Origin: Acidobacteriota bacterium
GTDB lineage: Bacteria > Acidobacteriota > Polarisedimenticolia > J045
Assembly (NCBI GenBank): GCA_003696075.1
Contig: RFHH01000138.1
Span: 1 to 35,590 of the forward strand
Length of the DNA: 35,590 nt
Direction of reading: 5' to 3'
In this document: piece after piece, positions 1 to 35,590 of the stretch
How the letters are laid out: every line of letters starts with the position of its first letter
Numbering within the stretch: position 1 is the first letter of the stretch
Program-made: the position numbers and the translations under genes
Notes under the pieces: generated by a model
What the model saw: only the letters and a program-made list of their open reading frames with translations
Told to the model about the DNA's origin: nothing
The model's database searches: none

Positions 1-201
1 CGCTAGCGGCGGTGATTTCGCCTTCGGGGCACGCGAGAAGGATGGCGGGATCCGCCGTGCGGGAGAAGGGCCGATCGGCGCGCGCGTCCCGGATGCGGGA
101 GGTGGCATGGAACGGGCCGCCCCTGCGCCCCGCCGGCGCGACAGCGCACCGTCGGGGAAGCACCTCCGGAGAGCGAGGCCGGCGCGGGGGCGGCTCCGCT
201 C
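1..201. other. left edge without an assignable gene
   Basis: No reading frame here has recognisable protein similarity. The short open frames on the plus strand are arginine- and glycine-rich, as expected for out-of-frame reading of GC-rich DNA. The stretch lies downstream of the leftward TraB gene and may hold its 3' end region or the regulatory DNA of a gene outside the window. Confidence 0.5.
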
Positions 202-1365
202 TCAGCGGGAGAGCAGGGTGACCACCCAGGTCCCGCCGATCCACGCCCCGAGGGCCGAACCGAGGCTCGCCATCAGCGAGACCAGGAGAACGCGCGTGAA
301 CCGGTTCCGGTACAGCCCGCGGAGGGTCTGGGCGTCCTCCCGCAGGCGCTCGCAGTCCTCGACCGTGGGCCGCCGCAGCCAAGCCTCCACCAGGCCGACC
401 ACCATCCCGGCGGCGATCGTCGGGTTGAGCGAGGTGATGGGCGAGGCGACGAACGCGGTGACCACCGACAGCAGGCGCGCCCCCGCGAGAAGGCTGAACA
501 GGGCCGCGAGAACCGAGTTCGGGATCAGCCAGGCGAAGAGCATTTCGCGCAAGCCCTCGCCCGCATGCCGCCGGTAGCCCACCGCGAAGGCGGCGAGGAT
601 CAGCGCCGGGAGCAGCCACTTGAGGATCTTCCCCCACGGGCCGGGAGGAGGGACGCTCTCCAGCGCGGCCCGGTCGATCGGGTCCGCAAAGCGCGCCACC
701 ATTCCGGGAACGTGGGCGGCGCCCACGACCGCGACGACCGTCCGCCCGGGCGCCTCGCGGATGCGGGAGACCAGATAGGCGTCCCGCTCGTCGATCAGCG
801 GGCCCTTCACCTCGGGCACGAGCTCGGTGAACTCGCGCATCAACTCCGCGAGCACGTCGCTTTCCTTGATGCGCTCGAGCTCCTGCTCGGTCAGCTCCTC
901 GTCGGCGAAGGCTCCGGCCAGAAGCGCGAAGCCGAGCCGGAGCCGCCTCCACGGACCCAGCCGCCGCCAGGCGCGGCGCAGGGTGATCTGGATGTCGCGG
1001 TCGGCGAGGACGAGGCGGGCTCCGTGCTCCTTCGCCTTATCGATCGCCGCGATCATCTCCGCTCCCGGACGCACGCCGAAGCGATTCCCGAGCCGTTGCT
1101 GGTAGGCGGCGAGGGCGAGGGACACGAGCAGGAAGGGAACTTTTCGCTCTTTGATGACCTGGAAGATGTCCAGGCGCCGCCAGCGCTCCCCGTCCACCAG
1201 CGCCCGGTAGCGGTTCTCGTCGAGCTCGACGCACACGGCGTCGGGGCGCAGGCGATCGATCGCCTCCCGCACCTCCTCGACGCTCCGCCGCGAGACGTGA
1301 GCGGTGCCGACGAGGAAAAACCGCCTCTCCCCGTCCGACAGCTCGGTGATGTGGCCTGCTCCCAT
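202..1365 (-). CDS. TraB/PrgY-family membrane protein
   Basis: The 387-residue product belongs to the TraB/PrgY (GumN-like) family, named for an enterococcal protein that reduces pheromone activity; the biochemical role in most bacteria is unknown. Family hallmarks are visible: FFLVGTAHVSRRSVEEV near the N-terminus, VCVELDENRYRAL about 30 residues later, and VVAVVGAAHVPGM near residue 220. The last 150 residues contain several hydrophobic segments (for example around ILKWLLPALILAAFAVGY and VVTAFVASPITSLNPTIAAGMVVGL), so the conserved domain is tethered to the membrane by a helical C-terminus, as is usual for long members. An ATG 21 bases further upstream (1386) is in frame, but the start at 1365 has a GAGG about 7 bases before it and sits well behind the promoter-like -10 at 1401-1406. 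It is divergent from the HMG-CoA reductase gene. The family call is firm; the function is unknown. Confidence 0.9.
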   Translation of the reverse strand: MGAGHITELSDGERRFFLVGTAHVSRRSVEEVREAIDRLRPDAVCVELDENRYRALVDGERWRRLDIFQVIKERKVPFLLVSLALAAYQQRLGNRFGVRPGAEMIAAIDKAKEHGARLVLADRDIQITLRRAWRRLGPWRRLRLGFALLAGAFADEELTEQELERIKESDVLAELMREFTELVPEVKGPLIDERDAYLVSRIREAPGRTVVAVVGAAHVPGMVARFADPIDRAALESVPPPGPWGKILKWLLPALILAAFAVGYRRHAGEGLREMLFAWLIPNSVLAALFSLLAGARLLSVVTAFVASPITSLNPTIAAGMVVGLVEAWLRRPTVEDCERLREDAQTLRGLYRNRFTRVLLVSLMASLGSALGAWIGGTWVVTLLSR

Positions 1366-1400
1366 CCGGAACCTCGCGGGCGGCACGCCGCCGGCCGCCC

Positions 1401-1429
1401 GTAATACACTTGCGAGCAGCGCCTGTCGA
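1401..1429 (-). promoter_or_regulatory. sigma-70-like promoter of the TraB gene
   Basis: Read on the minus strand, TCGACA (1424-1429) is followed by a 17-base spacer and TATTAC (1401-1406). These match 5/6 and 4/6 of the -35 and -10 consensus. Transcription would begin near 1394, about 29 bases before the ATG at 1365. On the opposite strand TACACT (1405-1410) could act as the -10 for the divergent HMG-CoA reductase gene. Pattern match only. Confidence 0.5.
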
Positions 1430-1502
1430 ACCGCGGCTGGGCCCGGTCCCCGGCGAGGGCGCGCCGCCGGCCGGCCGGTCCGGCCCGCCGCACGGAGCCG
1501 AC

Positions 1503-3044
1503 ATGAAGATCCCGTCGTTGATCCTGCGCCAGCTCTACACCTTCGGCTCGCTCGCCTCCGAGCGGGAAACGGTCTCTTTTTCGCTGAAGAACCGGCTCAG
1601 CGACGCCTCCCTTACCGGGCTGGTCGAGGTGAGGATCGACGGGCGTCGCTTCGAGCCCGGGGAGGTGGTCCTCGAGCTGCCGGGCGGCCGGTCGCTCCGC
1701 GGCTCCGAGCTGAGCGCGGACCGCCCGGTGCCCTTCCCCCTTCGCCAGGCGGTGACCCTGCGGGTCCCGTCGCCGCCCTTGGATCCCGGCAAGCATGAGC
1801 TGGCGATCACCTTCGACACGAAACCGTTCGGGCGGCTCCGGCTCGCCGTCGAGGACGCGGTCTCGAAAGAGCCGCCGCGCCGGGTCAAGATTCCGTCGAA
1901 CCGGGAGAACGACTACACCCCCGAGATCGTGGCCGAACGCCAGCGGTTCGTCGAGTCCTTCAGCGGGGTCCCGCTGCGGCACATCACCCACTTCTCCTTC
2001 GACCCGGCGGTGACCAAGGGGAACTGCGAGCACTTCACCGGCGTCGCCCAGGTCCCCATCGGCTTCGCGGGACCGATCAGGATCAACGGCGAGCACGCGA
2101 AGGGCGAGTTCCTCGTTCCCCTGGCGACCACGGAGGGCACGCTGGTCGCTTCGTACAACCGCGGCATCAAGGTCCTGAACCTGAGCGGCGGCGTGAAGAC
2201 CACCGTTCAGGACGATGCGATGCAGCGCGCCCCGGTGTTCGTCTTCGACTCGGCGCGGGAAGCGCTCGCCTTCAAGGCGTGGGTGGAGGAGAACTTCGAC
2301 GGCATCCGCGAGGCGGCGGAGGCGACGTCCAGCGTGGCCCGGCTCAAGTACATCGACATCTTTCTCGCCAGCAAATTCGCCTTTCTCAGGTTCAACTTCC
2401 TCACCGGCGACGCCGCAGGGCAGAACATGGTCGGCCGGGCGACCTTCGCCGCCTGCAGCTGGATCCTCGACCGGGTGAAGACCGTCCGCCGGTTCTACCT
2501 CGAATCGAATCTGGCAACCGACAAGAAGACCTCGCAGGTGAACGTGATGCGGACGCGGGGCAAGCGGGTCACGGCGGAGGCGGTGATCCCGCGAGAGGTG
2601 CTGATCGAGCACATGCGGGTCGAACCGGAGCAGCTCCACTACCACTACGGCGTCGCCTCGGTGGGAACCGTTCTCTCGGGCGCGAACAACAACGGGCTCC
2701 ACTCGCCCAACGCCACCACCGCGCTGTTCATCGCCACCGGCCAGGACGTGGCCAACGTCGCCGAATCGTCGGCGGGGATCCTCTACGCCGAGCTGACCGA
2801 CTCGAAGGACTTCTACATCTCCCTCACCCTCCCCTCCCTGATCGTCGCCACCTACGGGGGCGGCACGGGACTGCCGACCCAGCGGGAGTGCCTGGAGATC
2901 ATGGGCTGCTACGGCCGGGGCAAGGTCCGGAAGCTCGCCGAGATCGTGGCGGGCGTCTGCCTGGCGGGGGAGATCTCGCTGGCCTGCGCGATCTCCTCGC
3001 TCGACTGGGTTTCGAGCCACGAAAAGTACGGCCGGAACCGGTAG
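1503..3044 (+). CDS. HMG-CoA reductase with extra N-terminal domain
   Basis: The 513-residue product should reduce 3-hydroxy-3-methylglutaryl-CoA to mevalonate with a nicotinamide cofactor, the committed step of mevalonate-type isoprenoid synthesis. Catalytic motifs are complete: Glu211 in TTEGTLVASYNRG, Lys342 in TDKKTSQVN, Asp415 in TGQDVAN, and a C-terminal His506 in SSHEKYG. CEHFTGVAQVPIGFAGP corresponds to the class I ENVIG/substrate segment, and GDAAGQNM replaces the usual DAMGMN cofactor motif, so this is a divergent class I-type enzyme. Residues 1 to about 120 form an additional beta-rich domain (VRIDGRR, LDPGKHELAITF) that resembles the DUF6379 / C-deglycosidase beta-subunit fold; that similarity is from memory and tentative. 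The ATG at 1503 is preceded by CGGAGCCGAC; an in-frame start at 1410 lacks a comparable site and would add arginine-rich sequence. No other mevalonate gene is in the window. Confidence 0.93.
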   Translation: MKIPSLILRQLYTFGSLASERETVSFSLKNRLSDASLTGLVEVRIDGRRFEPGEVVLELPGGRSLRGSELSADRPVPFPLRQAVTLRVPSPPLDPGKHELAITFDTKPFGRLRLAVEDAVSKEPPRRVKIPSNRENDYTPEIVAERQRFVESFSGVPLRHITHFSFDPAVTKGNCEHFTGVAQVPIGFAGPIRINGEHAKGEFLVPLATTEGTLVASYNRGIKVLNLSGGVKTTVQDDAMQRAPVFVFDSAREALAFKAWVEENFDGIREAAEATSSVARLKYIDIFLASKFAFLRFNFLTGDAAGQNMVGRATFAACSWILDRVKTVRRFYLESNLATDKKTSQVNVMRTRGKRVTAEAVIPREVLIEHMRVEPEQLHYHYGVASVGTVLSGANNNGLHSPNATTALFIATGQDVANVAESSAGILYAELTDSKDFYISLTLPSLIVATYGGGTGLPTQRECLEIMGCYGRGKVRKLAEIVAGVCLAGEISLACAISSLDWVSSHEKYGRNR

Positions 3045-3053
3045 CCGGGGATA

Positions 3054-3076
3054 CGGGCCCTCGCGCGGCGGGCCCG
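3054..3076. terminator. hairpin between convergent genes
   Basis: CGGGCCC (3054-3060) and GGGCCCG (3070-3076) form a 7-bp GC stem with a 9-base loop, in the 39-base gap between the ends of the HMG-CoA reductase and CinA-like genes. The position fits a bidirectional transcription stop. There is no T-run on either side, so it is not a textbook intrinsic terminator. Confidence 0.35.
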
Positions 3077-3083
3077 CCGGGCG

Positions 3084-4253
3084 TCAGTTGCGATCCGGCG
3101 CCTCCCCCTCTCCGACGAGGTCGAGCATCGCGCGCAGCGCGAGCCACGCGGCGGCCGGGCTCACCCGGTCGCGCGGGCCGGGAACGGACCTCCGCCCCTC
3201 CCGTGCGAGCCCGCCCGGGCCGGCAGCGGCCCAGCTCGCCACGGTGGAACCGGCGCCGGGGGCCGCCAGCCCGAGCACCAGGGCCGCGTCCGTTCCGGCC
3301 CGCCGCCGCAGTTCCAGCGCCGTTCTCCGGTCGGCGGCCACTTCGGGGCGGACGTCGGCCCGGCGGAGCACCCGATCCCCCTCCGCGGCCGACGCGACCA
3401 GGGCCGGCAGGGCGGCACCCGAGGCGACGTCCTGGAGCAGGGCCAGGGCGGCCCCCCGGCGGGCGAGGCGGGACACGACCAGCTCGGGAAGGCGGATCCG
3501 TCCCTCGGAGTAGACGATCGGCCCGAGGTGGGACCGGATCCGGTCCGCCACCGCGCGGGCCCGCGCGGCGGCGGCCGCACCCCCGCGCGCCAGGACCTTC
3601 AGCTCGATCTCGGGGAAGCGCACCCGGTAGCCGAGCTCGATGCCCGGGGGAACCGGTTCGAGCGCGGCGATCGACTCCGCCAGGCGGGACTCGGTGACGC
3701 CGAAACAACGGAGGACGATCTGATGGCCGGGATTCGCCACCGACCGGGCGATCTCCGGTGCGACGCTGGCCTCGAACATCGCGCGCATTTCGCCGGGGAC
3801 CCCCGGGAGGAAGAAGCAGCGCGCGCCGGCCAGCCGGACCGAGAAGCCGGGCGCGGTTCCGGCGGGGTTCGGAATGAGGGCGGCTCCCCTCGGAATGTCG
3901 GCCTGCTTGAGGTTGCACTGCGGCATGCGGCGCCCCAGCGCGGCGAACCGGGAGCGGATGGCCTGCACCGCTTCCTCGCGGCGTTCCAGCGGGACCCCCA
4001 GCCGCTGGGCCACGGCCGCCGCCGTGAGGTCGTCGCTGGTCGGACCCAGCCCTCCGGTCACCACGACGACGTCGGCCTCGCCGGCGGCGCGTTCGAGGGC
4101 GTCGCCGATGCGCCGCGGATCGTCGCCGACGATCGCGATGCCGATCACCTCCGCCCCGATGTCGGTCATGCGCGAGGCGAGCCACGAGGCATTGGCGTCG
4201 GGAAGCTCGCCCCGCGTGAGCTCGGTTCCGACGGCGATCAGCGCGGCGCGCAT
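3084..4253 (-). CDS. CinA-like protein with degenerate C-terminal domain
   Basis: The 389-residue product resembles CinA, in which an N-terminal MoaB/MogA-like (COG1058) domain, linked to pyrophosphatase activity on nucleotide derivatives, is joined to a C-terminal PncC-type nicotinamide-nucleotide amidase. The N-terminal half is well conserved: ALIAVGTELTRGELPDANASWL at the start, VVVTGGLGPTSDDLT near residue 64, NPAGTAPGF and FLPGVPGEMRAMF near 130-160. The C-terminal region (about 255-389) has lost the AESCTGG-type motif that supplies the catalytic serine of PncC; LALLQDVASGAALPALV occupies that place. Amidase activity is therefore unlikely, while the N-terminal activity could be intact. 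The ATG at 4253 is chosen because the conserved domain begins immediately; a much longer upstream open frame antisense to the protease is a GC artefact. Confidence 0.85.
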   Translation of the reverse strand: MRAALIAVGTELTRGELPDANASWLASRMTDIGAEVIGIAIVGDDPRRIGDALERAAGEADVVVVTGGLGPTSDDLTAAAVAQRLGVPLERREEAVQAIRSRFAALGRRMPQCNLKQADIPRGAALIPNPAGTAPGFSVRLAGARCFFLPGVPGEMRAMFEASVAPEIARSVANPGHQIVLRCFGVTESRLAESIAALEPVPPGIELGYRVRFPEIELKVLARGGAAAAARARAVADRIRSHLGPIVYSEGRIRLPELVVSRLARRGAALALLQDVASGAALPALVASAAEGDRVLRRADVRPEVAADRRTALELRRRAGTDAALVLGLAAPGAGSTVASWAAAGPGGLAREGRRSVPGPRDRVSPAAAWLALRAMLDLVGEGEAPDRN

Positions 4254-4373
4254 GGCGCGCAGTCTCGTGTGCCGGCGCCGCCGCGTCAACGGCGGCCGGC
4301 GGTGGGGTTGCCGCCATCGGCCGACCGCGGTTTCATTCCGGTGGCGGGCAGGGGCCCGCGGCGGAGGGTGGCG

Positions 4374-6917
4374 ATGAGAGGCGCGGACCTGCGGCGGGCC
4401 ATCATGGCGGTGGGAGCGGTCCTCTTTGTTGTCGGCACCGCCGCCGCCGAGGTGCCGGTCGTCGAGCTGCCGGCCCCCGACGTGGCGGCCGCGATGGAGG
4501 AGGACGCCCGGACTCCGCGGGGGGTGCGGCCGTTCCGGGTCGGGCTGCCGCGGAAGACGGACATCTCTCCGGACCGCGCGGCAGCCTGGCGAGATCTGCA
4601 GGGTGGCGGAAAGCTCTGGACGGTGAGCGTGCGCTCCCCCGGAGCGCTGTGGCTCGTCCTGGGCTTCGGCACCTTCCGGCCCCTTCCCGGGGCCGAGCTG
4701 CGTGTCATGGATCCCTCCCGCACCCATGTGCTCGGCCCGTACACCCACCGCGACATCCGGCCGCACGGCCAGCTGTGGCTCCCGCCGCTGCCCGGCGATA
4801 CCGCCGTCATCGAGCTGCTCTGGCCGGCGGAGCTCGCGGGAAAGCGGGCGAACCTCCACCTCGGCACCGTGTCCCACGGCTACCGTCCCTGGGGCGGCAT
4901 CGGCGGGCCGGGCCCGGGGGACACGGAACCCGAGGCCGGCTCGTGCAACATCGACATCAACTGCCCGCTCGGCGCCGACTGGCAGGACGACAAGCGGGGC
5001 GTGGTGAACCTGCTGTCCGGAGGGAGCGGGTATTGCAGCGGCTCCCTCATCGCCACGACGGCGGCGGACTGCCGGAATCTCGTGCTCACCGCTCACCACT
5101 GCCTGTCCACCGCCGGCGAGGCGGCGAGCACCACGTTCCAGTTCAACTTTGAGCGCCCGCAGTGCGGCTCGGGCTCCGGCCGGACGGATCAGACGGTGAC
5201 CGGCTCCACGCTGGTGGCGACCTATGCGCCGAGCGATTTCACGCTGCTCGAACTCGATGTCGACCCTCCCGAGTCCTACAACGTCTACTACAACGGCTGG
5301 AGCCGCTCCTCGACCCCGGCCAGCGCCTCCTGGTGCATCCACCATCCCAACAACGACGAGAAGTCGATTTCGCGGAACCTGGACCCCCTCGTCGACGGAC
5401 GGGCCTGGGGTCCCGACCACTGGCGCGTCACGGAGTGGGAAGACGGCACCACCGAGCCCGGCTCCTCGGGCTCGCCCCTGTTCGATCCGGACCACAGGAT
5501 CGTGGGCCAGCTCCACGGCGGCACCGCCTCGTGCACCAGCCACACTTACGACGAGTTCGGCAAGCTCTCGGTCTCCTGGACCGGCGGGGGCACGCCGTCC
5601 ACGCGGCTGTCCGACTGGCTGGACCCCGCGGGGACCGGAGCGGTGACGCAGGACGGGATCGACGCGTCCTTCTGCCGGGTTCCGCGGCCGCGCCTCGTGT
5701 ACGACGGGCATGTCGTGGACGACTCCGCGGGCAACGGAAACGGTGTGGCCGACCCGGGGGAGACGTTCGTTCTCGAGGTCGACTCGCGAAACACCGGAAC
5801 GCTCGGCGCCACGCACGTCCAGGGGACGCTCTCGACCTCCACGCCGGACGCCACGGTGACCGATCCCGCCGCCGACTGGCCCGACATCCCCGAGGGCACG
5901 GTTCGCCGCTCGCTTCCCCCGCATTTCACGGTCGAACTCGCGCCGACCCATCCCTGTGGGGACCCGATCGCCTTCACCCTCGACATGACCGCACTCGAGG
6001 ATCCCGGCTCGTGGACGTCGGACTTCGAGGTGCCGGTGGGCACGGCGTCCACCAACGAGGAGTTCCGCGACGACATGGAGCAGGGGCCGAACGGCTGGAC
6101 GACGCAGAGCCTGACGGGCTCCAACGACTGGGTCCAGACCACCGCGGACAGTTCCAGTCCCAGCCACTCGTGGTTCGTCTCCGACATCGGAAGCGTGAGC
6201 GACAGCGTGCTCGTCATGCCGCTGCTGACCTCCCTCCCGGAACGATCGGTTCTCAGGTTCCAGCACCGGATGAACTCCGAGAGCGGATACGACGGCGGCG
6301 TCCTCGAGTACAGCGCCGACGGTGGCCCGTGGCAGGATGCCGGTCCGCTGATCGTCTCGGGAGGCTACACGGCGACGATCAGCACCTCCTACGGGTCGCC
6401 CCTCGCCGGCCGCGAGGCCTGGTCCGGGGATTACGGCGGATGGACGGAGGTCGAGGTGGACCTGGCGACCCTCGCCGGATCGGACGTGCGGTTCCGGTGG
6501 CGGTTCGCCACCGACGAGTCGGTTTCCGACGAGGGCTGGTATATCGACGACGTCGTCGTCGAGTCGACGTCCTACACATGCAACACGCCGCCGGCGCTCC
6601 CCGGCGAAGCGTCCGACCCGGCCGGGCCGGGCCGCCCGTTCACCGTGACGCCGGACCCGGGCGGCTACCGGCTCGAGTGGTCGGAACCGCCGGGCGGCGG
6701 GCCGGTCGTCGACTACGTGCTCTACCGGACGGACCTCCGGGGGTTCTACGATCCCGCCTGCGAGGCGAACCTCGGAGCGGGGACCTCGGCGGTCCTGCCG
6801 GATCTGCCGGCCGACCACGGCCTGCTCGTCGTCGCGCGGAACGGCGCCGGGGAGGGACCGTACGGGCGCGGGAGCGACGGGACACCCCGGGGGGCTTCGT
6901 CGGCCCCCTGTCCGTGA
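4374..6917 (+). CDS. secreted trypsin-fold serine protease with C-terminal beta domains
   Basis: The 847-residue exported protease resembles lysyl-endopeptidase-type S1 enzymes. A signal peptide occupies residues 1 to about 25 (hydrophobic IMAVGAVLFVVGTAAA). Residues 26-180 look like a propeptide or N-terminal beta domain. The catalytic domain has His242 in VLTAHHC, Asp288 in APSDFTLLEL and Ser365 in EPGSSGSPLFD, with many cysteines typical of secreted forms. After about residue 430 come a CARDB-like segment (GNGNGVADPGETF), a jelly-roll-like domain of the immune-inhibitor-A/MAM type (DDMEQGPNGW to EGWYIDDVVVES), and a fibronectin-III-like tail (YRLEWSEPPGGG, DYVLYRTD). These tails often help large secreted hydrolases bind substrate or surfaces. 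The ATG at 4374 has GGAGGGTGGCG just before it and begins the signal peptide. Cleavage after lysine is suggested by family resemblance only. Confidence 0.9.
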   Translation: MRGADLRRAIMAVGAVLFVVGTAAAEVPVVELPAPDVAAAMEEDARTPRGVRPFRVGLPRKTDISPDRAAAWRDLQGGGKLWTVSVRSPGALWLVLGFGTFRPLPGAELRVMDPSRTHVLGPYTHRDIRPHGQLWLPPLPGDTAVIELLWPAELAGKRANLHLGTVSHGYRPWGGIGGPGPGDTEPEAGSCNIDINCPLGADWQDDKRGVVNLLSGGSGYCSGSLIATTAADCRNLVLTAHHCLSTAGEAASTTFQFNFERPQCGSGSGRTDQTVTGSTLVATYAPSDFTLLELDVDPPESYNVYYNGWSRSSTPASASWCIHHPNNDEKSISRNLDPLVDGRAWGPDHWRVTEWEDGTTEPGSSGSPLFDPDHRIVGQLHGGTASCTSHTYDEFGKLSVSWTGGGTPSTRLSDWLDPAGTGAVTQDGIDASFCRVPRPRLVYDGHVVDDSAGNGNGVADPGETFVLEVDSRNTGTLGATHVQGTLSTSTPDATVTDPAADWPDIPEGTVRRSLPPHFTVELAPTHPCGDPIAFTLDMTALEDPGSWTSDFEVPVGTASTNEEFRDDMEQGPNGWTTQSLTGSNDWVQTTADSSSPSHSWFVSDIGSVSDSVLVMPLLTSLPERSVLRFQHRMNSESGYDGGVLEYSADGGPWQDAGPLIVSGGYTATISTSYGSPLAGREAWSGDYGGWTEVEVDLATLAGSDVRFRWRFATDESVSDEGWYIDDVVVESTSYTCNTPPALPGEASDPAGPGRPFTVTPDPGGYRLEWSEPPGGGPVVDYVLYRTDLRGFYDPACEANLGAGTSAVLPDLPADHGLLVVARNGAGEGPYGRGSDGTPRGASSAPCP

Positions 6918-6939
6918 CGCCGCGCGGGAGGAAAACACC

Positions 6940-7311
6940 GTGAGGCTTGCCCACACGATGATCCGGGTCAGAGACCTGGAACGCTCGCTCGCCTTCTACG
7001 TCGGCTTCCTCGGCTTGCGGAAGGTTCGCGAGCGGCCGATCGGGGATGAGGCCGTGCTGGTCTTCCTCACCGACGAGGTCGGGGCCTATCACATCGAGCT
7101 GACCTGGAACCGCGACGGCCGCGACTACGTGCTGGGCGACCAGTTCGGCCACCTCGCCTTCTTCACCGACGACCTCGATGCGGTCATCCGGGCGGTGGAG
7201 GAGCGCGGATGGCCGTACCGGCGCTCCCGTCCCGAGATTCCCACCCGGTACATCTTCGTCAAGGATCCCGACGGGTACGAGATCGAGATCCTCGAAAACC
7301 GCCCCCGCTGA
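6940..7311 (+). CDS. VOC-superfamily (glyoxalase I-like) protein
   Basis: The 123-residue protein has the two beta-alpha-beta-beta-beta units of the vicinal-oxygen-chelate fold. MIRVRDLERSLAFYVGFLGLR opens the first and FGHLAFFTDDLDAVIRAVEERG the second, and it ends with the family signature FVKDPDGYEIEILE. Candidate metal ligands include His5, the glutamate in YHIELTWN, His66 in FGHLAF and the glutamate in EIEILE, the pattern of lactoylglutathione lyases (methylglyoxal detoxification). Other VOC enzymes share this pattern, so the substrate is open. The GTG start has GGGAGG seven bases before it. The gene follows the protease by 22 bases and may be co-transcribed, with no obvious functional link. 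Confidence 0.88.
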   Translation: MRLAHTMIRVRDLERSLAFYVGFLGLRKVRERPIGDEAVLVFLTDEVGAYHIELTWNRDGRDYVLGDQFGHLAFFTDDLDAVIRAVEERGWPYRRSRPEIPTRYIFVKDPDGYEIEILENRPR

Positions 7312-7317
7312 CGGCCC

Positions 7318-8712
7318 TCACGCGAGGCGCGCGTCGTCGAGCGCGGCGTCGTCCCGGCGCCGACGAGCCAGCCGGGGCCGGAACGCGGACCGTTCCATCG
7401 CCCGCAACCCCGGCTCGAAGAAGAACTCTCTCTCGCCCGGCGGAGGCACCAGATCGTCCAGCCAGGTGGCGCGCGGATCGAACCGGGCGAAAAAGGGCCG
7501 GCCCACCCATTCCGGATCGCGCGCCTGGATGAAGCTGAGCACGAACAGCTTCTGGCCGCCGATCTCGGTGACCCCGTGCACGAGCACCTTCCCCGGCTTG
7601 GCGGACATCGAGGGCCCGCGCACCGTTCTGCCGAGCCCCGACTGGCACCGGTAGGCCTCGCGGAAGATCTCGACCGCCCGCGCCAGCGGGACCTCGAAGT
7701 AGTTCTTCGGGCCGGTGTCGCGCTCGACGAACATGTAATACGGGACGGCGCCGAGCCGCACCTGAGTCCGCCACAGCTCGGCCCAGACCCGCGGGTCGTC
7801 GTTGACGTGGCGGACCAGCGGCGCCTGGGTGCGGACGACGGCCCCCGTGGCACGGATCCGCCGGACCGCGCGCTGCGCCGCCCGGGTCCTCAGCTCGCGC
7901 GGGTGCGAGTAGTGGGCCATCACGGCGAGGTGCCGGCCCGAGGCGACGACGCGCTCGAACAGCCGGAGGAGATCGTCGGCGTCCGGGTCGGTGAGGAAGC
8001 GGTACGGCCAGTAGGCGGGCGCCTTCGTGCCGATCCGGATGCTGCGAACGTGCTCGATGTCCAGCAGCGGCTCGACGTAGCGCGACAGCGCGTCGGCCCG
8101 CATCACCAGGGGATCGCCTCCGGTGAACAGGACGCTGGAAACCTCGCGGTGGTCGCGCACGTAGCCCGCGAGCTTCTGCGCCTCCCTCTCGGCGAACTTC
8201 AGCCCCTCCAGACCCACGAACTGGGCCCACCGGAAGCAGTAGCTGCAGTAGGCGTGACAGGTCTGTCCCTGACTCGGGAAGAAGAGCACCGTCTCCCGGT
8301 ACTTGTGCTGGAGGCCCGAGAGCCGCTCCCCGTGCCAGACGGGAACGTTCAGGCTCATCTGCCCGGCGGGATGGGGGTTGAGCCGCATCTGGATCCGGCG
8401 CGCCTCCGCTCGGATCGTTCGGTCGTCCGCCCCCTTCTCGACGAGCCGGAGCATGCGGCGGAAGTCCTCGGGCGCCAGCATGCCGGGCTGGGGAAACGTG
8501 AGCTGGAAGATCGGATCCTCCGGCACGCGGCGCCAGTCGATCAGCTCCTCCACGACGTAGGCGTTGGTCCGGAACGGCAGGACGGCGGAGACGGCCTGCA
8601 TCGCCCGCACCATTCCCTCTCCGAGAGCCTGCAACTGCGGGAGGCGGGCGAGGTCCTTGCGGGTGTACGCCTTGTATCGAGGCGGCAGCGCCGGTCGGGC
8701 CGTGGGCGACAC
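7318..8712 (-). CDS. KamA-family radical SAM aminomutase
   Basis: The 464-residue protein belongs to the lysine 2,3-aminomutase (KamA) family: radical SAM, PLP-dependent enzymes that move an amino group between adjacent carbons. The iron-sulfur motif CxxxCxxC is C152-HAY-C156-SY-C159, followed by FRWAQF. The SAM-binding GGDP-type motif is in VLFTGGDPLVM near residue 195. The lysine in GPSMSAKPGKVLV probably holds PLP, matching GGGGK of the clostridial enzyme. Length is slightly above the 416-440 of classical KamA. No beta-lysine catabolic genes (kamD/E, kdd, kce) or efp/poxA are nearby, so substrate and pathway are open; beta-lysine as an osmolyte, or another amino acid, is possible. The GTG start has GGAAGGAGGACC before it. 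It is divergent from the metal transporter operon and has its own promoter and a palindromic operator-like site. Confidence 0.9.
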   Translation of the reverse strand: MSPTARPALPPRYKAYTRKDLARLPQLQALGEGMVRAMQAVSAVLPFRTNAYVVEELIDWRRVPEDPIFQLTFPQPGMLAPEDFRRMLRLVEKGADDRTIRAEARRIQMRLNPHPAGQMSLNVPVWHGERLSGLQHKYRETVLFFPSQGQTCHAYCSYCFRWAQFVGLEGLKFAEREAQKLAGYVRDHREVSSVLFTGGDPLVMRADALSRYVEPLLDIEHVRSIRIGTKAPAYWPYRFLTDPDADDLLRLFERVVASGRHLAVMAHYSHPRELRTRAAQRAVRRIRATGAVVRTQAPLVRHVNDDPRVWAELWRTQVRLGAVPYYMFVERDTGPKNYFEVPLARAVEIFREAYRCQSGLGRTVRGPSMSAKPGKVLVHGVTEIGGQKLFVLSFIQARDPEWVGRPFFARFDPRATWLDDLVPPPGEREFFFEPGLRAMERSAFRPRLARRRRDDAALDDARLA

Positions 8713-8781
8713 GAGGGTCCTCCTTCCAGGTTGTGGGGCGCCCGGTGAACGGGGGGATCGGCCTGGGGCGCCCGAGTCCGG

Positions 8782-8800
8782 CGGCGCGGGATTCGCGCCG
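8782..8800. repeat. GC hairpin in the kamA leader
   Basis: CGGCGCG (8782-8788) pairs with CGCGCCG (8794-8800) around a 5-base loop GGATT. It falls inside the predicted roughly 150-base leader of kamA. Two copies of TGGGGCGCCCG lie between it and the ribosome site (around 8735 and 8765). A leader structure is possible, but I recognise no riboswitch class. Confidence 0.3.
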
Positions 8801-8843
8801 GCAGGGCCCGCCTCGCTGGGGGAGACGGGAAACCTAGGCGGGT

Positions 8844-8862
8844 CAACAACTTGAGCTTGTTG
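8844..8862. promoter_or_regulatory. palindromic operator-like site at the kamA transcription start
   Basis: On the minus strand this reads CAACAAGCTCAAGTTGTTG, with perfect 6-base arms CAACAA/TTGTTG around 7 bases. It begins at about +1 relative to the promoter at 8868-8896, a position where a bound repressor would block transcription. Its low GC stands out from the surroundings. It could also act as an RNA hairpin at the 5' end of the kamA message. The regulator is unknown; the metal-uptake operon on the other side makes a metal regulator one option. Confidence 0.5.
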
Positions 8863-8867
8863 CTGAA

Positions 8868-8896
8868 AAGGTACCAGAAACTTCCGGGCGTGTCAA
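8868..8896 (-). promoter_or_regulatory. sigma-70-like promoter of kamA
   Basis: On the minus strand a perfect TTGACA (8891-8896) is followed by a 17-base spacer and TACCTT (8868-8873), which keeps the key T1, A2 and T6 of the -10. The predicted start is near 8861, giving a leader of about 150 bases to the GTG at 8712. A perfect -35 is notable in DNA of this composition. Confidence 0.55.
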
Positions 8897-8965
8897 CGGA
8901 CCGGCCCTCCGGGCGCTCGCCGCCGCCCGCCACTCCTGCTAGCCTCGTCCGCCCGGGAGGGCCGA

Positions 8966-9820
8966 ATGCACCGTGGATCCTTCGAGGGGCGGGGCCGCGC
9001 CCGACGGATCGGCCCGGCTCTCCTGCTCGCGGCGCTCCTGCCCGGCTGCCGCGCCCCGCAGCCGGCCCGGCCCGTCGTCGCGGCGACCGTGCCGCCGCTC
9101 GCCTGGCTCGCCAGGACGCTGGCCGGACCGGCGGTGGAGGTCGTCCCGCTCGTGCCCCCGGGCGCGCGTCCCGAGACGTTCGCCCCGGCACCGGCCCGCT
9201 GGGCGGCCCTCTCGCGGACCCGCGTGGCCGTCGGTACCGGGCACGCGGCCGCCGCGTTCGAGCAGCGGCTCCTCCGGCGGCTGCGCGAGGTCTCCCCCCG
9301 CTTCCTTCTCGTCACTCCCCCCGCGGACCGCTTCCCCGATCCCCACGTCTGGGTCGACCCCCGCGCGATGCGTCTGCTGGCGGAGCGGCTCGCCGGGGAG
9401 CTGGGACGCCTCGTTCCCGAGGCGCGGCCCGCCCTCGGCGAGCGCCTGGCGCGGGTTCGCCGGATCATCGACGCGGCCGAGGCGGAGCTGCGCGCGGCCG
9501 CGGCCCGCGCCCCGGGCCGTTCCTTCCTGGTGCTCCACCCGGTCTGGTCGCGGCTGGCCGACCGCCTGGGCCTCCGCGAGATCCCCGTGGGCTCCGGCGA
9601 GAGGACGCCCGGACCGTTCGGTCTCGCCCGGGCGCTGAGGCGCGCCCGGCGGCACCGCGCGGACTTGCTGCTCGCCCAACCGCAGCTTCCCCTGGCGGCC
9701 GCCCGCGAGCTGGCCCGGGCCGCGGGGGTGAGAGCGGTCGTGGTCGATCCGTTGGCGTCCGACTGGCCTTCCGCGTGGAGCCGGTTCGCGGCCGCGATCC
9801 GGGAGGGAACACGGCGATGA
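8966..9820 (+). CDS. metal ABC transporter substrate-binding lipoprotein (ZnuA-like)
   Basis: The 284-residue lipoprotein of the cluster A-I (ZnuA/TroA/MntA) family captures zinc or manganese outside the cytoplasmic membrane for the ATPase and permease encoded next. The signal ends in a lipobox-like LLPGC with Cys28. Family metal-site regions can be followed: PPGARPETFAP (usually DPHxYEP), DPHVWVDP with His127, LVLHPVWSRLADRLG with His191, and VVDPLASDW with Asp261. The first site carries Glu70 where a histidine is normal, and there is no histidine-rich loop between sites one and two, so affinity or metal choice may differ from ZnuA. The ATG at 8966 follows GGGAGGGCCGA. Its stop overlaps the next start (ATGA), so it heads a translationally coupled four-gene operon. 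I cannot decide zinc versus manganese from sequence. Confidence 0.85.
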   Translation: MHRGSFEGRGRARRIGPALLLAALLPGCRAPQPARPVVAATVPPLAWLARTLAGPAVEVVPLVPPGARPETFAPAPARWAALSRTRVAVGTGHAAAAFEQRLLRRLREVSPRFLLVTPPADRFPDPHVWVDPRAMRLLAERLAGELGRLVPEARPALGERLARVRRIIDAAEAELRAAAARAPGRSFLVLHPVWSRLADRLGLREIPVGSGERTPGPFGLARALRRARRHRADLLLAQPQLPLAAARELARAAGVRAVVVDPLASDWPSAWSRFAAAIREGTRR

Positions 9821-10593
9821 GCGCCCCGCCGGCGGTGCGCCTCGAGGGGGTGTGGCTCTCGTTCGGCGGCCAGACCGTGCTCGAGGCCGTCGATCTCGCG
9901 ATCCGGCCGGGAGAGTTTCTCGGAATCCTCGGCCCGAACGGGGGCGGAAAGACCGTGCTGCTGAAGGTCATCCTGGGGCTGCTCCGCCCGGACCGGGGCC
10001 GCGTGGAGATCTTCGGGCGCCCCCCCGGCCGCGCGCGCGGCCTTGTCTCGTACGTCCCGCAGTTCGCCGCGTTCGACCCCGCCTTCCCGATCCGGGTGAT
10101 CGACGTCGTCCTGATGGGGCGGCTGTGCCGGCGGCGCCGGTCCTTCTCCCGGTTCTCGGCCGAAGACCGGACGCGGGCGGAGGCTTGTCTCGAGGCGGTC
10201 GGCCTGGGCGATCAGGCCGCGCGTCCCGTCGCCGGGCTCTCCGGCGGGCAGCTCCAGCGCGTGCTCCTCGCCCGCGCCCTCGCCGCGGAGGCCCCGCTGC
10301 TGCTGCTCGACGAGCCGGCCTCCAGCCTCGACCCCGAGGGGGGTCGAAGTCTCTACGAGCTGCTGGAAACGCTCCGGCCGCGAACCACGCTCGTGCTCGT
10401 CTCGCACGACGTGGGGTTGATCTCCTCCCACCTCGAGACGGTCGCCTGCCTGAACCGGCGCCTGCACTACCATCCCGCCGGGGAGATCACGCGCGAGATG
10501 ATCGAGCGGACCTACGGATGCCCGGTGGACGCGCTCGTCCACCGGCACGCGCACCGGGTCGTCCCCCGCCACGGTCCGGAGCCCCGGACGTGA
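9817..10593 (+). CDS. metal ABC transporter ATPase (ZnuC-like)
   Basis: The 258-residue ATPase powers the metal importer. Walker A is GPNGGGKT near residues 47-54, Q-loop YVPQ, signature LSGGQLQR, Walker B LLLLDEPAS and the switch histidine in LVSHDVG. The segment FDPAFPIRVIDVVLMGRL is typical of ZnuC/MntB-type ATPases. The C-terminus is histidine-rich (DALVHRHAHRVVPRHG), which may bind the transported metal on the cytoplasmic side. The ATG overlaps the stop of the binding-protein gene by four bases, and its own stop overlaps the permease GTG. An upstream in-frame extension runs antisense-like through the binding-protein gene and is not real. Confidence 0.93.
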   Translation: MSAPPAVRLEGVWLSFGGQTVLEAVDLAIRPGEFLGILGPNGGGKTVLLKVILGLLRPDRGRVEIFGRPPGRARGLVSYVPQFAAFDPAFPIRVIDVVLMGRLCRRRRSFSRFSAEDRTRAEACLEAVGLGDQAARPVAGLSGGQLQRVLLARALAAEAPLLLLDEPASSLDPEGGRSLYELLETLRPRTTLVLVSHDVGLISSHLETVACLNRRLHYHPAGEITREMIERTYGCPVDALVHRHAHRVVPRHGPEPRT

Positions 10594-11453
10594 TCGAGCT
10601 GCTCCAGCTTCCCCTCTTCCAGCGGGCCCTCGCCGCCGGCCTCCTGGCCGGGATCGCGGGCGGCGTGGTCGGCTCGCTGGTGGTCGCGCGCCGCATGGCG
10701 TCGATCTCGGGAGGGCTGGCCCACGCCGCGTTCGGCGGGGTCGGCTTGGGGTACCTGCTCGGCTTCGACCCTCTTCTCGGCGCCGCGCTGTTCGCCGTGG
10801 GGTGCGCGCTGGCGGTGGGTGCCGTCCAGCTCCGGCTCGGAACGGGGATCGAGACCCTGATCGCCGTCGCGTGGGCGGGGGGTATGGCGCTCGGCATGCT
10901 GTTCGTCGCGCTGGCCCCGGGTTACGCACCCGACCTGATGAGCTACCTCTTCGGGAGCATCCTGCTCGTGCCGCCCGGTTTCCTGAGCGCGGCGGCGCTT
11001 CTCGACGCCGCCGTGGTGGCCGGAGCGATCCTGTTCTACGACGAGCTGCAGGCGGTCAGCTTCGACGAGGACTTCGCCCGGGTGGCGGGCGTCCCGGCCT
11101 CCGCACTCCACCTCGGCGTGCTGGCGGCGGCCGCTCTGACCGTCGTCCTCCTGATCCGCATCGTCGGGGTCATCCTCGTCATCGCTCTGGTGACGGTACC
11201 CGCGGCGATCGCCCGCCACTGGACCGCGACGCTGAAGGGGACGATGATCGTGGCCGCCGGCCTCGGAGTGGCCCTCTGCGAGGCGGGGCTCCTGCTCGCC
11301 TACGCGGCGGGCGCCGCCACCGGCGCGGACGTGCCGGCCGGGCCGACCATCATCCTCGCGGGGATCGGCGCCTTCGCCGCCAGCGCCGCGGTGCGAGCGC
11401 TCACCGCGCGGCGCCGCGATCGCGCGGCGTTCCCCGCCGGAGGCCGCCGATGA
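10590..11453 (+). CDS. metal ABC transporter permease (ZnuB-like)
   Basis: The 287-residue, highly hydrophobic protein of the ABC-3 permease family (ZnuB/TroC/MntC) forms the membrane channel of the metal importer. About eight membrane helices are visible. Family features include VVARRMASISGGLAHAAFGGVG near residue 30 and the loop SFDEDFARVAGVPASALH near 150, which contacts the ATPase. The GTG start overlaps the stop of the ATPase gene and its stop overlaps the ATG of the following dehydrogenase. The position directly after the ATPase and the family match make the call secure; the metal is undecided. Confidence 0.93.
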   Translation: MIELLQLPLFQRALAAGLLAGIAGGVVGSLVVARRMASISGGLAHAAFGGVGLGYLLGFDPLLGAALFAVGCALAVGAVQLRLGTGIETLIAVAWAGGMALGMLFVALAPGYAPDLMSYLFGSILLVPPGFLSAAALLDAAVVAGAILFYDELQAVSFDEDFARVAGVPASALHLGVLAAAALTVVLLIRIVGVILVIALVTVPAAIARHWTATLKGTMIVAAGLGVALCEAGLLLAYAAGAATGADVPAGPTIILAGIGAFAASAAVRALTARRRDRAAFPAGGRR

Positions 11454-12280
11454 GAGAAATTGCCGCGAAGCGGGCGCTGATCACCGGTGGGGCGAGGGGC
11501 CTCGGCCTGGAGATCGGCATCCAGCTCGCCGGCCGCCACGCCGAGGTGATCCTCGTGGACCGCGACGCGGACGCGCTCGGCGACGCGGTCGAGATGGTCG
11601 CCGCCGCCGGGGCTCCCGCCCACGGTTACCCCGCCGACGTCACCGACGCGGAGGCGGTGCGCGACCTGTCGCAACGGATCGCGCGCGAGGTGGGACCGAT
11701 CGACCTCCTCGTCAACAACGCGGGCATCGTCCACGGCGGCCCCTTCCTCGAGGTGCCGCTCGAGCGCCACCTGGCCACCTTCCGGGTCAACATCGAGGGC
11801 GTGGTGATCGTGACCCACGCCTTCCTGCCGATGCTGCTCGAACGGCCGGAAGCTCACATCGTCCAGATCGCCAGCGCTTCCGGGTTTCTCGGCCTGCCCT
11901 ACGGAACGACCTACGCCGCATCGAAGTGGGCCGCGGTGGGGTTCGCGGAGTCGCTCCGGGCCGAACTGCGCGAGACGCGCCGGGACCACGTGCGCGTGAC
12001 GATCGTCTGCCCGAGCTACATCGGCACGGGCATGTTCGAGGGAGTGCGCCCGCCGGCGTTGACCCGCATGCTCGAGCCGGAGGAGGTGGCGCGCCGCGTC
12101 GTCGAAGCCGTGCTCCACGACCGGCCGTGGGTCCTCGAGCCGTGGCTGGTCAAGATCACGCCCGCGCTGTTCGGCTTGTTGCCGACCCGCGTGTGGGACG
12201 CGCTCTCGTCGGCGCTGGGAGCCAGCGCGAGCATGACGGGCTGGAAGGGGCACGGGACCGGAGACCCGACCGGCGGCTGA
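11450..12280 (+). CDS. short-chain dehydrogenase/reductase
   Basis: The 276-residue classical SDR oxidises or reduces a carbonyl or alcohol with NAD(P). It shows the nucleotide-binding TGGARGLG (residues 13-20), the acidic VDRD after beta-2 that favours NAD, NNAG near residue 88, the catalytic serine in IASASG, and YAASK. After the catalytic region the YIGTGMFEGVRPP and LEPEEVARRVVEAVL segments resemble lipid- or retinol-type SDRs, and the C-terminal stretch LVKITPALFGLLP may contact membranes. It overlaps the metal permease gene by four bases, so it is co-translated with a metal importer; the reason is not evident, since classical SDRs need no metal. The substrate is unknown. Confidence 0.88.
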   Translation: MREIAAKRALITGGARGLGLEIGIQLAGRHAEVILVDRDADALGDAVEMVAAAGAPAHGYPADVTDAEAVRDLSQRIAREVGPIDLLVNNAGIVHGGPFLEVPLERHLATFRVNIEGVVIVTHAFLPMLLERPEAHIVQIASASGFLGLPYGTTYAASKWAAVGFAESLRAELRETRRDHVRVTIVCPSYIGTGMFEGVRPPALTRMLEPEEVARRVVEAVLHDRPWVLEPWLVKITPALFGLLPTRVWDALSSALGASASMTGWKGHGTGDPTGG

Positions 12281-12290
12281 GCGGGGCCCG

Positions 12291-14009
12291 TCAACTCCAC
12301 AGCGCCGCCGCGAGCAGACCGGGCAGCGCCGACGCCGAGGGCGCGGCCTCGAACCGGGTGATCCGCGGCCCCAGGCGAGCGCCTCCCGGGAAGTCGGCGA
12401 ACCAGGGCGGCGTCAGCGGCGGAACGAACGGGGCGCGGGCGACGCTTCGCTCGGGCCGATCGTACAGCCGCGCGTTGTGCACCACGCCGAGTCCGGAGCC
12501 GACCGACTCCGGCGTGTGGCCGGGGAAGGCCCCCCAGGTGGTCGTCCCGAGGCCGAAGATCACCCCGGGCCACAGGTTGATGCCGACACCCCCGTACCAG
12601 AGCCGCGCGACCGCCTCGGTGAGCCGAGCGCCCAGCGCGCGCTCCGTGCGCGGATCGACGAGCAGCGCGCACGACAGCGTGCCGGCGATCGATTCGTTCG
12701 CGAACCGCACCGCGGCGTCGAGAAACGCCTCGGGATCGCCGGTGCCGCCGGCGTCGAGTGCGCAAACGGCGATCACGCCGCAGAAGGCCTCCTCGCTGAG
12801 CGCCGGCTCGCCGGCGACGGGCGGAACGTCCGGCACGACGGCCCAGGCGAGCCGTGAGTCGTCGCCGTCGCCGAGCACCAGCGCTCCCGGATAGGCGTTC
12901 AGGTACCGCTGGTAGCGCTCGCGGGCTCCCGGGTAGTAGGCACGCCGCGGCGGAATGCGGCGGAGCGCTTCCGCGAGGGCGTCGACGAAGGCTTCCCTGA
13001 GATACCAGTCGCGCGACAGCACGAGCACCTTCGCGGCGTTGCAGTTGAAGCTCGCGTTGTGCGCCACCATGGCGGCCACGCGCCGCGCCTGAAACCGGAG
13101 CTCCTCGGAAGTCCATCGTCCCGGGACCACGATCACCGGCGTCACGCAGCCGAGCTCCGCGGTGACCGGCTTGTCCAGGAGAGGCCGCCCGGCGGCCTTG
13201 CGCCGGCGGCGCTGCTCGGGCGTAGCGCCCCAGACCAGCGCCTCGAACGTCGCCGCCGACCCGGTGAGGTGGACGGCGTCCACGAGTTCGTGCCGCGCCA
13301 GGTAGGCCCCCGCCTCCGCGCCCCCGAACACGAAGGCGAGGAACCCCTCTCCGACGAGGGAGCGGAACGCCTGTCCGAGCAGCGGCCCGAGGTAGGCGTT
13401 CACCGGGTTCATCTTGACGACCGCCACCCGCCCGTGGACGAAGAGCTGATCGAGAGCGTCGAGGGGCGCGATCGATCCGACATTGCCGGCGCCGAGAACG
13501 AGCGCCACGCCGGGGGGAGCGGGAGGGTCGCCGCGGCGGTACGGAGCGCCGCGCGACGGGGGGACTCCCGGCCCGAACCAGATCTCCGCCGACACCCCCG
13601 GATAAAGAGCCCGCTCGTACAGCGTTTCCGGAAAGACCGGCACCGACGAGCGGCCGCCGGGGCGCGGAGCCGCGCGGGGCGCGTCCCACCGGGCGCGCTC
13701 CAGGCTCTCCGCGAGGAGCCTGATGAAGCGGACCGTGACCATCGGCCCGCTGATCCACTCCTCGCCCGCTACCGGCCCGGCGGGATCCTCCCCCTTCTCC
13801 CGCACCGCCCACGCGACCCAATCCGGAGCGACGCGGACCAGCTCGGCGGCGGCGGCCCTCAGGTAGCGGGCCCGCGCGCGGGCGTCCAGAGAGGCCCACG
13901 CGGCCGCCCGGGAACGGAGCCGCTCGAGCGTCCGGTCGAGCTCGTCGCGCGGCGTCGCCGCGAGCGGCGTGTGGTGACGGATCCCCGCCACTGATTCCGA
14001 TCGGCTCAT
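12291..14009 (-). CDS. aldehyde dehydrogenase family protein
   Basis: The 572-residue protein has the aldehyde dehydrogenase fold and should oxidise an aldehyde with NAD(P). The nucleophile is Cys323 in ASFNCNAAKVLV and the general base is Glu285 in VTAELGCVTPVIV. The cofactor and linker regions GVALVLGAGNVGSIAPLDAL and VAVVKMNPVNAYLGP, plus DAVHLTGSAATFEALVWG, follow the usual order. It is longer than the usual 480-500 residues, with an N-terminal helical section of about 140 residues and an insert around 160-180. It is not one of the well-known betaine, succinate-semialdehyde or proline subfamilies that I can name. The ATG at 14009 is preceded by GGAGCGGGCG. It converges on the SDR gene with only 10 bases between stops. 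Substrate unknown. Confidence 0.85.
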   Translation of the reverse strand: MSRSESVAGIRHHTPLAATPRDELDRTLERLRSRAAAWASLDARARARYLRAAAAELVRVAPDWVAWAVREKGEDPAGPVAGEEWISGPMVTVRFIRLLAESLERARWDAPRAAPRPGGRSSVPVFPETLYERALYPGVSAEIWFGPGVPPSRGAPYRRGDPPAPPGVALVLGAGNVGSIAPLDALDQLFVHGRVAVVKMNPVNAYLGPLLGQAFRSLVGEGFLAFVFGGAEAGAYLARHELVDAVHLTGSAATFEALVWGATPEQRRRRKAAGRPLLDKPVTAELGCVTPVIVVPGRWTSEELRFQARRVAAMVAHNASFNCNAAKVLVLSRDWYLREAFVDALAEALRRIPPRRAYYPGARERYQRYLNAYPGALVLGDGDDSRLAWAVVPDVPPVAGEPALSEEAFCGVIAVCALDAGGTGDPEAFLDAAVRFANESIAGTLSCALLVDPRTERALGARLTEAVARLWYGGVGINLWPGVIFGLGTTTWGAFPGHTPESVGSGLGVVHNARLYDRPERSVARAPFVPPLTPPWFADFPGGARLGPRITRFEAAPSASALPGLLAAALWS

Positions 14010-14041
14010 CGCCCGCTCCGCGGATCCCCGCGCGCCCGCCG

Positions 14042-14069
14042 CCTACGATAGCGCGCGGGCCGGCGTTCC
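14042..14069 (-). promoter_or_regulatory. ECF-type promoter-like site before the aldehyde dehydrogenase gene
   Basis: On the minus strand GGAACG (14064-14069), a 16-base spacer and CGTAGG (14042-14047) match the GGAAC-N15-17-CGT shape of many ECF sigma promoters. The spacing equals that of the site before the ECF sigma gene at 26311-26339. It lies 33 bases before the ATG. The pattern is short and GC-rich, so chance is possible. Confidence 0.35.
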
Positions 14070-14078
14070 CGCCGCCCG

Positions 14079-14087
14079 TGCTATGAT
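14079..14087 (+). promoter_or_regulatory. extended -10 promoter of the CYTH-CHAD gene
   Basis: TGcTATGAT combines the TGn extension with TATGAT, 5/6 to the -10 consensus. No good -35 is seen, as expected for extended -10 promoters. Transcription would start near 14095, about 35 bases before the ATG at 14131. That argues against the alternative ATG at 14083, which lies inside the -10. Confidence 0.5.
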
Positions 14088-14130
14088 CCGCCGCCGTGTC
14101 GACCGGCGCGTTCCCGCGGGGATCTCTCCG

Positions 14131-15657
14131 ATGACGACCTCCTGGACCTTCCGGTTGCCCGCCGGGGCCTCGCCCGACGAGCTGGCGCAGAACCTGGCCA
14201 AGCGGTTCCCCGTCCAGCGCGAGGAGGACCTCTCCGAGCGGTACACCTACCTCGACACGTGGGACGGGCGCCTGTTCGCGGCCGGCGCCACGCTCGACCT
14301 GCGTCGGAACCCGCACGGGGCGCTGCTCCGCTGGAAGGACGCCTCCGGCTCCGTCCGCCACCGGACGTGGGTCGAGGACGTGCCCCGCTTCGCCTGGGAC
14401 GTCCCGCCCGGCCCGCTTCGCGACGCGCTCCTCCAGGCGGCGGGAATGCGGCGCCTCCTCCCGGTGGTGGAGGTCTCGTCGGAATCGAGGGGTTTTCGGG
14501 CTCTGAACGACGAACGCAAGACGTTCGCGCGCCTGCGGCTCGAGCGGCTCCGCGTGCGGCTCGGCGCCGGAACCTCCGAGCCGGAGCGGACGCTGCCCTG
14601 GCGCCTCCGGGTGCTCCCGCTCCGCGGCTATGCCGAGGAGGCGGCGGCGCTGGCGGCCGGGATCGAGCGGAGCTTCGGTTTCGAGCGGGACGAGCCGGCC
14701 GAGCTCGCCGCCTGCCTGCGGGCGCTCGGCCGCGAACCTGCCCGCCCGCGCGGCCGGCTGCGCGTTCCCCTGCTTCCCGGGATTCCCGCCGGTGAAGCGG
14801 TGCGCCGCGTCCTGGCGGTTCTCGCACGATCGATCCGCGCGGTGGAGCCGGGGTTGCGCGACGATCTCGACCCGCTGTTCCTCGAAGAGTTCCGCGGCGC
14901 CGTCGCGCGGACCGTCACCGCGACGGCGGCGCTGGCGGACGCGCTGCCGGAAGCGGCCGTGCGCTTCGCTCCCGAGTTTTCGTGGTTGCTCGAGCGGACG
15001 GAGCCGGCCGCCGCGGCCACCGAAGCGTTGCTCGCCGTCCGGACGTTCCGGCTCCGGGAGGCGCCGGAGACGGAGCGCGAGCTCGAGCCGCTCGACGCGG
15101 CGCTCGAAAAGGCGCGCGCGAACGCGGCGCAGGAGCTGCGCGCCGTTCTCGAAGGCGAGCGCTACGCGGATCTCGGGCGCGAGTGGGAGCGCTGCCTTCT
15201 TCCCGGCGGGGATTGGCCCCGGAGCGCCCGGCCCGCCTCCGAATGGGCGCGCGCCGCCCTCCGGCGCGCGCGGACCGATCTCGTGGAGAGGTCCGCGGCC
15301 GCGCTCGCCGAGCGCACGCCCGAGGCCCGCGCCCTGGCGGCGCGAGCCGCCCGCGCTCTCGCCCACCTCCTCGAGTTCTTCGCCGGCCTGATTCCCCCCG
15401 ACCGCCTGGAAGGGCGCCTCGAGGCCGCCCGCCGGCTGGCGGAAGCGCTCGAGCGCGCGGCGAGGCTCCCGTCGGTCGCCGCCTCGGTGGCCGGCGCCGC
15501 CAGCCGGATGGAGGCCGGACCGGCGGCGCTGATCGCCGCGGGCCGGGTGGTCGAACATCTCCACGCGGCAGCGAGGGAGGCGGCGAAGGAGGCCGAAGGG
15601 CGACTCGCGGAGGCGGCGGAAAGCGGCCGGGCGGCGCGGGAGCCGGACGAACCGTGA
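14131..15657 (+). CDS. CYTH-CHAD domain protein (degenerate CHAD)
   Basis: The 508-residue protein begins with a CYTH (triphosphate tunnel) domain, residues about 1-210. Beta strands with YTYLDTWDGRL, TLDLRRN and LLRWKD match the usual YYDTxDxxL and R-K-rich tunnel strands that bind triphosphate groups. Residues about 220-490 are helical and arginine-rich, like CHAD domains, which bind inorganic polyphosphate; LFLEEFRGAVART sits where the typical HxxRVxxRRLR helix would be, but the conserved histidine is absent, so the CHAD part is degenerate or divergent. The last 40 residues are alanine/glutamate-rich and may form a flexible or coiled tail. The gene overlaps the ParA gene by four bases (GTGA). 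Triphosphate hydrolysis is possible but unproven; polyphosphate binding is inferred from the fold. Confidence 0.72.
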   Translation: MTTSWTFRLPAGASPDELAQNLAKRFPVQREEDLSERYTYLDTWDGRLFAAGATLDLRRNPHGALLRWKDASGSVRHRTWVEDVPRFAWDVPPGPLRDALLQAAGMRRLLPVVEVSSESRGFRALNDERKTFARLRLERLRVRLGAGTSEPERTLPWRLRVLPLRGYAEEAAALAAGIERSFGFERDEPAELAACLRALGREPARPRGRLRVPLLPGIPAGEAVRRVLAVLARSIRAVEPGLRDDLDPLFLEEFRGAVARTVTATAALADALPEAAVRFAPEFSWLLERTEPAAAATEALLAVRTFRLREAPETERELEPLDAALEKARANAAQELRAVLEGERYADLGREWERCLLPGGDWPRSARPASEWARAALRRARTDLVERSAAALAERTPEARALAARAARALAHLLEFFAGLIPPDRLEGRLEAARRLAEALERAARLPSVAASVAGAASRMEAGPAALIAAGRVVEHLHAAAREAAKEAEGRLAEAAESGRAAREPDEP

Positions 15658-16406
15658 TCGTCTTCGCCACCTACAACATCAAGGGCGGTGTCGGCAAGAC
15701 GGCCACGGCGGTCAACCTGGCCTATCTGTCGGCCCGCGACGGCGTGCGGACGCTTTTGTGGGATCTCGACCCGCAGGGAGCCGCCAGCTTCTACTTCCGG
15801 ATCCGGCCGCGCGTCGAGGGGGCCGGAGAGGATCTCGCTTGCGGCCGTCTCCCGGCGGCCGAGCTGGTCCGCGCCACCGATTTCGAGGATCTCGACCTCC
15901 TCCCGGCCGATCTGTCCTACCGGCACCTCGACCTGGCCCTGGCGACGACCGCGGCCCCGGCCGGCCAGCTTCGTTCCCTTCTCGAACCGCTCGAAGCGGA
16001 GTACGAACGCGTCTTCATCGACTGCGCGCCGAGCATCTCGCTGGTGTCGGAGAGCCTGTTCAGGGCGGCGGACGTGCTGCTCGTCCCCACCATCCCCACG
16101 ACCCTCTCCCTCCGGACGCTCGAGCAGCTCGAGGACCACCTCGAACGCGACGGTCCGGCCCGGCCGCCGCTCCTCCTGCCGTTCTTCTGCATGGTCGACC
16201 GCCGGAAGGCGCTTCACCGGGTGATCCGCGCGAGGGCCCGCGCCGCTTCGCCCCGCTTCCTGAGGTCGGAAATCCCCTACTCGAGCGTCGTCGAGCAGAT
16301 GGGCGTCTACCGGGCGCCCGTCCCGGTCTTCGCCCGTAACAGCGCGCAGGCCCGGGCCTACGAGGAGTTGTGGCTGGAGATCCTCTCCCGGCTCCCGCCC
16401 TCCTGA
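15654..16406 (+). CDS. ParA-family ATPase
   Basis: The 250-residue product is a ParA/MinD-type ATPase that probably cycles on and off the nucleoid to position a cargo. The deviant Walker A KGGVGKTA with its signature lysine is at residues 10-17 (preceded by ATYNI), Walker A' is in LLWDLDPQGAASFYF, and Walker B is VFIDCAPSIS. Length fits orphan chromosomal ParA proteins, and there is no N-terminal DNA-binding extension. No parB gene or parS-like site lies nearby, so chromosome segregation is unlikely. The start codon is GTG, overlapping the stop of the CYTH-CHAD gene, so the two are translationally coupled and likely work together. The N-terminus MIVFATYNIKGGVGKT supports this start. Confidence 0.9.
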   Translation: MIVFATYNIKGGVGKTATAVNLAYLSARDGVRTLLWDLDPQGAASFYFRIRPRVEGAGEDLACGRLPAAELVRATDFEDLDLLPADLSYRHLDLALATTAAPAGQLRSLLEPLEAEYERVFIDCAPSISLVSESLFRAADVLLVPTIPTTLSLRTLEQLEDHLERDGPARPPLLLPFFCMVDRRKALHRVIRARARAASPRFLRSEIPYSSVVEQMGVYRAPVPVFARNSAQARAYEELWLEILSRLPPS

Positions 16407-16454
16407 ACCGGCCGGGATCCGAAAGCGGGCCGTGGCCGGAGCGCGACGCCGCTC

Positions 16455-16477
16455 CCGCCCGGCGCCGCGCCGGGCGG
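16455..16477. terminator. strong GC hairpin after the parA-like gene
   Basis: CCGCCCGGCG and CGCCGGGCGG form a perfect 10-bp stem with loop CCG, about 50 bases after the ParA stop. This suits a transcription stop for the CYTH-CHAD/ParA unit, but there is no T-run, so efficiency is uncertain. Confidence 0.4.
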
Positions 16478-16565
16478 TCCGGCTCCCTGCCCCCGGGGCC
16501 GAGCTCGGCCTCGTCGGCGGGTCCAGGCCGAAAGCGTCCTGCCGGGCGGCGGGACCGGCGCCGCG

Positions 16566-16592
16566 GGAACGCCCGGGGAGACCCGGCGTGGG
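16566..16592 (+). promoter_or_regulatory. possible ECF-type promoter before the DAHP synthase gene
   Basis: GGAACG (16566-16571), a 15-base spacer and CGTGGG (16587-16592) end 34 bases before the ATG at 16627. The form resembles the sites at 14042-14069 and 26311-26339. It is weak evidence on its own in DNA this rich in G and C. Confidence 0.25.
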
Positions 16593-16626
16593 CGGAGCCG
16601 GCCCCCGGCCGTATGTTTGCCGCCGG

Positions 16627-17718
16627 ATGGTGATCACCCTCGAGCCGAACGCTCCCGAGTCGGCCGCCGCCGCGGTCGAAGCGCTCGCCTTGCGCTTTCC
16701 TGGCGTCGAGCCGCGCCGGCACGTCTTCCGCGGCTCCCGCGACACCGTCGTCGAGATCCACCTGATCGGGTCGACGCGAGAGGTTCCCGCCGAGCCGTTC
16801 GAGGCGATGCCCGGCGTGCGGCGCGTGGTCCGCGTCTCCACCAAGTACCGCGTGATCGGCCGGCACGGCGACGGCGACCCGGAGGGGTTCGAGTACAACG
16901 GCGTGAGGATCGGCCCCGACCGGCTCCAGGTCTTCGCCGGCCTGTGCGCGGTGGACACGCCGGAGCATGTCGAAGCGATGATGGCGGCCCTCGAGGCGAA
17001 CGGTGTGGTCACCACCCGCATGGGGGCCTACAAGCCGCGCACGAGCCCCTACGACTTCCAGGGCCTGGGCGCCGCCTGCCTGCCGTGGGTCTTCGAAGCG
17101 GCGGGTCGGCACGGGGTGCGGGTGATCGCGATGGAGGTGACCCGGGCGCGGCACATCGAGGAGATCCGCGAAGCGCTCGAACGGACCGGCCATCCCACCG
17201 GTGTCATGCTCCAGATCGGCACCCGGAACGCTCAGAACTTCGAGCTCCTGAAGGCCGTGGGTCAGGCCCAGGAGTTCCCCGTCCTGTTCAAGCGGGGCAT
17301 GGGGATCACGCTGGAGGAGTCCCTCAACGCCTGCGAGTACATCGCCAGCGAAGGGAACCACCGGATCGTGTTCTGCCTCCGCGGCGTCAAGACCCACCTC
17401 GGCGATCCGCACCGGAACCTGGTCGACTTCGCCCACGTCCCGGTGGTCCGCCGCCAGACTCGCCTGCCGGTCTGCATCGACCCCTCGCACAGCGTGGGGC
17501 GGCGGGACCGGGCGCCGGACGGGCTACCGGACATCTTCCATGCGGTCGGCCAGGGCGTGATCGCGGGGGCGTCGATGGTGCTCATCGATTTCCATCCGCG
17601 GCCGGAGGCGGCACTCTGCGACGGCGCGCAGGCGCTCACCCTCGACGAGCTTCCCCGGCTGCTCGATTACGCGCGCCGCGTGCGGGCCCTGTACGAGTCG
17701 CTGACAGCCTCCACCTGA
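16627..17718 (+). CDS. 3-deoxy-7-phosphoheptulonate synthase (AroA-I-beta type)
   Basis: The 363-residue enzyme condenses phosphoenolpyruvate with erythrose 4-phosphate, the first step of the shikimate pathway to aromatic amino acids. Residues 1 to about 80 form a ferredoxin-like regulatory domain, as in Thermotoga-type enzymes (VVRVSTKYRVIG marks its end). The barrel follows: VFAGLCAVDTPEHVEA with metal ligand Cys107, GAYKPRTSPYDFQGLG with Lys136, LFKRGMG, CIDPSHSVGRRD with a metal histidine, and IDFHPRPEAALCDGAQAL with the final metal aspartate. One oddity is GLCAVD in place of the usual GPCSVE. The start at 16627 is chosen because the regulatory domain begins there; the upstream open sequence is unstructured arginine-rich reading, and no clear ribosome site is present. 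No other shikimate gene is nearby. Confidence 0.93.
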   Translation: MVITLEPNAPESAAAAVEALALRFPGVEPRRHVFRGSRDTVVEIHLIGSTREVPAEPFEAMPGVRRVVRVSTKYRVIGRHGDGDPEGFEYNGVRIGPDRLQVFAGLCAVDTPEHVEAMMAALEANGVVTTRMGAYKPRTSPYDFQGLGAACLPWVFEAAGRHGVRVIAMEVTRARHIEEIREALERTGHPTGVMLQIGTRNAQNFELLKAVGQAQEFPVLFKRGMGITLEESLNACEYIASEGNHRIVFCLRGVKTHLGDPHRNLVDFAHVPVVRRQTRLPVCIDPSHSVGRRDRAPDGLPDIFHAVGQGVIAGASMVLIDFHPRPEAALCDGAQALTLDELPRLLDYARRVRALYESLTAST

Positions 17719-17734
17719 GATCGGCATCCCGCCG

Positions 17735-18628
17735 TCACGCGCCGAGCTCCTGCTCGAGCACCCGCCAGAACCGGGCGCTCTTGGTGAAGTGCAGGTCGCA
17801 CACGGGCACCTCTCGGCAGAACGCGGCGACGAGACGGGTGAGCCCCTCGTGCGACAGCCCCAACTCGTGGACGAACGGAACGCTGGCGGCCACGGTCGCC
17901 ACCGCGCGCGCGGGAGACAGCCGCTCCAGTCGGTCTTCGGCCGCCTGCCGGAGCCGGAGCGCGGCGGCGACCGGCCAGGCTCCCCGCAGGCGCTTCTCCG
18001 GCGGATAGACCATGAAGAAGGGCACGGCGTGCGCGGTGACGGGCGCCGCCGTATCGACCAGCACCATGTCGTCCGACAGCGCTTCGCGGGGAGCCGACAG
18101 GGCCGTAGCGGTCGACTTCCCGGCTCCCGACGGCCCGAAGAAAAGGTAGACCCGGCCGCGATGCAGCACCCCCGCCGTGTGCAGGAGGAACGCTCCCTTC
18201 TCGATCGCGGCCAGCTGCGCGGCGATTCGGAGGTAGTTCTCCACCGACATGCTGAACCGGTCCCACACCCGGTCTCCCAGGACCAGCTCTCCCTCGCCGC
18301 GATCCAGATCGAGATAGCCCTTTTGCCAGTGGGAGCGGACCGAGAAGCGGCGGGGCCCCTCGCGCTCGAGAAGGAGGCGCGTGATCTCCCCCGGCGGCGG
18401 CAAGGGCACGAACGTCCCCGGTTCCTCGCGGCAGCGCACCACCAGATCGGCCTCCCGCCCCGGCTGCGGGACCTCGGCGAAGGGCGCGTACTGCTCGGTG
18501 ACGAACGGGTCCCAGGAGGTCGGAAGGTCGACCAGGCGCACGCGGAGTCGCCCGAGCGTCAGCTCGAACGTCGTCCGGCCCGGCGGCACCGGCTGGCGAC
18601 GGTCGCGCACCTGCCCGCGTCCCGGCAT
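17735..18628 (-). CDS. HprK-like serine kinase
   Basis: The 297-residue protein resembles the HPr kinase/phosphorylase and PEP-carboxykinase-like P-loop proteins common in high-GC genomes outside sugar phosphotransferase operons. The core is LLHTAGVLHRGRVYLFFGPSGAGKST (Walker A at residues 165-173) followed by REALSDDMVLVD, where the paired aspartates match the metal-binding part of HprK. The N-terminal 120 residues form a beta-rich domain without a match I can name, and the HPrK signature loop is not evident. No HPr gene is present. Similar proteins occur in peptide-modification clusters beside PqqD-like proteins, but none is encoded here. The ATG at 18628 follows GGGAGGAGGCGACG. It converges on the DAHP synthase gene with 16 bases between them. 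The substrate is unknown. Confidence 0.72.
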   Translation of the reverse strand: MPGRGQVRDRRQPVPPGRTTFELTLGRLRVRLVDLPTSWDPFVTEQYAPFAEVPQPGREADLVVRCREEPGTFVPLPPPGEITRLLLEREGPRRFSVRSHWQKGYLDLDRGEGELVLGDRVWDRFSMSVENYLRIAAQLAAIEKGAFLLHTAGVLHRGRVYLFFGPSGAGKSTATALSAPREALSDDMVLVDTAAPVTAHAVPFFMVYPPEKRLRGAWPVAAALRLRQAAEDRLERLSPARAVATVAASVPFVHELGLSHEGLTRLVAAFCREVPVCDLHFTKSARFWRVLEQELGA

Positions 18629-18722
18629 CGTCGCCTCCTCCCGCGGGCCGTTCCGCGGGGCCGCCCAGAATGCCGCCCCGCGCGCGCGGCCGCCACCCCG
18701 CGGGCGGTTCGGAACGCCGCGG

Positions 18723-18728
18723 TAGAAT
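18723..18728 (+). promoter_or_regulatory. -10 element suggesting a leaderless transcript
   Basis: TAGAAT (5/6 to TATAAT) ends seven bases before the GTG at 18736, so transcription would begin at or next to the start codon. No Shine-Dalgarno sequence precedes that GTG, which agrees with leaderless translation. No clear -35 is seen. Confidence 0.45.
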
Positions 18729-18735
18729 CGCCCGC

Positions 18736-19659
18736 GTGCCCGGAGCCGCCCTTCTCGTCCGCGGTCTCGTGAAGCGCTACGGCGAGCTCACCGCCGTGGA
18801 CGGCATCGATCTCGAGGTGCGGAGAGGCCGCTGCCTCGGACTGCTCGGGCCGAACGGGGCGGGCAAGACGACGACCATCGAGGTGCTGGAGGGCCTCCTC
18901 CGGCCGGATGCCGGGCGGATCGAACTGCTCGGCCGAACCTGGGAGGAGGCCGGCGCCGACCTCCGCCGGCGCCTCGGCGTCCAGCTCCAGGAGACCTCCC
19001 TTCCCGAGAAGCTGACGGTCCGCGAGACGGTGCGACTGTTCGCCAGCTTCTACCCCGAACCGCTGGAGATCGACCGTGCCATCGAGCTGGTCTCGCTCCA
19101 GGAAAAGTCCGCTGTCCAGGTGCGACGGCTGTCGGGGGGACAGCGGCGCCGGCTCTCCCTCGCCTGCGCGCTGGTGGGCCGGCCGGAACTTCTCTTTCTC
19201 GACGAGCCGACCACCGGCCTCGACCCGCAGGCCCGACTCGCGATGTGGGACGTCGTGAGCCGCTTCCGGGAGGCGGGGGGAACGGTGCTCCTCACCACTC
19301 ACGACATGCAGGAAGCCGAGCGTCTTTGCGACCGCGTCGCGATCATGGACCGGGGGCGGATCATCGCGCACGGGACGCCCCGCGAGCTGGTGGCGTCGCT
19401 GGGGGCGGAGCACGTGTTGGAGCTGGCCACCGAGCACCCGCTGCCGCCGGAGAAGCTGGCCGGCGCCCCCGGCGTCTCCTCGGTGACCGCGGTGGAGGGC
19501 GGCCTGCGGCTGACGCTGCGCGAGCCGCACAACTCCCTTCCCTCGATCCTGGCCGCTCTCCATCGGTCCGGCGCCCGGCTGACGCGACTCGCGATGCACC
19601 ATGCGACGCTGGAGGACGTTTTCGTGGCGCTGACCGGGCGCCACCTGCGGGAGGGCTGA
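18736..19659 (+). CDS. ABC exporter ATP-binding protein
   Basis: The 307-residue ATPase is of the CcmA/NatA/DrrA type that pairs with ABC-2 permeases to export drugs, lipids or polysaccharides. Walker A GPNGAGKTTT is near residue 40, the Q-loop glutamine is in LGVQLQE, the signature is LSGGQRRRLSL, Walker B is LLFLDEPTTGLD, and the switch is LTTHDMQEAERL. After residue 225 a regulatory extension like DUF4162 ends with HATLEDVFVALTGRHLR, the usual C-terminus of this group. The GTG start at 18736 directly precedes the conserved LLVRGLVKRYGELTAVDGI; the frame further upstream overlaps the likely promoter. The permease follows after four bases. Confidence 0.92.
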   Translation: MPGAALLVRGLVKRYGELTAVDGIDLEVRRGRCLGLLGPNGAGKTTTIEVLEGLLRPDAGRIELLGRTWEEAGADLRRRLGVQLQETSLPEKLTVRETVRLFASFYPEPLEIDRAIELVSLQEKSAVQVRRLSGGQRRRLSLACALVGRPELLFLDEPTTGLDPQARLAMWDVVSRFREAGGTVLLTTHDMQEAERLCDRVAIMDRGRIIAHGTPRELVASLGAEHVLELATEHPLPPEKLAGAPGVSSVTAVEGGLRLTLREPHNSLPSILAALHRSGARLTRLAMHHATLEDVFVALTGRHLREG

Positions 19660-19663
19660 GCGC

Positions 19664-20698
19664 GTGTCCCGGCCGCACCCGCTGATCGAACTGACCCTCT
19701 TCCGGATCCGCGAGTTCGTACGAGAACCGGAGGCGCTGTTCTGGGTCTTCGTGTTTCCCGTACTGCTGGCCCTGGCCCTCGGCGTCGCCTTCCGGGAGCG
19801 GCGGGCCGGCCCGCTGCGCATCGCGGTGGTCGGAGGCGCCGGGGCCGCACCGCTCGCGCGGGCGCTGGCCGGATCACCGGAACTCGAGTGCGCGGTCCTC
19901 CCGGCCGAGGAGGCGCTGAGGCGGCTGCGGACCGGGGCGGCGGCGGCCTCCGTCGAACCGGGTGCGGAGGTGACCGTGCGCTTCGACCCGGCGCGCCCGG
20001 AGAGCCTCGCCGCCCGGTTCGCCGTCGAGAACGCCCTCCGCCGCGCGTCCGGGCCGCTCGACGGTCCGCCGGTTCGGGTGGAGGAGGTCCGGGCGCCCGG
20101 CGCGCGTTACATCGACTTCCTGGTCCCGGGTCTCCTCGGGATGAACCTCATGGGGACCGGGATGTGGGGGGTCGGGTTTTCGGTGGTGAACGCCCGCCAG
20201 AAGAAGCTGCTCAAGCGCCTCGCGGCGGCGCCGATGCGGAGGAGCCATTACCTTGCCGCCCAGATGGCGGGACGGCTGGTCTTCCTCGGCGCCGAGGTGG
20301 TCGTGCTCGTCGGCTTCGCGCGGGCGGTTTTCTCCGTGCCGTTCCGCGGGCCGCTCGCCACGTTCGCGGCGGTCTGCCTCGCCGGCGCACTCGCCTTCGC
20401 GGGCCTCGGCCTGCTCGTGGCCGCCCGGCCCCGCACGATCGAGGGCGTTTCGGGAATCATGAACTTCGTGATGCTCCCCATGTGGATCGGGTCGGGCACG
20501 TTCTTCTCCGCCGAGAGGTTCCCCGCGCCTCTCCAGCCGCTCATTCAGCTCCTCCCGCTGACCGCGGTCAACGACGCCCTGCGTGCGGTGATGCTCGAGG
20601 GAGCGGGCTTTCCCGAGGTGGCGCACGAACTCGCCCTGATCGGCGCCTGGACGGCCGTGTCGTTCGCCCTGGCGCTCCGCTGGTTCCGGTGGAGCTGA
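19664..20698 (+). CDS. ABC-2 type exporter permease
   Basis: The 344-residue permease is the partner of the preceding ATPase. A first membrane helix (ALFWVFVFPVLLALALGVAF) follows REFVREPE, then an extracytoplasmic domain of about 120 residues. A run of five helices starts at DFLVPGLLGMNLMGTGMWGVGF, with the ABC-2 pattern LPLTAVNDALRAVMLEGAG near the end. This layout matches ABC-2 membrane proteins with a large outer loop (YhhJ/NodJ-like). The start is GTG, with GGAGGGCTGAGC just before it. A glycosyltransferase follows immediately, so a glycosylated lipid or similar product may be exported; that is inferred from position only. Confidence 0.9.
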   Translation: MSRPHPLIELTLFRIREFVREPEALFWVFVFPVLLALALGVAFRERRAGPLRIAVVGGAGAAPLARALAGSPELECAVLPAEEALRRLRTGAAAASVEPGAEVTVRFDPARPESLAARFAVENALRRASGPLDGPPVRVEEVRAPGARYIDFLVPGLLGMNLMGTGMWGVGFSVVNARQKKLLKRLAAAPMRRSHYLAAQMAGRLVFLGAEVVVLVGFARAVFSVPFRGPLATFAAVCLAGALAFAGLGLLVAARPRTIEGVSGIMNFVMLPMWIGSGTFFSAERFPAPLQPLIQLLPLTAVNDALRAVMLEGAGFPEVAHELALIGAWTAVSFALALRWFRWS

Positions 20699-20700
20699 CC

Positions 20701-21462
20701 GTGCCCGTCGACACCGCGGTCGTGGTCCCCTGCTTCGACGAGGCGGAACGCCTCGACGGGGACGAGTTCCTGGCGCATCTCGACCGGGATCCGCGCGTCC
20801 GGTTCGAGTTCGTGGACGACGGCAGTTCGGACGGCACGCCGGAGTTGCTGGAGAGGATCGTCGCGGCGGCCGGCGGCCGGGCCCGCCTCACCCGTCTCGA
20901 GCGCAACCGCGGCAAGGCGGAGGCCGTGCGGCGCGGAATGCTCGCCGCGCTCGCGGCCGGTCCCACATTCGCCGGCTATTGGGACGCCGACCTCTCCACG
21001 CCGCTCGAGGCCGTCGGGGAACTGCGGGCCGTTCTCGAGAGCCGTCCCGAAATCGCACTCGTGCTCGGCTCCCGCGTCAAGCTGCTCGGCAGGACGATCG
21101 AGCGGAGCGCCGTGCGACACTACGCCGGCCGCATCTTCGCCACCGCGGCCTCCTGGACGCTGGGATGGCCGGTCTACGACACCCAGTGCGGGGCCAAGCT
21201 GTTCCGGGTCACGGAGGCGACAAGGGGACTGTTCGACGAGCCGTTCCTGAGCGGCTGGGCGTTCGACGTCGAGCTGCTGATAAGATTCGACCGCGCGCTG
21301 GCCGAACGGGGCCGGCCGGCGCTGGAAGCGGTCGTCGAGCACCCCCTCGCGGTGTGGCGCGACCGGCCCGGCTCGAAGGTGCGCCCGTGGGACCTGCTGC
21401 GTGCCATCCATGACCTCGTCCGGGTGCGCGCCGCCTATTCGAAACGGAGCCGGCGGACCTGA
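20701..21462 (+). CDS. family 2 glycosyltransferase (DPM1/DPG-like)
   Basis: The 253-residue protein resembles dolichyl- or polyprenyl-phosphate hexose synthases, which transfer a sugar from a nucleotide donor to a lipid phosphate. Motifs are VVVPCFDEAERL at the N-terminus, FVDDGSSDGTPELL, RNRGKAEAVRRGM, and YWDADLSTPLEA with the DxD-type metal site. SWTLGWPVYDTQCGAKLF and FLSGWAFDVELL follow in the acceptor region. No membrane tail is present, as in short DPM1-type enzymes. Two GTG codons could start translation; 20701 is preferred because GGTGGAG lies six bases before it, whereas 20689 has no site. The downstream gene appears to start inside its 3' end. A polyprenyl-phosphate sugar could feed the GT-C-like protein that follows, which is an inference. 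Confidence 0.88.
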   Translation: MPVDTAVVVPCFDEAERLDGDEFLAHLDRDPRVRFEFVDDGSSDGTPELLERIVAAAGGRARLTRLERNRGKAEAVRRGMLAALAAGPTFAGYWDADLSTPLEAVGELRAVLESRPEIALVLGSRVKLLGRTIERSAVRHYAGRIFATAASWTLGWPVYDTQCGAKLFRVTEATRGLFDEPFLSGWAFDVELLIRFDRALAERGRPALEAVVEHPLAVWRDRPGSKVRPWDLLRAIHDLVRVRAAYSKRSRRT

Positions 21463-23422
21463 CCGCACCGGAACGGTCGCCGCGGCGCTCGTCGTCGTCG
21501 CTGCGGTGGCCGCGGCGACGTTCAAGATCGCCGACTCCGACCTCTTCTGGCACCTGCGCAACGGCTACGAGACGCTGCGCACCGGACGGATCGCCTCGAC
21601 GGACGTTTTTTCCTACACCGCACGCGGCGAGTACTACGCCTACTACTCCTGGCTGTGGGAAGTGCTCGCGGCGCTCGTCCACCGCGCCGGCGGATTCGCC
21701 GGTCTCGTGGCGGTCAAGGCGATCTGGTACGGAGGCGTCTTCGGCGCGCTGGCGTGGACCTCGCGAGCCCGGGGCGGCCGCGGCCTCGCCGTCGGCTGGG
21801 CGCTTCTCTACGCGCTCGTCCTCGTCCGGCACCGGATGTACGTCCGCCCCGAGATGGCGACGCTCGGCTTGATCCCCGTGTTCGACGGCCTCGCCCGCCG
21901 CTTCCTCGACCGGGGGAGCTTCCGGACTCTGTACGCGCTGCCGCCGCTCGCGCTGCTCTGGGCGAACCTGCATCCTTACGTCATCGCCGGCATCGGTCTG
22001 CTCGCGGCGCACGCCGCGGGGGCGGCCGTCGACGAGCGCCTGGGGCGGATGTCCCGGCCGGGGAAGCCGGCGCACCTCGCGGGTGCGGCGGCCGCCGCGT
22101 TCGCCGCCACCCTGGTGAACCCCTTCGGACCGTTCATCTACACACCCGCCTACCGGCTGGTCTTCGCCGAAGCGATCGCCCGGGCGCCGACGCGGGAATG
22201 GCTTCCGCCCGGGTGGGACGGGTACGCCTCGTTCTTCGTGCTCGCCGCCGCGGCCGCGCTTCTCCTGGCGCTGACGGCACGCGGGCTGCCGGCGGCGGAC
22301 GGGCTCGTCTTCGCCGGAGCGCTGGCGCTCGCGGCCGCCGCCCGCCGCAACGTGGGGCTGTTCGCCGTCCTCTCCGCGCCCATCGTCGCCCGGTCGCTCA
22401 CGGAGATCTCGCGCCGCGCCGGCCCGGCCGCGCGCCGGTTCGCGCCGAACCTCGCGCGCCTCGCAGCGGGGCCGGGAGGTGTCGCCGCCATGGCGCTGGC
22501 GGCGGGATGGGTGTCGGTGCGCCTGCTCTCGCCTCACGCGTCGTGGGTCCACCTCGACCAGAGCCGGTTGTACGAGCCGGGCCTCGGCATGGGCCGGACC
22601 TCGGCTCCGCGCGCCTGCGTGGAGTTCATCGAGGCGAAGCGGCTCGAGGGCCCCCTGTACAACTCCTGGGCTCTGGGAGGCTATCTGATCTGGCGCTCGT
22701 GGCCCCGCCTGTCGGTGATGGTCGACGGCCGCCAGATGGTCTACGAACGGTTCCTGGCCTGGGCGCAGCGCAAGACCACCGACGCGTTGCTGGACGAGCT
22801 CGGCGTGCGGTTCGCGCTCGTGTCGTACGACGACGCGGCGTTCGCCGCGACGCTCGCCCGCCGCCCCGATTTTTCCCTCGTCTTCTTCGATGACGTCGCG
22901 ATGGTCTATGTGCGGGATCCGGGGCGCGACGCAGGGCGGCTCGAACCTTACCGGTGGCTTCGGCCCCACGACACGACGCTCGGTTGGCTCCCGCACGACC
23001 CCGAGGCCTTGCGCGGCGCGTTGGCGGAGGCCCGCCGCGCCGCGGCCGCGGCGCCCGGTTCGGCCCGCGCCGCCATGATCCTCGGCGCCGTGGCAGCCCG
23101 GGCCGGGCGCGGCGAGGAAGCCCTGGCCGCCTACCGCCGCGCCGTGGCGCTCGACCGGGCCCAAGCGAGCTACCGGAACAACCTCGGCCGCCTGCTGCTC
23201 GAACGCGGCGAGTGGAGTTCGGCGCTCGATCTGTTCCTCGCGGCCGCCGCGCGCGACCCGCGCGAGCCCATCTACCGCTTCAACGCCGCGCTCGCGCTCG
23301 CCGCCGGGGGAAAGAACCGCGCTGCCCGCCGGCATCTGCGGCGCGCCCTCGCCCTCGACCCCGGCCCCGGCCTCGAGCGTCGCATCGAAGGGCTCCTCGA
23401 CGAGCTCGCGGAAGGGCGCTGA
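21401..23422 (+). CDS. multispanning membrane protein with C-terminal TPR repeats
   Basis: The product is up to 673 residues. The N-terminal two-thirds has about nine hydrophobic helices and the pattern SDLFWHLRNGYETLRTGRIASTDVFSYTARG followed by YYSWLWEVLAALVH. This recalls GT-C-type glycosyltransferases or related proteins that use polyprenyl-phosphate sugars, with acidic residues in the first outer loop. A soluble domain from about 400 includes YNSWALGGYLIWR. Residues about 545-670 carry tetratricopeptide-like units, for example AYRRAVALDRAQASYRNNLGRLLLERGEW. The start is uncertain: GTG 21401 or ATG 21410 both overlap the glycosyltransferase gene by about 60 bases, and no clear ribosome site is seen. 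No start lies between these and the first membrane helix. Function is unknown; protein or envelope glycosylation is a hypothesis. Confidence 0.75.
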   Translation: MPSMTSSGCAPPIRNGAGGPDRTGTVAAALVVVAAVAAATFKIADSDLFWHLRNGYETLRTGRIASTDVFSYTARGEYYAYYSWLWEVLAALVHRAGGFAGLVAVKAIWYGGVFGALAWTSRARGGRGLAVGWALLYALVLVRHRMYVRPEMATLGLIPVFDGLARRFLDRGSFRTLYALPPLALLWANLHPYVIAGIGLLAAHAAGAAVDERLGRMSRPGKPAHLAGAAAAAFAATLVNPFGPFIYTPAYRLVFAEAIARAPTREWLPPGWDGYASFFVLAAAAALLLALTARGLPAADGLVFAGALALAAAARRNVGLFAVLSAPIVARSLTEISRRAGPAARRFAPNLARLAAGPGGVAAMALAAGWVSVRLLSPHASWVHLDQSRLYEPGLGMGRTSAPRACVEFIEAKRLEGPLYNSWALGGYLIWRSWPRLSVMVDGRQMVYERFLAWAQRKTTDALLDELGVRFALVSYDDAAFAATLARRPDFSLVFFDDVAMVYVRDPGRDAGRLEPYRWLRPHDTTLGWLPHDPEALRGALAEARRAAAAAPGSARAAMILGAVAARAGRGEEALAAYRRAVALDRAQASYRNNLGRLLLERGEWSSALDLFLAAAARDPREPIYRFNAALALAAGGKNRAARRHLRRALALDPGPGLERRIEGLLDELAEGR

Positions 23423-23827
23423 GGCTCGCCCGCGGGGGGAGTCCGTGTCCGCCGGCGGGGCGCACCGAAACGGCCGGTCCGGTCGACCCCGCCCGGAACG
23501 CGCCGATCCCTTGGACGACCCGCCCCGTTTCCCTTCGCCGGTGCTCCGACCCGCCCGGCCGGCGGAGCCGCCCCGCTGCCGCCTTTCGCGAGATCCGCTC
23601 CACCGCCCGGTCCGCCCGCCCCGGACTCCGCCGATTCTCGATCCCCGTCACGGCGGGGCCAGCCCTCATCGCCTCCCGCAGGAACTCGCAGCGCCGGTTC
23701 GCTCCCGGCGGTCCGGCGAGCCGCCGCTGCCGGAAGGGGAGCGGTCGCCCCGCCCGCCCGCGGGAGGGGCGCCGCGAGGGCCGGAATTCCCCCCGCGCGT
23801 GGTAGAGTGCGCGCCCGAGCGTCCCGG
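23423..23827. other. about 400 bases without a convincing gene
   Basis: Open frames on both strands read as arginine-, proline- and glycine-rich sequence with no domain similarity, so I call none. The left part is the trailing region of the exporter/glycosyltransferase cluster. The right end holds a promoter-like TAGAGT for the kinase gene. No clear terminator or repeat was seen. Confidence 0.55.
23803..23808 (+). promoter_or_regulatory. -10-like element before the P-loop kinase gene
   Basis: TAGAGT (4/6 to consensus) with TG at the extended position (TGgTAGAGT) would give a start near 23815, just before the ATG at 23828. It also makes the alternative GTG at 23807 unlikely, because that codon lies inside the element. 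Confidence 0.35.
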
Positions 23828-24475
23828 ATGGGGGCTTTCGTGAGCGATTCCGATCGCAGCGCAGGGACACCGGGAACCGGTCCGCTCGTCGTCTACATCG
23901 GAGGGGGCACCGGAACCGGAAAGTCGACCCTGGCCCTCGCGCTGGCCCCGCGGCTCGGACTGCACCGCGTTCTCCCGACCGACGCGGTTCGAGAGATCCT
24001 CCGGGCGTTCGTACCGGCCGCCGCCGACCCCACGCTCCACCGCTCCAGCTTCGAGACGGGCGACCGGACCGCTCCGTCCGCCGGGCCTCTCGCCGGCTTC
24101 GACAGCCAGTCGCGCACCGTGCTCCGCGGAGTCCGGGCCGCCGTCCAGCGCTCCGTCTCGGAGGGGGTGGGGATGATCGTCGAGGGGGTGCACTTGTGGC
24201 CGCCGCTGGTCCCGCTCGACGGCCTGCCGCGACCCGCCCGCCAGGTGGTGCTCCTCCTGGCGACCCGCGACGAGGCGGTTCACCGGCAGCGGTTTCTGGA
24301 GCGCGGCGGCGCCACGGGACGGCCGGCGGAGCGGTATCTGGCCAACTTCGCCGCGATCCGGCGCATCCACGACCGGCTGATCGAACGGGCCGAAGCCCAC
24401 GGCGTGCCCGTGGTCGACACGTCCCCGCCGGAGCCGCCCGTCCGGATCCTCGAGGAACTCGTGAAGAGCCGGTAG
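23828..24475 (+). CDS. P-loop kinase similar to 2-phosphoglycerate kinase
   Basis: The 215-residue kinase has Walker A GGTGTGKST near residue 26, followed by LALALAPRLGLHRVLPTDAVREILRAF. That layout matches 2-phosphoglycerate kinase and related COG2074 proteins, where the aspartate after the P-loop helix contacts substrate. A second segment, GVGMIVEGVHLWPPL, and the lid-like HRQRFLERG complete the family pattern. In some archaea the product 2,3-bisphosphoglycerate leads to the thermoprotectant cyclic 2,3-diphosphoglycerate; many bacterial members have no known substrate. No cyclic-2,3-DPG synthase is nearby. The start could be ATG 23828 or GTG 23840; the latter has GGGGG before it. It converges on the PDZ gene. 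Confidence 0.75.
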   Translation: MGAFVSDSDRSAGTPGTGPLVVYIGGGTGTGKSTLALALAPRLGLHRVLPTDAVREILRAFVPAAADPTLHRSSFETGDRTAPSAGPLAGFDSQSRTVLRGVRAAVQRSVSEGVGMIVEGVHLWPPLVPLDGLPRPARQVVLLLATRDEAVHRQRFLERGGATGRPAERYLANFAAIRRIHDRLIERAEAHGVPVVDTSPPEPPVRILEELVKSR

Positions 24476-24509
24476 AGCCGGGCTCCGGCGCGGCAGCGGG
24501 CTGCCCCGG

Positions 24510-25268
24510 TCAGTCCTCGCTCCGCTCCGCGGCCTCGATCTTCTCTCGCAGCCGTTCGAGCTCCTTTTCCAACCCCTCGATTCGGCGGCGAAGCTCGTCG
24601 TTGTTCCGCCAGGCCCGCATCCTCTCCTTCCACTCCGGGTCGTCGAAGATCGCCCGGAGCCGCGATTCGGCCTCGGCCAGGGCTTCGGGCGCGATGCGGA
24701 ACAGGACGGGCTCGGAACGGTCGAAGATCAGCCTCCCGACGTCGAACGACGGGCGCGGGCGCTGCTCCAAGGTCACCGGAACTTCCATCCGCTTCCCCTC
24801 CCGCCACACCTCGAGCTCGATCCTGGCCCCCGCCTGCTGCTCGGCGATGGCCCGGCCGAGCGAACCGTCCGCCGTGAGCCGCTTCTCGCCGACGGCGCTG
24901 ACGATGTCCCCCACGCGCAGCCCGGCGCGGCCGGCCGGCGAGTCGGGATCGACGCGCGCGATCAGCGCTCCGGCCTCGGCCGCGACACCGAAGTGACGGA
25001 GCAGCTCCGGGGTGAGCGGCAGGTAGCTCACCCCCAGGAAGTTCCGGTTCCGGACGGCCGTGAGCCACTCGACCGGGAAGCGCCGGCCCTCCCGGCCCTC
25101 CTCCAGCACGAAGACGCTGCCGTCCGGCGAGCCGAAAACCCGAAGGTCTCGCGGCGCATCGTCCCGCGCGGCGATGACCGGCAGCACGGCCGCCAGGACG
25201 AGCCCCCATGCGAAAGCCGTCCGGAAGCTTCCCCCCGCGATTCTCCGGCTCAACGGGGCGCTGCTCAT
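24510..25268 (-). CDS. exported PDZ-domain protein with C-terminal coiled coil
   Basis: The 252-residue protein has an N-terminal hydrophobic signal or anchor (FAWGLVLAAVLPVIA, about 19-33) and a PDZ domain at about 78-168. FLGVSYLPLTP, DPDSPAGRAGLRVGDIVSAVGEKRLT and VWREGKRMEVPVTL follow the order seen in HtrA/DegP PDZ domains. There is no protease domain. Residues about 222-250 (ELRRRIEGLEKELERLREKIEAA) form a heptad-like coiled coil. It is the last gene of a three-gene operon after an ECF sigma factor and its probable anti-sigma factor, overlapping the latter by four bases. The ATG at 25268 follows GGTGGAGGAACG. A role as an outside sensor or partner of the anti-sigma factor is inferred from the operon and the matching coiled coils. 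Confidence 0.85.
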   Translation of the reverse strand: MSSAPLSRRIAGGSFRTAFAWGLVLAAVLPVIAARDDAPRDLRVFGSPDGSVFVLEEGREGRRFPVEWLTAVRNRNFLGVSYLPLTPELLRHFGVAAEAGALIARVDPDSPAGRAGLRVGDIVSAVGEKRLTADGSLGRAIAEQQAGARIELEVWREGKRMEVPVTLEQRPRPSFDVGRLIFDRSEPVLFRIAPEALAEAESRLRAIFDDPEWKERMRAWRNNDELRRRIEGLEKELERLREKIEAAERSED

Positions 25269-25711
25269 CGTTCCTCCACCCGACGTGCCCGCGCCGAGGC
25301 GGGCCGGACCGCGGCCCGCGCCCGCCCGGCGAGCCGCCCGAGATCGACGACGAGATCGAGCCGCTCGTCCCCTCCCAGGTAGACGACGGGGGCTTCCGCC
25401 TCGAGCGCCCGGCGGAGTTCCTCGAGCTCCCGCCTGAGTCGGCGCTCCTCCTCCGCGAGCCGCTCCGCCCGCGCCGGCGGCCGCTCTCCGGCGGCGCGTC
25501 CGGCAAGCCACAGTGCCGCGGGCGCGATCGCGGCGGCGGCCAGCGCCACCGCGAGAGCGCGGCGTCCCGTGCGGCGGCGCGGCTGCTCGCGCAGGCGGCG
25601 CATCACCGAGTCGGTGAAGCCCTCCCCCGCCGCCGGGACCGGAAGCTCGGCCAGTTCCCGCGCCAGCCAATCGCCCGACCGCTCGCGGCCGTCCGCCCCG
25701 CTCCGGCTCAT
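25265..25711 (-). CDS. probable membrane anti-sigma factor
   Basis: The 148-residue protein is encoded directly after an ECF sigma factor, overlapping its gene by four bases, and has the layout of a single-pass anti-sigma factor. A cytoplasmic helical part (DWLARELAELPVPAAGEGFTDSVMRRL) is followed by a basic stretch, one membrane helix (about 51-69), and an outer part with a coiled coil (RLAEEERRLRRELEELRRALEAE). The HxxxCxxC zinc motif of common anti-sigma domains is absent; the protein has no cysteine at all. The sequence alone would not identify it; the call rests on position and topology. The ATG follows GGGAGGTCGCGAGCG. Confidence 0.7.
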   Translation of the reverse strand: MSRSGADGRERSGDWLARELAELPVPAAGEGFTDSVMRRLREQPRRRTGRRALAVALAAAAIAPAALWLAGRAAGERPPARAERLAEEERRLRRELEELRRALEAEAPVVYLGGDERLDLVVDLGRLAGRARAAVRPASARARRVEER

Positions 25712-26298
25712 CGCTCGCGACCTCCCGCCAATGACGCCAGCTCGGCCCGCAGTCGTTCGCGGCCCCGGAAGATCCGCGACTTCACCGTGCCCTCCCGCGT
25801 ACCGAGCAGGCCGGCGATTTCCGCATGGCTCCACCCCATCACGTCGTGGAGCACGACGGGGACGCGGTACCGCATCGGCAGGCCGGCCAGCGCCGCCGAG
25901 AGCCTCTTCCGGAGCTCCGTGCGGTAGACCGCGTCCTCCGGCCCGGCCCGCCGCCCGTTGATCCCGCCGGAGGGCCCGCCCTCCTCGGGAGCCGGCTCCG
26001 GCGAGGCGCCCAGCAGGCGCCGACGGCGCTCCCGGCGCTCGGCGGATCGGAGGAGGTTGGTCGCGATCGTGAAGAGGAACGCCCGCAGCCGCCCGTCCTC
26101 CCGGTAGCGCGGGAGGTGGCGATAGAAGGCCAGAAACGTCTCCTGCGCCAGATCCTCCGCCATCGCATGCGAGCCCGACATGCGGGTCAGGTACCCCACG
26201 AGGGCATCCTTGTGGCGGTCCACCAGCATGGCGAACGCACGCTCCTCCCCGGCCCGGGTCCGGGCCACCAGCTCGGAGTCCGTGGGCTGCCGGGGCAT
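25708..26298 (-). CDS. ECF-type RNA polymerase sigma factor
   Basis: The 196-residue sigma factor of the extracytoplasmic-function group has region 2 at about residues 20-90 (AFAMLVDRHKDALVGYLTRM, AEDLAQETFLAFYRHLP, RLRAFLFTIATNLLRSAERR) and region 4 at about 135-190 (LAGLPMRYRVPVVLHDVMGWSHAEIAGLLG, GTVKSRIFRGRERLR). It redirects RNA polymerase to a small set of promoters when released by its anti-sigma factor. The linker (EPAPEEGGPSGGINGRRAGPED) is somewhat long. The ATG at 26298 is the only start that fits the conserved region, although AGAGG is unusually close to it. A GGAACC-N16-CGT site just upstream suggests that it drives its own operon. Confidence 0.93.
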   Translation of the reverse strand: MPRQPTDSELVARTRAGEERAFAMLVDRHKDALVGYLTRMSGSHAMAEDLAQETFLAFYRHLPRYREDGRLRAFLFTIATNLLRSAERRERRRRLLGASPEPAPEEGGPSGGINGRRAGPEDAVYRTELRKRLSAALAGLPMRYRVPVVLHDVMGWSHAEIAGLLGTREGTVKSRIFRGRERLRAELASLAGGRER

Positions 26299-26310
26299 CC
26301 TCTCGTCCGC

Positions 26311-26339
26311 TACAACGCCGCTTCCGCCGATCCGGTTCC
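26311..26339 (-). promoter_or_regulatory. ECF-type promoter of the sigma factor operon
   Basis: Minus-strand GGAACC (26334-26339), 16 bases, then CGTTGTA (26311-26317) matches the GGAACC/CGT form recognised by many ECF sigma factors, consistent with autoregulation. It ends 12 bases before the ATG at 26298, so the transcript leader would be very short. Confidence 0.45.
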
Positions 26340-26404
26340 CGCAGCGGCTCGACCGCTGGGGCCGGCGGCCGTACCCATAAGGGATGGAAGGCGGGCCGGC
26401 AAAC

Positions 26405-26431
26405 CGGAGCCGCGCGCCCGTCGCGGCTCCG
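26405..26431. repeat. perfect 10-bp inverted repeat in the divergent intergenic region
   Basis: CGGAGCCGCG (26405-26414) and CGCGGCTCCG (26422-26431) flank a 7-base loop. It sits between the divergent sigma factor and acyltransferase genes, next to the TACGAT -10 of the latter. It could be a DNA operator or a barrier hairpin; its sequence gives no clue to a binding protein. Confidence 0.45.
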
Positions 26432-26434
26432 CGA

Positions 26435-26440
26435 TACGAT
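26435..26440 (+). promoter_or_regulatory. -10-like element of the CelD-like acyltransferase gene
   Basis: TACGAT keeps T1, A2, A5 and T6 of the consensus. Transcription would start near 26447, about 26 bases before the TTG start. No -35 was found; the inverted repeat at 26405-26431 occupies that region, so an activator or repressor might act there. Confidence 0.35.
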
Positions 26441-26472
26441 GAGCGGCGGCCCGTCCCCGCAGGAGGTCGCCG

Positions 26473-27732
26473 TTGAGCCGCCCCGCCGCCGCGTACCCGC
26501 CGATCCCGCGCCGGGAAAGCCCTCCGGGTCCCGCGCCCGCGGCGGCCCTCCGGCACCCGGCGGCGTCCGGACCGCGCCGGATGCGCGTCGAGCGCGTTCC
26601 GCTCCCCGCACTCGGAGAGGCCTGGCGGGAGCTCGAGGCGCGGGCGCGGACGCGGAACATCTTTGTCTCCTGGCAGTTCCAGCGAACGTGGTGGGAGCAC
26701 TTCCACCACGGAAAGCAGGGCCGCGTCTACCTGGTCCGCGGGCCGGACGGGCGTCCGGTGGCGATCGTTCCCCTGTACGTCGAGCGGCGCCGCTACCGCT
26801 TCGGCACCGCCCGGGTTCTCTCCAACGTCGGCGCCGGTGCCGTGGTCAATCCCGACTTCCTCGACGCCCTGGTGGAACCGGACCGGGAGGAGGAGGTGGC
26901 ACGAGCGCTGGCGCCTCACGTGCTGGCCGACCCGACGTGGGACTTCGCCGACCTGAACGAGCTCCCGCCGGACGGGTCCCTGCCCAGGATCGCGCGAGTC
27001 TGGGCGAGGCGCTACGGGATCTTTTTCAGCGCCGAACGGCGGGCCACCTGCCCGTACGTGCCGCTGCCCGGTTCGTTCGAGACCTACCTGGCGATGCGCC
27101 CCGCCAAGTTCCGGCACCGCGTGCGTCGATGCCGCCGCCGGATCGAGCGCGACCTGGGTGTCCGCTGGCGGGAGGTCGGTCCGGACCTCGAGCCGGCGCA
27201 CGGCGCCGCCATCCTGAAGGATCTCCACCAGCGCCGGATGGAGTCGCGGGGCCGCTCGGGGAACTTCTCGAGGCGCGCCTACTTCGACTTCCATCGCGAT
27301 CTCATCGAACGCCTCGCGGATTCGGGAGGTCTCGCCCTGTTCATTCTCATGAGTGGGGGCCGGCCGATCGCCACCCACTACGGATTCCTGCACGACGGCG
27401 TCTACTTCGGCTATCAAATGGGGTTCGCACCGCGCTATCACCGATACTCGCCCGGTTTCTACATGACCGGGGTGATCATGGAAAAGCTGATCGAGCGGGG
27501 CTATCGCGAGATGAACCTCTTGCGCGGGACCGACGCCTGGAAGTTCCGCTGGACCGACCGCACGCGGCACACGATCCGGGTGACCCTCCTGCGCCCGGGT
27601 TGGCGCTCGTCGCTGGCCCGCCTTCGCGCCGCGCTGAGCGCCCCTCCGGCGCTGGTGCTGCGCTTCCTGATCGGGCGGGACGCGTTCGACGAGCTGCGGC
27701 GCGCCTGGCGCCGCCTGGCCGACGCGCGCTGA
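26473..27732 (+). CDS. CelD/BcsL-like GNAT-fold acyltransferase
   Basis: The 419-residue protein resembles the CelD/BcsL and FemAB-like acyltransferases found in polysaccharide and exopolymer synthesis clusters. Features are NIFVSWQFQRTWWEHF near residue 64, an N-terminal half with VAIVPLYVERRRYRFGTARVLSNVGA, and a C-terminal GNAT half. The C-terminal half includes LHQRRMESRGRSGNFSRRAYFDFHRDLIERL, ALFILMSGGRPIATHYGFLHDGVYFGYQMGF, and SPGFYMTGVIMEKLIERGYREMNLLRGTDAWKFRW. The donor is probably an acyl-CoA; the acceptor is unknown. The TTG start is chosen because AGGAGG lies eight bases before it; the first in-frame ATG (26581) has no such site but would also keep the whole domain. It is divergent from the ECF operon and followed 71 bases later by the GH38 gene. 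Confidence 0.85.
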   Translation: MSRPAAAYPPIPRRESPPGPAPAAALRHPAASGPRRMRVERVPLPALGEAWRELEARARTRNIFVSWQFQRTWWEHFHHGKQGRVYLVRGPDGRPVAIVPLYVERRRYRFGTARVLSNVGAGAVVNPDFLDALVEPDREEEVARALAPHVLADPTWDFADLNELPPDGSLPRIARVWARRYGIFFSAERRATCPYVPLPGSFETYLAMRPAKFRHRVRRCRRRIERDLGVRWREVGPDLEPAHGAAILKDLHQRRMESRGRSGNFSRRAYFDFHRDLIERLADSGGLALFILMSGGRPIATHYGFLHDGVYFGYQMGFAPRYHRYSPGFYMTGVIMEKLIERGYREMNLLRGTDAWKFRWTDRTRHTIRVTLLRPGWRSSLARLRAALSAPPALVLRFLIGRDAFDELRRAWRRLADAR

Positions 27733-27803
27733 TCCGGCTTCCCTCTCCTGCCGGACCGCCGTAGTCTTTTCCCGACCGGGTCCGGTCCCGGGAGGAGGCG
27801 AAG

Positions 27804-30800
27804 ATGTCGAGAAACGTGGTCGGCGCGCTGCTCGCGGCCGCAGCCTGCGCGGCGAGTGCCGGACTCGCGTACACGCCCGGCAGCGGGACCGTCTACAGCG
27901 ACGATTTCGAGGGAATCCTCGACCCCGACTGGGAGCAGGGGAACGGCTTCGGCCAGCCCTCCCCCTGGACGCAGAAAGCGGACGGCGGGGACACGTCCTT
28001 CTACGCCGACGGGAGGGGGCCGTTCCCCAGCTCGCCCACGAAGCACTGGGCGAGGCATCCCGCCTACCCGGTCCCGGCCGAGACCTTCTCGATCGCCTTC
28101 GAGTACCGGGCGGAGCGAAGCGGGACCTACATCTTCGATCTCGACCTCGAGCAGCGGGCACCGGAGCTGCGCAAGTATCGCCTTCACGTGGCCGGCGACG
28201 GCACGGTGTCCCTGTGGCGCTCGGAGGGGGACGCGATGGTCCAGATGGCGGCCAGCGCGGCCGGGCTCATCCCATACAACCGCAAGCGCTGGATCCGCCT
28301 GGCCATCGAGTCCGACCCCAGCGGGCATCCGCGGGTCCGGTGCCGTGTCTGGGACGGAGGTGCGACGGCGGAGCCGACCGGTTGGGACCTCGACTTCCTC
28401 GACGACCGCGACACGATCGCGCGGGTCCACCGGTTCGAGTTGACGGCCGACGGCGATCCCGGCGTGGAGACGTGGGTCGACGACCTCGACGTCTTCGGGG
28501 ACATGTCGATCGGGGTCGACTCGTCGATCAAGACGATCTACCTCATGGAGATCAGCCACCTCGACATCGGCTTCACCAAGCCTCCGGACGACATCGAGGA
28601 GTTCGCCAAGACGCATCTCGATCAGGTTCTCGACAACATGGACATCGCCCCGGACTACCGGTGGACGATCGAAAACGGCTGGTGGCTCGACCGCTGGTGG
28701 GAGCGTTCGACGGAGGCGGAACACCAGCGCATGATCGACCGGCTGCGGGAGGGACGCATCCGGCTCGCCGCCGGCTACGCCAACATGCACACGACCAAAG
28801 TGGGGCACGAGGAGCTCGCCCGCTGCCTGTACTATTCGACGCGGTTCGGCCGCGAGCACGGCATCCCGGTCCGCTTCTGGATCACCGATGACGTCCCGGG
28901 ATCGACCTTCGCACTCCCCGAGCTGCTTTCCCGCGCCGGCGTGGAGTTCTACATCGGCGGGATGAACACCTCGTTCGGCGGGAAGCTGACGCTTCCCGAC
29001 CACGGGCACCGTCCCTTCTGGTGGGTCGGACCGGACGGGAGCCGCGTTCTGGCGTGGATCACGTTCGACAGTTACGCCGAGGCGTTCAACTGGGGCTTTT
29101 CCTTCTTCGACACGTTCGACGATCTGCACGAGAAGCTCGGGAAGCGGCTGCCGGAGGTCGAGGAATCGGGCTACCCCTTCCCCGAGATGCTGCTCATGCG
29201 CGGCTTCGACAATCACTACCAGGGATTCAAGGCGAGGAACCTTGTCAACCAGTGGAACCAGACCTACCAGAACCCGAAGTTCATCCTCGCCAACCCCGAC
29301 GAGTTTTTCGACCACATGCTGGCCACCTACGGCCCCGATGCCTTCCCCTCCTACAGCGGCGATTTCGGCGCGGCGTGGTCACCGAGCAACGCGGGGGCCC
29401 CCAACACCCAGCGCTGGGTGCGGGAGGCGCACCGGGACGCGCGGACCGCGGAGGCGCTGCTCGCGGCGGGAGCCGCGATCGACGGTGACCCCGTCCCGGC
29501 CGACGACATCCGGTTCATGTACCGGAAGATGATCGAATCGGACGAGCACTCGGGCGCCGGGGGCTGGCCGGGCTATTTCACCCCCGAGGAGATGGACCGG
29601 AACAACCGCATCCACCTCTCCTACGCCCGCGATGCCCGCGACACCGCCGCGCGGCTCGTCGACCAGGGCCTGGACCGCGCGCTGGCGGACCTCCCCGCCA
29701 CGGGCGACGCGATCGTGGCGGTCAACCCGCTGGGCCATACTCGCGACGGCTGGGTTCGTCAGGCCCTCCCCGCTTCGCTCTACGACACCGAGTTCCGGAT
29801 CGTCGAGCGAGGGACCGGCGTCGAGGTACCGTTCCAGCGGTTCGACGCCACCCGCGAGGTGCTGTTCCGCGCACGATCGGTTCCCGCCGTCGGGTACCGC
29901 GTCTACGATCTCCTGCCGGGCACCCCTTCGGCCGTGCCGGACGGCGTGCTCGACGTGACGCCGGCGGCCATCGAAAACGACTTCTACCGCATCGAGGTGG
30001 ACCCGGCGACGGGCGCCATCACCAGCCTCTACGACAAAACGCGCGGGCGGGAGATGATCGATACCGCATCCCCCTACCGGTTCAACGAGCTGGCCTCGAA
30101 CACGAAGCAGGAGTACGACAGCCAGCAGCCGCCGGTCGCGGAGCCGCCCGACTCGGCCACGGTCACCGTGGGCAGCTCCGGTCCGCTCTTGGGAGAGCTG
30201 GTCGTCGACCGCACGGGCACCCCCCACGTGAGGACCTACTACCGGCTCTATCGCGGTGAGGATCGGGTCGAGATCGAGAACGTGCTCGACCGCGACCAGA
30301 TGCCGTATGTCCCCCAGAGCATCGGTACGCGGGCCTACGTGGTTACGATGCCCTTCGACATCCACGACTTCCAGATCCGAAGCGAGACGACGACGCGGTT
30401 TCTGGATCCCGTGGCCGACTCCTTCGCTCGGCCCAGCGTGTTCGACTGGCACAATGTCGAACACACCCTCGCGTTCTTCGATGCCACCGCGGGCGTGCTC
30501 TACGCGCTCGACAACGCGGTGGCCCATCATTTCGAGAACCTGTCGAGTCTCGCATCGGCCTCCTATTCGACCGGTGACGCTCTCCTGCTTTCCCGACTGG
30601 TCGACCGGAGCGACGAGTACGAGTACGAAGACGGTCATGTCGGGCCGTACGACGTGGAGCCCGGCGCGCCTCACGTGTATCACTTCACCCATCACATCCG
30701 CGCCGCGGATCCCTCCTTCGATCCTGCGGCCGCCAGTTCGTTCGGGTTCGAGGCGCTCACTCCGCTCCGGAGCCGCCTGGTCGGTCGGCGGCCCGGCAAT

Positions 30801-31298
30801 CTTCCCGACGACGCGGCCTCCTTCTTCCGAGCCGAGCCGTCGGGCGTCCGCATGTACACGGTCAAACCCGCTGACGATGGGGACGGGGTGGTGGTGAGGC
30901 TCACCGAGCTGCTCGGTTCGACGACGACCGCCACCGTCAGCTCCGATACGTTCGAGATTCTCGATGCCGAATCGGTCGAGGCGGACGAGGAGGGAGGAAC
31001 CCCGCTGAGCGTGGGCAGCACCGGTGCCGCCGTGCCGCTCGGCCCCTTCCAAACCGCGACGGTGAGGCTCCGCGTCCGCCCCGCCTGGGCTCCGATCACG
31101 CTCTCCGTGACGCGGGACGATGCAGCCGGAACGGTGCACCTCGAGTGGACGGGAGGGGTGGCACCGTACACGCTGCGGAGGGCGCGCGATGCGAGGTTCA
31201 CCACCGACCCCGTGACGCTTCTGGACGAGGAGCCGGAAAGCTCGTACGACGATCCCGTTCTTCGGGACGGGGTGTCCTACTTCTACCTCGTCCGGTAG
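27804..31298 (+). CDS. secreted GH38 alpha-mannosidase-like enzyme
   Basis: The 1,164-residue exported enzyme belongs to glycoside hydrolase family 38, zinc-dependent retaining alpha-mannosidases. A signal peptide (residues 1-22, GALLAAAACAASAGLAYT) is followed by a lectin-like beta-sandwich (about 28-235, beginning YSDDFEGILDPDW). The catalytic domain has zinc ligands His252 and Asp254 in ISHLDIGFT, the probable nucleophile in WITDDVPG (Asp362/Asp363 region), and a third zinc ligand, His582, in SDEHSGAGGW. A C-terminal beta-rich half (about 665 on, NDFYRIEVDPATGAITSLYD) matches GH38 C-terminal domains, and a fibronectin-like tail (APITLSVTRDDAAGTVHLEW) ends the protein. The catalytic motifs differ from lysosomal/Golgi HNDPGW and FGH forms, so specificity is uncertain. 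The ATG follows GGGAGGAGGCGAAG. Confidence 0.88.
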   Translation: MSRNVVGALLAAAACAASAGLAYTPGSGTVYSDDFEGILDPDWEQGNGFGQPSPWTQKADGGDTSFYADGRGPFPSSPTKHWARHPAYPVPAETFSIAFEYRAERSGTYIFDLDLEQRAPELRKYRLHVAGDGTVSLWRSEGDAMVQMAASAAGLIPYNRKRWIRLAIESDPSGHPRVRCRVWDGGATAEPTGWDLDFLDDRDTIARVHRFELTADGDPGVETWVDDLDVFGDMSIGVDSSIKTIYLMEISHLDIGFTKPPDDIEEFAKTHLDQVLDNMDIAPDYRWTIENGWWLDRWWERSTEAEHQRMIDRLREGRIRLAAGYANMHTTKVGHEELARCLYYSTRFGREHGIPVRFWITDDVPGSTFALPELLSRAGVEFYIGGMNTSFGGKLTLPDHGHRPFWWVGPDGSRVLAWITFDSYAEAFNWGFSFFDTFDDLHEKLGKRLPEVEESGYPFPEMLLMRGFDNHYQGFKARNLVNQWNQTYQNPKFILANPDEFFDHMLATYGPDAFPSYSGDFGAAWSPSNAGAPNTQRWVREAHRDARTAEALLAAGAAIDGDPVPADDIRFMYRKMIESDEHSGAGGWPGYFTPEEMDRNNRIHLSYARDARDTAARLVDQGLDRALADLPATGDAIVAVNPLGHTRDGWVRQALPASLYDTEFRIVERGTGVEVPFQRFDATREVLFRARSVPAVGYRVYDLLPGTPSAVPDGVLDVTPAAIENDFYRIEVDPATGAITSLYDKTRGREMIDTASPYRFNELASNTKQEYDSQQPPVAEPPDSATVTVGSSGPLLGELVVDRTGTPHVRTYYRLYRGEDRVEIENVLDRDQMPYVPQSIGTRAYVVTMPFDIHDFQIRSETTTRFLDPVADSFARPSVFDWHNVEHTLAFFDATAGVLYALDNAVAHHFENLSSLASASYSTGDALLLSRLVDRSDEYEYEDGHVGPYDVEPGAPHVYHFTHHIRAADPSFDPAAASSFGFEALTPLRSRLVGRRPGNLPDDAASFFRAEPSGVRMYTVKPADDGDGVVVRLTELLGSTTTATVSSDTFEILDAESVEADEEGGTPLSVGSTGAAVPLGPFQTATVRLRVRPAWAPITLSVTRDDAAGTVHLEWTGGVAPYTLRRARDARFTTDPVTLLDEEPESSYDDPVLRDGVSYFYLVR

Positions 31299-31397
31299 GT
31301 GCGGCGACTGGCGGCCCGGCACGCGCCCCGCCCCGGGACACCGAAGGCGCGCGCCGGGCCACGATGGGCCGGCCGCCGGGATCGGCCGGAGCCGAGC

Positions 31398-32291
31398 TCA
31401 GGACTTGCCGCCGCAGGGATTCATTCCCGACTTCCCGCCACAGGGGTTCATCCCCGACTTCCCGCCGCAGGGATTCATTTCCGACTTCCCGCCGCAGGGA
31501 TTCATCCCCGACTTCCCTCCACAGGGGTTCATCCCCGACTTCCCGCCGCAGGGGTTCATGGCCGCCCCGGATGCCGCGTTGCTGGCGACCAGGCTCACGC
31601 CGATCGAGATCTCCTGACCGACCTTCGTTCCGATCAGATCCGCGCCAGCCGGCCCCGTCACCCCGAAATCGGCCAGCCGCACGGTGAACTCGCCGCGGCC
31701 GGCGAGGAGGTCTCCCGGCATCTTCTGGCGTGTCTTCTCGCTCTCGGGAAGGTAGGTGACGCGGGCCGGGAAACTCACGCGCTTCGTCCTTCCGCGAACG
31801 GTGAGCTTCCCGGTGACATCCATCGAGTAGGTCTTGAACTCGCGCGACGATTTCAAGCTCTTGACATTTCGGACGCCGTCGATCGTGAACCGGATCGAGG
31901 GATGGCGCGCCGCATCGAGCCAGTCGCGGCCTTGGAGATGTTCATCCCGGAGCGGAATGCCGGTCTTGAGGCTCGAGACGGGAACGGTGAGCTCGCCGCG
32001 GGCGCCTCGCTCCGGGTGCATGGGATCGAATTCGATCCAGCCCGACACCGCGTTCGACGTGCCCACGATGTCCTCCAGGGGGGCCTCGCTCTTGAACGTC
32101 ACGACATTGCGGCCCATCGGGTCGTCGACGGCGAATCGGATGGGTCCCTTGCCGCCGCAGGGATTCATGCCCCGCGGGTGATGGCGGCTGGCCGACTTCG
32201 GTGCAGCGGCGGCCGGACCGGGGACGACAGCGGCGGCCAGGGCCATGGCGGCCGCGAGAGCGGCGAGGGGATAGATCCTGGCGATTCTCAT
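31398..32291 (-). CDS. exported YceI-family protein with seven MNPCGGK motifs
   Basis: The 297-residue protein has a signal peptide (1-30, ending GPAAAA). One MNPCGGK motif follows at residues 42-48, then a YceI lipocalin-like domain (about 50-240). Typical YceI features include SEAPLEDIVGTSNAVSGWIEFD, VPVSSLKTGIPLRDEHLQGRDWLDAARHPSIRF and KLTVRGRTKRVSFPARV; members bind isoprenoid lipids in a beta barrel. The C-terminus is six tandem 9-residue units, MNPCGGKSG (one reads MNPCGGKSE; the last is cut at MNPCGGKS), residues 245-297. All seven cysteines of the protein lie in these motifs. A thiol-based role (metal binding, cross-linking or modification) is an inference. The ATG at 32291 follows AAAGGAGC. 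It is the last gene of the FGE operon. Confidence 0.88.
   Translation of the reverse strand: MRIARIYPLAALAAAMALAAAVVPGPAAAAPKSASRHHPRGMNPCGGKGPIRFAVDDPMGRNVVTFKSEAPLEDIVGTSNAVSGWIEFDPMHPERGARGELTVPVSSLKTGIPLRDEHLQGRDWLDAARHPSIRFTIDGVRNVKSLKSSREFKTYSMDVTGKLTVRGRTKRVSFPARVTYLPESEKTRQKMPGDLLAGRGEFTVRLADFGVTGPAGADLIGTKVGQEISIGVSLVASNAASGAAMNPCGGKSGMNPCGGKSGMNPCGGKSEMNPCGGKSGMNPCGGKSGMNPCGGKS
31401..31559 (-). repeat. 27-bp tandem repeat encoding MNPCGGKSG units
   Basis: Six in-phase units of 27 bases encode the C-terminal tail of the YceI protein. Units differ almost only at third codon positions (AAC/AAT, TGC/TGT), plus one change that turns SG into SE. This shows selection for the peptide rather than recent copying of identical DNA. 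Opposite-strand open frames here (PPQGFIPDF repeats) are mirror readings. Confidence 0.92.
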
Positions 32292-32403
32292 CTTCGAAGC
32301 TCCTTTGCCGCGGAACCCGCAAGCGCCTCCCGAAGACGCGGCCGCGAAGCGGTCCGGATCCGGAAATGCGGCGTCTTGGGGTCTCCAGGGCGGGATCCGG
32401 GGC

Positions 32404-32763
32404 TCAGCCCCGGGCGAGGCGTTCCCGGCGGCGCCGGCGAACGACCTCCAGGAAATGAATGCCGGCGGCGAGCAGCCAGGCCGGCGCGGTGAGCGAAAGC
32501 ACCGAAAGGGCGTTCTTGTCGAGGACCCCCTTCGGCGTCGGTAGAAGGCCCAGGTGGAACTCCGGGCGGCGCACCGTCCGCTCCACCTTCGCCCCGTCGT
32601 AAAACCCGGCGGCGGCCAGGGGATCGGAAGGGTCGACGGGCGCCGACACCGTCTCGACCACCTCGAATTTCGTGTAGTAGTGGCGTCCCGTGGCGACCCA
32701 CATGCCCAGCGAGACGAGCGTGGCCGCTGCGGCGAGCGCCGTGACGATCGTTTTCGGTTTCAT
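32404..32763 (-). CDS. small membrane protein of unknown family
   Basis: The 119-residue protein has a hydrophobic helix near each end: KTIVTALAAAATLVSLGMWVA (about 4-24) and ALSVLSLTAPAWLLAAGIHFLEVV (about 85-108). Between them lies a roughly 60-residue segment, probably outside (KFEVVETVSAPVDPSDPLAAAGFYDG, then EFHLGLLPTPKG). It ends with the basic tail RRRRRERLARG, which by the positive-inside rule points to the cytoplasm. It has no cysteine. I do not recognise the family. The ATG overlaps the stop of the FGE homologue by four bases and the YceI gene follows 112 bases later, so it is probably part of the same system, perhaps anchoring the two exported proteins. Confidence 0.7.
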   Translation of the reverse strand: MKPKTIVTALAAAATLVSLGMWVATGRHYYTKFEVVETVSAPVDPSDPLAAAGFYDGAKVERTVRRPEFHLGLLPTPKGVLDKNALSVLSLTAPAWLLAAGIHFLEVVRRRRRERLARG

Positions 32764-33755
32764 CGCGTTTCCTCGGAGTGGACATCGGCGGCGCAACGGA
32801 AGCCGACGTTGGTGAACGCCTCGTCCGGGGGGCTCGAGCCGCGGTAATGCGTGGAATAGGCACCGCAGTAGGCCGCGCTGCAGAACCAGCTGCCGCCGCG
32901 AGCGACGCGGAGCGTTCCGTTGTCGGGTCCCTTGGGATCGGTCCGCGGTGACCTCGCGTAGTAGGCCGGGTCGTACCAGTCCGCGGTCCACTCCCAGACG
33001 TTGCCGATCATGTCGTACAGCCCCCACGCGTTGGGTGCGAAACTGCCGACCGGCGCCGTACGCTCGTAGCCGTCCGTGGCGTCGTTGCGATGAGGCCAGG
33101 GACCCTGCCACACGTTGGCCGGGACGACGGTCTCCCTTGCCGACATCGCATGCGCCGCCGCCGATGTCCCGGCCGGCTTCGCTGCCGGTTCCGGACCGGA
33201 CGGTGCGGCGCGGGCTCCCGGCCTGCCCGGCTGGTGCGGCAACGCCGTGAAGTGCGAGGGCGACCCCGCCCGCGCGGCGTATTCCCACTCAGCCTCGGTC
33301 GGAAGGCGCCGGCCGGCCCAGCGCGCGTAGGCCCGGGCGTCGAACCAGCTCACGCAGACGACGGGGTGGTCCTCGCGGCCTGCGATCGTGGAGCCGGGGC
33401 CGTCCGGATGGCGCCAATCGGCTCCCGGAACCGGTTCGAAGGCGGTTTCCCCCGGCCGATAACCCCAGCAGTACCCCTTGCGCTCGGCGGAGGTCACGTA
33501 CCCGGTCGCGTCGACGAACCGGGAGAACTCGCGGTTGGTCACCTCGTAGCGGTCGAGGGCGAACGGCGAGAGCACCACTTCGTGGACGGGACGCTCGTCG
33601 TCGGGACCGATCTCCGAGCCGAGGGCGATCCGGCCGCCCGGGACGAGCACCTGGGGCGCTCCCGGCGGAGAAGAGCCGCCCGAGGTGCCGAGCGCGAGAG
33701 CCACGACCGCCGCCGAGGCAGCGGCGAGGAAAAGGATCGGGGATCGTCCGAGCAT
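32760..33755 (-). CDS. exported formylglycine-generating-enzyme homologue
   Basis: The 331-residue protein is a full-length member of the formylglycine-generating enzyme (SUMF1/FGE-sulfatase) family; true FGEs use copper and oxygen to oxidise a target cysteine to formylglycine. An N-terminal hydrophobic segment (PILFLAAASAAVVALALG) is a signal or anchor. Fold markers are VPGGRIALGSE, FALDRYEVTNREFSRFVDATGYVT, LPTEAEWEYAAR, WQGPWP, APNAWGLYDMIGNVWEW and VARGGSWFC. The active-site pair is Cys292 and Cys297 in WFCSAAYCGAY, with the same spacing as in human FGE (C336/C341), and TNVGFRCA closes the domain. Many relatives (EgtB, PvdO) lack this pair, so oxidase chemistry is plausible. No sulfatase is encoded in the window; the partners are the YceI-repeat and small membrane proteins. 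The ATG follows GGAGG. Confidence 0.88.
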   Translation of the reverse strand: MLGRSPILFLAAASAAVVALALGTSGGSSPPGAPQVLVPGGRIALGSEIGPDDERPVHEVVLSPFALDRYEVTNREFSRFVDATGYVTSAERKGYCWGYRPGETAFEPVPGADWRHPDGPGSTIAGREDHPVVCVSWFDARAYARWAGRRLPTEAEWEYAARAGSPSHFTALPHQPGRPGARAAPSGPEPAAKPAGTSAAAHAMSARETVVPANVWQGPWPHRNDATDGYERTAPVGSFAPNAWGLYDMIGNVWEWTADWYDPAYYARSPRTDPKGPDNGTLRVARGGSWFCSAAYCGAYSTHYRGSSPPDEAFTNVGFRCAADVHSEETR

Positions 33756-33799
33756 GGCACCTCCACCCGCTCCGATAGCGGCGGGACCGCCCCCCTTCT

Positions 33800-33815
33800 G
33801 GCAAGTCCGGTGCCA
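33800..33815 (-). promoter_or_regulatory. sigma-54 (-24/-12) promoter of the FGE operon
   Basis: On the minus strand TGGCACCGGACTTGCC matches TGGCACG-N4-TTGCW. The GG (33813-33814) and GC (33801-33802) are separated by the required 10 bases, and only two conserved positions differ. The C of GC at -12 puts +1 near 33789, 34 bases before the ATG and upstream of its Shine-Dalgarno sequence. Such promoters need an enhancer-binding activator, none of which is encoded in the window. Confidence 0.7.
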
Positions 33816-33844
33816 CCCCTCGCGGGCAGGAGCTCGTGCCGTGA

Positions 33845-33860
33845 TTCCGTTGAAACGGAA
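33845..33860. promoter_or_regulatory. perfect palindrome upstream of the sigma-54 promoter
   Basis: TTCCGTT-GA-AACGGAA is a perfect 7+7 inverted repeat with its centre about 64 bases before the predicted sigma-54 start. It could bind the activator of the FGE operon. Alternatively, as RNA, it lies about 65 bases after the stop of the upstream acyltransferase gene and could mark its 3' end, though it has no T-run and a very tight loop. Confidence 0.5.
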
Positions 33861-33924
33861 GGAGATCCGCTGGAAGGACCGGGAAGGAGCGAGCGGCGGC
33901 CCCCGATCGGTCGACGGAGCGGTG

Positions 33925-35331
33925 CTACGCCGGCGCGGCGAGCCGCTCCGTCGTCTCGTCGAGATCCTGCTCGATCTCGCGCACGATCCGCTCCGGATCG
34001 GGAATCAACCGCGCATCGGAGGCGACACCGAGGCGCACCGACCCCGCATAGCTGCAGATGCTGATCCCGAGCCCCAGGCGACCCGACTGCGGCACCCAGA
34101 AGAACATCCCGGTGATCGGGCGCCCGGCGAGAGAAAGCGGCTGCCGGGGACCGGGCACGCTGGTCACCACCGTCGTGGCTTTGGTGGCGAAGGCCCTGAC
34201 GACCCCGGACTGCACGGCACGCGGGACGCGCGACACCAGGCGGAGGAGCGTCTCGACGACCGCCGGCTCCGCCGAGCGCTTGAGCGATGAGAGCCGGCGG
34301 CGCAGGATGCGGAAGCGCTCCACCGGATCGGCCACCCCGATCGGCAGCGGAAGGAAGACGAGCCCGAACTCGTTGCCCAGTTCCCACATGCGCTCGAGGG
34401 GCCGGAGGTTCACCGGAACCGTGGCGCGGACGCTCATGCGGACCGGAACGGATCCCTTCGCCCTCAGGTAGCGCCCGAGTCCGCCGGCCACCGCCGTCAG
34501 GAGGATGTCGTTCACGGTGCCGCCGCAGCGCTCGCGAGCGCGGTGGATCGGCTCGAGCGGTATGGGGCCCGACCACGCGGCCCTTTTCGCGGTGCCGAGC
34601 CGCCCCTTGAGAGGCGTCCGCGGATCGGGAGGGCGCAGCGCCAGGCGGGTGAGCGCGGCGGCAAACGCGGCCGCCCGGACGGGCCAGGGGGCCGCACGCC
34701 GCATCCGAGCGGGCCGGGCGAGGAGCTTCATCGCGTCCGGCAGCATTTCGGCGACGAGCCGCTCCGCCGTCGCCGCGTCCCCCTCCCGCCTCCGGAAGAG
34801 TTCGAAGAGCGGGTTCGCTCCGGAGCGACCCTCGCGGTCGGTCAGGGACAGCAGCAGCAGCATCAGCGCGATCCCGTCCGCGATGCAGTGGTGGAGCCGG
34901 GCCACGAGCGCCCCGCCGCCGCGGTAGTTCCGGACCAGATGGAAGCACCACGGGGGCGCCTCCATGTCGAGCGGCGTCCCGAGCAGGGCGCTGACGAGTT
35001 CGGCCAGCTCCGCGTCACCTCCCGGAGCCGGAAGGACCTCCTCGCGGAGATGCCGGGCCGGGGAGGCCTGCGCATCCTCGATCCAAGCGGGGCGGCCCCG
35101 CCGATCTCGGCCCACGCGGCAGCGAAAACGGGGGATGGACCACAGCCGGTCCCTGATGAGCCGCTCGACCTCGGCACGGTCCGGCTCCCGGTCGAAGACG
35201 AGAACGCCGCTGACCATCATGAGGTTCGTCGGCTCGTCCATGCGGAGCCAAGCGCGGTCGGGACCCGAGAGCGGCTCGGCGCCGGCGAGCCGCGGCAGTG
35301 CTCCTTCCCGCCGGCGGGTCGAGCGCGTCAC
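33925..35331 (-). CDS. wax ester synthase/diacylglycerol acyltransferase (WS/DGAT)
   Basis: The approximately 468-residue protein is of the bacterial WS/DGAT family, which joins fatty acyl-CoA to a fatty alcohol or diacylglycerol to make storage lipids. The catalytic HHxxxDG motif is HHCIADG at residues 147-153. An opening motif (LSGPDRAWLRMDEPTNLMMVSGVLVF), GTVNDILLTAVAGGLGRYL and VTSVPGPRQPLSLAGRPI are all in family order and spacing. The start is uncertain. GTG 35331 gives the normal family length, but other in-frame starts exist at 35346 (GTG) and 35466 (ATG), and none has a strong ribosome site. The stop is 170 bases before the FGE start, with the sigma-54 promoter between them, so it is probably a separate transcript. 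The exact acceptor cannot be read from sequence. Confidence 0.88.
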   Translation of the reverse strand: MTRSTRRREGALPRLAGAEPLSGPDRAWLRMDEPTNLMMVSGVLVFDREPDRAEVERLIRDRLWSIPRFRCRVGRDRRGRPAWIEDAQASPARHLREEVLPAPGGDAELAELVSALLGTPLDMEAPPWCFHLVRNYRGGGALVARLHHCIADGIALMLLLLSLTDREGRSGANPLFELFRRREGDAATAERLVAEMLPDAMKLLARPARMRRAAPWPVRAAAFAAALTRLALRPPDPRTPLKGRLGTAKRAAWSGPIPLEPIHRARERCGGTVNDILLTAVAGGLGRYLRAKGSVPVRMSVRATVPVNLRPLERMWELGNEFGLVFLPLPIGVADPVERFRILRRRLSSLKRSAEPAVVETLLRLVSRVPRAVQSGVVRAFATKATTVVTSVPGPRQPLSLAGRPITGMFFWVPQSGRLGLGISICSYAGSVRLGVASDARLIPDPERIVREIEQDLDETTERLAAPA

Positions 35332-35590
35332 CGCCCGGCCCCGCACGCCGGCACGCGGCAGGCCAGCACCTTCCGTGTGAACCGCCTGCGGCGCATCCGC
35401 CCCGGGATCGAAGAGAGCGATGCCCGGGCGAACGCCGCCCTCCCCGCCGCCCGCGCTGCACGGCATCGCGGCCGGGAGGGATCCGCCCGCATCGCGCCGG
35501 TGGGGTCGCGGGCCTCTCCCGAGCGGGCGTCGTCGGAAACGGGGTCCTCGCGCTGGCGATGCAGCCGGCAGCCGGTGCGGCGGCCGCGAC
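35332..35590. other. right edge without an assignable gene
   Basis: This stretch upstream of the acyltransferase holds an in-frame extension of that gene (to 35466) without conserved sequence, and otherwise no recognisable coding region. The acyltransferase promoter probably lies here, but no convincing -35/-10 pair was found. Confidence 0.45.

Follow-up and report, generated by a model that had tools for sequence, protein, structure and literature searches.

Results

An exported YceI-family protein carries MNPCGGK arms at both ends

On the reverse strand of the window, i.e. the whole 35,590-nucleotide stretch of DNA analyzed, positions 31398..32291 encode a 297-residue exported protein of the YceI family with N- and C-terminal MNPCGGK arms, identified by PF04264, by its orthologs and by AlphaFold2. 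In the domain search, the PF04264 match reached E=1.2e-27 and 97.5 bits against a gathering cut-off of 23.7, placing the protein within the YceI family. The gene has a good Shine-Dalgarno sequence, AAAGGAG, 8 nt ahead of the ATG (32300..32306, reverse strand, as for all features of this gene). By inspection, residues 1-30 (32202..32291) are hydrophobic and Ala-rich with AAA before P31, and the export signal is likely of the Sec type rather than that of a lipoprotein. Behind it we located by motif and inspection one N-terminal MNPCGGK unit (residues 42-48; 32148..32168), by pLDDT and fold matches a Cys-free YceI β-barrel (residues 49-240; 31572..32147), and by TRF and inspection a C-terminal array of six 27-bp units encoding MNPCGGKS[G/E] (31401..31559). 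The protein has seven Cys (positions 45, 248, 257, 266, 275, 284, and 293), each inside MNPCGGK. This arrangement, one motif in front of a Cys-free barrel and six in the C-terminal array, had been noticed in a preliminary description of the DNA and is borne out by the sequence. The first motif had also been placed directly behind the signal peptide; in fact, it begins ~11 residues past the likely signal-peptide end. A motif that does adjoin the signal peptide is found in orthologs such as L199 and L200, in which a signal-like ...SFAQ leads directly into SNPC.

With ortholog sequences as input, AlphaFold2 predicted a confident barrel at approximately residues 48-240 (pLDDT mostly 75-97), while the arms, including residues 242-297, had pLDDT <50 and are predicted to be disordered. 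The modeled barrel matched the structures 7bwl, 1y0g, 5ixh, and 1wub with E about 1e-8 or better and resembles those of YceI, BcnA, and TT1927b, showing a lipocalin-like barrel fold. The protein thus shares fold, PF04264 domain, export and lipocalin-like character with Escherichia coli YceI, Thermus thermophilus TT1927b and Burkholderia cenocepacia BcnA; however, the solved homologs that were matched correspond to the barrel only, whereas in the window protein NPC arms extend from either end of it.

The repeated peptide is conserved among units

TRF scored the array at 246 and, besides the six 27-bp units, detected a higher-order period of 81 bp with 94% match; this longer period shows part of the array to be a younger block duplication. 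The 21 nt of the N-terminal unit are identical to those of the last C-terminal unit. When the 21-nt cores of all seven units were compared, four sites varied (AAT/AAC, TGC/TGT, GGC/GGA, and GGC/GGG), all of them third positions and all synonymous, an outcome that has a chance of 0.001-0.004 under random point mutation (kappa 1-8). The sole amino-acid change among units lies in the linker, where one SG has become SE (GGG to GAA). The earlier observation that units differ mostly at third positions was therefore correct. As for the conclusion drawn from it, that the peptide is selected while the DNA has aged, the synonymous core changes and the retention of arms in orthologs support selection for MNPCGGK, whereas for an ageing of the DNA there are no more than four core sites to go by.

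In the home genome, which measures 3.29 Mb and is 98.6% complete, NPC[AG][AG]K is encoded seven times (control, 0), each time within the YceI gene, so that the proposed check for the motif in other exported proteins of the same genome returned none. Single-motif matches in 100 relatives were scattered over unrelated frames and were discarded as chance, and a motif search of plasmids and viral contigs found nothing.

The YceI gene lies beside genes for a membrane protein and an exported FGE

Just upstream of the YceI gene, on the same strand, lies the gene for a small membrane protein, SMP (32404..32763; 119 residues, two transmembrane segments by eye, no Cys). SMP is a conserved partner, 56% identical to the protein encoded at L109:6586-6927 beside the YceI gene of that locus, and had no match in NCBIfam or PDB. 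Here the window locus differs from bcnA, for which a cytochrome b561 is described as the membrane partner (PMC9113575).

The next gene, also on the reverse strand (32760..33755), encodes a 331-residue exported enzyme of the FGE family (PF03781, E=7.5e-77) with a hydrophobic, export-like N-terminus. Because the FGE stop codon overlaps the SMP start (ATGA), the two genes appear to be translationally coupled. FGE is a copper enzyme that normally oxidizes Cys in sulfatases. The closest solved relatives of the window enzyme are true FGEs (6muj, E=2e-67, and also 2q17), and Cys292-x4-Cys297 (FCSAAYC; 32865..32882, reverse strand) aligns with the Cu(I)-ligand Cys of FGE (LCHDSYC). This C-x4-C follows GGS, and both Cys are invariant across five FGE orthologs. 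The window enzyme is nevertheless unlike SUMF1/FGE in that it is exported, is tied to a Cys-armed YceI protein rather than to a sulfatase and has the substrate-side loop GAYSTHYRGSSPPD in place of the NRYRVAARSSNTPD of sulfatase FGEs.

Two-ended arms are kept in Zixibacterial orthologs

True orthologs of the YceI protein were found in Zixibacteria, with up to 60% identity and with the gene for the conserved two-transmembrane protein adjoining. One of them (L109, Candidatus Zixiibacteriota) is 58% identical to the window protein and has NPCNPCGGK arms at both ends. For comparison, we used 13 orthologs, i.e. 12 SMP-bearing Zixibacterial regions and the window. NPC arms are present at both ends in 8 of the 13, and orthologs at 43-60% identity retain them around a nearly Cys-free barrel: the exceptions are one NPC in each of the G482 and G483 barrels, and one further G482 Cys lies within an over-long predicted N-terminus. 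The anticipated variation in repeat number was confirmed, with 7 NPC units in the window protein (G000), 13 in G396, 12 in G483, 13 in G482, 8 in G485, 6 in G473, 6 in G461, and 5 in G496; two close relatives have 6 and 8, respectively. The other five orthologs are armless and without any Cys. Orthologs lacking the motif had been named beforehand as an outcome that would refute the initial interpretation, and five of the 13 are of this kind; the arms are thus an add-on that the YceI core can do without. The tree of YceI proteins, which is poorly resolved, requires approximately three gains or losses of arms and allows no count beyond these. The armless YceI protein of G502 (L203:3433-4185) ends in ALNPAGK, which resembles an NPCGK unit minus its Cys.

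Within its own phylum, the closest YceI homologs are at best 38% identical and are without NPC. An SMP profile matched 1 of 396 home-phylum genomes, namely the home genome, and 12 of 132 genomes of the Zixibacteria phylum. Together, the low own-phylum identity and the distribution of SMP suggest horizontal transfer of the gene set, and the YceI-FGE-SMP operon is probably transferable.

Orthologs of the FGE lie beside the YceI gene in G473, G485, G461, and G496 as well as in the window, and all five YceI proteins are armed. Of the eight armed clusters, five thus have an FGE with both Cu-ligand Cys in the operon, against none of the five armless ones, a difference that is weak alone (two-sided Fisher test, 0.075) and comes from related genomes. 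When a profile of the five FGEs was run against 132 Zixibacterial genomes, exactly those four matched with E <1e-190, and the next match was at 1e-30; among these genomes, the FGE subfamily is specific to the armed-YceI cluster. Three armed genomes (G396, G482, and G483) are without it. At the genome level, all eight armed but none of the five armless genomes have an FGE; this count was rejected, as the FGEs of G396, G482, and G483 are distant and have no C-x4-C. Upstream of three FGE-positive clusters are genes for an ECF sigma factor and a small HxxxCxxC protein of the zinc anti-sigma type. Among PF00884 matches, no Cys-type sulfatase signature was found in G461, G485, or G496, while the home genome has 16 such matches, one with CCPSR, and G473 has one possible CSVTR sulfatase. 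The window arms contain no CxPxR, the FGE substrate motif. In 105 kb of sequence around NPC-less YceI homologs, we found no FGE-like genes, and a literature text search for FGE together with YceI returned nothing.

NPC repeats occur in a wide class of exported proteins

We scanned GTDB genome contigs for two NPC[AG][AG]K units within 30 nt and found at least 119 loci (L063-L181). We define the class as proteins with an export signal and two or more NPC[AG][AG]K units, which includes the window protein with its seven units behind a signal-like N-terminus. Class proteins have from 2 to more than 40 units, and many are stand-alone; in others, NPC flanks SoxA/TsdA-type cytochrome c, cytochrome P460, thioredoxin, YHS, or TPR domains, of which the last three labels were assigned by eye. 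The hosts include Alpha-, Beta-, and Gammaproteobacteria, Rokubacteria, Tectomicrobia, Nitrospinota, Cyanobacteria, and others. Among the cytochrome c members, the architecture of the window protein, with arms on either side of a folded domain, is frequent. A YceI domain is found at one locus among the at least 119 listed, that of the ortholog L109. The class has in common with the window protein the Cys motif, export, arms around a redox domain and FGE-like and ECF/anti-sigma neighbors, and differs in carrying cytochrome c, P460, thioredoxin, YHS or no domain. Literature text searches on the motif gave only irrelevant matches, and NPC[AG][AG]K repeats mark a wide class of exported proteins for which no name came up in the papers searched.

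Of the at least 119 loci, 16 have an FGE-like gene, which in 13 cases lies no more than 300 nt from the gene encoding the repeats; approximately one would be expected even at an assumed rate of five per 4-Mb genome, and PF03781 matches were found in 4 of 14 control genomes. Other recurrent neighbors are genes for DUF6969, DUF302, a PF04143 sulfur transporter, a pyridine-nucleotide disulfide reductase with a VTT domain, and DUF3179. The theme of these neighborhoods is redox, sulfur, and soft metals. The NPC repeats themselves are short and of low complexity; the shared neighbors suggest a common system.

Several details of these neighborhoods deserve separate mention. At L118:5177-6061 and approximately ten other loci, exported FGE-like proteins with a conserved GGSWDDxGCGxC are encoded beside alphaproteobacterial NPC proteins; because CGxC replaces C-x4-C, they may not share the chemistry of FGE. 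At up to 52 of the at least 119 loci (e.g. L106:2219-3031), DUF6969 (PF22308) and the NPC-repeat protein are encoded within one 8-kb stretch, and a literature search found no paper naming this domain. In phyla far apart from one another, NPC-repeat genes have an ECF sigma factor gene nearby, together with one for a zinc anti-sigma factor with HxxxCxxC (L067, L090, L106, L079, L141, L172, L198, L199, and L206); L067, L090, L106, and L141 are proteobacterial loci with homologs of the two proteins encoded upstream of the FGE-positive clusters.

Discussion

The locus points to a previously undescribed copper- or thiol-handling device. Starting from the observed anatomy, orthology, arm conservation, operon and associations, we infer metal binding by the arms, the identity of the metal and the direction of the partnership with FGE. 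Our working model, which we put at somewhat under an even chance, is that the thiolates of the disordered arms bind a soft metal, most likely Cu(I), and that the arms sit on a lipocalin-like carrier that partners the exported FGE. In this model, the YceI barrel would be the carrier and the arms would be tails whose regularly spaced thiolates hold several ions per protein; in the home genome, Met precedes each NPC. As operon partners, the carrier would have the two-transmembrane protein and an exported FGE whose Cu(I) bis-thiolate site is retained; the arms would either act as a copper source or buffer for this enzyme and its environment, or offer the enzyme their thiols. FGE binds Cu(I) via two Cys with a Kd of ~1e-17 M and takes the substrate Cys as third ligand (PMC12123546); an arm Cys could therefore act at this site by donating copper or by serving as the substrate.

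At the level of sequence, the soft-metal model is favored by armed orthologs in two phyla with almost all Cys within NPC, by arms in unrelated exported redox proteins, by the exclusivity of the FGE subfamily, by the FGE-like genes at NPC loci and by the shared ECF/zinc anti-sigma neighbors. Counting against it are the three armed genomes without the FGE subfamily and the alphaproteobacterial FGE-like proteins without C-x4-C. Moreover, to our knowledge, C-x8-C spacing is no classical copper motif. Metallothioneins and other Cys-rich metal buffers likewise have many thiols in a flexible chain, but the window arms have one Cys per nine residues, are periplasmic, are fused to a folded carrier and are only putatively metal-binding.

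Bufferins are periplasmic copper chelators that are matured, and defined, by MNIO enzymes. Like the window protein, they are exported Cys-repeat proteins, and fusions of some with Cytochrom_C and FGE-sulfatase domains are known (PMC12452194), which by analogy offers an independent parallel for the copper reading. We also considered whether the arms are themselves a RiPP of the bufferin type that an MNIO enzyme matures; these known fusions and a weak NCBIfam BufA2 match over the signal peptide and first motif (E=0.075, 13.2 bits versus a cut-off of 60) could be cited in favor. Because MNIO enzymes, as far as PF05114 detects them, are absent from the home genome and the 12 Zixibacterial genomes (0 of 13; a Caulobacter control was positive), the BufA2 match is below cut-off and NPCGGK units are not bufferin domains, we rejected a bufferin identity, which is scarcely credible. 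Hardly more plausible is that the array is a functionless, neutral tandem expansion: block duplication over 81 bp and differences in unit number are ordinary in tandem repeats, but every core change is synonymous and two-ended arms are kept in orthologs of two phyla. That the FGE serves a sulfatase and lies beside the YceI gene incidentally is improbable; the CCPSR protein among the 16 PF00884 matches of the home genome would fit, but the subfamily is exported and cluster-only among 132 genomes, and FGE-like genes recur at unrelated NPC loci.

Two other explanations are unlikely but weightier. The arms could be metal-free thiol-redox or disulfide tails that scavenge oxidants or link YceI multimers, in line with NPC fusions to thioredoxin, cytochrome c, and P460 domains elsewhere, with zinc anti-sigma neighbors of a redox-sensitive type and with CNPC (CxxC) in orthologs; this would leave the coupling to a copper-dependent enzyme unexplained, and the operon is without a thiol oxidoreductase. 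We doubt to a similar degree that the arms are substrates of the exported FGE, which would turn their NPC Cys into formylglycine or another oxidized form and so equip the tail with many aldehydes for cross-links to lysines, lipids, or wall polymers. What FGE oxidizes is a peptidyl Cys bound to Cu(I) (PMC12123546), the window enzyme keeps the copper ligands, enzyme and arms are both exported, and the subfamily occurs only with armed YceI. However, NPCGGKS misfits CxPxR, three armed genomes are without this FGE, the home genome has a CCPSR sulfatase and G473 a possible CSVTR one, and adjacency alone is no proof of catalysis. Because the substrate-side loop differs and three genomes have no Cys-type sulfatase signature, we keep the possibility alive. 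That the operon FGE modifies the arms as a multi-site, periplasmic non-sulfatase substrate, with this as a general maturation route for NPC proteins in many phyla, likewise strikes us as rather unlikely; if FGE does act on the arms, known FGE substrates would extend past sulfatases. Under the soft-metal model, by contrast, arms carrying copper would make a bufferin-like device without MNIO chemistry. The array is the home-genome version of arms belonging to a probably transferable YceI-FGE-SMP operon, a larger feature than the array alone, and because the presence of a copper-type FGE is tied to the repeats, the locus provides a genetic handle on the NPC class.

Elsewhere in the window, a WS/DGAT (wax ester synthase/diacylglycerol acyltransferase) gene (33925-35466) directly precedes the FGE gene on the reverse strand, which the two share, and a gene for a GH38-type mannosidase-like exported protein of 1164 residues (27804-31298, forward strand) is convergent to the YceI gene. 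At 8966-11453 on the forward strand, genes for a periplasmic binding protein, an ATPase, and a membrane permease follow one another and by eye encode an ABC transporter of metal type.

Follow-up and report, generated by a model that had tools for sequence, protein, structure and literature searches.

We identified a sequence that is very probably the sigma-54 promoter of an operon encoding an FGE-family protein, located on the minus strand at 33815-33801 of a 35,590-nucleotide stretch of DNA (hereafter the window) from an Acidobacteriota bacterium (contig RFHH01000138.1). We infer that this core is used in the cell and that FGE, MID and YceI share one transcript; a nearby palindrome may be the site of an activator, whose gene would lie on another contig, and FGE may act on NPC cysteines. 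The features concerned are as follows.

33801..33815, minus strand: putative sigma-54 -24/-12 promoter core, TGGCAC-CGGAC-TTGC (sequence, window and genome scans)
33760..33764, minus strand: GGAGG, likely FGE ribosome-binding site (direct reading of the sequence)
32760..33755, minus strand: FGE-family gene, 331 aa, Cys pair C292/C297, loop SWFCSAAYCGAY (domain search, alignment)
32404..32763, minus strand: MID, 119 aa (ATGA overlap with FGE)
31398..32291, minus strand: YceI-domain gene, 297 aa (Pfam YceI match)
31401..31559, minus strand: C-terminal YceI tail of six tandem MNPCGGKS(G/E) units (repeat reading)
33925..35466, minus strand: WS/DGAT acyltransferase, the upstream neighbour, ending about 65 bases before the palindrome

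The probable promoter core and its recurrence in the genome

The minus strand at 33815-33801 reads TGGCACCGGACTTGC, that is, TGGCAC-CGGAC-TTGC (TGGCAC-N5-TTGC) with exactly 10 bases from GG to GC, which confirms the core and the spacing claimed in the initial annotation. This is the sole match of at least 9/10 to the sigma-54 core in the window, the runners-up reaching 8/10, and 0.01 sites of the TGGCAC-N5-TTGC type are expected in the shuffled window. The annotation had also placed the core 34 bases before the FGE start; the actual gap from the end of the -12 box to the FGE ATG (33755) is 45 bases, and 34 approximates the predicted length of the leader. RpoN-dependent transcription starts 11-12 bases after the GC, and a start near 33789, 12 bases past the -12 box, is predicted here, with a leader of about 34 bases. 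In the proposed mechanism, RpoN-RNA polymerase would bind TGGCAC-N5-TTGC as a closed complex, which an enhancer-binding activator, its gene located elsewhere in the genome, would open with ATP, and transcription would then proceed from near 33789 through this leader into FGE, MID and the NPC-tailed YceI.

Through a scan of the genome (3.29 Mb, 231 contigs) for TGGCAC-N0 to N12-TTGC, we observed 31 sites in all, 15 with the N5 spacing and 16 with the twelve other spacings together (N0-N4, N6-N12), an excess of N5 with a binomial p of 2e-9 against a flat spread (1 in 13 per spacing). Fourteen of the 15 N5 sites were intergenic, compared with 4/15 other-spacing sites (Fisher p = 5e-4); for this comparison genes were called with a home-made codon-usage caller, and 15 of the 16 other-spacing sites were examined, one being without a locus. 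A same-strand gene start lay at most 325 bases away from 13/15 N5 sites, the remaining two being one at a contig end and one within a gene, and the box-to-start gap was 29-57 bases at six N5 sites, including that of FGE (45). Activator domains were present within 2.5 kb of 4/15 N5 sites versus 0/16 other-spacing sites. One N5 site lies 5' of a type IV pilin-like gene with an activator beside that gene, and a pilin gene beside an activator is a textbook sigma-54 target. Besides this pilin-like protein, the products encoded behind the N5 sites other than that of FGE include a second prepilin-like protein, proteins of TonB-plug type, TolC-like and sigma-70 region 4 type, an activator-adjacent PAS protein and a subtilase.

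Two of these loci display layouts of their own. At L012 (G000:C137:17264-17278), a sigma-54 core stands 40 bases 5' of the small sigma-70 region 4 protein, a possible sigma cascade. At L016 (G000:C188:197-211), a sigma-54 core accompanies the subtilase gene, and an inverted repeat with 9-base arms lies about 73 bases above the core, much as in textbook cases.

The initial annotation had named the lack of an rpoN gene as grounds for rejecting its proposal; the genome carries one rpoN (E = 1e-64), together with 27 activator-domain matches, 24 of them strong (over 200 bits), and no activator gene was found on the contig of the FGE operon. The published sigma-54 consensus is TGGCACG-N4-TTGC(T/A) (PMC9765219). 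The FGE core lacks this extended form, with C following TGGCAC where the consensus has G and C following TTGC where it has T/A, flanking bases that are common, not obligatory. Across the genome, T/A follows TTGC at 11/15 N5 sites, the FGE site not being among them. Under a flank model built from the 13 other N5 sites with the intragenic one left out, the FGE flanks scored -1.15 bits, which 15% of random flanks also attain.

The upstream palindrome and the competing explanations

Two inverted repeats lie at or near the core.

33845..33860, no strand assigned: perfect TTCCGTT-N2-AACGGAA palindrome, possible site of an activator (sequence and genome search)
33799..33815, no strand assigned: inverted repeat TGGCA-N7-TGCCA overlapping the core, rival operator reading (genome search)

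The perfect TTCCGTT/AACGGAA palindrome that had been claimed upstream was found at 33845-33860 (TTCCGTTGAAACGGAA, TTCCGTT-GA-AACGGAA), with its edge 29 bases above the -24 box, which places it some 56-71 bases ahead of the predicted start. This palindrome may be the site of the activator. An evenly poised possibility, compatible with a sigma-54 promoter, is that it forms a hairpin ending or protecting the WS/DGAT transcript, or that it is incidental. Its position about 65 bases past the WS/DGAT stop favors the hairpin, against which stand the lack of a T run behind it, the lack of any predicted terminator at the palindrome, and a minimum-energy fold of the 101-base stretch that leaves the hairpin unused (z = -1.0). 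An incidental origin is consistent with the frequency of such repeats, of which the window contains 133 that are perfect and have arms of 7 bases (loop 0-10), or 0.63 per 169 bp, but only two of these have mostly A/T arms, which are rare in this G+C-rich window. At 9/15 N5 sites, including that of FGE, a 7-base-arm repeat occurs at most 200 bases upstream; those of the subtilase, PAS and pilin genes lie about 70 to 135 bases upstream, and the FGE palindrome lies closer to its promoter than most of those at other sigma-54 sites, which again speaks against an activator site.

The initial annotation had suggested a genome scan for the paired core and palindrome; the core recurs at 14 other sites, among which the palindrome motif is shared only as one half-site, at the pilin gene. 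The exact TTCCGTT-GA-AACGGAA palindrome occurs once in the genome, and allowing up to 2 mismatches yielded 4 other places, none of them fully palindromic. At L014 (G000:C153), a TTCCGTT half-site precedes the -24 box of the pilin promoter by 22 bases. We estimate that a half-site within 200 bases at 1/14 other sigma-54 sites would arise by chance about one time in ten.

Turning to the core itself, an unlikely alternative is that it arose by chance and that the operon is read either from a promoter of the sigma-70 type or by transcription running on from WS/DGAT. Judged by the frequency of the other spacings, about 1.3 of the 15 N5 sites would be random, and a less favorable control, the reversed pattern at N5 only, gave 4 sites. 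The poor fit of the FGE flanks to sigma-54 flanks also speaks for chance, and read-through is conceivable in that WS/DGAT is encoded on the same strand and ends at 33925, 169 bases from FGE. However, no sigma-70-like promoter was found in 33700-33990 by a scan limited to the E. coli type, and the FGE site resembles the other sigma-54 sites in its intergenic position and its distance to the gene start. Because N5 accounts for 15 sites against 16 for twelve other spacings, and 14/15 N5 sites are intergenic, a chance origin of the sigma-54 core is improbable. Less plausible still is that TGGCA-N7-TGCCA, in exact overlap with the -24/-12 core, is the operator of an ordinary dimeric regulator: it is the sole place of this form in the genome and would account for the C and A following TTGC, but the extra CA has an estimated chance of about 5% once the core is given, and the 4 genome places at any spacing from N2 to N12 give no sign of a regulon.

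Collectively, sigma-54 control of the FGE operon, as initially proposed, is well supported by the site statistics, rpoN, the activators and the position of the core, and the palindrome is a possible activator site.

The FGE group and NPC-repeat proteins

The window FGE matched the FGE-sulfatase domain at 259 bits against a cut-off of 23 and carries two copper-binding-type cysteines (C-x4-C) that align to the pair in solved FGEs. In the YceI protein, one MNPCGGK unit stands at the N-terminus and six copies at the C-terminus; its gene follows MID after a gap of 112 bases, and MID itself had no Pfam or NCBIfam match. By eye, the translated products of FGE, MID and YceI look exported or membrane-bound, an appearance that, together with the membership of FGE in a copper enzyme family, would fit an envelope role, and the gene trio probably modifies cell-envelope proteins. 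An envelope-stress or metal signal, as put forward in the initial annotation, would be a candidate inducer.

Our comparison covered 60 distinct FGE loci in which the Cys pair is present, a number reached by our own grouping of 83 rows, some of which were copies. Six FGEs share the loop SWFCx4CGAY, namely those of the window (31398-33755), L088, L217, L219, L229 and L214 (with L273), and 5/6 of these loci have an adjacent protein with at least 7 NPC. Among the 54 other FGE loci, some with just 1.5 kb of flank, none had an open frame with at least 3 NPC. In a tree of the 60 FGEs, the six members formed one group with support of 86/45, and the branch to 53 others had 98/94, the long branch of L115 and the long member L219 blurring the edge of the group.

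The association extends to other kinds of protein. In G048 and G285, the same-strand gene immediately preceding FGE encodes a cytochrome P460 NPC-repeat protein, and in G102 it encodes a membrane NPC-repeat protein for which the DUF6789 match was sub-threshold only; in G195, an OmpA-like NPC protein is on a different contig from the FGE, which lies at a contig edge. The NPCNPC DNA pattern, which is blind to single-NPC repeats of the MNPCGGK type, including those of the window, occurred in 22/396 phylum genomes, mostly as short or out-of-frame stretches. Long open frames with at least 4 NPC were present in four genomes (G048, G285, G102 and G195), and the long NPCNPC protein adjoins FGE in three of the four.

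On contig QEVD01000333.1 of KSB1 (L088), we found the same three genes in the order YceI, FGE, MID, with a MID homologue 56% identical to that of the window and a YceI bearing NPCNPC units. MID was detected in 1/41 class genomes and 1/396 phylum genomes, in both cases the window's own, and a search of plasmids gave no match. The occurrence of MID in no other phylum genome, together with the KSB1 trio, suggests transfer. In L088 (1-5847), the translations, judged by eye, place the trio among ArsR-regulator-like, heavy-metal-associated (HMA) domain and thioredoxin-like genes, neighbors that hint at metals or redox. No sigma-54 site of at least 9/10 was found before the NPC or FGE genes of the related loci, the FGE of G195 being without upstream DNA.

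FGE is known to act on the CxPxR motif, a property exploited in protein labelling. The genome encodes CxPxR in 1/14 full-length sulfatase-domain matches, and not on the FGE contig, so the window FGE may serve in ordinary sulfatase activation. In FGE, two cysteines coordinate Cu(I), and the Cys of the substrate joins as third ligand and is oxidised by O2, with CXPXR as the minimum motif (PMC12123546, PMC4505483). Since both cysteines are kept and the loop is different, the NPC cysteines would be either the substrate of FGE or donors of copper to it. Tentatively, and as a possibility somewhat short of probable, we suggest that the SWFCx4CGAY FGE group oxidises, or takes copper from, the cysteines of NPC tails, with the module being switched by sigma-54 in this genome. 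As part of this FGE-NPC reading, NPC tails are proposed to have become attached to exported proteins of unrelated kinds, namely YceI, cytochrome P460, an OmpA-like protein and a membrane protein. The non-subscription literature, as searched, described no link of FGE with YceI, P460, NPC or non-sulfatase substrates, and a search on NPCNPC within the same scope returned nothing on proteins of the FGE-linked NPC-repeat kind.

The promoter would be of an ordinary kind, yet it would indicate that the FGE-NPC module is made on demand. The surprise is a loop-defined FGE group accompanying multi-cysteine NPC tails on unrelated proteins. If true, this would represent a class of FGE substrates or partners beyond CxPxR sulfatases, and a natural second motif would broaden both the biology and the use of FGE.

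Comparison with known systems

A search of the non-subscription literature for papers on sigma-54 with Acidobacteria found none. The FGE site resembles known sigma-54 -24/-12 promoters in its exact core, its 10-base GG-GC gap, its intergenic position and its short predicted leader, and the genome resembles known sigma-54 systems in carrying both rpoN and activators. By contrast, the site departs from known promoters at both flanking consensus bases, and its candidate enhancer, at about -56 to -71, is nearer than the usual sigma-54 enhancer range of -80 to -150. Relative to the periplasmic YceI family, the window protein scores over the Pfam cut-off and under the NCBIfam YceI cut-off, and adds MNPCGGK repeats at both ends. 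The window FGE shares the FGE-sulfatase domain and the Cys pair with FGE/SUMF1 (entries 2q17 and 6muj), whereas the loop CGAY...RGSSPP...FTN replaces CNRY...ARSSNTPDSS...N, and it is linked to NPC-repeat proteins rather than to CxPxR sulfatases.
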